Assembly (NCBI RefSeq): GCF_025354735.1
Contig: NZ_JANXMI010000224.1
Span: 1-35,603, forward strand
DNA length: 35,603 bases
DNA from: Rugamonas sp.
Lineage (GTDB): Bacteria; Pseudomonadota; Gammaproteobacteria; Burkholderiales; Burkholderiaceae_D
Direction: 5' to 3'
Positions 1 to 35,603 of this stretch are shown one piece after another. Position 1 is the first letter of the stretch; every line of letters starts with the position of its first letter. A program made the translations under genes and the position numbers. The notes below the pieces were generated by a model, which was given only the letters and a program-made list of their open reading frames with translations, did not search any database and was not told where the DNA came from.

Positions 1-70
1 AACCGCTCTCGCGCCACCGCGCCACACGCACCCGCCATTGCTCCTCTCGCTCCTTGTTCCCCATCACCAT
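1..70 (-). CDS. tnpA: IS66 accessory protein TnpA, N-terminal fragment
   Basis: Reading leftward from base 70 gives about 23 codons before the window ends. The frame contains EREEQWRVRVARWRESG, which resembles the first helix of the small IS66 accessory protein (Orf1/TnpA). In that family a W-R-x-R-V-x-x-W-x-x-S-G helix precedes a CRR/helix-turn-helix region. ATG codons at 76, 70 and 64 are all in frame. A GGAG lies just upstream of 76 and another GGAG-like run precedes 70, so the exact start is uncertain. The accessory protein acts with TnpB and TnpC in transposition, and those would lie outside the window. Confidence 0.45.
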   Translation of the reverse strand, partial: MVMGNKEREEQWRVRVARWRESG

Positions 71-140
71 CTCCATCTCCAAAAGTCGGAGTCTGGGCAA
101 ACCGATTAAGGTTTTGAAGATGGGCGGGCTGGACGCTTAC
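1..140 (-). mobile_element. IS66-family insertion sequence, terminal fragment running off the left edge
   Basis: Read on the minus strand, base 140 begins GTAAGCGTCCAGCCCGCC, which has the GTAAGCG tip typical of IS66-family terminal repeats. It is followed after a short leader by an open frame that resembles the IS66 accessory protein TnpA. The element therefore occupies 1-140 and continues beyond the window. IS66 elements usually duplicate 8 bp of target, so 141-148 (TGTCTAAG) would be one copy, but the other end is not visible. Family assignment rests on the tip and the partial protein together. Confidence 0.55.
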
Positions 141-311
141 TGTCTAAGGCTGGCGGGAGCTGGTATGTCGACCATTGCTTTCAACGAAGGGAAGTCTGAC
201 GGATGTACCATGAATCGGCGTAGCCAAATTGTGTCTCCTGCGACAATATAATTCAAGGTGCCAAGCACCGAGCCAAAAAATGCACCTCGGTCGGCGCTCA
301 GCGCGCCCTTC

Positions 312-335
312 GGCAACGTGGCAACGTGGCAACGT
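312..335. repeat. Three tandem copies of an 8-mer
   Basis: GGCAACGT is repeated three times perfectly and without spacers. The unit is not a multiple of three, and no supported gene covers it. No function is evident. Confidence 0.8.
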
Positions 336-1224
336 CGGCATATAGCTTGATGTTCATGGAAGCATTATATGACGCCAACAGAGCGATGTCTTCCCGAGTT
401 GGCATACTTATTTTTTCTCCTGTGACTTTTCTTAAAGATAGCGGGTTACTGACGGCGGCTTCTAGCCGATAGCAGGCTCAGATCAGCAGTCGCAACCAGC
501 CTGGCGCTACCGTTTAAATTGATATCGGCCGCTCAAATATTGCTACCACTTTCTCTACCGATTTTCCGCCCTTTATTAGCTCAGGTAAAAGTATCTGTAC
601 CAAACGCCAACCATCTTGGGCTTCTCTATTTAGGGTTGGCGTAAGGTCAGGTAATTGCGGAGCCGCTGTGGATAGCATGTTGTTTTTTGGAAAATGTGCT
701 ACAGCTAATTCTCACAACCTCGAACAGTTATGCATATACCGGGAAACAATAGCTGCTCTCCACGTAATTTTCTACCGGAGTGTCCGACTAGAAAAATCAC
801 TTTCCTACGTAAAGCGCCATTGGCTGTCCGGCTTGCTGAAATACTGTTCTGGATAATTTGCGCTTCATTGTGTAGTTGGCCGCGTTTGGCGAAGGTCTCA
901 ACCCGCGCCAACTGCAACACCTCAGGCGTAGAAGGCGAGGCGGCAGTTCAGTCCATCGGCGACGGAAGCGGGCGTTGGCCTGATGATCCGACTTTTCGCT
1001 GACTACTACAACCGTCCCGGCAATCAGTGCACAGCTCGAGATGAGCCACCTGTCGGCGGTCACGTGTGGGCAAGAGCTGAGTTCATCGGCAGACAAGCGA
1101 AACATCGAGTCGCCGACTTGAGCTTTGCTACCGGAAACATATCATATGGTTTCCTCAATTCAAAAATACGACAGTAAAGAAAAATATAAAATAAATAATA
1201 AAAATCCGCTAGCATGACCACTCA

Positions 1225-1240
1225 GGTATTAATTGATACC
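1225..1240. promoter_or_regulatory. Palindrome upstream of the PEP-CTERM gene, candidate operator
   Basis: GGTATTAATTGATACC is a 16-bp near-perfect palindrome (one mismatched central pair). It ends 20 bases before the likely start codon and follows an AT-rich tract at about 1176-1205. Its place suggests a repressor site or a 5'-UTR hairpin. No known regulator consensus is recognised. Confidence 0.3.
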
Positions 1241-1260
1241 CCTTCGTAATGGAGCAAGTC

Positions 1261-1818
1261 ATGAACAGAAATCTTCGTGTGTTCGCTGTGCTTCTGTTTA
1301 GCGTGATAACTAGTGCGGCACAGGCTGTTGCCAATTACACCTTTTCTTACACTTGGTCGCAAGGTGACATCATTACCGGCAGCTTCATTGGTAACGCTGT
1401 TGGCAACGTGATCAACGACTTGACGAACATCTCATTCGCGCTCGACGGTGTAGCCGTAGCTGGCCCAATATATAGCGCAGGTGACGATGCGGGATTGGTT
1501 CCCGCCGTCGCCTCGTTCGATGGTAAGCAGAATCAATTAGTATTCTTCAACAACGATTTCACAAGCTACTTCCTCTCCGTAGATGCAGGCAATGTCTACG
1601 GTCCTCCGGGCACTAATTTGTTTGGTGTACATGTCAAAGGGGTTGGAGACGCCTGCGACAATTACACCGGCAATGCAAGCCCCGGCTTTACCTGCACTGG
1701 CTTCATAGGATCTACGACGCGCTGGACGGTTAGCGCAGTTCCAGAACCGAGCTCTGCACTTCTGATATTCGCTGGCTTGGGGTTGTTCGTTTGGTGCCGC
1801 CGAAATACGGGCAGCTAA
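1261..1818 (+). CDS. PEP-CTERM sorting-domain exported protein
   Basis: A 185-residue secreted protein. The N-terminus MNRNLRVFAVLLFSVITSAAQA is a signal peptide. The C-terminus has the PEP-CTERM tripartite signal: VPEPSSA, a hydrophobic segment LLIFAGLGLFVWC, then basic RRN. Such proteins are processed by exosortase (EpsH/XrtA type) and usually end up on the cell surface or in exopolysaccharide matrix. The ATG at 1261 is chosen because GGAG at 1251-1254 is well spaced; the in-frame ATG at 1249 overlaps that site. The middle is low in charge, rich in Gly, Asn and aromatic residues, and resembles no family I can name. Two cysteines (DACDNY and FTCTGF) could form a disulfide. No exosortase or exopolysaccharide gene is in the window, so it depends on machinery elsewhere. 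Confidence 0.85.
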   Translation: MNRNLRVFAVLLFSVITSAAQAVANYTFSYTWSQGDIITGSFIGNAVGNVINDLTNISFALDGVAVAGPIYSAGDDAGLVPAVASFDGKQNQLVFFNNDFTSYFLSVDAGNVYGPPGTNLFGVHVKGVGDACDNYTGNASPGFTCTGFIGSTTRWTVSAVPEPSSALLIFAGLGLFVWCRRNTGS

Positions 1819-2074
1819 TCGCGCGCTTCTTCAAGCCCCGCAGCAGAGCAGCTATGGCTGTCCGCAGCCGAAGGCAGTCCCCCTCCCTATAGCGCTTGCC
1901 TTCCCCTTATCCAGGGCCGTTTTGATACATTAACGACAACGGCTATCGCCGTCCCCCAGCAGAAGCTAGTAATAAGTGGGGGAATCAAAACGCCACCCGC
2001 GCCTTCCCAGTTTATGTACCGCCCCGGCGTTGCCAGCGTATTCGCTAGCGGCAGCGCAATGACTAAGACAACCT

Positions 2075-2083
2075 GGTCTAGCA
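2075..2083. repeat. Target-site duplication, left copy
   Basis: GGTCTAGCA directly abuts the left terminal repeat of the IS4-family element. An identical 9-mer abuts the right end at 3568-3576. Nine bases is the duplication length expected for IS50-type elements. Confidence 0.9.
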
Positions 2084-3567
2084 CACCTCGTTATACACAA
2101 CTCAGCTTGCCAACATCCCCATCTCTCGTAGCGTCCTGATCGTCTGAACGGAGACATGAACATCGCTCAGCCCCTTCCAGATCGTCTTCACGCCCGGCTC
2201 TCCATCGCCTTTGCGGGCGAGGAATCCGCCGACGCGCGCGATCATGCGCAGCACCTCATTCAAACGCGGCGCGGGCGGTGGCACGGCCTTGTTGAGCAAG
2301 TAGGCCGCCTTGATTTCATCGGGGTCGAAGAACAGCTGCGCGTCCAGATCCGGGCAGGTGCGTCCCATCCTCATCAGGTGCGCGATGCGCCAGGACACCA
2401 CCAGATACATGGCCAGTGCCCGTTCGATGCGTTCGATCGCCCCCAGTTGCAGCTCCTCGACCTGGCAACCGTTCTTGAGGACATTGAACAGGATCTCGAT
2501 TTCCCAGCGCGCGCGGTACCAGTCGATCAGTTGCGCGACCTCCTCGGCCGTGGTCGCGGCACGGTTGGTGAGCAGGCGCCAGGCTTGACGCCAGCGGGCG
2601 CACCGACCTCGCGCGCCACGATGCAGGTCGCGCCGACGCTCTCGCCTTTGCCGGCCGGCAGTTCGACGTGCCGCGCCCACAGTTGCTGGCGCACGGTGCG
2701 CGCCTTGACGCCCGGCCGCGCCGCCAAGGCGAACTCGATCTCCCCCAGCGCCGCGCCATGCGTCGTGTGCGCCCACAGCGTCGCGCCCTCCGGCAGGCTG
2801 CGGTCATGCGCGGCGCGCACCAGCCAGTTGACCGGATTGCCCAGGTCCTGCGCCCGTTGCATCAGCGGCAGCAGGTCCGCCTCGCGGTCGGCGACATACA
2901 CCAGGCGCGTGCCCGGCATCTGCGACGCCAGTTCGGCCAGCCTTTCATAGCCTTCGATCCAGCGCAGGCTTTCCTTCGACCCGGCGCGTCGCCCCTGCGT
3001 GTCGCGCGCCTCGCGCGCCCACATCCAGGCATCGAGAATACCCAGCGGCTCGCGCGCCGTCGTCACGGCGTAGGTCGGATGCAAGTACATGCCGCGCTGC
3101 GCCTCGTAGCTGAGCGGCCCGAGCCCACGCGCCTGCTGGCCGTTGAAGTTGAGCTCCGTCGTGTCTTGCAGACACAGCACCACCGATTGATCGGCCATGC
3201 GTTGCTCGGTGGCGCGCCAATGCGGCTCGAGGATCGCTTGCCAGTCGACGCTGGCGTTGTCGAAGAACCGATACGCCGCCACCGTCTCGCCCCATCCATC
3301 GCATGCCTTCGGCACGCTGGCCGTAGGTTCGGACGCCATTCTCTCCATCAATATCCTCGCTCGTCGGTTCAGGCGCGCGTCGCCCAGATCGAGGTGTTCA
3401 AATTCCGACTCCGTCCATGCTGCCGATCTGTTTGCCAATTGCGCCACGCAAAAGACGAGAGTAAACGCGATTTCGGCAAAGTTTACAAGGGCATGGCTAA
3501 CTCATTGAATCGAAAGGCGAATTTTTTATGCCCACGGCCAGCAGAGGGACTTGTGTATAACGAGGTG
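2084..3567 (-). mobile_element. IS4-family (IS50/Tn5-like) insertion sequence, complete
   Basis: A 1,484-bp element bounded by perfect 17-bp inverted repeats: CACCTCGTTATACACAA at 2084-2100 and its complement at 3551-3567. The inner part, TTATACACAA, matches the inner part of the IS50 outer end. Identical 9-bp target duplications flank it. It carries one transposase on the minus strand, now frameshifted. Intact ends and duplication indicate a recent insertion with no later rearrangement. Confidence 0.92.
2102..3447 (-). pseudogene. IS4-family transposase, broken by a frameshift
   Basis: The transposase is split between two frames. The first part (3447 to about 2590) has the Tn5-type DNA-binding N-terminus (WTESEFEHLDLGDARLNRR), the first catalytic Asp (CLQDTTELNF) and the second (YVADREADLL). 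The second part (about 2585 to 2102) has the YREK signature Y-x2-R-x3-E-x6-K in WYRARWEIEILFNVLK, with the catalytic Glu, and the usual C-terminus. The frames meet near 2583-2592. There PAGVKP should run into an EWLLLT-like segment (WRLLTNR here), so a small deletion is the simplest cause. Together they give about 448 residues, normal for the subgroup. The start is GTG with no clear ribosome site. Everything else is well preserved, so this is a recent lesion or a sequencing error. Programmed frameshifting is not typical of IS4. Confidence 0.88.
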
Positions 3568-3576
3568 GGTCTAGCA
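3568..3576. repeat. Target-site duplication, right copy
   Basis: This GGTCTAGCA copy abuts the right inverted repeat and is identical to 2075-2083. Confidence 0.9.
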
Positions 3577-3622
3577 GCGACCATTTTTCTTTGTTCTTGA
3601 AACCTAACCCGAGCCCCCACAT

Positions 3623-4042
3623 AAGTCAGTGGTCCCAGCCATACTACCGCAGTTACAACAGCATGCGTCATCGCGTATTTAGCGACTGTCATCAAACCAC
3701 GTAATCGGTTTCTCATACCCATGATGCACCTCATTATTGACTGGCAGCTCTTGGCCGGGAGTGGTCGATCATGGCCGAACGCAGCTGTCGGCCTTCAGGA
3801 TAGCAGCTTGCTCACCTGCAAAACTCACGAATTCTCACTTCGGGCTGAAGCCGCAGCATTGCGGCCGTTAAACAACGCGAAACGCCACCATAAAAATGTT
3901 AGCTAAAGCGTGGAGCACCTCTTTTAAAGAATCGCTCTGCTCTCAATAAAAGCCGCAAACATAGTAGTGAAGTGCTATAGGCTATACGCGCCGCCATGAA
4001 CGGCGGACGTGGCGTTCTGTTTAATCGCGATCCATTGATTTA
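3623..4042. other. Gene-poor stretch right of the insertion sequence
   Basis: About 420 bases hold no supported coding region except the hydrophobic minus-strand frame mentioned for the interrupted ORF. No RNA gene or strong terminator was seen. Confidence 0.4.
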
Positions 4043-4741
4043 TCATTGATGCAACAACCCAAACCCCACGCCCGTGATTGCGACCGCTGTCCCACCAATT
4101 AATGGTATGAGAACTCCGGCAAGTCCCGCTAGCGTTGCGCGCTGCACTCGTCTAAATATGGTCACATCGTAGGCGACGGCAAGCAAGACCAGAAGAATCA
4201 TTCCCGCTATCGCAAATATGGGCGCGGCGGCAAGTCCCAGCCCTATCGCTGGCCAAAATGCGAAACGAGCGAAGGCGGGTCCGATAATTGCCAATGAAGC
4301 GAAGAAGATCAAACGGTGATGGGCGACCCAGCGGTGTCGGAATACTACACCCGCCGTCACAAGGATTACGAAGGATACTAAACTCATGAAGTTGCCCCAG
4401 ACGAACATATTTTCGGGGCTTCGTGCTGATGATATTTGACGCGCAACGTTCAAGTTAACCTGTACTCCACTAGCAATAACGCATGCCACAACAGGAATAA
4501 CGAACCACGCGACTCGGACATGCCACCGGCGCTGCGCCTTTATCATCAACACTCCCTGCAACACAACGATTCCGTACCATGCGCTTAACGCCATCCCATG
4601 CAATAACAATACGAGAGGTAATGGCTGGGTGAGGAACAGGCTGCGCAGATAAAAAGTTCTCCCGAACCCAATCAAGACTATGCATAGAAGAACAAAATGG
4701 GCGAGTAAAAAAATCCTGTTTTCCTTCAGAGGTATCGTCAT
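4043..4741 (-). CDS. Multi-pass membrane protein of unknown function
   Basis: A 232-residue integral membrane protein with about seven hydrophobic segments, beginning with FLLAHFVLLCIVLIGFG. Recognisable features are LHGMALSAWYGIVVLQG, a basic loop with RRWHVRVAW, and WVAHHRLIFFASLAIIGPAFAR. These resemble a widespread uncharacterised proteobacterial membrane family with conserved histidines near helix ends. The start at 4741 (MTIPLKENR) is chosen because GGAG sits six bases upstream; the in-frame ATG at 4798 has no ribosome site. The gene stands alone: the neighbour on its left is the IS zone and the marR gene is divergent. Codon use is less GC-biased than in the genes to the right, which fits a position in the accessory zone. 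Function is unknown. Confidence 0.75.
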   Translation of the reverse strand: MTIPLKENRIFLLAHFVLLCIVLIGFGRTFYLRSLFLTQPLPLVLLLHGMALSAWYGIVVLQGVLMIKAQRRWHVRVAWFVIPVVACVIASGVQVNLNVARQISSARSPENMFVWGNFMSLVSFVILVTAGVVFRHRWVAHHRLIFFASLAIIGPAFARFAFWPAIGLGLAAAPIFAIAGMILLVLLAVAYDVTIFRRVQRATLAGLAGVLIPLIGGTAVAITGVGFGLLHQ

Positions 4742-4908
4742 TGCGGCTCCAAGGTCATTTTCTATTTTATCAATTTGAAAAAGTTTTAATGCCACCATTA
4801 GCTGGCCCGGCCGCTCACCAAATTATTAGCAGGATAACATCTTTTTCGGCCGATGAACCGAGCCATGCGGGCGCAGCGACACGAAACGAGGAATAAGTTA
4901 AATTTTTC

Positions 4909-4951
4909 TTGCCAACTGGGCGAAACGACATATACTTGATTAGTCAAGCAT
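4909..4951 (+). promoter_or_regulatory. marR promoter with overlapping MarR-type operator
   Basis: TTGCCA (4909-4914), a 16-base spacer and TATACT (4931-4936) form a good sigma70-type promoter. The dyad ATACTTGATTAGTCAAGCAT (4932-4951) overlaps the -10. It has the CTTGA-N4-TCAAG form of many MarR-family operators. Repression of the operon by its own first product is the simple reading. The site is 25 bases before the marR start codon. Confidence 0.6.
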
Positions 4952-4973
4952 CTATCAAACACAAGGCAATCAC

Positions 4974-5447
4974 ATGGAACACCGATCCCACATCAGCGGT
5001 ACGGCGCCGATCAGCCCCGGCCTCGACTTCACGCTGCGGCTGGCGCGCGCGCAGGCGGCGACCGTGCGCCGGCTCGACGCCTCGCTCGGCAGCAATTACG
5101 GCATCAGCTTCAGCGACTTCATGCTGCTGTACTACCTCGACCGCGCGCCCGGCGGCCGGCTGCGTCGCGTCGACCTGGCCGAACGCCAGGGGCTGACCGC
5201 GTCCGGCGTCACCCGCACCCTGCTGCCGCTGGAAAAAATCGGCCTGGTCAGCCGCCAGCCCGATCCGCGCGACGCCCGCGTCGGCTACGCGGCCATCACG
5301 GCGACCGGCCAGGAAATGCTCAACAATGCCATGGTGACGGCGCAGCAGATCAGCGCCGACCTGCTGCGCGGCTGCCCGCCGGACCAGGTGGCGGCGATGT
5401 CGGCGCTGCTCGGGCAACTGGCCGGCATGAACTCTTCCAACACCTGA
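4974..5447 (+). CDS. MarR-family transcriptional regulator
   Basis: A 157-residue winged-helix regulator. Helices around residues 15-60 (FTLRLARAQAATVRRLDASLGSNYGISFSDFMLLYYL) form the start of the MarR fold. The recognition helix is LTASGVTRTLLPLEKIGLV, followed by the wing RQPDPRDARVGYAAITATG, which has the D-x-R-D/A-x-R wing signature. MarR dimers usually repress adjacent genes and release DNA on binding small aromatic or phenolic ligands. Here the next gene is an MFS transporter 33 bases downstream. A palindrome over the promoter's -10 suggests the protein controls its own operon. The ligand cannot be read from the sequence. Confidence 0.9.
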   Translation: MEHRSHISGTAPISPGLDFTLRLARAQAATVRRLDASLGSNYGISFSDFMLLYYLDRAPGGRLRRVDLAERQGLTASGVTRTLLPLEKIGLVSRQPDPRDARVGYAAITATGQEMLNNAMVTAQQISADLLRGCPPDQVAAMSALLGQLAGMNSSNT

Positions 5448-5480
5448 CGCAGCCACTCCCAAAAACAGAACGAGGTCACG

Positions 5481-6836
5481 ATGTCCAACGATGTAAAACT
5501 CCAGCGCGCCGCGCTGATGCGCAATCCGAATTTCCGCTGGCTGCTGGGCGGCGGCGTGATCTCGATGCTGGGCGACCAGATGACGATGATCGCCCTGCCC
5601 TGGCTGGTCCTGACGCTGACCCACGATGCGCTGGCGCTCGGCCTGACGATCGCGGTGATGAGCATCCCGCGCGCCGTCTTCATCCTGATCGGCGGCGCGC
5701 TGGTCGACCGCTATTCGCCCAAGCGCGTGCTGATGCTGACCAAGTTCGCCAACGCCGTGCTGCTGGCGATGCTCACCGCGCTGACGCTGAACACCCACCC
5801 CACGCTGACGATGACGCTGGCGATGACGCCGCACGTCACGCTGACCATCCTGTACGCGCTGGCGCTCGGCCTCGGACTGGCGCAAGCCTTCGGCATCCCG
5901 TCGGGCACCTCGATCATGCCGCAGGCGATCGCGCCCGAACACCTGCAAGGCGCCAACGGCATGCTAATGGGCTTGCGCCAGTTGTCGCTGCTGGCCGGCC
6001 CCCTGCTGACGGCGGGGCTGATCGCGCTGGCCGGCGACGGCGGCAACGGCACCGTCGCCAACGCGCGCGGACTGGCGCTGGCATTCGCCTTCGACTGCTT
6101 CAGCTTCCTGCTGTCGGCGTGGACGCTGTCCCACGTCACCGGCCTGCGCACGCCGCCGCGCGCCGACGACCAGGGTGTGCTGCGTTCCATCGGCAGCGGC
6201 TTGAAGATGGTGTGGGACGACCACGCGCTGCGCACCTGCTTCATTTACTGGGGCGTGGTCGCGCTGTTCATCGGCGGCGCCATGCAAGTCGCGCTGCCGG
6301 TGCTGGCCAGCGAACGGCTGCACGGCGCCACCTCGCTAGGCTTGCTGATGGCGGCCAACGGTTGCGGCACCCTGATCGGCATGGCCGCCGCCGCGATGGG
6401 CGGCGCGCGCCTGCGGCTGGCCAGCTTCGGCGCCACGATACTGCTGATCGACGGCCTGGCCGGCCTGCTGCTGATGCCCTTCGGCGCCATCACCGCCGCG
6501 TGGCAGGGATGCCTGCTGCTGCTGACGGTAGGCGTGCTGTCGGGCTTCATGCAGATCGCCGTCTTCACGTGGATACAGCGCCGCGTGCCGCCGCAGATGA
6601 TGGGCCGCGCCATGAGCCTTTTCATGTTCATCTTCATGGGACTGGCGCCGTTGTCGGCCGCCGCCGCCGGCTGGCTGCTGACGCGGCTCACGCTGACGCA
6701 GATGTTTGCCTGCGGCGGCGGCCTGCTGGTGCTGTTCGCGGTCGGCGCCGCGCTGTTCTCGCCGATGCGCCGCATCGCTTATGCCTCGGCGCCGGCCGCG
6801 CCGACCGCCAAGCCATCGAATCGGGAGTCGACATGA
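5481..6836 (+). CDS. MFS transporter, EntS-like drug/metabolite exporter
   Basis: A 451-residue major facilitator protein with about twelve hydrophobic segments. The N-terminal half has RNPNFRWLLGGGVISMLGDQMTMIALPWLVLTLT and then ALVDRYSPKRVL, the motif-A loop between helices 2 and 3. This arrangement is typical of the MFS_3/EntS-like exporter branch. An unusual Thr/Leu/Met-rich stretch follows between helices (about residues 98-118). GAGG upstream supports the ATG at 5481. The gene lies 33 bases after marR and overlaps the next gene by ATGA, so the three are likely one transcript. Export of a toxic or signalling compound sensed by the MarR protein is inferred. The substrate is unknown. Confidence 0.88.
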   Translation: MSNDVKLQRAALMRNPNFRWLLGGGVISMLGDQMTMIALPWLVLTLTHDALALGLTIAVMSIPRAVFILIGGALVDRYSPKRVLMLTKFANAVLLAMLTALTLNTHPTLTMTLAMTPHVTLTILYALALGLGLAQAFGIPSGTSIMPQAIAPEHLQGANGMLMGLRQLSLLAGPLLTAGLIALAGDGGNGTVANARGLALAFAFDCFSFLLSAWTLSHVTGLRTPPRADDQGVLRSIGSGLKMVWDDHALRTCFIYWGVVALFIGGAMQVALPVLASERLHGATSLGLLMAANGCGTLIGMAAAAMGGARLRLASFGATILLIDGLAGLLLMPFGAITAAWQGCLLLLTVGVLSGFMQIAVFTWIQRRVPPQMMGRAMSLFMFIFMGLAPLSAAAAGWLLTRLTLTQMFACGGGLLVLFAVGAALFSPMRRIAYASAPAAPTAKPSNREST

Positions 6837-7183
6837 ACCGCCATCGTCAAGCCGAGCTGAAAACCGGCTACAAACTCAATCCGCCCGACGCCGGCGTCAT
6901 CGCCATCACGCACCGCGCCAGCGGCAAGGCGCTGATCGACAGCAGCCGCAATCCGCAAGGACTGCTCAACCGCCACCGCGCCGAACTCAAACTGGGCGGC
7001 CACCGCAACGCCGCGCTGATGGCCGACTGGAAGCGCGACGGCGAAGCGGCTTTCGATTTCGCCGTCGTCGCCAGCCTGCCGCCGCCATCCGATCCGGCCG
7101 TCGACGCCGACGCGGAACTGGCCAAGCTGCTGGCGGCGCGGCTGAAAGGCTGCCCGCGCGGCGCGGCCAACTCCTATCTTTGA
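6833..7183 (+). CDS. GIY-YIG nuclease-like small protein
   Basis: A 116-residue protein. The core GVIAITHRASGKALIDSSRNPQGLLNRHRAELKLGGHRN matches the pattern of a known GIY-YIG-like family, in which GVFxIxNxxxGKxxVGSSxN leads to NRHxxxLKxGxHxN. An ADWKRDGEAAFDF segment follows, equivalent to the family's ADWxxxGExAFxF. The GIY is GVI and the YIG is replaced by LID, so the canonical tyrosines are missing and nuclease activity is doubtful. The ATG at 6833 overlaps the stop of the MFS gene (ATGA), indicating translational coupling. Some databases label this family as LuxR-like regulators, which the sequence does not support. Its role in the marR-MFS operon is unknown. Confidence 0.7.
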   Translation: MNRHRQAELKTGYKLNPPDAGVIAITHRASGKALIDSSRNPQGLLNRHRAELKLGGHRNAALMADWKRDGEAAFDFAVVASLPPPSDPAVDADAELAKLLAARLKGCPRGAANSYL

Positions 7184-7193
7184 CTTATTTTTG

Positions 7194-7733
7194 TCAGCCG
7201 CCCGCCGCCGCCCGCCGGCTTAGCCAGTCGACGCGGGTCATGGAATGCAGGGCCACGTCCGAGCCATCCCACTGTTCGATGGCCTTGAACGTCATGCCGA
7301 GCCGCGTCATGACCCGCGCCGAGCCGGCGTTGTCGGGATGGCAGATGGAGCACAGCAGCTCCGCGTCCAGCACCTCGAAGGCGTAAGCGGCCATCGCGTT
7401 CGCCGCCTCCGATGCGTAGCCCAGCTTCCATTTGTCGCGCCGCAGACGCCAGCCTATCTCCAGCGGATTGGCCTCATCCTTGCCGAGATACTGGATGCAG
7501 CCGGCGCCGACGATGTCGCCGCTCTCGCGCTCGAAAAAAGTCCACCACGAGAATCCCCACGCGGCCCAGCGCGTGCGCACACGTTCAATGCTGGCCGCGG
7601 TTTCTTCGATGGTCTCCGGCCGGCCGAGAATAAAGCGCATCACTTCCGGGTCGCTGTTCATCGCGTGCAGTCCGTCGAGGTGCGGATAATCCATCGGCTC
7701 CAGCCGCAGGCGCTGCGTGGTAAGGATCGTCAT
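7194..7733 (-). CDS. GNAT-family N-acetyltransferase (RimJ/RimL-like)
   Basis: A 179-residue acetyltransferase_3-type GNAT protein. It begins MTILTTQRLRLEPMDYPHLDGL, the usual opening of RimJ/RimL-like enzymes. The central part has GDIVGAGCIQYLG, then EIGWRLRRDKWKLGYASEAANAMAAYAF, which carries the acetyl-CoA-binding motif A in a slightly divergent form. Next comes ICHPDNAGSARVMTRLGMTF, where Asn-x-x-S-x-x-V-x-x-x-L-G-M is the standard motif B. Acetyl-CoA is the expected donor and the acceptor is unknown. The start ATG overlaps the stop of the upstream peptidase gene (ATGA at 7730-7733), so the two are cotranscribed. Its 3' end lies 10 bases from the convergent GIY-YIG gene. Confidence 0.88.
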   Translation of the reverse strand: MTILTTQRLRLEPMDYPHLDGLHAMNSDPEVMRFILGRPETIEETAASIERVRTRWAAWGFSWWTFFERESGDIVGAGCIQYLGKDEANPLEIGWRLRRDKWKLGYASEAANAMAAYAFEVLDAELLCSICHPDNAGSARVMTRLGMTFKAIEQWDGSDVALHSMTRVDWLSRRAAAGG

Positions 7734-9043
7734 TGGCCGTTTCCTATGTTGGCGCTCGGGCGGGGCAGCAGGTAAATCGCGTTCTGCCGGCCGTCGATGT
7801 AGCGGATGCCGGACGCGTCGAAATACGCATCCTCCTCCAGCATGATGCTGACCGGTTTTTTCCATTCCGGGATCGTGGAGCTGGAACTGAGCTCGATCGA
7901 ATACGCGGTCCGGTAGCGCAACGCTTCGTCGCCCGTTCCCGGCACGCCGCCCTGCATGTCCCACATGCCGATGTACGGTCCGGCGGCGTGGCCGTGATAG
8001 CCGATGGGGTGCGAATAAATTATCGGCGCGATGCCTTCGCCGCGCGCCTGCGCCAGCGCGCCGGCCAGCATTTGGTTACCGCTGCGGCCTTCCTTGAACT
8101 GGGCCAGCAGGATATCCTGCAGGCGCCGGGTCTTCGCGAACTCCTTTTTCAAGCCGGCCGGCGCGTCGCTCTCGCCGGGCTTGAGGATGTAGGCATGTTC
8201 CTGGATGTCCGTGTTCAAGCGCAGATAGGTGATGCCGATATCGACGTGCAGCAGGTCGCCGGGAAGAATCACGTCGGTGTCCGCGGCGTCGGCGCCCTGG
8301 CGCTGGATTTCCACCGATGGATGGAACCAGGTGTCGTAGCCCAGGTCCCGGATCTTCTGGCGGAACCACCACACCACGTCCTCGTTGGTCGTGACGCCCG
8401 GCGTGATGACGCGCTCCGAAAAGCCTTCTTCGATGATCTTGTGGGTGGCGTTAACCAGCTGCGGATAGATCTGCATTTCGCGCTCGGTGCGCGTTTCCAG
8501 CCAGCGGATCGCCAGCGGTTCGGCCGACACCACGCGGCTCTTGAACTGGGCCGGCAGCATCTGCATCAGCTCCGTGTAGTCGGTCTGATCGAGGCCGTCG
8601 GCGTGGTTGAAATTGCGCGAGATATCGACGCCTATCTTGGCCGGATTGCGCGCGCGGATAATGTCGAGCAGCGCATCCCACTGGTTGGGGAATTTCTTCA
8701 CGTCCCACGCCGCCGCGATGCTGGTGCCGACGTTGTAGCGCGCCACGGCCAGTTTTTCCAGCGCCGGTTTTTTCGGATCGCGATAAAACACCAGTATCGT
8801 GCGGCGCCGCGCGTTGAGCCAGTCGGCCGGCAGCATCGTCTTCATCACCGGGTCTTCGTTGTATTCGCGCGAGACGACGATCCACATGTCGATGCCGGTG
8901 CTGTCCATCAGCGCCGGCAGCAGATGGTCGAAGCGGTCGGCCAGCAATTCGTCGACGACGCGGGCCTGGTCGCGCACGGAGAGCACGTCGGCCTGGCTGG
9001 TGGCGGTCAGCAGCAGCGTCACTAAGAACAGGATGATTTTCAT
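7730..9043 (-). CDS. Exported M24-family metallopeptidase (Xaa-Pro peptidase-like)
   Basis: A 437-residue protein with a signal peptide (MKIILFLVTLLLTATSQA). An N-terminal creatinase-like domain is followed by a C-terminal pita-bread catalytic domain. All five expected metal ligands are present: Asp in LLHVDIGI, Asp in LNTDIQEH, His in YSHPIGYHGHAAGP, Glu in YSIELSS and Glu in MLEEDAYFD. It is therefore probably an active di-metal aminopeptidase, acting in the periplasm or outside. The ATG at 9043 is selected because the signal peptide begins there, although no strong ribosome site is visible. Translation is probably coupled to the GNAT gene downstream. Specificity for Xaa-Pro is inferred from the family only. 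Confidence 0.88.
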   Translation of the reverse strand: MKIILFLVTLLLTATSQADVLSVRDQARVVDELLADRFDHLLPALMDSTGIDMWIVVSREYNEDPVMKTMLPADWLNARRRTILVFYRDPKKPALEKLAVARYNVGTSIAAAWDVKKFPNQWDALLDIIRARNPAKIGVDISRNFNHADGLDQTDYTELMQMLPAQFKSRVVSAEPLAIRWLETRTEREMQIYPQLVNATHKIIEEGFSERVITPGVTTNEDVVWWFRQKIRDLGYDTWFHPSVEIQRQGADAADTDVILPGDLLHVDIGITYLRLNTDIQEHAYILKPGESDAPAGLKKEFAKTRRLQDILLAQFKEGRSGNQMLAGALAQARGEGIAPIIYSHPIGYHGHAAGPYIGMWDMQGGVPGTGDEALRYRTAYSIELSSSSTIPEWKKPVSIMLEEDAYFDASGIRYIDGRQNAIYLLPRPSANIGNGQ

Positions 9044-9146
9044 ATCGGGGCTGTGAATTAAATGAGAGGCCCTTAGATAGTGACGCCGCATTACAACTAA
9101 GTCAACTCCGCGCGCGCCGGCCGCCAACCGTTATTTTTTGAGACGT

Positions 9147-9179
9147 AAAAAACCCGGCGAGCTTGCGGCGCCGGGTTTT
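9147..9179 (-). terminator. Rho-independent terminator after the glutathione transferase gene
   Basis: The arms AAAACCCGGCG and CGCCGGGTTTT enclose a 9-base loop. On the minus strand the stem is followed by a run of six T (9152-9147). It lies 20 bases past the stop of the glutathione transferase gene. Confidence 0.85.
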
Positions 9180-9198
9180 CACTTTACTTCAACAACTA

Positions 9199-9870
9199 TC
9201 AGGTGTTCTGCGAGAACAGCGCCTTGCGCGTTTCGTCGTCGAAATCGGCTTTCAGCGTCAGTTTGCTTTTCAGTTCGTGCGCGCGGATCGCGGCGGGACG
9301 GGCCGAAATTTCGGCGACCAGGCGCTGAACGTTCGGATAATCGGTAAGACCTGCTTCGCCCAAAATGTAGCCGGCGAAGCTGGCCCAGCCCCACAGCGCC
9401 ATGTCGGCGATGGTGTAGTGGGCGCCGGCCAGGTAGGCCGACTGCGCCAGGCGCTCGTCGAGGATGCGGTAGTGACGCTGGACTTCTTTCAGATAGCGCG
9501 TGCGGGCATACGGCAGCGCTTCCGGCGCATGGTGCAGGAAGTGCACGGCCTGGCCCGAGAACGGCGACAGGCCGGTGGCGATGAACTGCAACCACGACAG
9601 CATGGCGGCCTTTTCGGCTGGCGTGATGGCCATGAATTTGCCGTGCTTCTCGCCCAGGTACAGCAGGATGGCGTGGGAATCGAAGACGGCGACGCCTTCG
9701 TCTTCGATCGCCGGAACCTTGGCGTTCGGGTTGACCTTCAGGAAGGCCGGCAGGTGCTGCTCGCCCTTGAAGGTGTCGACGCCGATCAGTTCAAACGGCG
9801 CTTGCAGCTCTTCGAGCATCAGCGCGGCTTTCATTGGATTCGGCGAAGTATGGAAATAAAATTTCAACAT
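9199..9870 (-). CDS. Glutathione S-transferase family protein
   Basis: A 223-residue cytosolic GST. The N-terminal thioredoxin fold starts MLKFYFHTSPNPMKAALMLEEL, with a Ser-Pro-Asn region where the catalytic Ser/Tyr lies. It contains NPNAKVPAIEDEG (the cis-Pro turn) and VFDSHAILLYLGEKHG, the E/D-S glutathione-binding motif. The C-terminal helical domain holds LAGAHYTIADMALWGW, the conserved N-capping/hydrophobic staple region. This looks like the YfcG/YghU-related group. GAGGA seven bases upstream supports the ATG at 9870. It is transcribed divergently from a LysR gene, 118 bases away, and ends at a strong terminator, so it is a single-gene unit. Conjugation or disulfide-reductase activity is inferred. 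Confidence 0.9.
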   Translation of the reverse strand: MLKFYFHTSPNPMKAALMLEELQAPFELIGVDTFKGEQHLPAFLKVNPNAKVPAIEDEGVAVFDSHAILLYLGEKHGKFMAITPAEKAAMLSWLQFIATGLSPFSGQAVHFLHHAPEALPYARTRYLKEVQRHYRILDERLAQSAYLAGAHYTIADMALWGWASFAGYILGEAGLTDYPNVQRLVAEISARPAAIRAHELKSKLTLKADFDDETRKALFSQNT

Positions 9871-9893
9871 GATGTGTCCTCGTTTGCAGTGAA

Positions 9894-9913
9894 GTGGAGT
9901 GGAGTGGAGTGGC
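9894..9913. repeat. GTGGA pentamer repeat in the divergent GST/LysR intergenic region
   Basis: Four near-contiguous copies of GTGGA lie about 25-45 bases upstream of the GST start codon. A short tandem repeat there could change promoter spacing by slippage; this is speculative. Confidence 0.55.
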
Positions 9914-9988
9914 GATGAAGTCATCATAAACAGCACCATGCCCTTTGCCGTACAATGAAAACACTGAACTCGTTCGACAGGATGGAAC

Positions 9989-10909
9989 ATGTTATCGGAA
10001 CAGGAATTGGCCTTGCTGGAGGCGATCCGCGACAGCGGCAGCCTGTCACGCGCGGCGGCGCGGCTGGGTCGGGCGACATCGTCGGTATCGCACGCGGCGC
10101 GCCAGCTCGAATCGCGCTTCGACGCACTGCTGTTCGACCGCCGCAACTACCGGCTGCAACTGACGCCGGCCGGCCAGCTGCTGGCGTCCGAGGCGGCGCG
10201 CCTGATGCTGGACGTGTCGCGCATGACGCAGCGCGTGCGCCAGGTCGCCAACGGCTGGGAGGACCGGCTGTGGATCGTCAGCGACGAGTTGATCGAGTTC
10301 GAGCTGCTGCTGCCGGTGATCGACGCCTTCGACGCCCTCGACTCCGGCGTCTCCCTGCGCTTCACCCACGAGGTATTGGGCGGCACGTGGGAGGCGCTGC
10401 GCGACGGCCGCGCCAACCTGATCGTCGGCGCCACCAACGAGCCGCCCGCCATCGCCGGCCTGGGATGGTTTGAACTGGGCGTGATGGACTGGGTGTTCGC
10501 GGTCGCGCCGCGCCATCCGCTGGCCGCCGTCGCCGGCCCGCTCAAGCGCGCGCAGATCGCCGCGCACCGCGCCATCGTGGTGGCCGATTCGGCCCGCGGC
10601 AGCAGCGCCGGCCGCGCTTACGGCATCGTCGGCGGTCAGAGCGCGCTGGCGGTGCCGAATATGCGGGCCAAGATCCTGGCCCAGCGCAAGGGGCTGGGCG
10701 TGGGCTGGCTGCCGCGCCAGCGCGTGGCGGCGCTGCTCAAGCGCGGCGAACTGGTCGAAAAAGCCACCGCCGACCAGCGCGAGCCGAACACGCTGTACGT
10801 GGCCTGGCGCAGCGAACATGAGGGCCGCGCCCTGGAATGGTGGGTCGACAAACTGCGCCAGCCGCGCCTCGCCAAAAAGCTGATGCGGGGGCTGGACCTG
10901 TACGCCTAA
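9989..10909 (+). CDS. LysR-family transcriptional regulator
   Basis: A 306-residue LysR protein. The winged helix-turn-helix (residues about 2-60) reads LALLEAIRDSGSLSRAAARLGRATSSVSHAARQLESRF, close to the family pattern but with His rather than the more usual Gln/Arg after Ser in the recognition helix. The C-terminal periplasmic-binding-like effector domain follows, including LRDGRANLIVGATNEPP and the ligand-domain closing region GLGVGWLPRQRV. It is divergent from the GST gene, the usual arrangement for a LysR gene and its target. Control of the GST gene is therefore likely. The co-inducer is not predictable. Confidence 0.9.
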   Translation: MLSEQELALLEAIRDSGSLSRAAARLGRATSSVSHAARQLESRFDALLFDRRNYRLQLTPAGQLLASEAARLMLDVSRMTQRVRQVANGWEDRLWIVSDELIEFELLLPVIDAFDALDSGVSLRFTHEVLGGTWEALRDGRANLIVGATNEPPAIAGLGWFELGVMDWVFAVAPRHPLAAVAGPLKRAQIAAHRAIVVADSARGSSAGRAYGIVGGQSALAVPNMRAKILAQRKGLGVGWLPRQRVAALLKRGELVEKATADQREPNTLYVAWRSEHEGRALEWWVDKLRQPRLAKKLMRGLDLYA

Positions 10910-11019
10910 CGGGGCAAATCGCGGCCGACGGGCGCCGAGTCAGCGCGGCGAGTCACTTTTGCGCTAAAATTGACCCTTATGTCTATCAATCCCCTAACCT
11001 TTTCGACTGGAGCAATACG

Positions 11020-11919
11020 ATGAAATGGGCCGTAGTCTGCATTTATTTACTGGGGCTCTGCCACATTCATCTGCGCGGTCGCGCGCGCCTGCCGCTGGGC
11101 CGGCAGATGTTCGACCACTCCACCTTCATGGCGCCGCTGAACATGTTCCTGCACTTTTTCTCGAAAGTGCCGCCTACGCCTTACTTCAAGCCGCAGGACT
11201 TTCCCGACCTGGCGCCGCTCCAGCAAAACTGGCAGGTGATCCGCGAGGAAGCGGAAAATCTGCTCAAGCTGCAAAAGATCAAGGCCGCCGAAAAGAACAA
11301 CGACGCCGGTTTCAATTCCTTCTTCAAGTCCGGCTGGAAGCGCTTTTATTTACAGTGGTACGGCGCCAGCCATCCCTCGGCTGAAGTCCTGTGCCCGCGC
11401 ACGGTGGCGCTGTTGCGCAGCATTCCGTCGGTGAAGGCGGCCATGTTCGCCGAGCTGCCGCCGGGCGCCAAGCTCAATCCGCACCGCGATCCGTTCGCCG
11501 GCTCGCTGCGCTACCACCTCGGGCTGTCGACGCCGAACGACGACCGCTGCTTCATCGAAGTCGACGGCGAGCGCTATAGCTGGCGCGATGGCGAAGCGGT
11601 AATGTTCGACGAAACCTATCTGCACTGGGCCGCCAACGAAAGCGGCGGCGACCGCGTGATCCTGTTCTGCGATATCGAGCGTCCGATGCGCTACCGCTGG
11701 GCGCAGGCGATCAACCGCTGGCTCGGTAACAACATGATGGCCGCGGCCAGCTCGCCCAACGAAAGCGGCGACCGCACCGGCATGATCTCCAAGCTGTTCC
11801 AGGTCTCGTGGGTGATGGGGAACTACCGCCGCCGCTACAAGGCCTGGAACAAGACCGCGTACAAGGCGACCAAGTTCGGCCTGATCGCCGCCGTCGTGGC
11901 GCTGATCGTCTGGGCATAA
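11020..11919 (+). CDS. lpxO: Lipid A 2-hydroxylase, LpxO-type aspartyl/asparaginyl beta-hydroxylase
   Basis: A 299-residue Fe(II)/2-oxoglutarate dioxygenase. An N-terminal membrane anchor (MKWAVVCIYLLGLCHIHLRG) precedes MFDHSTFMAPLNMFLHFFSKVP, the conserved LpxO opening. The catalytic beta-hydroxylase domain has His155 and Asp157 in LNPHRDPFAGSLRYHLGL and His202 in FDETYLHWAANES. Arg212 is placed to bind 2-oxoglutarate. A C-terminal hydrophobic segment (GLIAAVVALIVWA) is a second anchor. Length and motif order fit LpxO, which hydroxylates the 2-position of secondary acyl chains of lipid A at the inner membrane. The ATG at 11020 has GGAG seven bases upstream. LpxO paralogues in this order are sometimes annotated only as aspartyl/asparaginyl hydroxylases. 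Confidence 0.85.
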   Translation: MKWAVVCIYLLGLCHIHLRGRARLPLGRQMFDHSTFMAPLNMFLHFFSKVPPTPYFKPQDFPDLAPLQQNWQVIREEAENLLKLQKIKAAEKNNDAGFNSFFKSGWKRFYLQWYGASHPSAEVLCPRTVALLRSIPSVKAAMFAELPPGAKLNPHRDPFAGSLRYHLGLSTPNDDRCFIEVDGERYSWRDGEAVMFDETYLHWAANESGGDRVILFCDIERPMRYRWAQAINRWLGNNMMAAASSPNESGDRTGMISKLFQVSWVMGNYRRRYKAWNKTAYKATKFGLIAAVVALIVWA

Positions 11920-11975
11920 GGCCTCCCGCCCCTGCTGGCGCCGCGCCACAAATGTGGTTAGAATGTGGCGCAACG

Positions 11976-11981
11976 TATAAT
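11976..11981 (+). promoter_or_regulatory. Candidate -10 box (TATAAT) for the small His/Cys protein operon
   Basis: A perfect TATAAT lies 34 bases before the preferred start codon at 12016. The -35 is weak (TGTGGT at 17 bases). The position implies a short leader and argues against the GTG at 11965 as the start of translation. Confidence 0.4.
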
Positions 11982-12015
11982 GCCATTTGAGCAGCATACT
12001 GTAAGCGCGGACTCC

Positions 12016-12348
12016 ATGCAGAAGACTGACACCATCGGCAATTTCATTGATCACAGCAAGCGCTATGCGCATGTTGTGATTTTTGCCGTGCTGCTGGCCT
12101 TCATCGTGCAGCTGGTCGGCGCCGGTTCCCACCACCACGCCTACACCGACGACGGCGCCGATTGCGCCGCCTGTCAATTCCAGCATCACCAGCCGAACGG
12201 CCTGCCGCCGGTGGCCGCCGCCGTCGAACCGGCGCCGCTGCTGGTCGCCTATGTGCGGCATGTCTTCAGCGTCCACGTCTTCCTGGCGCAACCGAGCCAT
12301 CTGATCCCGCTGTCGCAGGCGCCACCGCGCGCCACCGCCGCCTTCTGA
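12016..12348 (+). CDS. Small membrane protein with His-rich and CxxC motif (DUF2946-like)
   Basis: A 110-residue protein. After a polar start and a hydrophobic helix (AHVVIFAVLLAFIVQLVGAG) it has SHHHAYTDDGADCAACQFQHH, a possible metal site made of an HHH cluster, a CxxC pair and HH. The rest is Pro/Ala/Val-rich with a further hydrophobic segment. Layout resembles the DUF2946-type small proteins often found near copper genes; this is similarity by eye only. The ATG at 12016 is preferred to the upstream GTG at 11965 because a TATAAT lies between them. It heads a group with a second protein of the same design and a TonB-dependent receptor, which suggests metal handling at the envelope. Confidence 0.6.
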   Translation: MQKTDTIGNFIDHSKRYAHVVIFAVLLAFIVQLVGAGSHHHAYTDDGADCAACQFQHHQPNGLPPVAAAVEPAPLLVAYVRHVFSVHVFLAQPSHLIPLSQAPPRATAAF

Positions 12349-12538
12349 CCAGCCGCCGGCGTCGATACGCGTGCCCGTGAAAACGGGCGTACCTTATCGG
12401 CGCCGGCACCGTCCTGACCCAGGCTTATCCAACGCTGCGCAGCGCCGTAACCGGCCATGCGCCGCGCTACAGCGTTTCGACGCCAGTATGCTTCATACCT
12501 CGCCCCCCACCCGCCCACGGTCTCGCCGACCTGGACTG

Positions 12539-12838
12539 ATGCCTCTCGTTCGCCGCCGCTCGCCGTGGCGCGCGCTGACCGCGCTCGTCACGATGCTGGC
12601 GTTCGCGTTGGCGCTGGCGCTGGCCGCGAACCACCACCACACCACGGCGTTGGAGGAGGACTCCTGCCTGGCCTGCGGCGTCGCCAGCCACCAGATCAGC
12701 GCCGATCCGCCGCCGCTGTCGGTGGCGCCGGTACTGGTGCTGCTGCCCTACCGCGTCCTCGTCGCGGCGTATCGCCTGTGCCTGTACCGCATGCCACGCC
12801 TGCTGCCGCCATGCTGCGGGCCGCCGTCGCGGGCCTGA
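12539..12838 (+). CDS. Second small His/CxxC membrane protein, likely paralogue of the first
   Basis: A 99-residue protein starting MPLVRRRSPWRALTALV. One signal-anchor helix (LVTMLAFALALALAA) is followed by NHHHTTALEEDSCLACG, so again an HHH cluster about ten residues before a CxxC. A hydrophobic segment and a Cys-containing tail (LLPPCCGPPSR) follow. The arrangement repeats that of the gene 190 bases upstream, so the two probably arose by duplication or share a role. The start is uncertain: the ATG at 12488 is in frame but lacks both a ribosome site and a signal-like sequence. The TonB-dependent receptor begins 98 bases downstream on the same strand. Confidence 0.55.
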   Translation: MPLVRRRSPWRALTALVTMLAFALALALAANHHHTTALEEDSCLACGVASHQISADPPPLSVAPVLVLLPYRVLVAAYRLCLYRMPRLLPPCCGPPSRA

Positions 12839-12936
12839 CCGCGCATCCGCATCCGCATCACATTCGCATCCAGAAAAGATCATCGGGGCCGCCGACGGCG
12901 CGCCTCCCCATGCACCACTTTCGAACGAGGTTTTAC

Positions 12937-15147
12937 ATGCAACGCACTCCAACCCTGCGCACCCTGCCGCTGATACTGGCCGGCCTGTTCGCCGTCTCCG
13001 CCGGTGCCTCCGCCGCCGACAACGCCGCAAACACCACCGCCACCGCCGTTGCCAACACCGCCGCGCCGGACGACGCCAGCGCCGCCGCCATCGACGCCAA
13101 CGCGCCCATCCAGCAAGTGGAAGTGAGCGGCGCACACCTGAAAAGCGCCCGCACCGAACTGTCGCCGAAGGTCGGCACCACCGTCTACACCATCGACAAA
13201 CACATGGTCGAAACCCTGGGCCAGGGCGACGACACACCGTTCAACGAAGTCCTTTTGCGCCTGCCCGGCGTGTCGCAGGACTCGAAGGCGTCCGGTTCCA
13301 TCCACGTGCGCGACGACCACGGCAACGTCCAGTACCGCATCAACGGCGTGCAGCTCCCGGAAAGCATCACCGGCTTCGGCCAGTCCATCGACACCCGCCT
13401 GGTCGACCAGATCGACTTCATCACCGGCGCGCTGCCGGCCCAATTCGGCCTGCGCACGTCCGGCATCGTCGATGTGCAGACCAAGGAAGGCGGCAAGTCG
13501 GGCGGCCGCGTGGGCGTGCTGGTGGGCGGCCACGATTACGTCGAGCCGAGCGCCGAGCTGTTTGGCCACAACGGCGCCTTCAACTACTACCTGTCGGCCA
13601 GCCACCTGTCCAATAACCTCGGCATCGAAAATCCGCTGCCGACATCGAGCGCGATCCACGACCAGACCAGCCAGAATAAAACCTTCGGCACCCTGTCCTA
13701 CTACGTCGACGACAACACGCGTTTGGGCCTGATGTTCGGCAGCTACCAGGGCCACTTCGGCATCCCGGACAATCCCGGCCAGGCGCCCGGCTTCTCGCTG
13801 GCCGGCGTCAGCGACGCCGCCGCCGGCACCAGCGCGGTGGCCTCGTCGCAGCTCAACGAACAGCAGCAGGAGACCAACCGCTTCTTCGTGCTGTCGCTGC
13901 AAAAGAGCGTCGGCGACCTCAATTTCCAGGTCTCGGCCTTCCACCAATACTCCGAACTGCACTACCTGCCGGACGCGCTGGGCGACTTGATCTACAACGG
14001 CGTGGCGTCCAACACGCTGCGCTCGAACCGCTCCAACGGCGTGCAGTTCGACGTCGGCTACAAATTGAACGAGCAGCACACCGTGCGCGCCGGCCTGGCC
14101 TACACCCGCCAGACCAGCAGCAGCGACAACAGCGTCGGCGTGTTCGCCACCGACGCCGCCGGCAACCAGATCAGCGCCACGCCGACGACCATCGTCGACA
14201 AATCCAGCAAGGTCGGTCGCCTGGCCAGCGTCTACGTGCAGGACGAATGGCATATCAGCGCACCGCTGACGCTGAACTACGGCCTGCGCTTCGACAAGGT
14301 CTCGGCCTACGTCGACGAGCAGCAAGTGAGCCCGCGCCTGAACCTGGCCTACAAGCTCGATGCCGACACCGCGCTGCACGCCGGCTACTCGCGCTACTTC
14401 ACGCCGCCGCCGCAGGAACTGGCGTCGCAGGCCAGCATCAACCTGTACGCCAACACCACCAACGCGCCGCAGGTGGGCACGTCGGACAACGTCAAATCCG
14501 AACGCACCCACTACTTCGACGCGGGCCTGGGCCACACCTTCAATTCGCACTGGAGCACCACGGCCGACATCTACTACAAGCGCATCTCCAATCTGCTCGA
14601 CGAGGGCCAGTTCGGCCAGGCGCTGATCCTGTCGCCCTTCAATTACGAGAAGGGCTACGCCAAGGGACTGGAGCTGGCCGCGATCTACAACGACAGCCAT
14701 TGGGGCGGCTTCCTCAACCTGACCACGCAAAAGGCGCAGGGCGAGAACATCATCTCGGGACAGTCCCTGTTCGCGCCGGACGAACTGGCGTACATCAAGA
14801 ACCACTACACCTTCGTCGATCACGACCAGACGTACACGGTGTCGGGCGGCGCGCACTACCATTTCGGCGAATCGCAGATCAGCAGCGACTTCCTGTACGG
14901 CAGCGGCTTGCGCAACACGCCGGACGGCGCGGCGCCCAATTCGGGCACGCTGGCGCACTACACGACGGTCAACCTGTCGCTGACGCACACGTGGAAGACG
15001 CAGTTCGGCAAGGTCGATGGACGTCTGGCGATGATGAACATCTTCGACAAATCGTATCTGCTGCGCGACGGTTCGGGCGTCGGCGTCGGCGCGCCGCAGT
15101 ACGGCCCGCGCCGCACCATGTACGCCGGCCTGTCGACCAGCTTCTGA
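12937..15147 (+). CDS. TonB-dependent outer-membrane receptor
   Basis: A 736-residue receptor. It has a signal peptide (LPLILAGLFAVSAGASA) and an Ala/Asn/Thr-rich linker. The plug domain starts near QQVEVSGAHLKSARTELSPKVGTTVYTIDK, with FNEVLLRLPGVSQDSKASGSIHVRDDHGNVQYRINGVQLPE. The 22-strand barrel ends in the outer-membrane signature (MYAGLSTSF, terminal Phe). The conserved TonB-receptor motifs of the plug are visible: the LPGV region, IHVRDDHGNVQYRINGV and the GALPAQFGLRTSGIVDVQTK stretch. GAGG six bases before the ATG at 12937 supports the start. The preceding two small His/Cys membrane proteins suggest a metal or metal-chelate ligand, possibly copper. No Fur box was seen upstream. Confidence 0.93.
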   Translation: MQRTPTLRTLPLILAGLFAVSAGASAADNAANTTATAVANTAAPDDASAAAIDANAPIQQVEVSGAHLKSARTELSPKVGTTVYTIDKHMVETLGQGDDTPFNEVLLRLPGVSQDSKASGSIHVRDDHGNVQYRINGVQLPESITGFGQSIDTRLVDQIDFITGALPAQFGLRTSGIVDVQTKEGGKSGGRVGVLVGGHDYVEPSAELFGHNGAFNYYLSASHLSNNLGIENPLPTSSAIHDQTSQNKTFGTLSYYVDDNTRLGLMFGSYQGHFGIPDNPGQAPGFSLAGVSDAAAGTSAVASSQLNEQQQETNRFFVLSLQKSVGDLNFQVSAFHQYSELHYLPDALGDLIYNGVASNTLRSNRSNGVQFDVGYKLNEQHTVRAGLAYTRQTSSSDNSVGVFATDAAGNQISATPTTIVDKSSKVGRLASVYVQDEWHISAPLTLNYGLRFDKVSAYVDEQQVSPRLNLAYKLDADTALHAGYSRYFTPPPQELASQASINLYANTTNAPQVGTSDNVKSERTHYFDAGLGHTFNSHWSTTADIYYKRISNLLDEGQFGQALILSPFNYEKGYAKGLELAAIYNDSHWGGFLNLTTQKAQGENIISGQSLFAPDELAYIKNHYTFVDHDQTYTVSGGAHYHFGESQISSDFLYGSGLRNTPDGAAPNSGTLAHYTTVNLSLTHTWKTQFGKVDGRLAMMNIFDKSYLLRDGSGVGVGAPQYGPRRTMYAGLSTSF

Positions 15148-15324
15148 CCGGCGGCTGAAACCACGGCCGCCGGACGCGTGTTTTTATCGCGTGCAGGCCC
15201 GCGCCGGCGGCCAGGTTTCGCCGGCGCGTTCTCACCGTTCCACCACAGTGCGGGCAAATTGCTTGATGCCGGATCACGAACATGCCACAATGGTCCTCCG
15301 GTCTGAGCCCTTTCTGGAGTCTTC

Positions 15325-17511
15325 ATGTCCTTGTCACCAATACCTGCCCTGCCTTCTTTGATGCCGATGGCCGCGGCCGTGATGGAATACTGGACCGACG
15401 CCTGGCAGCGCACGATCCTGACCATGGATGTGCTGCGCGAACGCGGCAACCTGTATGAGGAACACGAGGCCTCCGGCAAACCGCCGGTGCTGGTGTTCGA
15501 CTACGAAGTCATCGTCGACGCCCGCAAGCTCGAACGCCCGGCCAACTACGCGCTGGCCGCCATCAAGCCGCCGGCCGATTGCGTGCCGACCGATCCCCAC
15601 AAGCGTCCCTTCGTCGTCATCGACCCGCGCGCCGGCCACGGCCCCGGCATCGGCGGCTCGAAAATCGACAGCGAAATCGGCATCGCGCTGAAACAGGGCC
15701 ACCCCTGCTACTTCGTGATGTTCTATCCGCAGCCGGTCGACGGCCAGACCATCGAATGCGTGACCGAGGCCGAACGCGTGTTCCTCGCCAAGGTCAACGA
15801 ACTCCATCCCAACGACGCCGGCAAGCCTTTCGTGATCGGCAATTGCCAGGGTGGCTGGGCGCTGATGATGCTGGCGGCGCTGTCGCCGGAACTGGTCGGC
15901 CCCATCCTGCTGGCCGGCTCGCCGATCTCCTACTGGTCCGGCGTCGAGGGCAAATACCCGATGCGCTACAGCGGCGGCTTGATGGGCGGGACCTGGGCCG
16001 CGTCGTTCGCGGGCGACCTCGGTAACGGCAAGTTCGACGGCGCCTACCTGGTCAACAATTTTGAAAAGCTCGACCCGGCCAATACGCTGTGGAACAAGCC
16101 CTATGCGCTCTATTCCAAGGTCGACACGGAGCGCCAGCGCTTCCTCGATTTCGAGCGCTGGTGGGGCGGCCACTTCCTGCTCAATAAAGAGGAGATGGAG
16201 TGGATCAGCCAGAATCTGTTCGTCGGCAATCGCCTGGCCGCCGGCGAGATTTATCACGACGAGGGCAAAACCCAGATCAACCTGCGCAATATCCGCTCGC
16301 CGATCGTCGTCTTCGCGTCCTGGGGCGACAACATCACGCCGCCGCAGCAGGCGCTGAACTGGATACCGGACGTCTACGCCGACGCCGACGACATCCGCGA
16401 AAACGAGCAGACCATCGTCTACTTCCTGCACGAGCATGTCGGCCACCTCGGCATCTTCGTCTCGGCCGGCGTGGCCAACCGCGAACACACGGAGCTGGCC
16501 TGCGCGCTCGACCTGATCGACGTGCTGCCACCGGGCCTGTATGAAGCCATCATCACCGACACCTATCCCGACATGCCGGGCCTGGAATTCGCCAGCGGCC
16601 GTTACGTGATCCGCTTCGAGCCGCGCGAAGTGGCGGACATCCTGGCGCTCGACGGCGGCCGCCAGGACGAGCGCCCCTTCGAGGTGGTGCGCCGGGTGGC
16701 GCAGGTCAACCAGTCGCTGTACGACACTTTCGTCTCGCCGATGGTGCGCGCGCTGGCCACCGAAAACAGCGCCGCCATGATACGCAACCTCAATTCGGCG
16801 CGGGTGGACCGCCATCTGATCTCGGATAACAATCCGTTCATCAAGGCCATCGCGCCGCTGGCGGCGCAGGTGCGCGCGCAGCGCAAGCCGGTGGCGCCGG
16901 ACAATCCGCTGCTGAAAATGGAGCAGCAGGCCAGCGCCATGATCGCGCAGTCGCTCGACCGCTACCGCGACCAGCGCGACGCTGCCAGCGAGAAGATGTT
17001 CAAGGCGATTTATGAGTCGCCGCTGGTGGCGGCCATGGTCGGCCTGAAGCCGGCGGCCGAGGCGGGGCCGGCGCGCGGCCGCACCCGCGAGCAGGTGGAG
17101 CTGCTGGCCTTGAAGCGCGCGGAACGCGACACCTGGTATGAGCGCGGCAGCCAGGAATCGGGATTTTTGCGCTTGCTGATTTTTGTCGCCAGCGGCGTCG
17201 GCGTGGTCGACAAGCGGCCGTTCGACGGCATCCGCCACCTGATGCGCGAACGGGGCCTGGACAAGACTATCACGCTGGCGCAGCTCAAGCACGCCGTCAA
17301 CCTGCAAACCTATCTGGTGCGGCAGGACGAGGAGCGCGCGCTCAACGGCCTGCAATCGCTGCTGCCGGAAGCGGCCCAGCGCAAGCTGGCGCTGGAACTG
17401 GCGCACCAGTTGCTGGCCATGGGCGGCCCGATCAAGGACGAGAAATTGCAACGCCTCCAGCGCGTGGCGCAGATTTTGAAGGTGGAAGCGCCACTGCGCG
17501 CGGTGCGCTGA
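15325..17511 (+). CDS. DUF3141 protein, PHA-synthase-like alpha/beta hydrolase
   Basis: A 728-residue protein of the DUF3141 family. The N-terminal half is an alpha/beta hydrolase. Its nucleophile elbow is GNCQGGWA with Cys174 in place of Ser, the same exchange as in class I-III PHA synthases. The probable catalytic Asp is in ASWGDNITPPQQ and the His in HEHVGHLGIF. The C-terminal third (from about residue 590) is helical, charged and TerB-like. These proteins are annotated as 3-hydroxyalkanoate synthetase-like, but no member's activity is established to my knowledge. TGGAG seven bases upstream supports the ATG. Its last 80 bases are also read in the opposite direction by the MscS gene. A 3-hydroxybutyrate dehydrogenase lies some 9 kb away, too far to call a pathway. 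Confidence 0.85.
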   Translation: MSLSPIPALPSLMPMAAAVMEYWTDAWQRTILTMDVLRERGNLYEEHEASGKPPVLVFDYEVIVDARKLERPANYALAAIKPPADCVPTDPHKRPFVVIDPRAGHGPGIGGSKIDSEIGIALKQGHPCYFVMFYPQPVDGQTIECVTEAERVFLAKVNELHPNDAGKPFVIGNCQGGWALMMLAALSPELVGPILLAGSPISYWSGVEGKYPMRYSGGLMGGTWAASFAGDLGNGKFDGAYLVNNFEKLDPANTLWNKPYALYSKVDTERQRFLDFERWWGGHFLLNKEEMEWISQNLFVGNRLAAGEIYHDEGKTQINLRNIRSPIVVFASWGDNITPPQQALNWIPDVYADADDIRENEQTIVYFLHEHVGHLGIFVSAGVANREHTELACALDLIDVLPPGLYEAIITDTYPDMPGLEFASGRYVIRFEPREVADILALDGGRQDERPFEVVRRVAQVNQSLYDTFVSPMVRALATENSAAMIRNLNSARVDRHLISDNNPFIKAIAPLAAQVRAQRKPVAPDNPLLKMEQQASAMIAQSLDRYRDQRDAASEKMFKAIYESPLVAAMVGLKPAAEAGPARGRTREQVELLALKRAERDTWYERGSQESGFLRLLIFVASGVGVVDKRPFDGIRHLMRERGLDKTITLAQLKHAVNLQTYLVRQDEERALNGLQSLLPEAAQRKLALELAHQLLAMGGPIKDEKLQRLQRVAQILKVEAPLRAVR

Positions 17512-18637
17512 ACGCGGCGTCTGGCAGCGCATGGCGGGGCGGCCCGTCGATGCCGCTGATGGCCATCGGCGACGCGGCCGCCGCGCCGTCGATGACCATG
17601 TGCGGCACCGATGCCGACGTGCTCACGCCCATGTCCGCCAGCCGCGCCATCATCGCCAGCAGCACCGCCTGCTGGCTGTCCATGAACTTGGCGTAGCCCG
17701 GGTCCAGCACGTAGTACACGATTTCATATTCCAGCCAGTCGGGATCGAGCGACTTCAAATGGGCGCGCTCGAAGCGCACGTCCGCCTGCCGCGCCACGAC
17801 TTCGCGCAGCATCGCCGGCACGCTGGCGGCGGCATCGGGCGTGGTCGAGGCGTTGACCTTGAGCGTGAACTGCACCCGCCGCTGCTGCATCCGTTTGAAA
17901 TTGCGCACCGTGTTTTTCAGCATATCCGAATTGGCCATCACCACCTGCTCGCCGCTGTCGGCGCGGATGCGGGTGGTCTTCAGGCCGACCTGTTCGACCG
18001 TGCCCGACACCGCGTTGATGCTGATCGCGTCGCCGACCTCGAACGGTTTGTCGATCGCGATGGCCATCGACGCCACCAGATCGCCGAGGATGTTCTGCAC
18101 CGCCAGCGCCACCGCGATGCCGCCTATGCCCAGGCTGGCGACGAAGGTGGTGACGTTGATGCCGAGATTGGACAGCAGCGCCAGCACGAACACGATCCAC
18201 ACCAGCGCCTCGACCAGCCACACGATCAGGCTGTGGGCCACGCTGGCCGGCGCGTCCGGCTGCAGCGCGTGGCGCTGGAAATAACGGCGCGCGCTCAGCA
18301 CGGCGATGCTGTCGGCGTACAGCGCCAGTTGCAGGCCGACCGTGATGAACCACAGCTGGTGCGCGCGCTGCTCCCATTGCGGCGGCAGGTCCAGCATGGC
18401 CGCGCCCAGCAGCGCGCAAATGACGGCCAGCGCCAGGTTGCTGGTGCGTTCCAGCGCCTGTTCGATCAGCGTGCTGATGGTGGTGTGCGCGTCGACGCGG
18501 CGCAGCTGCGCCAGGCGCGCGCACAGCAGCATCAGCACGCCGCGCGCGAGGCCGAACGTCAACGCCGCGACGCCGGCCGCGATGGCCAGCTGCTCGACAT
18601 CGATGCTGGGCAGGCTGAAAAAATGCGGCAAGATCAA
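17432..18637 (-). CDS. MscS-family mechanosensitive ion channel
   Basis: A protein of about 401 residues with several N-terminal membrane helices. The pore-lining helix and beta domain of MscS follow: TTFVASLGIGGIAVALAVQNILGDLVASMAIAIDKPFEVGDAI, then GTVEQVGLKTTRIRADSGEQVVMANSDML. The Gly/Ala pattern of the pore helix is intact. The start is taken as TTG at 18637 because GGAGG is seven bases upstream; a TTG at 18655 is in frame but precedes that site. The Pro/Ala-rich C-terminal tail (about 27 residues) is encoded in the 80 bases that overlap the end of the DUF3141 gene on the other strand. It follows a small exported protein gene by 18 bases and is probably cotranscribed with it. The channel should open on osmotic down-shock. 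Confidence 0.9.
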   Translation of the reverse strand: MILPHFFSLPSIDVEQLAIAAGVAALTFGLARGVLMLLCARLAQLRRVDAHTTISTLIEQALERTSNLALAVICALLGAAMLDLPPQWEQRAHQLWFITVGLQLALYADSIAVLSARRYFQRHALQPDAPASVAHSLIVWLVEALVWIVFVLALLSNLGINVTTFVASLGIGGIAVALAVQNILGDLVASMAIAIDKPFEVGDAISINAVSGTVEQVGLKTTRIRADSGEQVVMANSDMLKNTVRNFKRMQQRRVQFTLKVNASTTPDAAASVPAMLREVVARQADVRFERAHLKSLDPDWLEYEIVYYVLDPGYAKFMDSQQAVLLAMMARLADMGVSTSASVPHMVIDGAAAASPMAISGIDGPPRHALPDAAFSAPRAVALPPSKSAPRAGGVAISRP

Positions 18638-18655
18638 AAGCCGGCCTCCACTCAA

Positions 18656-18835
18656 TTAGCTGGCGGCGCGCGCGCCGGTGGGCGCGCAAACGCTGGCGGC
18701 ATCCGCTGGCTGGGGCGCGGCGCAGCTTGGCGGCGGCGGCGCGCTCAGCGCCTGCGCATGGAGCGAGCCGCTGACGGCCAGCGCGGCGATGGTCGATACG
18801 GTGAACGATACGATAACAAAAAATGGGCGGTTCAT
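18656..18835 (-). CDS. Small exported protein upstream of the MscS gene
   Basis: A 59-residue protein. The signal peptide (PFFVIVSFTVSTIAALAVSG, then LHAQA as a likely cleavage site) leaves a mature part of under 30 residues. That part is rich in Pro, Ala and Ser with two cysteines (PSCAAPQ and SVCAPT). The ribosome site is weak. The stop is 18 bases before the MscS start, so the two are probably translated from one message. No family is recognised, and it could also be a spurious frame. Confidence 0.45.
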   Translation of the reverse strand: MNRPFFVIVSFTVSTIAALAVSGSLHAQALSAPPPPSCAAPQPADAASVCAPTGARAAS

Positions 18836-19057
18836 GGCGGGCCTGTTCTTTTTGTGCGCTGCGACCGTTGATACGGATGAGTTCTCATGATGCCGCCCGT
18901 CTTGCATAAACACTATCGGAGGGCTTCGGCCGGTCTTGTAGGATGAGGCTTACAGAGGTCGCCGCGCCGTTCAATCGAGCGCGCAGAAACCGGCGAATTC
19001 ACTTAAGGTAGAGAGGTCGCGCACCGTTGCGCGGCATTTTCAGGAGTATGGGAAGTC

Positions 19058-19330
19058 ATGGAAAATTTGAATACCGACTATCGCATCATCGTGCATACCG
19101 AAACCGAAACCTCGATCCCGTGGCCGGAAGGCACGCCGGCGCCGCTGGTGGGCGACACCGTCATCTTCCGCGCCGGGCCGGACGCTTTCGGCTTCGTCGT
19201 CCAGCACCGCATGTGGGACGTGGGCCTAGACGAGCGCCTCGGACGCCAGACCGCCGTGCTGATCATCACCGGCCAGTCGCAGGCGGTAACGCAGGAACGC
19301 CGCGCCGTCGTGCGGCCGCTGCCGATCTAA
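19058..19330 (+). CDS. Small protein of unknown function (90 residues)
   Basis: A 90-residue soluble-looking protein beginning MENLNTDYRIIVHTETETSIPWPEG. It contains LVGDTVIFRAGPDAFGFVVQHRMWDVG, which could be a compact beta-barrel fold. GGGAAG before the ATG is a fair ribosome site. An AGGAG further upstream would instead serve an out-of-frame ATG at 19048 whose frame looks like a shadow. Third-position GC is high, which supports a real gene. No family is recognised, and it has no obvious operon partner: the genes on its right are on the other strand. Confidence 0.65.
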   Translation: MENLNTDYRIIVHTETETSIPWPEGTPAPLVGDTVIFRAGPDAFGFVVQHRMWDVGLDERLGRQTAVLIITGQSQAVTQERRAVVRPLPI

Positions 19331-19361
19331 GTCGGTGACGGCCGCGTTCTGAAAGAAGGCT

Positions 19362-19541
19362 TCAGCTGCGCGGCTGACGCGTCAAATCGCGCCCGTCAAT
19401 ATTCCGGCGCGCATCCTTGGCCCGCAGGTCGGTGCTCACGCCCAGCCGCGCCTCGTCGTTCAACAGACGCTGCTGGCGTTCACGTTCAAGCTCGCGGTCC
19501 AGGCGGGCGGGGTAGGCTTTGTTTTCGGTACGGATGGACAT
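19362..19541 (-). CDS. Small charged protein of unknown function (59 residues)
   Basis: A 59-residue, strongly charged protein (MSIRTENKAYPARLDRELERERQQRLLNDEARLGV...) with Arg and Glu predominating and a likely helix in the middle. TGGAG eight bases upstream of the ATG at 19541 is a convincing ribosome site. A longer in-frame extension upstream has none. It lies 49 bases downstream of the membrane protein gene at 19591-20301 and may be in its operon. No family is recognised. Confidence 0.55.
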   Translation of the reverse strand: MSIRTENKAYPARLDRELERERQQRLLNDEARLGVSTDLRAKDARRNIDGRDLTRQPRS

Positions 19542-19590
19542 GCTGTGCTCCAGGGTTCTATAGTAAAAAATTCTGCCGGCGCGCGCCGCA

Positions 19591-20301
19591 TCAGCGGTTG
19601 CGCAACTCGCGCTGACGCAGTTCGCGCTGGCGCAGATCGAGCCGCATGCCGTCGCGTTGCAGCGCGCCGAACGTGGCGCAATAACTGGCCGCGATCGCAC
19701 TTAACACCAGGGCCACCGCGGCCCAGATGATGACGTCGGGCACGCCGAAATCTTGTTGCGACTGTTGCGACTGTTGCGACGCTTGCACTTGCTGCTCCTG
19801 CTGTACGGGGACCGCCGCCAGCGCGTGACCGCCGGCCTGCTGCGCGGCCATCGGCAGGGCCGCCGCCGTAGCCGAAACGGAACCGAATCCGATCATGTCG
19901 CCGACGACGGCGCGCGCGCCGCCGCTCACTGCCAACGCCATCATCAGCGTCGCCGCGACCCACACCTTCACCACATTCGAGCGGTCGCCGGCGCGGCGCT
20001 CGTCGTTATACTCGTCATGCGTGCGCTTGCCGAGGCGGCCGACCAGGTAGCCGCCGAGGGCGCACACCATCAGGTGCAGGCACAGCAGCAAGAACACCGA
20101 CATCGCGCCGACCGTCTCATCCTGCCCCGTCACGTGCGAGAACGGCGACATGCCCGCCACCGCGCCCAGCGTCGCCATGCCGGCATACAGGGCGCCGGCC
20201 AGCAGGATCGCGTACAGCACGGCACGCGAGCGCTTCGGCTTGGGCGCCGCACCTGCATCGTCGACAAAATTGTGAAGCTGGTCGATGTGGGGTGCGTACA
20301 T
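19591..20301 (-). CDS. Hypothetical membrane protein with Gln/Ser repeat and Arg/Gln-rich tail
   Basis: A 236-residue protein. AGGAG in front of the ATG at 20301 decides the start over an in-frame ATG at 20379. Helices are visible at RAVLYAILLAGALYAGMATLGAVAG, VFLLLCLHLMVCALGGYLVGRL, a third around WVAATLMMALAVSGGARAVVGDM, and VIIWAAVALVLSAIAASYCATFGAL. Between the last two is a periplasmic or cytoplasmic loop with SQQSQQSQQ. It is encoded by three perfect copies of a 9-base unit, so its length may vary between strains. The C-terminus is a repetitive RQRELRQRELRNR. No family is recognised. Confidence 0.65.
   Translation of the reverse strand: MYAPHIDQLHNFVDDAGAAPKPKRSRAVLYAILLAGALYAGMATLGAVAGMSPFSHVTGQDETVGAMSVFLLLCLHLMVCALGGYLVGRLGKRTHDEYNDERRAGDRSNVVKVWVAATLMMALAVSGGARAVVGDMIGFGSVSATAAALPMAAQQAGGHALAAVPVQQEQQVQASQQSQQSQQDFGVPDVIIWAAVALVLSAIAASYCATFGALQRDGMRLDLRQRELRQRELRNR
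19754..19780. repeat. Three perfect copies of a 9-mer within the membrane protein gene
   Basis: TGTTGCGAC occurs three times in tandem; read on the gene strand it encodes Ser-Gln-Gln repeats. The 9-base unit keeps frame, so gains or losses would lengthen or shorten the loop without breaking the gene. Confidence 0.85.
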
Positions 20302-20812
20302 AGTGTTCTCCTGTGGCGGTTGATCGTACCGAATACGGCGCAACACGTTGCGGTCTTCGGTGGTGGATTCGTTAGCCATCAGGATCGCAAAAACCGGGCT
20401 GCATGTATGTACGGAAACGCACTCAACGCGGCTGGGGTTTTTTGCAACACATTATCCTTGCATCATTATGGCACCGACGCTGGCACCGTTCGACCCATAA
20501 TTGCCGCCAAGACGCCGACGTTGTATTTTCCACTCAATGGCGATGGCCGACGCACCGTTATCGCGCGCGCCGCTAGACATGTTTCTGTGGCATCACATCA
20601 GGTAGTGAATTCACTTTCGATACTAAGTCGATGAATCTAAAAGAGTGTTTTTCCAGGGCCGCGAAATGGCCGAGCAGCCGTCCTGACGCCGCCGATGCTG
20701 TGCGGAAAATAGGAATTTATTTTTATTTTATTTTTCCATTTCAGCTATTTTCTTCTCGCGTCGGCGGTGCTATCGTGAATTCGTCACTCCATGGAACTTC
20801 ACTTGAAAGAGT
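20302..20812. other. Intergenic stretch without a clear gene
   Basis: About 510 bases between a minus-strand gene and a plus-strand gene hold no supported coding region. A strongly AT-rich tract at about 20707-20760 stands out from the GC-rich surroundings and may be the promoter region of the small gene at 20813. No RNA gene was recognised. Confidence 0.45.
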
Positions 20813-21064
20813 ATGCATATGGAACCGCGACGACACGACCGACACGATGTACAGGCGATGCTGCAACTGCTGAGCGAATGTCCGCTACCGGGCATGGCGC
20901 CGCTGGAAATCCACGGCGCCAAGGCCCTCGGCTACGCGCCGCAGGAGGACTATCTTTTCCATGGTCACAAGTACGTGCTCGACGCCGAGCGGGACGTGCT
21001 GGTGCGGGAAGATGTCTACAGCTGGATCATTTCACGCCGCAAAAAATCCGAATTCGCCAACTGA
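20813..21064 (+). CDS. Small protein of unknown function (83 residues)
   Basis: An 83-residue soluble protein beginning MHMEPRRHDRHDVQAMLQLLSE. It contains APLEIHGAKALGYAPQEDYLFHGHKYVLDAERDVLVREDVYSWII and a basic end (SRRKKSEF). GAAAGA before the ATG at 20813 is a fair ribosome site; the ATG at 20819 is also possible. Third-codon GC is high, arguing for real coding sequence. It shares no motif that I recognise and stands between an AT-rich tract and the repeat/promoter region of the Fur-type operon. Confidence 0.55.
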   Translation: MHMEPRRHDRHDVQAMLQLLSECPLPGMAPLEIHGAKALGYAPQEDYLFHGHKYVLDAERDVLVREDVYSWIISRRKKSEFAN

Positions 21065-21175
21065 CCCCTTCGCGGCATGCCGTTCGCGCCGCCGCACAGC
21101 AGTCCACCACGCATCGGCCGGACCACATCCGGCTGATGCGTTTCCGCATGCGCCGCGTCTTCCGCGGTCAATGAC

Positions 21176-21208
21176 ATAAACGATATAAACGATATAAATT
21201 ATATCGTT
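21176..21208. repeat. AT-rich repeat with a perfect palindrome (ATAAACGAT element, copy 1)
   Basis: Two tandem copies of ATAAACGAT (21176-21184 and 21185-21193) run into a perfect 10-bp inverted repeat, AACGATATAA and TTATATCGTT, separated by one base (21188-21208). A related element lies at 31565-31616. The AT-rich sequence contrasts sharply with its surroundings. Confidence 0.75.
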
Positions 21209-21312
21209 CTGAACTCATCGTTACCCCTCGTCGCTCCCGCCTCGTCGTTCCCGCCCCCTCGTTTCTTCCGCTCTCCGAAAGACAACATCGCAATGATTTT
21301 TTCATAATAATT

Positions 21313-21350
21313 ATTTGCAACATTTTTGATTGCAAATTATAATCATTATC
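21313..21350 (+). promoter_or_regulatory. Sigma70-type promoter with overlapping Fur box
   Basis: TTGCAA (21315-21320), a 17-base spacer and TATAAT (21338-21343) form a strong promoter. GCAAATTATAATCATTATC (21332-21350) matches the 19-bp Fur consensus at 16 positions and covers the -10. The dyad ATTTGCAA/TTGCAAAT (21313-21320 and 21330-21337) covers the -35 and spacer and could be a second operator. Occupation by Fur with iron would block transcription, so the downstream genes should be induced by iron starvation. Confidence 0.75.
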
Positions 21351-21394
21351 ATTTGCGATCACTACATGACTCGCACCACCTTTCCTGCCGAGCA

Positions 21395-22612
21395 ATGCAC
21401 ACTTCCTTCGTTACCGTGCCCCGACTGCTCCCCTCCCTTCTGATACTCGCCCTTAGCGCCTGCGGTGGCGGCGGCGGCAATGCGCCCGCCGCCGTCGGCA
21501 CGGCGCCGGTGATCGATGTCGCCCTCAGCCCGGCCGCGCAACTGGGCCAGCAGATTTTCAAGGATGCCTCGCTGTCGGCCTCCGGCAAGCAGTCGTGCGC
21601 CACCTGCCACAATCCGGACCACGCGCACGCGCCGGACAACGCCCTGGCGGCGCAGCTGGGCGGCATCGACGGCGACGTCCAGGGCTTCCGCGCCGCGCCG
21701 TCGTTGCGCTATCTGAACCAGAACACCGCCTTCTTCTTCGCCAAGGACGGCACGCCGACCGGCGGCTTCAATCGCGACGGCCGCGCCGCATCGCTGGCCG
21801 ACCAGGCCGGGGTACCCTTCCTGGCCGCGCACGAAATGGCCAACGCCAGCAAGGCCGACGTGGTCGCGCACCTGAAGAACGCCGGCTACGCCGCGCAATT
21901 CCGCGCGCAGTTCGGCGCCGCGATACTCGACAATCCCGACCAGGCCTTCAGCCGCATCGGCTACGCGCTGCAGCAGTATCAAATGGAAGACCCGGAGTTC
22001 CATCCCTTCGACTCCAGGTACGACGCCTTCCTCGCCGGAAAAACGCCGCTCAGCGCGGCCGAGCTGCGCGGCCTGGCGCTGTACAACAATCCGCTCAAGG
22101 GCAATTGCATCGGCTGCCATACGAGTGCGCGCGGCGCCGACGGCTCGCCGCCGCTGTTCACCGATTTCAGCTTCGACAACCTGGGCGTGCCGCGCAACAG
22201 GAAGCTGTCGGCGAACGCCGATCCGGCCTACTTCGACCTCGGCCTGTGCGGCCCGAACCGCACCGACCTGGCGACGCGCACCGATTTGTGCGGCGCCTTC
22301 CGCGTGCCCAGCCTGCGCAACGTCGCCACCCGCAAAGCCTTCTTCCACAACGGCGCCTTCGACAACCTGAACGACGCGCTGCACTTCTACGTCCAGCGCG
22401 ACACCAAGCCGGAGCTGTGGTATCCGCGCGCCGCCGACGGCAGCGTCGACAAATTCAACGATCTGCCGCCGGCCTATCGCGCCAACGTCAACACGCTGGA
22501 AGTGCCCTACAACCGCCAGCCGGGCATGGAGCCGGCGCTGTCGGACAGCGAAATCGCCGACGTCATCCAATTCCTCGGCACGCTGACCGATGGCTATAAA
22601 ACCACCCCTTAA
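21395..22612 (+). CDS. Di-heme cytochrome c peroxidase/MauG-like lipoprotein
   Basis: A 405-residue lipoprotein. The lipobox LSAC places the lipidated Cys at residue 23, followed by a GGGGG linker. Two CxxCH haem-binding sites are visible: SCATCHN (Cys68-His72) and NCIGCHT (Cys238-His242). The spacing, together with FRVPSLRNVATRKAFFHNGAFDNLNDALHFY near the end, fits the bacterial di-heme peroxidase/MauG superfamily. Whether it reduces peroxide or oxidises a partner protein cannot be told. The start ATG at 21395 fits the signal sequence, although its ribosome site is weak. It is the first gene after the promoter with a Fur box and lies 24 bases before the porin gene. In several bacteria related di-heme enzymes occur in metal-acquisition operons. 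Confidence 0.88.
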   Translation: MHTSFVTVPRLLPSLLILALSACGGGGGNAPAAVGTAPVIDVALSPAAQLGQQIFKDASLSASGKQSCATCHNPDHAHAPDNALAAQLGGIDGDVQGFRAAPSLRYLNQNTAFFFAKDGTPTGGFNRDGRAASLADQAGVPFLAAHEMANASKADVVAHLKNAGYAAQFRAQFGAAILDNPDQAFSRIGYALQQYQMEDPEFHPFDSRYDAFLAGKTPLSAAELRGLALYNNPLKGNCIGCHTSARGADGSPPLFTDFSFDNLGVPRNRKLSANADPAYFDLGLCGPNRTDLATRTDLCGAFRVPSLRNVATRKAFFHNGAFDNLNDALHFYVQRDTKPELWYPRAADGSVDKFNDLPPAYRANVNTLEVPYNRQPGMEPALSDSEIADVIQFLGTLTDGYKTTP

Positions 22613-22636
22613 TTTTTCAGAGCAGAGATAAATAAT

Positions 22637-23953
22637 ATGACCAAGAACCTGATCGCCCTGGCCGTCGCCGCCGCCTTCCTCAGCGTACCGGTGGCCGCCG
22701 GCGCCAGCGAAGCGGAGCTGATGGCGCGCATAGAAAAAATGGCCGCCGAGCTGGAACAGCTCAAGGCCGAACTGAAAGCGAGCGTCAAGAAAACCGACGC
22801 CGTCGAACAGCGCCAGCAAGAACTGGCGGCGGCGCCAGTCATCGCCGCGAGCGCCGCGCCGGCCGTGGCCTCCACCGCGCCGACGTCGAACATCGGCGGC
22901 CCGGCCACCATCTTGAGCGGCTACGGCGAGATCAATTACAACCACCCGACCAAGGCTGCCGGCGACACCCAGGTCGACCTGCGCCGCGCCGTCATCGAGA
23001 TCGAACACCGCTTCGACGAGAAGACCAAGATGTTCTCCGAATTCGAATGGGAGCACGGCGTGGTGTCGGCCGACGACAAGGGCGAGAGCGAAGTCGAACA
23101 GCTCTACATCGAGCGCGAATTCGACAACGGCATGCGCAGCAAGATCGGCCTGTTCCTGATCCCGGCCGGCCTGCTCAACGCCAACCACGAGCCGACCGCG
23201 TACTACGGCGTCGAGCGCAACTTCGTCGAGACGGCGATCATCCCGTCGACCTGGCGCGAAGTCGGCGTCAGCCTGTCGGGCGACACCGCCGGCGGCGTGA
23301 CGTGGGACACCGGCCTCACCAACGGTTTTAATCTCAGCAAGTGGGACGCCGCCTCCACCGACGGCCGCGACTCGCCGCTCGGCGCCATCCACCAGGAAGG
23401 CCAGCAAGCGAAGGCGCGCGACCTGAGCGTGCACGCGGCGCTGAACTGGCGCGGCATCCCCGGCCTGCTGGTCGGCGGCTCGGTCTTCACCGGCAAGGTC
23501 GGACAGAAGCAGCCGGACTTCGCCGCCCAGGATGCGCGCGTGACGCTGTACGACCTGCACACCCGCTACACGCCGGGCCACTGGGACTTGTCGGCGCTGT
23601 AAGCGCGCGGCCAGATCAGCAACACCGCAGCGTTCAACGAAACGCTGGTCGGCAATCCGACGCTGGTGCCGCACACCTTCGCCGGCTGGTACGCGCAGGC
23701 CGCCTATCAGGTGCTGAAAACGGGCGACTTCACGCTCAGTCCTTTCGTGCGCTACGAGCAGTTCAACACCGCCAAGAGCTACGCGACGCTGCCCCAGGGC
23801 CTTACCCCGGCCACGGCGCCGGATGAAAAAGTGACGACCGTCGGCGCCAATCTGCGCGTTGGCGAGGGCGTGGTGCTCAAGGCCGACTACCAGAAATTCA
23901 CCGAGGACAAAACGCGCGACCGCGTCAACCTCGGCATGGGCTTCGCTTACTGA
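22637..23953 (+). pseudogene. Outer-membrane porin, interrupted by one in-frame stop
   Basis: A porin of about 438 residues whose frame is uninterrupted except for TAA at 23600-23602 (codon 322). The two halves are in the same phase. A signal peptide (LIALAVAAAFLSVPVAAGA) is followed by a coiled coil (LMARIEKMAAELEQLKAELKAS) as in OprP/OprO-like and trimeric porins. Then comes a beta-barrel with ILSGYGEINYN and MFSEFEWEHG. The end is the typical NLGMGFAY. Around the stop, HWDLSAL-stop-ARGQISNT expects Tyr (LYARG is a common porin strand), so one base change from TAC or TAT explains it. Truncation would remove the last strands and the C-terminal assembly signal. It may be a sequencing error, a recent loss, or read-through. 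TAA is a poor read-through context. Confidence 0.85.
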
Positions 23954-24489
23954 TGCTGCGTTATCGACCCTACCTGGCATGGGCCGTCGGCGCGGCCTGC
24001 GCGCCCGCCTTCGCCACCCAGTACATGAACGCGGAGCAGGCGCAGAAGCTGATCTTCCCCGACGCGACGGCGTTCCGCGTGCAGGACCTGGCGCTAAACG
24101 CGGCGCAGATGAAGCAGGTCGAAGCGCTGGCCGGCCTGCCCGCGCGCTCGGTCAACTGGCACGTGGTCGGCGCCTACCGCGACGAGGCGCTGCTCGGCTA
24201 CTTGGTGCTCGACGACGTGGTCGGCAAATACGAGTTGATCTCGTACGCGGTCGGCGTCAACCCCGACGCCAGCGTGCGCCAGATCGAGATCCTGGTCTAC
24301 CGCGAAAGCCACGGCGGCGAAATCCGCACGCCGGCGTGGCGTCGCCAGTTCGCCGGCAAGAGCGCGCCGGCCGGGCTGACGATAGGCGACGGCGTCACCA
24401 ACATCAGCGGCGCGACCATGTCGTGCACCCACCTGACCGACGGCGTGCGGCGCATCGCGGCCATCGCCCAGGTGGCGCTGAAAAAATGA
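23953..24489 (+). CDS. Exported FMN-binding (flavinylated) domain protein
   Basis: A 178-residue protein with an N-terminal signal segment (LAWAVGAACAPAFA) and an FMN-binding domain. The hallmark is NISGATMSC near residues 150-158. In the family the Thr of SGAT (here Thr155, bases 24415-24417) receives FMN through a phosphoester bond made by ApbE. The upstream region (VGAYRDEALLGYLVLDDVVGKYELISYAVGVNPDASVRQIEIL) fits the known fold of NqrC/RnfG-type domains. It overlaps the porin stop by one base and the next gene by ATGA. With ApbE directly downstream, the motif strongly implies a flavinylated periplasmic electron carrier. Confidence 0.88.
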   Translation: MLRYRPYLAWAVGAACAPAFATQYMNAEQAQKLIFPDATAFRVQDLALNAAQMKQVEALAGLPARSVNWHVVGAYRDEALLGYLVLDDVVGKYELISYAVGVNPDASVRQIEILVYRESHGGEIRTPAWRRQFAGKSAPAGLTIGDGVTNISGATMSCTHLTDGVRRIAAIAQVALKK

Positions 24490-25421
24490 TGCGCCGCGCC
24501 CAACCATGGCTGGGCACCCTGGTCGAGATGTCGGTGGCGGACGCGCTGCCGGAACGCGCACTGTACGCGGCCATCGCCGGCGCCTACGCCGAGGTGGCGC
24601 TGGTGCAGCGGCTGATGAGTTTTCACGACGCCGCCAGCGACGTCTCGCGCCTGAACCGCGCCGCGCCCGGCGCGCGGCTGACGGTGCACGTCCACACGTG
24701 GCGGGTGCTGCGCCTGGCGCAGCAGGTGGCGGCGGCGTCGGACGGCATCTTCAACATCGCCTGCGCACCGCAACTGGTGACGTGGGGCTGCCTGCCGGCG
24801 CCGCCGATGCCGCCGATGCCGCCGTTGCAGCGTTTGCGGCAAACGGCGGAGCGGCGGCCATCGTCCGCATCGCCGTCGGTGCAAGCGATGCAAGCGGCGC
24901 GGCCGGCGCAGTCGCCATCCCCTCCCGCCTACGATCCCGGCCTGGCCTTGCTGGACCTTGAAGATGGCTGCGGCGTGCGCAAACTGGCGCCGGGCTGGAT
25001 AGACCTGGGCGGTATCGCCAAAGGCTACGCGGTCGACCTGGCCATCGCCGCGCTGCGCGACGCGGGCGTCGCCAGCGCCTGCGTCAACGCCGGCGGCGAC
25101 CTGCGCGCGCTCGGCGAGGCGGCTTGGCCGGTGGCGGTCCGCGATCCGCGCGCGCCGCGCCGCGCCGGCGCCCAGCTGCATGTGCGGGACGAGGCGATGG
25201 CCACGTCGGCCCATTATTTTTCGGCCCGGCGCCACGCCGGTGTCGACGTCAGCGCCCTGGTCGACGGCCGCGACGGCCGGCCGGTGGCGGGCCAGGCCAG
25301 CGTCTCCGTGCGCGCCGCCAGCTGCGCCGTGGCCGACGCGCTGACCAAGGTCGTCATCGCCAGCGGCGACCCGCATCATCGGGCATTGCGCGCCATGGCC
25401 GCATCTGCGATGATTCTATGA
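24486..25421 (+). CDS. apbE: ApbE-like FAD:protein FMN transferase
   Basis: A 311-residue flavin transferase. Typical elements are a MGTLVEM-like opening (WLGTLVEMSV), FHDAASDVSRLNR, the DLGGIAKGYAVDLAIAALRDAG motif, CVNAGGDLRALG, and SCAVADALTKVVIASGD, whose Asp coordinates magnesium. Two oddities stand out. A Pro/Gln/Ser-rich insertion (about residues 102-148) interrupts the middle. The usual H-I-x-D/N-P-x-T-G motif is degenerate (SALVDGRDGRPV). No lipobox or signal peptide is seen, so export to the periplasm is unproven. It overlaps the FMN-binding gene by ATGA and the next gene likewise, indicating coupled translation and a dedicated maturation enzyme for its neighbour. Confidence 0.88.
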   Translation: MMRRAQPWLGTLVEMSVADALPERALYAAIAGAYAEVALVQRLMSFHDAASDVSRLNRAAPGARLTVHVHTWRVLRLAQQVAAASDGIFNIACAPQLVTWGCLPAPPMPPMPPLQRLRQTAERRPSSASPSVQAMQAARPAQSPSPPAYDPGLALLDLEDGCGVRKLAPGWIDLGGIAKGYAVDLAIAALRDAGVASACVNAGGDLRALGEAAWPVAVRDPRAPRRAGAQLHVRDEAMATSAHYFSARRHAGVDVSALVDGRDGRPVAGQASVSVRAASCAVADALTKVVIASGDPHHRALRAMAASAMIL

Positions 25422-25918
25422 ACATGCCCAACCTTCATCAACCCCTCCTTAGGCCGCCGGCGCAGCTGCACGTGAACCTGCGCGTCGAGCGCTGGCACCG
25501 GCGCTGGATTTACGCCAGCGCCGCGGTGCTGCTGCTGAGCGGCTCGGCGTGGCTGGTGGCGCGCTACTTTCTGCGCCCGGCCGGCCAGTTCGGCGAAACC
25601 GTCCACCCGCTCGAACCGTGGGCCATGAAGCTGCACGGCGCCGCCGCGATGGCGATGCTGTTCTTCCTCGGCAGCCTGCTCAACGTCCATGTCCGGCGCG
25701 CCATCCGGGCCGGCCGCAACCTGGTCTCCGGCTGGGCCATGATCGCGGCGATGGCCGTGCTGACGGCCACCGGCTTCGGCCTGTACTACCTGGCCGGCGA
25801 GAGCGACCGGCCGCTGTGGTCCGCGCTGCACTGGGTGGTCGGCCTGGCCGCCGGCGCCCTGTTCGTGCTGCACGTCCAACTGGGCCGCCGGCGCGCCCGT
25901 TCCGCCGACGACGCCTGA
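25418..25918 (+). CDS. Four-helix membrane protein with several membrane-adjacent histidines (DUF4405/cytochrome b-like)
   Basis: A 166-residue membrane protein. Helices are visible at WIYASAAVLLLSGSAWLVARYF, AMKLHGAAAMAMLFFLGSLLNVHV, GWAMIAAMAVLTATGFGLYYL and WSALHWVVGLAAGALFVLHVQLG. His residues lie in KLHGAAAM, LNVHVRR, ALHWVVG and VLHVQLG, a pairing that could ligate two haems b as in cytochrome b561/DUF4405-like proteins. The ATG at 25418 overlaps the apbE stop (ATGA). As the last gene of a group with an FMN-binding protein and ApbE, it is the plausible quinol-side electron donor, or the acceptor. Haem binding is inferred from the histidine placement. Confidence 0.7.
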   Translation: MNMPNLHQPLLRPPAQLHVNLRVERWHRRWIYASAAVLLLSGSAWLVARYFLRPAGQFGETVHPLEPWAMKLHGAAAMAMLFFLGSLLNVHVRRAIRAGRNLVSGWAMIAAMAVLTATGFGLYYLAGESDRPLWSALHWVVGLAAGALFVLHVQLGRRRARSADDA

Positions 25919-26141
25919 TGCCCGACACTTGTTACATGCCGCTACAAACGGGCGCGCGCGCCTGGCCTGCAAAGCCGCTGCCAACTGTGCTTTTTTGATA
26001 CTATGCATGCTGCGCTGCCGCACGACCGGCCTCACCGTCGTGCCGCCGGCGATCCCGCCCGCCAGTCCGACGCCGTCCGGCCCCACGCCGCCGGCGCCGG
26101 CAACGCGGCCAAGTCATGCTCACTGAACCGAAGGACACAAA

Positions 26142-26708
26142 ATGCGCCTGCCCCTGATTGCCCCGCAAGACCTCACCGAAGAACAAAAGCCCCTGTACGA
26201 AAATATGCGCAAGGGCATCGCCAGCAATTTCAACGCCTTCAAGGTGGAACGCGAAGACGGCGCGCTGATGGGACCATGGAATCCATGGCTGCACGAACCC
26301 GGCATCGGCAAGGCGATCTGGGATCTGACGCTGGCCATGACCGCCAACGCCAGCCTGGAAGACCGGGTGCGCCAGATCGTCATCCTGGTGGTCGGCGCGC
26401 GCTTCAACGCGGCCTACGAAATGTACGCCCACATCGCCGTCGCCGAGCGCGAAGGCATGAGCGCCGAGCGCCTGGCGACGCTGGTGGCCAACCTGAAGCC
26501 CATCGATTTCGCCGCCGACGAAAGCGTGGCCTTCGACGTGTCGTACGCGCTGGTGCGCGGCGGCACCCTGCCCGAGCCGCTGTACCGGCTCTCGTTGGCC
26601 ACCTTCGGCCAGCACGGCACCAATGAACTGATCTACCTGGTCGGCCTGTACTCGATGGTCTCGACCACCCTCAACGGCTTCAACGTCCCGGTCCCGGAAC
26701 GCGAATAA
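26142..26708 (+). CDS. Carboxymuconolactone decarboxylase-like (CMD/AhpD-fold) protein without the usual Cys pair
   Basis: A 188-residue helical protein of the carboxymuconolactone decarboxylase family. It starts MRLPLIAPQDLTEEQKPLYENM. The CMD core reads DRVRQIVILVVGARFNAAYEMYAHIAVAEREGMSAERLATLV. Where AhpD-type members carry Glu-x8-Cys-x2-Cys, this one has none, so it is not a peroxidase of that type. Similar Cys-less members act as decarboxylases or have unknown roles. AAGGA before the ATG at 26142 supports the start. It precedes the 3-hydroxybutyrate dehydrogenase gene by 42 bases on the same strand, and the two are probably one operon. Its substrate is unknown. Confidence 0.8.
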   Translation: MRLPLIAPQDLTEEQKPLYENMRKGIASNFNAFKVEREDGALMGPWNPWLHEPGIGKAIWDLTLAMTANASLEDRVRQIVILVVGARFNAAYEMYAHIAVAEREGMSAERLATLVANLKPIDFAADESVAFDVSYALVRGGTLPEPLYRLSLATFGQHGTNELIYLVGLYSMVSTTLNGFNVPVPERE

Positions 26709-26750
26709 AGCGCAGCAGCCCTTCCCTTCACCCACACCGGAAAGCACATC

Positions 26751-27533
26751 ATGAACCTGAAAGATAAAATCGCCGTCGTCACCGGCGCCGCCAGCGGCAT
26801 CGGCAAGGACATCGCCAAGGTCTTCCTCGCCAACGGCGCCAAGGTCGTCATCGCCGACTTGAACATGGCCGCCGCCCAGGCCACCGCCACCGAATTCGAC
26901 CCCAGCGGCGAACGCGCCATGGCCGTGGCGATGGACGTCACCAGCGAAAGCGAAGTCGAAGCCGGCATCGCCGCGGTGGCCGCGCGCTTCGGCGGCGTCG
27001 ACATCCTGGTCTCGAACGCCGGCATCCAGATCGTCGCGCCGGTCGACAGCTACGACTTCGGCAACTGGAAGAAAATGCTGGCGATCCACCTCGACGGCGC
27101 CTTCCTGACCACGCGCGCCTGCCTCAAGCTGATGTACGCGCAAAAGCGCGGCGGCTGCGTGATTTATATGGGCTCGGTGCACTCGAAGGAGGCGTCGGTG
27201 CTGAAGGCGCCCTACGTGGCGGCCAAGCACGGCCTGGTCGGCCTGTGCAAGGTGGTGGCCAAGGAGGGCGCGGCCCACGGCGTGCGCGCCAACGTGATCT
27301 GCCCCGGCTTCGTGCGCACGCCGCTGGTGGAAAAGCAGATACCCGAACAGGCCAAGGCCCTCGGCATCAGCGAGGAGGATGTCGTCAAGAAGGTGATGTT
27401 GAAGGAAACCGTGGACGGCGAATTCACCACCGTCGACGACGTCGCCCAGACCGCGCTGTTCCTGGCCGGCTTCCCGAGCAATGCGCTGACCGGGCAGTCC
27501 ATCGTGGTCAGCCACGGCTGGTTCATGCAGTAA
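26751..27533 (+). CDS. bdhA: D-3-hydroxybutyrate dehydrogenase (SDR family)
   Basis: A 260-residue short-chain dehydrogenase, exactly the usual length for bacterial 3-hydroxybutyrate dehydrogenases. NAD-binding TGAASGIG is near residue 12, NAGIQ is in the fourth strand, and the Ser-Tyr-Lys core reads [25 protein letters not shown]. The VHSKEASxxKAPYVxAKHG block and the C-terminal SHGWFMQ are characteristic of this enzyme rather than of FabG. It interconverts D-3-hydroxybutyrate and acetoacetate with NAD+, part of polyhydroxybutyrate turnover. The ribosome site (GGAAAG) is fair. It follows the CMD-like gene closely. Confidence 0.92.
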
Positions 27534-27635
27534 GCGTCGGCCGGTCCGCGCCCGAAAACGGGGGCAAGACCGTGGTCTGATCCCGATGCACACGCCGGTG
27601 GCCACCCGATGGCCGCACGGCGGCGTCTTCTGTCG

Positions 27636-28598
27636 CTACGTCAGTTCGATCAGATCGCCCAGCAGTTCCGTGCTGGTCTGGTCGAAGCGTTCGATCAGGA
27701 AGTCGAGCAGCAGCCGCACGCGCGGCGGCATGTAGCGGTTCGGGTGGAACAGGGCGTGCACGGCCGCCTCCCTGGTCGGCCAGTCGCGCAGCACGATCCG
27801 CAAACGCCCGGCGTGAACGTCGGAGGCGATATCCCAAATCGATTTCTGCGCGATGCCGTGACCGGCCAGCGCCCACGCGCGCACCATCGCGCCGTCGTTG
27901 CACTCCCACGCCTGCTCCAGCGGCACGATATGCGTGTAGCGCTCCCCTGCGCGCTCGAAATGAAAGGCGTTGAGCGGCCCCGCCGCCGTCACCAGCAAGG
28001 CAAACCGGTGCCGCGCCAAATCGGCCGGCGTGGCCGGCGCGCCGTGCCGCGCCAGATAGGCGGGCGAGGCGCATAGCACTCGCCGGTTCGGCGCCAGCCG
28101 CCGCGCCGCCAGCATGTCGTCGAGTGACGTGCCGAAACGGATCGCCAGGTCGATTTCGTCATGCAGCAGGTTGGAGGTCGAATCGGACAGCGACAGCGCA
28201 TAGCTGACGTCGGGATGGCGCCGCACGAAGTCGTCCAGCCAGCCGGACAGCAGGTTGCGGCCGAAATCGGACGTCGCCGAAATGCGGACCTTGCCGCGCA
28301 CCAGAGTTTGACGCGCCGTCAGCGCCGCTTCGCCATAGTCCACCGCTTGCAGCGCGACCAGGCAGTGGCGCAGGTAGACGCTGCCTTCGTCCGTCAGCCG
28401 CAGCTGGCGGGTGGTGCGCTCGAACAGCCGCGTGTGAAAAATTTTCTCCAGCTTGAGCAGGCGCGCGCTGGCCGCCGCCGGCGACAAGTCGAGCTTGCGC
28501 CCGGCCGCCGACAGGCTGCCCAGCTGCGCCGCTTCCACAAACAAACGCATATCGCCCAGTCTATCCGTCGTCATTTGCAAATCCAATTTGAAAGTCAT
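27636..28598 (-). CDS. LysR-family transcriptional regulator (CrgA-like)
   Basis: A LysR regulator of about 312-320 residues. The DNA-binding domain reads MRLFVEAAQLGSLSAAGRKLDLSPAAASARLLKLEKIFHTRLFERTTRQLRLTDEG. The effector domain includes GKVRISATSDFGRNLLSGWLDDFVRRHPDVSYALSLSDS and WALAGHGIAQKS. Members with this layout (CrgA/DsdC-like) often control nearby redox or efflux genes. The start is uncertain between 28598 and 28574, with the shorter reading (MTTDRLGDMRLFVEAA) more family-like; neither has a strong ribosome site. It diverges from the VOC-MFS-ene-reductase genes, which are likely its targets. Confidence 0.9.
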   Translation of the reverse strand: MTFKLDLQMTTDRLGDMRLFVEAAQLGSLSAAGRKLDLSPAAASARLLKLEKIFHTRLFERTTRQLRLTDEGSVYLRHCLVALQAVDYGEAALTARQTLVRGKVRISATSDFGRNLLSGWLDDFVRRHPDVSYALSLSDSTSNLLHDEIDLAIRFGTSLDDMLAARRLAPNRRVLCASPAYLARHGAPATPADLARHRFALLVTAAGPLNAFHFERAGERYTHIVPLEQAWECNDGAMVRAWALAGHGIAQKSIWDIASDVHAGRLRIVLRDWPTREAAVHALFHPNRYMPPRVRLLLDFLIERFDQTSTELLGDLIELT

Positions 28599-28725
28599 TC
28601 AAATTCTACGCCAATTATCAAGCGAGATGCGGGGGAGAAAAATGTCTCCACCGTAATCCGCATGGATAAGCAAATGAAAAACGCCGCCGTAATCCTCCTC
28701 TCCACCCGCTTGCGCTGAGACGGCC

Positions 28726-29151
28726 ATGCGACTCGACCACGTCACCATCATCGCCTCCGACTGCGCGCCGCTGCGCCGCTTTTTCGTCGACGTCGCCGGC
28801 ATGGACGACGGCCCGCGTCCGGCGTTCGGCGTCGGCGGCCACTGGCTGTACCTGAACGGGCAAGCGGCCGTGCACCTGATCGAACGCCCGGCCGCGCCGG
28901 CCGGCGCGCGCCTTGCCGGTATCGCCAATATCGCCAGCCGCGCCGGCGGCCGCGTCCCGGCCCGCATCGACCATCTGGCGCTGCGCGTCGCCAGCGCGGC
29001 CGAATGGCAGGCGCTGCTGCGCCGCCTGCGCGACAGCGGCACGGCCCACCAGCTGTCCGACATGCGCGCGCTGAAGGAACGGCAGCTGTTCGTCGCGCTG
29101 GCGCCGGACGTCACCGTCGAATTTGTCATCGCCGCCCATCATATCAACTAG
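28726..29151 (+). CDS. VOC-superfamily (glyoxalase/dioxygenase-like) protein
   Basis: A 141-residue vicinal-oxygen-chelate protein. It opens MRLDHVTIIASDCAPLRRFFVDVAGM, the standard first beta-alpha-beta unit with a metal-type His. The second unit begins IDHLALRVASAAEWQALLRRLRDSG, and the last strand holds VTVEFVI with a possible metal Glu. It is probably a metal-dependent enzyme or a resistance-type binding protein acting on a small substrate. GAGACGG precedes the ATG. It leads a probable operon with the MFS exporter (10 bases) and, further on, the ene-reductase gene. Specificity is unknown. Confidence 0.85.
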   Translation: MRLDHVTIIASDCAPLRRFFVDVAGMDDGPRPAFGVGGHWLYLNGQAAVHLIERPAAPAGARLAGIANIASRAGGRVPARIDHLALRVASAAEWQALLRRLRDSGTAHQLSDMRALKERQLFVALAPDVTVEFVIAAHHIN

Positions 29152-29160
29152 GAGTCCATC

Positions 29161-30336
29161 ATGCCCATCACCCTGTTAGCGCTGGCGATCAGCGCCTTCG
29201 CCATCGGCACCACCGAATTTGTCATCATGGGCATGCTGCCCGACGTCGCCCGCGACCTGGCGGTGTCGATACCGTCGGCCGGCCTGCTCGTCAGCGGCTA
29301 CGCCCTCGGCGTGACGGTGGGCGCGCCGCTGCTGGCGGTCCTGACCAGCAAGTGGCCGCGCAAGACCGCCCTGCTGGCCTTGATGTACCTGTTCATCGCC
29401 GGTAATGTGCTGTGCGCGGTGGCGCCCAACTATGCCCTGCTGATGGCGGCGCGGGTCGTCACGTCGTTCGCGCACGGCTCCTTCTTCGGCATCGGCGCCG
29501 TCGTCGCCGCGTCGCTGGTGCCGGCCGAAAAACGCGCAAGCGCCATCGCCCTGATGTTCACCGGCCTGACGCTGGCCAATGTGCTCGGTGTACCGTTCGG
29601 TACATTCATCGGCCAGCAATTCGGCTGGCGCGCCACGTTCTGGATCGTCGCCGCGCTGGGCGCGCTGGCGCTGGCCGGCCTCACTTACTGGCTGCCGAAC
29701 CGCCACGACGCCGCGCCGCAGGGCCTGCGCCGGGAACTGCGCGTGCTGCGCGAACCGGCCGCCTGGCTGGCCCTGTTGATGACCGTGTTCGGCTTCGGCG
29801 GCGTGTTCGTGGTGTTCACTTATATCGCGCCGATACTGGAACAGGTGACCGGCTTTTCGCCGCACGCCGTGACGTGGGTGCTGGTGCTGTTCGGCGTCGG
29901 TCTGACGATAGGCAATACCATCGGCGGCAAGCTGGCCGACCGCGCGCTGATGCCTTCGCTGATCGGCATCTTCATCGTACTGGCGGTGGTGATGGCGGTG
30001 TTCGCCCAGACCAGCCATCACCAGCTCGCCGCCGTCATCACCATTTTCGTCTGGGGCATGGTGGCTTTCGCCACGGTGCCGCCGCTGCAATCGCGGGTGG
30101 TCGACCAGGCCCGCCACGCGCCCAACCTGGCGTCGACGCTCAACATCGGCGCCTTCAACCTCGGCAACGCCGGCGGCGCATGGCTGGGCGGCTGGACGCT
30201 GGAACGCGGCTTCGGCCTCGACACCCTGCCATGGGTGGCCGCCGCCGTGGCGCTGGCCGCACTGGCGCTGACCCTGTTCGCGGCGTGGCAAGACCGCCGC
30301 GAACCGGCGCGGTCGGCCCGGCCTGTGGACGCGTGA
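29161..30336 (+). CDS. MFS transporter, AraJ/YdhP-like DHA1 exporter
   Basis: A 391-residue transporter with about twelve helices. It starts PITLLALAISAFAIGTTEFVIMGMLPDVARDL, the hallmark of the DHA1 AraJ/YdhP/SotB group. It continues with SGYALGVTVGAPLLAVLTSKWPRK (motif A region), and helix 5 has FTGLTLANVLGVPFGTFIGQQFGWRATFW, the antiporter motif C-like segment. AGGAG upstream supports the ATG at 29161. The gene lies ten bases after the VOC gene and 75 before the ene-reductase gene, suggesting export of a compound handled by those enzymes. The substrate is unknown. Confidence 0.9.
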   Translation: MPITLLALAISAFAIGTTEFVIMGMLPDVARDLAVSIPSAGLLVSGYALGVTVGAPLLAVLTSKWPRKTALLALMYLFIAGNVLCAVAPNYALLMAARVVTSFAHGSFFGIGAVVAASLVPAEKRASAIALMFTGLTLANVLGVPFGTFIGQQFGWRATFWIVAALGALALAGLTYWLPNRHDAAPQGLRRELRVLREPAAWLALLMTVFGFGGVFVVFTYIAPILEQVTGFSPHAVTWVLVLFGVGLTIGNTIGGKLADRALMPSLIGIFIVLAVVMAVFAQTSHHQLAAVITIFVWGMVAFATVPPLQSRVVDQARHAPNLASTLNIGAFNLGNAGGAWLGGWTLERGFGLDTLPWVAAAVALAALALTLFAAWQDRREPARSARPVDA

Positions 30337-30411
30337 GCGCCGGTTTTTTTCGCCCTGATTTTTCCCCGTTTTTCCCCCTGTATTTTCCCTGCTCACTACT
30401 GAAAGATAAAA

Positions 30412-31560
30412 ATGAACCACGATATCAAGCAAGCCACGAAGCCCGCCCAGAACCAGGATGCGCTGTTCGATCCGGTCCGCCTCGGCGCCCTGACCCTGCC
30501 CAACCGCATCGTGATGCCGCCGATGACGCGCTCGCGCGCCAGCCAGCCCGGCGACGTGCCCAACGCGCTGATGGCCGAATACTATGCGCAGCGCGCGTCG
30601 GCCGGCCTGATCGTCAGCGAAGGCACTTTCGTCGCGCCCATGGGCAAAGGCTATGCGTGGACGCCCGGCATCCACAGCCCGGAACAGCTGCAAGGCTGGC
30701 GCCTCATCACCGACGCAGTGCACGCCGCGGGCGGGCGCATCTTCGCGCAGCTGTGGCACGTGGGCCGCGTCAGCCACGTCGACCTGCTGAACGGCGCGGC
30801 GCCGGTGTCGGCGTCGGCGATACAGGCGGTGGGCGTGAAGGTGATCGTCAGCGGCGCGAACGGCGCCGCCGATTTCGTGCAGTCGTCCATGCCGCGCGCG
30901 CTGGAGACGGGCGAGATCGCCGGCATCGTCGAACAATTCCGGCTGGCGGCGGTGCATGCCATCGAAGCCGGTTTCGACGGCGTCGAACTGCACGCGGCCA
31001 ACGGCTACCTGATTAACCAGTTCCTCGATTCGGAATCGAACCAGCGCGGCGACCAATACGGCGGTTCGCTGGAAAACCGTCTGCGCCTGCTCGACGAAGT
31101 GTCGCGCGCCTTGGTGGCGGCGGTCGGCGGCGACCGGGTCGGCGTGCGGCTGGCGCCACTGACGACGCTCAACGGCACCGTCGACGCCGATCCGCAAACC
31201 ACCTACGTGGCCGCCGCGCGGCGGCTCGGCGAAATCGGCGTCGGCTACCTGCACATCGCGGAAGCCGACTGGGACGACGCGCCGCCGATGGCCGACGCCT
31301 TCCGCGCCGCGCTGCGCGCCGCCTATCCTGGCGTGATTATCTATGCCGGCAAATACGACGCCGACCGCGCGCGCCGCGCCATCGCCGCCGGCTGGGCCGA
31401 CATGATAGGCTTCGGCCGGCCTTACGTCGCCAATCCGGATCTGGTCGAGCGCATCCGCCTGTCGCAGCCGCTGGCGACGCACGCGCAAGAGACGCTGTTC
31501 GGCGGCGGCGCGCAAGGCTTGACCGACTATCCGCGCCATCGGCAGGCCGCCCGACTGTAA
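30412..31560 (+). CDS. nemA: Old Yellow Enzyme-family ene-reductase (NemA-like)
   Basis: A 382-residue FMN-dependent oxidoreductase. It opens LFDPVRLGALTLPNRIVMPPMTRSRA. The FMN-binding and active-site parts include QLWHVGRVSH, ELHAANGYLINQFLDSESNQRGDQYGGSLENRLR and MIGFGRPYVANPDLVERIR. HAANGYLINQFL together with RxDxYGGSxxNR is diagnostic of the N-ethylmaleimide-reductase/xenobiotic-reductase group. They reduce activated C=C and nitro groups with NAD(P)H. Location behind an exporter and a LysR gene suggests electrophile detoxification. The 3' end runs straight into an AT-rich repeat/hairpin (31565-31616) that may terminate transcription. Confidence 0.93.
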   Translation: MNHDIKQATKPAQNQDALFDPVRLGALTLPNRIVMPPMTRSRASQPGDVPNALMAEYYAQRASAGLIVSEGTFVAPMGKGYAWTPGIHSPEQLQGWRLITDAVHAAGGRIFAQLWHVGRVSHVDLLNGAAPVSASAIQAVGVKVIVSGANGAADFVQSSMPRALETGEIAGIVEQFRLAAVHAIEAGFDGVELHAANGYLINQFLDSESNQRGDQYGGSLENRLRLLDEVSRALVAAVGGDRVGVRLAPLTTLNGTVDADPQTTYVAAARRLGEIGVGYLHIAEADWDDAPPMADAFRAALRAAYPGVIIYAGKYDADRARRAIAAGWADMIGFGRPYVANPDLVERIRLSQPLATHAQETLFGGGAQGLTDYPRHRQAARL

Positions 31561-31564
31561 AATC

Positions 31565-31616
31565 GGATAAACGATATGAATAGTTTATATCGTTTATTCC
31601 GTTTATTCCGTTTATC
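31565..31616. repeat. AT-rich repeat/hairpin related to the element at 21176 (copy 2)
   Basis: GGATAAACGATAT faces ATATCGTTTATTCC across a short loop (arms match apart from one extra T). Three 9-base units of the CGTTTATTC type follow (the last CGTTTATCC). The core ATAAACGATAT is shared with the element at 21176-21208. It begins a few bases after the ene-reductase stop, so it may act as a terminator or be a dispersed genomic repeat. Confidence 0.7.
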
Positions 31617-31775
31617 CGCCGTCGTTGGCCACGATTGGTTCGCTCGGCAAGCCGGATCGGTCGACGGTCCGGCAACGGGACCGAAACCGGGGCCGGACCG
31701 CGCGGCGATCCATCGGCGGCGGCCTTGAGCGCATGCATTCCAGGCCGCCCGCGCCATGCTAAGATCGTCGCCCAT

Positions 31776-32660
31776 ATGATAGATCAACTTTCCGCCCTCC
31801 GGCTGTTCGTGCGCGTGGCGCGCAGCGGCAGCTTTTCGCGCGCGGCGCGCGAACAACATATCACCCAGCCCACCGCCTCGCGCACCATCGCGGCGCTGGA
31901 GACGGAAATCGGCGCGGCCTTGTTTACGCGCACCACGCGCGCGCTGACATTGACCGAGGCGGGGGCCGACTATCTGGAGCGCATCGAAACGCTGCTCGAT
32001 GCGCTCGACCAGGCCAACCACGCGGTGCGCGGCTCTGGCGAATTGCGCGGCGTGCTGCGGGTGGGCTTGTCGTCGTCGATGGCGGTGCGGGCTGTGATCC
32101 CGCTGCTGCCAAGCTTCGCCGAGGCCCATCCGGCGCTGCGGATCGAACTCATCATCAACGATCAGCGCCAGGATTTGATCGTCGAGGGCGTCGATATCGC
32201 GCTGCGCTTCGGCGCCATGGCCGATTCGGGCGCGGTGGCGCGGCTGCTGGTCAGGTGGCCGCGCCTGATCGCGGCGGCGCCGTCCTACCTGGCGCGCCGG
32301 GGCGTGCCGCGGTCGCCCGCCGAGCTGGCGCGGCACAGCGCCATCCTGCCCCACGCCGGCGTCGGCGCCGGCTGGACCTTCCGCCGCGATGGGCAGGAAA
32401 CGACGGTGCGGGTCGACGGTCAGATCATGGTGACGGCCCACGACGGCGCCATCGCCGCCGCCGTGGCCGGACTGGGCATCGTCGCGGCGACGCGGCTGTC
32501 GTGCCGGCTGGAGCTGGCCAGCGGCGCGCTGGTGCCGCTGCTGGCCGAGTGGGAAATGAGCGACGTGACGGTCAACGCGGTGTTCGCCAGCGGACGCGCG
32601 GCCAAGCCGGCCGCGCGCGCGTTGGCGCAATTTCTGATCGAACGGCTGCCGCAGTTGTAG
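31776..32660 (+). CDS. LysR-family transcriptional regulator
   Basis: A 294-residue LysR protein. The DNA-binding domain begins MIDQLSALRLFVRVARSGSFSRAAREQHITQPTASRTIAALETEIGAALF. The effector domain includes VEGVDIALRFGAMADSG and the last-third hinge GAIAAAVAGLGIVAATRLS. The start at 31776 fits the helix-turn-helix position. No strong ribosome site is present, and the upstream frame extension is not family-like. It ends 18 bases before the convergent SDR gene. Its target could be that gene, the ene-reductase gene upstream, or something distant. Confidence 0.9.
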   Translation: MIDQLSALRLFVRVARSGSFSRAAREQHITQPTASRTIAALETEIGAALFTRTTRALTLTEAGADYLERIETLLDALDQANHAVRGSGELRGVLRVGLSSSMAVRAVIPLLPSFAEAHPALRIELIINDQRQDLIVEGVDIALRFGAMADSGAVARLLVRWPRLIAAAPSYLARRGVPRSPAELARHSAILPHAGVGAGWTFRRDGQETTVRVDGQIMVTAHDGAIAAAVAGLGIVAATRLSCRLELASGALVPLLAEWEMSDVTVNAVFASGRAAKPAARALAQFLIERLPQL

Positions 32661-32678
32661 GCCGCGGCAGCCGGGAGC

Positions 32679-33431
32679 TTACATGCCCGAGCCGCCGCCC
32701 ACGCGCAGCGTCTCGCCGGTGATGTAGCGGGCGTCGTCGGACGCCAGGAACACGGCCGGCAAGGCGACCTCGTCCGGCTGGCCGGCGCGGCCCAGCGGCG
32801 TGATCGACAGCAAGTGTTTTTCCAGGTCGGAGTCGGGGATGCCGGCGGCGACCAGGCCTTCGGTGACGATCATGCCGGGGTTGATGGCGTTGACGCGGAT
32901 ATTGCGGCCGGCCAGTTCCTTGGCCATCGACCTGGTGATGGCGTCGACCGCCGCCTTCGAGCTGGCGTAGATCAGGGCCGTCGGCGGCGCCATCGTGCTG
33001 ACCACGGAGCTGAGGTTGACGATGGCTCCGCCGCTGGCCGGGAACAAAGGCGAGGCGGCTTTGCTCACCAGCAGCAGGCCGAGCACGTTGATGTCGTAGA
33101 TCTGGCGATACGATTCGGGCGTGATCGCTTCGAGCGGCGCGAAGTTGTAAATGCCGGCGTTGTTGACCAGCACGTCGACGCGGCCGAACTGCTCCTTGAC
33201 GGCCTCGAACAGGCGCGCCACTTCGCTTTCGACGGCGACGTCGGCGCCGATGGCGACGGCCTTGCCGCCGGCGGCGACGATCTCGCCGACGACTTTTTCG
33301 GCGCCGGCGCGGCTGCTGGCGTAATTGACGACGACGGTGGCGCCGGCGGCGGCCATCTGCTTGGCGATGGCGGCGCCTATGCCTTTGGATGCACCGGTGA
33401 CGACGGCGATTTTGTTATCGAGCTTGTTCAT
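32679..33431 (-). CDS. SDR-family oxidoreductase (FabG-like)
   Basis: A 250-residue short-chain dehydrogenase. Cofactor motif TGASKGIG is near residue 13, NNAGIYNF follows, and SSVVSTMAPPTALIYASSKAAVDAI carries the Ser-Tyr-Lys catalytic group. RVNAINPGMIVTEG and a C-terminal GETLRVGGGSGM complete the fold. Early basic or Ser residues after the second strand (YASSRAG) suggest NADPH preference. AAGGAAA upstream supports the ATG at 33431. The substrate is not predictable; similar genes next to LysR regulators often act on xenobiotic aldehydes or ketones. Confidence 0.92.
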   Translation of the reverse strand: MNKLDNKIAVVTGASKGIGAAIAKQMAAAGATVVVNYASSRAGAEKVVGEIVAAGGKAVAIGADVAVESEVARLFEAVKEQFGRVDVLVNNAGIYNFAPLEAITPESYRQIYDINVLGLLLVSKAASPLFPASGGAIVNLSSVVSTMAPPTALIYASSKAAVDAITRSMAKELAGRNIRVNAINPGMIVTEGLVAAGIPDSDLEKHLLSITPLGRAGQPDEVALPAVFLASDDARYITGETLRVGGGSGM

Positions 33432-33615
33432 ATTTTCCTTGATGGGCGGTGACTGGAAACCGGTTTAAACTAACGCCGGGATGCAGGTCAATATAGGCGC
33501 CATCAAAGGCGACGGGTAGTCACAGGGTCAGTATAAGACTTATCGAGGCGGCGTATCAATGCACGCCATTTCCGTATAACGCCGTGTCGACGCGGCCGCC
33601 CTGCCCAGGAATCGC

Positions 33616-34389
33616 CTATTTTTTCTCGCCGCCCGGCGGATTTTTTTCGTCGCCATATACCTGTTTCCGGTATCGCTCGATCAGACCTTCGCGTTTCATT
33701 TCGCTGAGGGCATGAGCAAGCCTGGGCACCAGATCGGCATGGCGCTTGTTCAAATAGGCGTAGCCATCGACCACTTCCATCGTCGCTATCTTGTGTATGC
33801 CGGCATTTTTAAATTCATCGCTTTGCAGCGCCGCTTCCACGGAGAATTCCAGGTCGATAAAAACATCCGACCGGTGGCGCTCCAGCTTTCTGAGTCCCAG
33901 TTTTATTTCGTACGCCGTCGATAGCAGGGCAGCCGGGACCACCGGTGGCAGCATTTGTTCGCAGTAGGTGACACCGGCAAGATATTCCACCCGCAAACCG
34001 CTGTCGGCCAGCGACGACCAACCACCGGATAACTTCAGCGGTTCGAGCGCGTAGGCGGAAAATGCGCCTGAAAAATGCGGGATGGGGACGCGCAACAAGT
34101 TTGGATGATGGGCCCCGTAGCTTTTTACTCTTTGAATTTCGCCGTCCACCGCACCACTATCGGCCAGCGCGCTGGCGCGCTTGGCAGGATATACGCGATA
34201 TTCCATTTGATATCCGACTCTGCGTAGCGCCTCGCTATAAATGAGGCTTAACCAGGTTCTAAAGTTCAGGTCTAAATTGTCCACTCCCGCCAGCAGCAGG
34301 ACAGGAAGCGCCGGCGCCGGCGCCGCGGAGGCGTACACCGACGACAGCGCAATTGGCAGCAGGATCAAACGCAAAAAACAGCGCTTCAT
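33616..34389 (-). CDS. Periplasmic solute-binding-like protein (SBP_bac_3/transporter substrate-binding fold)
   Basis: A 257-residue exported protein. The signal peptide starts MKRCFLRLILLPIALSSVYASA. The mature part shows the two-lobed pattern of family 3 binding proteins: FRTWLSLIYSEALRRVGYQMEYRVYPAKRASALADSGAVDGEIQRV, and a C-terminal lobe with DGYAYLNKRHADLVPRLAHALSEMKREGLIERYRKQVYGD. No permease or ATPase genes adjoin it, so it may be an orphan sensor or part of a distant transport or signalling system. The ATG at 34389 is selected for the signal peptide; longer frames upstream have no support. The ligand is unknown. Confidence 0.8.
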   Translation of the reverse strand: MKRCFLRLILLPIALSSVYASAAPAPALPVLLLAGVDNLDLNFRTWLSLIYSEALRRVGYQMEYRVYPAKRASALADSGAVDGEIQRVKSYGAHHPNLLRVPIPHFSGAFSAYALEPLKLSGGWSSLADSGLRVEYLAGVTYCEQMLPPVVPAALLSTAYEIKLGLRKLERHRSDVFIDLEFSVEAALQSDEFKNAGIHKIATMEVVDGYAYLNKRHADLVPRLAHALSEMKREGLIERYRKQVYGDEKNPPGGEKK

Positions 34390-34745
34390 GAAAAGTGGGC
34401 ACGGCCTCGTAGCCGGCCTGATTTTTCCAGCCCCCGTTGCGAAGGGGCCCGCATGGGCCGGCAATTCCTGATACTCGTTTTCGCGCTGCGGCGTCATCGC
34501 TATCTTTCATGCACCCGCCCGCTGGCGGCTAGAACGGGCATATCACACCATATCAACAACGGCAACTTTAACTCATTTAACAAGAAATGAGCCATCGAGC
34601 GCGTAGAAATTCCAGGCCGGAACGGCGTCGATGTCCTGACATTCATAAATTCATAAAAACTGAATGTATATGAAAATTTTTGCGTATTGATTCACGAAGA
34701 TGAAGACAATATAGTTATCTCACACCAACTCACCGAGAGATGCAA
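34390..34745. other. Divergent intergenic region
   Basis: About 356 bases between the divergent solute-binding and ABM genes. The right half holds the ABM promoter. The left part shows no supported gene and no RNA signature. Confidence 0.5.
34687..34715 (+). promoter_or_regulatory. Sigma70-type promoter of the ABM gene
   Basis: TTGATT (34687-34692), a 17-base spacer and TATAGT (34710-34715) lie 30 bases before the start codon. The region is AT-rich relative to its surroundings. Confidence 0.55.
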
Positions 34746-35093
34746 ATGAATACTTTGACCAAACCCGCGAATGAAACCGTCGCGTTTATTGTCCGCCTTC
34801 AGGCGCGTCCAGAAGAACGTGAACGGATGCGCACGATGTTATTCGACGTGGTTGATGCCATGGCGAAAGAGCCGGATTTCATTAACACCTGGGTGCATGA
34901 AGATCAGGCTGAGCCGAACACAGTCGTCCTTTACGAAACCTGGGCTTGCAGCCGCGAGACATTTATGGCCCGGCACTTGAGCAAGCCGTATCGCCAAGCG
35001 TACGAAGCCGCCCTGCCTGAGCTGCTCGCCGCCGAGCGCACCATTACTTTCCTGACCGAATTGCGCGCCTACCCGGGCCGCACCGAGAGTTGA
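34746..35093 (+). CDS. Antibiotic biosynthesis monooxygenase (ABM) domain protein
   Basis: A 115-residue YgiN-like protein of the dimeric alpha/beta barrel fold. It has VAFIVRLQARPEERERMRTMLFDVVDAMAKEPDFINTWVHEDQAEPNTVVLYETW, the usual single ABM repeat. The latter part reads FMARHLSKPYRQAYEAALPELLAAERTITFLTEL. Members act as cofactor-free quinol monooxygenases or bind haem (IsdG-like), and which applies here is not clear. The start at 34746 is preferred because GAGAG is seven bases upstream; the in-frame ATG at 34740 overlaps that site. It stands alone, with a good promoter upstream and a hairpin 48 bases downstream. Confidence 0.85.
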   Translation: MNTLTKPANETVAFIVRLQARPEERERMRTMLFDVVDAMAKEPDFINTWVHEDQAEPNTVVLYETWACSRETFMARHLSKPYRQAYEAALPELLAAERTITFLTELRAYPGRTES

Positions 35094-35134
35094 ACCGGGG
35101 TGTACGCTGCCGGTAAATAAGTCACGAGTGACAA

Positions 35135-35159
35135 AAGAAAAAGCCACCCGAAGGTGGCT
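35135..35159 (-). terminator. Rho-independent terminator of the tRNA genes
   Basis: On the minus strand AGCCACC-TTCG-GGTGGCT forms a UUCG-capped stem followed by TTTTCTTTT. It lies 39 bases beyond tRNA-Cys. On the plus strand the same stem, followed by a looser T-rich tract, could also end ABM transcription. Confidence 0.85.
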
Positions 35160-35197
35160 GTGTCTTTGTTTAACTACGTTTTCGTAGTCACTGAATT

Positions 35198-35271
35198 TGG
35201 AGGCGAGGATCGGAATCGAACCGACCTAGACGGCTTTGCAGGCCGCTGCATAACCTCTTTGCTACCTCGCC
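35198..35271 (-). tRNA. tRNA-Cys (GCA)
   Basis: The 74-base minus-strand gene begins GGCGAGG and ends with an encoded CCA; the acceptor stem GGCGAGG pairs with CCTCGCC. The anticodon arm CGGCC-TGCAAAGCCG presents GCA, and the T arm contains GGTTCGATTCC. All arms pair normally. Confidence 0.95.
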
Positions 35272-35314
35272 AGAGGGTCTTGCGAAACGCCACAGCTCGC
35301 TGTAGCGCTTATTA

Positions 35315-35343
35315 AAAAGGGAAGCCAGTGCGGCTTCCCTTTT
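35315..35343 (-). terminator. Hairpin terminator between the two tRNA genes
   Basis: AAAAGGGAAGCC and GGCTTCCCTTTT form a 12-bp stem with a 5-base loop. On the minus strand the stem is followed by TTTTT. It separates tRNA-Gly from tRNA-Cys and could attenuate transcription into the second gene, or serve both strands. Confidence 0.75.
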
Positions 35344-35350
35344 AGAATTC

Positions 35351-35426
35351 TGGAGCGGGAGAAGAGTCTCGAACTCTCGACCTCAACCTTGGCAAGGTTG
35401 CGCTCTACCAACTGAGCTACTCCCGC
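35351..35426 (-). tRNA. tRNA-Gly (GCC)
   Basis: The 76-base minus-strand gene begins GCGGGAG, has the D-arm AGCTCAGTTGGTAGAGC, and an anticodon arm AACCT-TGCCAAGGTT presenting GCC. The T-arm is GAGTTCGAGACTC and the 3' CCA is encoded. Confidence 0.96.
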
Positions 35427-35543
35427 GTGGAGAGGCCGTATTATGACAGAGCCGCGACAAAAACACCAGTGCCCGATGCCAACTTTTTCCGGAAACAGCG
35501 ATGGTGTAAGCTGTGGCCGCACTGTCAACATAAAGGGATGTGA

Positions 35544-35603
35544 ATGGATTCGATCGAAGTGGTGCTGGTGATGCTGCTGGCGGTGGTGGCCAGCGCCTAT
35601 TTG
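35544..35603 (+). CDS. Membrane protein start, probable Na+/H+ antiporter (partial)
   Basis: The first 20 codons, MDSIEVVLVMLLAVVASAYL, resemble the start of CPA1-type Na+/H+ antiporters of related bacteria. These open MxxxEIVLVxLLxVxASGxL before a conserved PLPLVQI helix. AAGGGA upstream fits as ribosome site. The gene runs off the right edge, so this rests on a short segment. Confidence 0.5.
   Translation, partial: MDSIEVVLVMLLAVVASAYL

Follow-up and report, generated by a model that had tools for sequence, protein, structure and literature searches.

A five-gene operon of Rugamonas sp. (assembly GCF_025354735.1), located in NZ_JANXMI010000224.1, positions 1-35,603 of the forward strand (35,603 nucleotides, hereafter the window), is proposed to form a Fur-repressed, iron-starvation-induced redox unit of the cell envelope, most likely for ferric reduction, a reading whose chances we judge to be about even. 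The component parts are of an already published kind, flavinylation-based extracytosolic electron transfer (PMC8238504, PMC11334425). Literature searches agree with the original prediction that no characterised operon has exactly this gene set, the words porin and peroxidase being absent from two key papers. The operon, which named strains of Duganella and Rugamonas also carry, unites in one compact Fur-boxed unit relatives of BthA and of the apbE-linked DUF4405 cytochromes, so that the functions of both become testable.

Gene set, promoter and Fur box

On the plus strand the operon encodes, in this order, a di-haem lipoprotein, a porin, an FMN-binding protein, ApbE and a four-helix membrane protein. 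The predicted operon is real: its genes lie where they had been placed, and genes 1, 3, 4 and 5 give Pfam matches or near-matches to domain models. The gene set called earlier stands, and the spacings of 24, -1, -4 and -4 bases are right provided that the porin is read through to its last stop; a stop codon inside the porin gene (TAA, 23600-23602) had been overlooked. An iron transporter or receptor gene is absent among the five genes of the operon.

A sigma-70-type promoter, TTGCAA-17-TATAAT (21315..21343, plus strand), is suggested by its consensus match (10/12), and its -10 element (21338-21343) indeed lies, as predicted from the sequence, inside a Fur-type box matching at 16/19 positions (GCAAATTATAATCATTATC, 21332..21350, plus strand). 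The box is backed by an assembly-wide pattern count and by its conservation upstream in relatives. When a Fur consensus was scanned with at most three mismatches, the 5.757-Mb draft assembly (334 contigs, 95.4% complete) gave matches at four places (five rows, since one place matches in either orientation), against none for a control with the pattern reversed. The other three places adjoin a PepSY-DUF2271-DUF4198-ApbE-flavodoxin reductase cluster, a TonB-receptor plug gene and an Nramp gene, and the best box of the assembly (17/19) precedes the PepSY-DUF2271-ApbE cluster. Both ApbE genes found at this degree of completeness (2/2) sit in clusters behind such boxes. With the present operon, the association of flavinylation with iron reaches beyond PepSY clusters to another architecture. 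The operon is probably an iron-starvation-induced unit. The Fur box on contig C148 also suits a divergent pyridoxamine-oxidase-like gene.

The di-haem lipoprotein

Gene 1 (21395..22612, plus strand) encodes a di-haem c-type peroxidase-like lipoprotein of BthA/MauG-like type with a lipobox-like LSAC, as judged from Pfam, structures and invariant residues. The earlier reading as a di-haem peroxidase-like protein is borne out by a match to Pfam CCP_MauG (112.6 bits) and by two CXXCH haem-binding motifs, found by alignment at residues 68-72 (21596..21610, plus strand) and 238-242 (22106..22120, plus strand); the closest solved structures are 6nx0/6v59. The codon of Tyr332 (22388..22390, plus strand) aligns with the haem-ligand Tyr463 of BthA (numbering of PMC6405878) as well as with the equivalent MauG tyrosine. 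The residues of the gene 1 product were mapped by hand from the structure comparison onto those named for BthA, and H72, H242, Y332, E147, C285 and C299 are invariant in 12/12 aligned di-haem proteins. The protein thus shares with BthA and the Cluster IIIb di-haem enzymes the two CXXCH motifs, the Tyr ligand, the catalytic Glu and the disulfide Cys pair (PMC6405878). BthA itself, however, is encoded next to a putative phosphatase and carries a Ser (Ser257) between its haems, whereas the window protein belongs to a flavin operon, within which there is no phosphatase gene, and carries Arg127 at the corresponding position. A separate paralogue of gene 1 in the window genome adjoins a phosphoesterase gene.

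The passages on BthA in PMC6405878 state that its function is yet to be discovered, that it is efficient in H2O2 turnover if electrons are supplied from outside and that bthA expression is higher in anaerobic growth; iron reduction is not described in them. The operon might be a periplasmic peroxidase system, in which the flavin chain would feed a BthA-like enzyme converting H2O2 to water and which would be induced in iron starvation, when iron-dependent catalases fail. Retention of BthA's catalytic Glu147, Tyr332 and Cys285/Cys299 pair (window numbering) would suit such a role, as would the H2O2 turnover of BthA, but two c-type haems and a haem-b cytochrome would presumably be costly in iron starvation, a porin would be unnecessary, and the flavin trio (FMN-binding protein, ApbE and membrane protein) occurs without a di-haem-model match in 11/25 loci of a survey whose loci are not the same set as the 25 cassette loci treated below. 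We regard a peroxidase system as possible but rather doubtful.

Distinctly less expected is an oxidative modification of a protein or ligand, in which high-valent di-haem iron as in MauG and MbnH would act on the porin or on a chelator and the flavin chain would reset the enzyme. The Tyr that, like those of MauG and BthA, occupies the haem-ligand position, the matches of gene 1 to the MbnH and MauG models (90/363 and 87/444 bits, far under the curated cut-offs) and the adjacency of the enzyme and porin genes in the 25 cassette loci, a set selected for having both, speak for such a function. MauG-type chemistry, however, uses oxidising equivalents and would have no obvious need of a reductant chain, and where MauG has its inter-haem Trp, the window protein and its relatives in the Oxalobacteraceae have Arg.

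The flavin carrier, ApbE and the membrane protein

Gene 3 (23953..24489, plus strand) encodes the exported FMN-binding protein with SGAT that had been predicted, and is the sole FMN_bind match found in the assembly (27.3 bits, cut-off 22). The SGAT motif (24406..24417, plus strand), with Thr155 as the predicted flavinylation site, is invariant in 10/10 aligned proteins, which at the level of sequence supports the flavinylation logic of the cassette. Gene 4 (24486..25421, plus strand), which overlaps the neighbouring gene, encodes the expected ApbE FMN transferase (Pfam ApbE, 167.4 bits).

This ApbE has no visible signal peptide, whereas its presumed substrate, the product of gene 3, has one. 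The ApbE domain begins at residue 9, and the start leaves no space for a signal peptide. A similarly short N-terminus is seen in 15/15 ApbE sequences (the window included, L039 left out), all of which begin within ~15 residues of the domain, and a hydrophobicity score did not separate the groups. Under the published definition of flavinylation-based systems, it is enough that one target gene carries a signal.

Gene 5 (25418..25918, plus strand) encodes a four-helix membrane protein, DUF4405/cytochrome b561-like according to Pfam, alignment and AlphaFold2, with weak fold matches. It scores 25.2 bits against DUF4405 (PF14358), just below the cut-off of 26.7, and DUF4405 matches at E≤0.01 are obtained in 11/11 members of the gene 5 family. 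In agreement with the predicted four helices and several His, the AlphaFold2 model (pLDDT 75) has four transmembrane helices, and His 27, 73, 91, 138 and 152 are invariant in 11/11 gene 5 proteins. With these His as candidate haem ligands, and by a weak fold comparison, the gene 5 product resembles an electron carrier of the haem-b type. In the parts of PMC11334425 that deal with such proteins, haem b is bound by a DUF4405 protein whose gene clusters with apbE, and a substrate is not assigned to the apbE-linked DUF4405 cytochromes. Common to these and to gene 5 are a DUF4405-type match, conserved His and an apbE neighbour; those described there, however, are six-helix proteins, often with flavodoxin partners, whereas the window protein has four helices, falls under the Pfam cut-off and belongs to an operon that adds a porin and a di-haem lipoprotein.

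The porin and its premature stop

The porin frame of gene 2 extends to its last stop (22637..23953, plus strand) and is interrupted by a premature in-frame TAA after residue 321 (23600..23602, plus strand) that is evident from the alignment with relatives. The N-terminal 321 residues (22637..23602, plus strand) comprise, according to alignment and model, a signal-like leader, a helix and the first ~10-11 of 16 strands, and the remaining 116 residues (23603..23953, plus strand) are conserved among relatives to the same degree as the part before the stop. At the TAA site a sense codon is present in all 29 other aligned rows (26 Tyr, 1 Phe, 2 Ile), some contigs being represented twice. The stop probably cripples the porin part in this strain, unless it is a sequencing error.

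The TAA is unique to this strain among the aligned rows and the assembly is a draft of 334 contigs, both of which could indicate that the operon is decaying here into a pseudo-operon or that the stop is an assembly error. We consider this highly improbable as an account of the operon. The dN/dS of the porin against 9/9 relatives is no higher after the stop (~0.18-0.36) than before it (~0.23-0.55) and genes 3-5 are open, which argues against long-standing decay and fits a recent mutation as well as an error.

The intact porin of a relative is modelled as a 16-strand barrel of the general-porin type (a 3-residue strand being counted with its neighbour), and the best PDB matches of this model are 16-strand general porins and OprP/OprO. 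The suggested passage of electrons through the porin is therefore unlikely, since the modelled barrel is that of an ordinary diffusion porin; moreover, the window's own copy has the stop.

The MtrCAB porin-cytochrome conduit consists of an inner-membrane haem donor, a periplasmic carrier, a barrel and a haem lipoprotein, and the barrel of such conduits is wide, with about 26 strands, and holds the carrier. The operon has the same four kinds of component, but with a diffusion-type porin of 16 strands and one flavin in place of a multihaem carrier. The 16 strands modelled for the relative's intact porin do not agree with a wide barrel of the MtrCAB type.

Conservation of the cassette and of its Fur box

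The gene order is not unique to this strain but is kept in loci of its relatives. Further copies of the cassette occur in Duganella, Rugamonas and more distant members of the Burkholderiales, with the five-gene order intact in 13/13 named loci (L025-L037) and also in L072-L077 and L092. None of the genes flanking the operon in the window is common to any of 16 named loci in the stretches compared (>45% identity, >50% coverage), and gene 5 is not recognisable in L039 and L040.

Fur boxes were scored upstream of 25 cassette loci, selected for holding both the di-haem gene and the porin gene, the score being the fraction of a locus's other sampled windows with at least as good a match. L119-L121 (same contigs as L035, L033 and L034), L041 (without porin) and the 3.5-kb loci L006-L024 were omitted, and the gene start was approximate for L072-L077, L092 and L118. 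The upstream box tops every other sampled window of its own locus in 20/25 cases and scores ≤0.05 in 22/25 (related loci included, two borderline), which supports the predicted box as a conserved element before the cassette across genera. These loci cannot be counted as 25 independent cases, because the di-haem proteins of L034/L037 and of L073/L074 are identical or near-identical. A convincing upstream box is missing in three of the 25 (L038, L039 and L076).

Eleven trio loci lack a di-haem match. None of the nine that were scored, with assumed starts, reaches ≤0.05 (L112 0.350, L113 0.763, L114 0.724, L115 0.070, L154 0.161 and 0.464, L155 0.237, L156 0.179 and 0.590, L157 0.871, L158 0.643; L152 and L153 unscored). 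Since these loci are without a significant box, the evidence for Fur control concerns the di-haem/porin form and not the trio as such. Porin-FMN loci gave 0.000 (L159), 0.058 (L160), 0.215 (L161), 0.114 (L162), 0.054 (L163), 0.136 (L165), 0.055 (L166) and 0.854 (L116), L117 and L164 being unscored, and L041, with the di-haem gene alone, gave 0.000 from only 48 windows.

Conservation of the box also bears on the possibility that the operon encodes a reductase of some other small molecule, serving respiration or detoxification, whose Fur control would mirror oxygen or general redox status. Flavinylated carriers supply many reductases (PMC8238504), and the anaerobic rise of bthA expression given in the passages on BthA (PMC6405878) would be in keeping with it. 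However, the box is conserved and iron-transport genes are among the assembly's four best boxes, and we hold such a reductase to be quite improbable.

Proposed mechanism and comparison with known systems

For ferric reduction, gene 5 as a b-type cytochrome would take electrons, probably from quinol, for delivery to the FMN carrier in the periplasm (gene 3), which ApbE (gene 4) would flavinylate at Thr155. The carrier may then reduce the outer-membrane-anchored di-haem lipoprotein (gene 1), which would act on a small substrate let in by the porin (gene 2). This substrate is most likely a ferric complex, from which reduction would free usable iron; the haem protein could also clear H2O2 produced by such chemistry. 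Of this picture, the gene set, the box, the gene order kept in relatives and the conserved catalytic and haem-ligand residues are read from sequence, whereas flavinylation, haem b, the order of electron steps and the substrate are inferences. We counted for this reading the Fur boxes, both ApbE clusters, the kept gene order, SGAT, the invariant His, the precedents in PMC8238504 and PMC11334425, and L154. Counted against it were the three box-less cassette loci, the box-less trio loci, the want of a transporter or receptor in the operon, the ambiguity of the C148 box, BthA's H2O2 turnover, L039 and L040 without gene 5, and ApbE without a visible signal peptide.

Repression by Fur is on record for PepSY flavinylation clusters of two species, and such clusters have been linked to iron reduction (PMC8238504). 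The PepSY-DUF2271-ApbE clusters have in common with the window operon the reported Fur control, an exported ApbE substrate, a membrane electron-transfer protein and ApbE; the window operon instead has an FMN_bind substrate and a DUF4405-like protein, plus the di-haem lipoprotein and the porin.

In P. aeruginosa, Fur regulates imelysin-DHOR operons, for which a part in iron uptake has been implicated (PMC3143127). Together with EfeUOB, they resemble the window operon in placing a di-haem peroxidase-like protein within an envelope system under iron control, and in L154, a locus of one other genome, they are physically joined to the same flavin trio, the FMN-ApbE-membrane genes following imelysin-DHOR-imelysin-DUF1513 and DUF6662 genes. 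In the window operon, however, CCP_MauG replaces DHOR, and a search for imelysin (M75) gave 0 matches in the window genome while being positive in 4/14 control genomes. No second imelysin-trio locus was found in 75 related genomes. The imelysin link comes from the single locus L154, whose own box is not significant (0.161).

The cassette might also represent the missing partner set of BthA/MauG-like enzymes, with a quinol-fed, covalently flavinylated carrier as natural donor of a Tyr-ligated di-haem enzyme, whose target at the outer membrane would be iron complexes admitted by a dedicated porin, and with a swappable haem end (CCP_MauG here, DHOR plus imelysin in L154) on a shared flavin trio. 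We consider this unlikely, the more so as Fur boxes are not significant at trio loci that lack the di-haem/porin pair; if true, di-haem enzymes driven by flavin would form a widespread route of iron mobilisation that has gone unrecognised.

Gene sets of the porin-FMN-PepSY type were seen at L159, L161-L163, L165 and L166. They have no ApbE match in the set and carry PepSY where the window has the DUF4405-like protein, but share with the window operon a related porin upstream of the FMN_bind gene and a membrane protein after it.

Conservation of the cassette

The order di-haem lipoprotein, porin, FMN-binding protein, ApbE and membrane protein is not unique to this strain, a possibility raised with the original prediction, since it is kept in all 13 named loci L025-L037 from other genomes. 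The L038 stretch breaks off inside the porin gene, L039 and L040 carry the first four genes with no recognisable fifth, and L041 has the di-haem gene alone. Forty loci were fetched around genes of the taxonomic order resembling BthA, a Tyr-ligated di-haem enzyme. All five genes were present in seven (L072-L077, L092), and in the other 33, including that of the window genome's paralogue, the stretch fetched showed the di-haem gene without any of its four partners. A close relative of the FMN-binding protein (E < 1e-80) occurs in 11 of 36 genomes of the genus and a distant one in two more, so that the cassette is patchily distributed. The genes that flank the cassette in the window were all missing from the stretches of 16 named loci, so the cassette behaves as one unit. 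A tree of 58 di-haem proteins (quick search, midpoint root) has one group (SH-aLRT 94) with the cassette in 23 of its 25 rows; of the remaining two, L102 is a long branch and L089 a fragment. The di-haem protein of L092 falls in a different group.

Promoter and Fur boxes

The predicted promoter with its -10 inside a Fur box was borne out: TTGCAA-17-TATAAT has its -10 inside GCAAATTATAATCATTATC (21332-21350), which agrees with the Fur consensus at 16/19 positions. It is one of five promoter-like matches in 7 kb (shuffle mean 0.9), two of the five being one site in two registers. A perfect 21-base palindrome, AACGATATAAATTATATCGTT (21188-21208), is the window's only one with arms of at least 10 bases (loop of at most 3); it was not found upstream in 16 named relatives.

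Scanning the whole assembly (5.757 Mb) with at most three mismatches to the consensus gave four places, the window operon's box among them, and none for the reversed pattern used as control. The best box (17/19, contig C148) lies between a PepSY - DUF2271 - DUF4198 - ApbE - flavodoxin-type reductase cluster and a divergent pyridoxamine-oxidase-like gene; another adjoins a TonB-receptor plug gene and another an Nramp gene. The C148 cluster (locus L173) has one of the two ApbE genes found in the assembly (95.4% complete), the window operon the other.

The original prediction had also proposed a search for synteny with Fur boxes in relatives. The region from -300 to +60 bases of the di-haem gene start was scored against 360-base windows from the rest of its own locus in 25 loci with di-haem and porin genes (the window, L025-L040, L072-L077, L092, L118), which are related and hence not 25 independent events. 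The upstream box surpassed every other window of its own locus in 20 of them, was borderline in L075 (0.032 of the other windows scoring equally well or better) and L077 (0.027), and failed in L038 (0.125), L039 (0.390) and L076 (0.252). None of nine scored loci having the FMN-binding, ApbE and membrane genes (the trio) without the di-haem gene reached a score of 0.05 or less, and thus the box is a property of the di-haem/porin form. The cassette is real and conserved, and probably Fur-controlled.

The di-haem lipoprotein

The first gene (21395-22612, + strand) encodes a protein with a lipobox-like LSAC followed by Gly. Its closest solved structures, 6nx0 (E 7.5e-79) and 6v59, are titled only "di-haem cytochrome c peroxidase family protein". 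Six residues named for BthA (Tyr463, Glu277, Ser257, Lys444, Cys415, Cys430; PMC6405878) all fall, at a constant offset of 66, on residues of the same type in the 6nx0 chain, which suggests that both structures are BthA. Mapping by hand places Tyr463, Glu277, Cys415 and Cys430 at four residues of the window protein (Tyr332, Glu147, Cys285 and Cys299) that do not vary in 12/12 di-haem proteins. The inter-haem Ser257 corresponds to Arg127, and to Arg, His, Trp or Leu in aligned relatives. The BthA-like paralogue of the window genome (L176, contig C207) adjoins a phosphoesterase gene, much as bthA is described beside a putative phosphatase gene (PMC6405878); the window enzyme therefore has a different partner set.

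As to the task of the cassette, ferric reduction is our best guess, at roughly even chances, and the Fur boxes are in keeping with it. The main rival, a peroxidase with a flavin electron donor, we consider rather improbable.

The porin and its stop codon

In the porin gene (22637-23953, + strand, read to its last stop) the original prediction overlooked an in-frame TAA (23600-23602) after residue 321. The 29 other rows, some of which repeat the same contig, all encode an amino acid at this position: Tyr in 26, Phe in L017, and Ile in both L036 and L040. Among the rows compared, only the window genome has the premature stop. In comparisons with nine relatives, dN/dS is low before as well as after the TAA (against L025, dN 0.122 and dS 0.341 before, 0.137 and 0.380 after), so that the stop is either a recent mutation or an error in the 334-contig draft assembly. 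The modelled intact porin of L025 has 16 strands and an N-terminal helix (25-64; pLDDT 77), and the stop position falls in the eleventh strand; the truncated product would thus lack strands 12-16. Antisense to the di-haem and porin genes runs an 872-residue open frame (21362-23980, - strand), probably just a side effect of codon use at high G+C.

The FMN-binding, ApbE and membrane proteins

The FMN-binding protein (23953-24489, + strand) is the assembly's only FMN_bind match, and its SGAT Thr155 is invariant in 10/10 sequences. The overlapping ApbE gene (24486-25421, + strand) encodes a product whose domain begins at residue 9, and the start is close to the domain in 15/15 sequences (window included, L039 left out); no export signal is visible on it, though its likely substrate has one. 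The second ApbE (L173:4132-5202) has 28 residues ahead of its domain with no obvious hydrophobic run; it too shows no visible signal peptide, although its likely substrate has one.

The membrane protein (25418-25918, + strand) has five His residues (27, 73, 91, 138, 152) invariant in 11/11 sequences. DUF4405 is matched by 11/11 members at E<=0.01, although the score of the window protein falls slightly short of the Pfam cut-off. Given the four helices of its model and an N-in topology suggested by charges, the outer side would hold His73 and His138, and the inner side His152 together with His27 or His91. The same pattern is found in di-haem b cytochromes such as FdnI.

Flavinylation clusters have been defined, and those with PepSY linked to Fur and iron, in a study whose main text never mentions DUF4405, porin or peroxidase (PMC8238504). 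An apbE-associated DUF4405 protein has been shown to bind haem b, in a paper where neither porin nor peroxidase occurs (PMC11334425). No report of the five-gene set was found among titles and abstract openings. The flavin-haem cassette would be a new version of flavinylation-based electron transfer.

Other arrangements of the modules

In 11 of 25 loci examined (L112-L115, L152-L158) the trio is present but nothing matches the di-haem model; two of these (L156, L158) have a porin. A DUF6662 protein lies upstream of the trio in L115, L154, L155 and L156 (Pfam), and in L157. DUF6662 occurs in five of 369 genomes of the class, in four of them adjoining or within 1.6 kb of the FMN gene; this beta-barrel-like protein may be an outer-membrane partner of the FMN-binding family. 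The order in L154, from another gammaproteobacterial genome, is imelysin - DHOR - imelysin - DUF1513 - DUF6662 - FMN - ApbE - membrane gene, with efflux-type genes next. A similar imelysin-DHOR set in P. aeruginosa is described as Fur-regulated and implicated in iron uptake (PMC3143127).

Eight of 47 weaker FMN matches were fetched (L159-L166). A porin relative lies upstream of the FMN gene in all eight, and a PepSY membrane protein comes next in six; in L160 and L164 the next membrane protein has no Pfam match. From these sets and the di-haem-less trios, porin, flavoprotein and membrane protein look like a wider theme, with the di-haem enzyme as one of several ends. The parts are differently arranged in L164, where the porin gene (4410-6086, + strand) precedes the FMN-binding gene and a BthA-like di-haem gene (3157-4347, - strand) is divergent from it.
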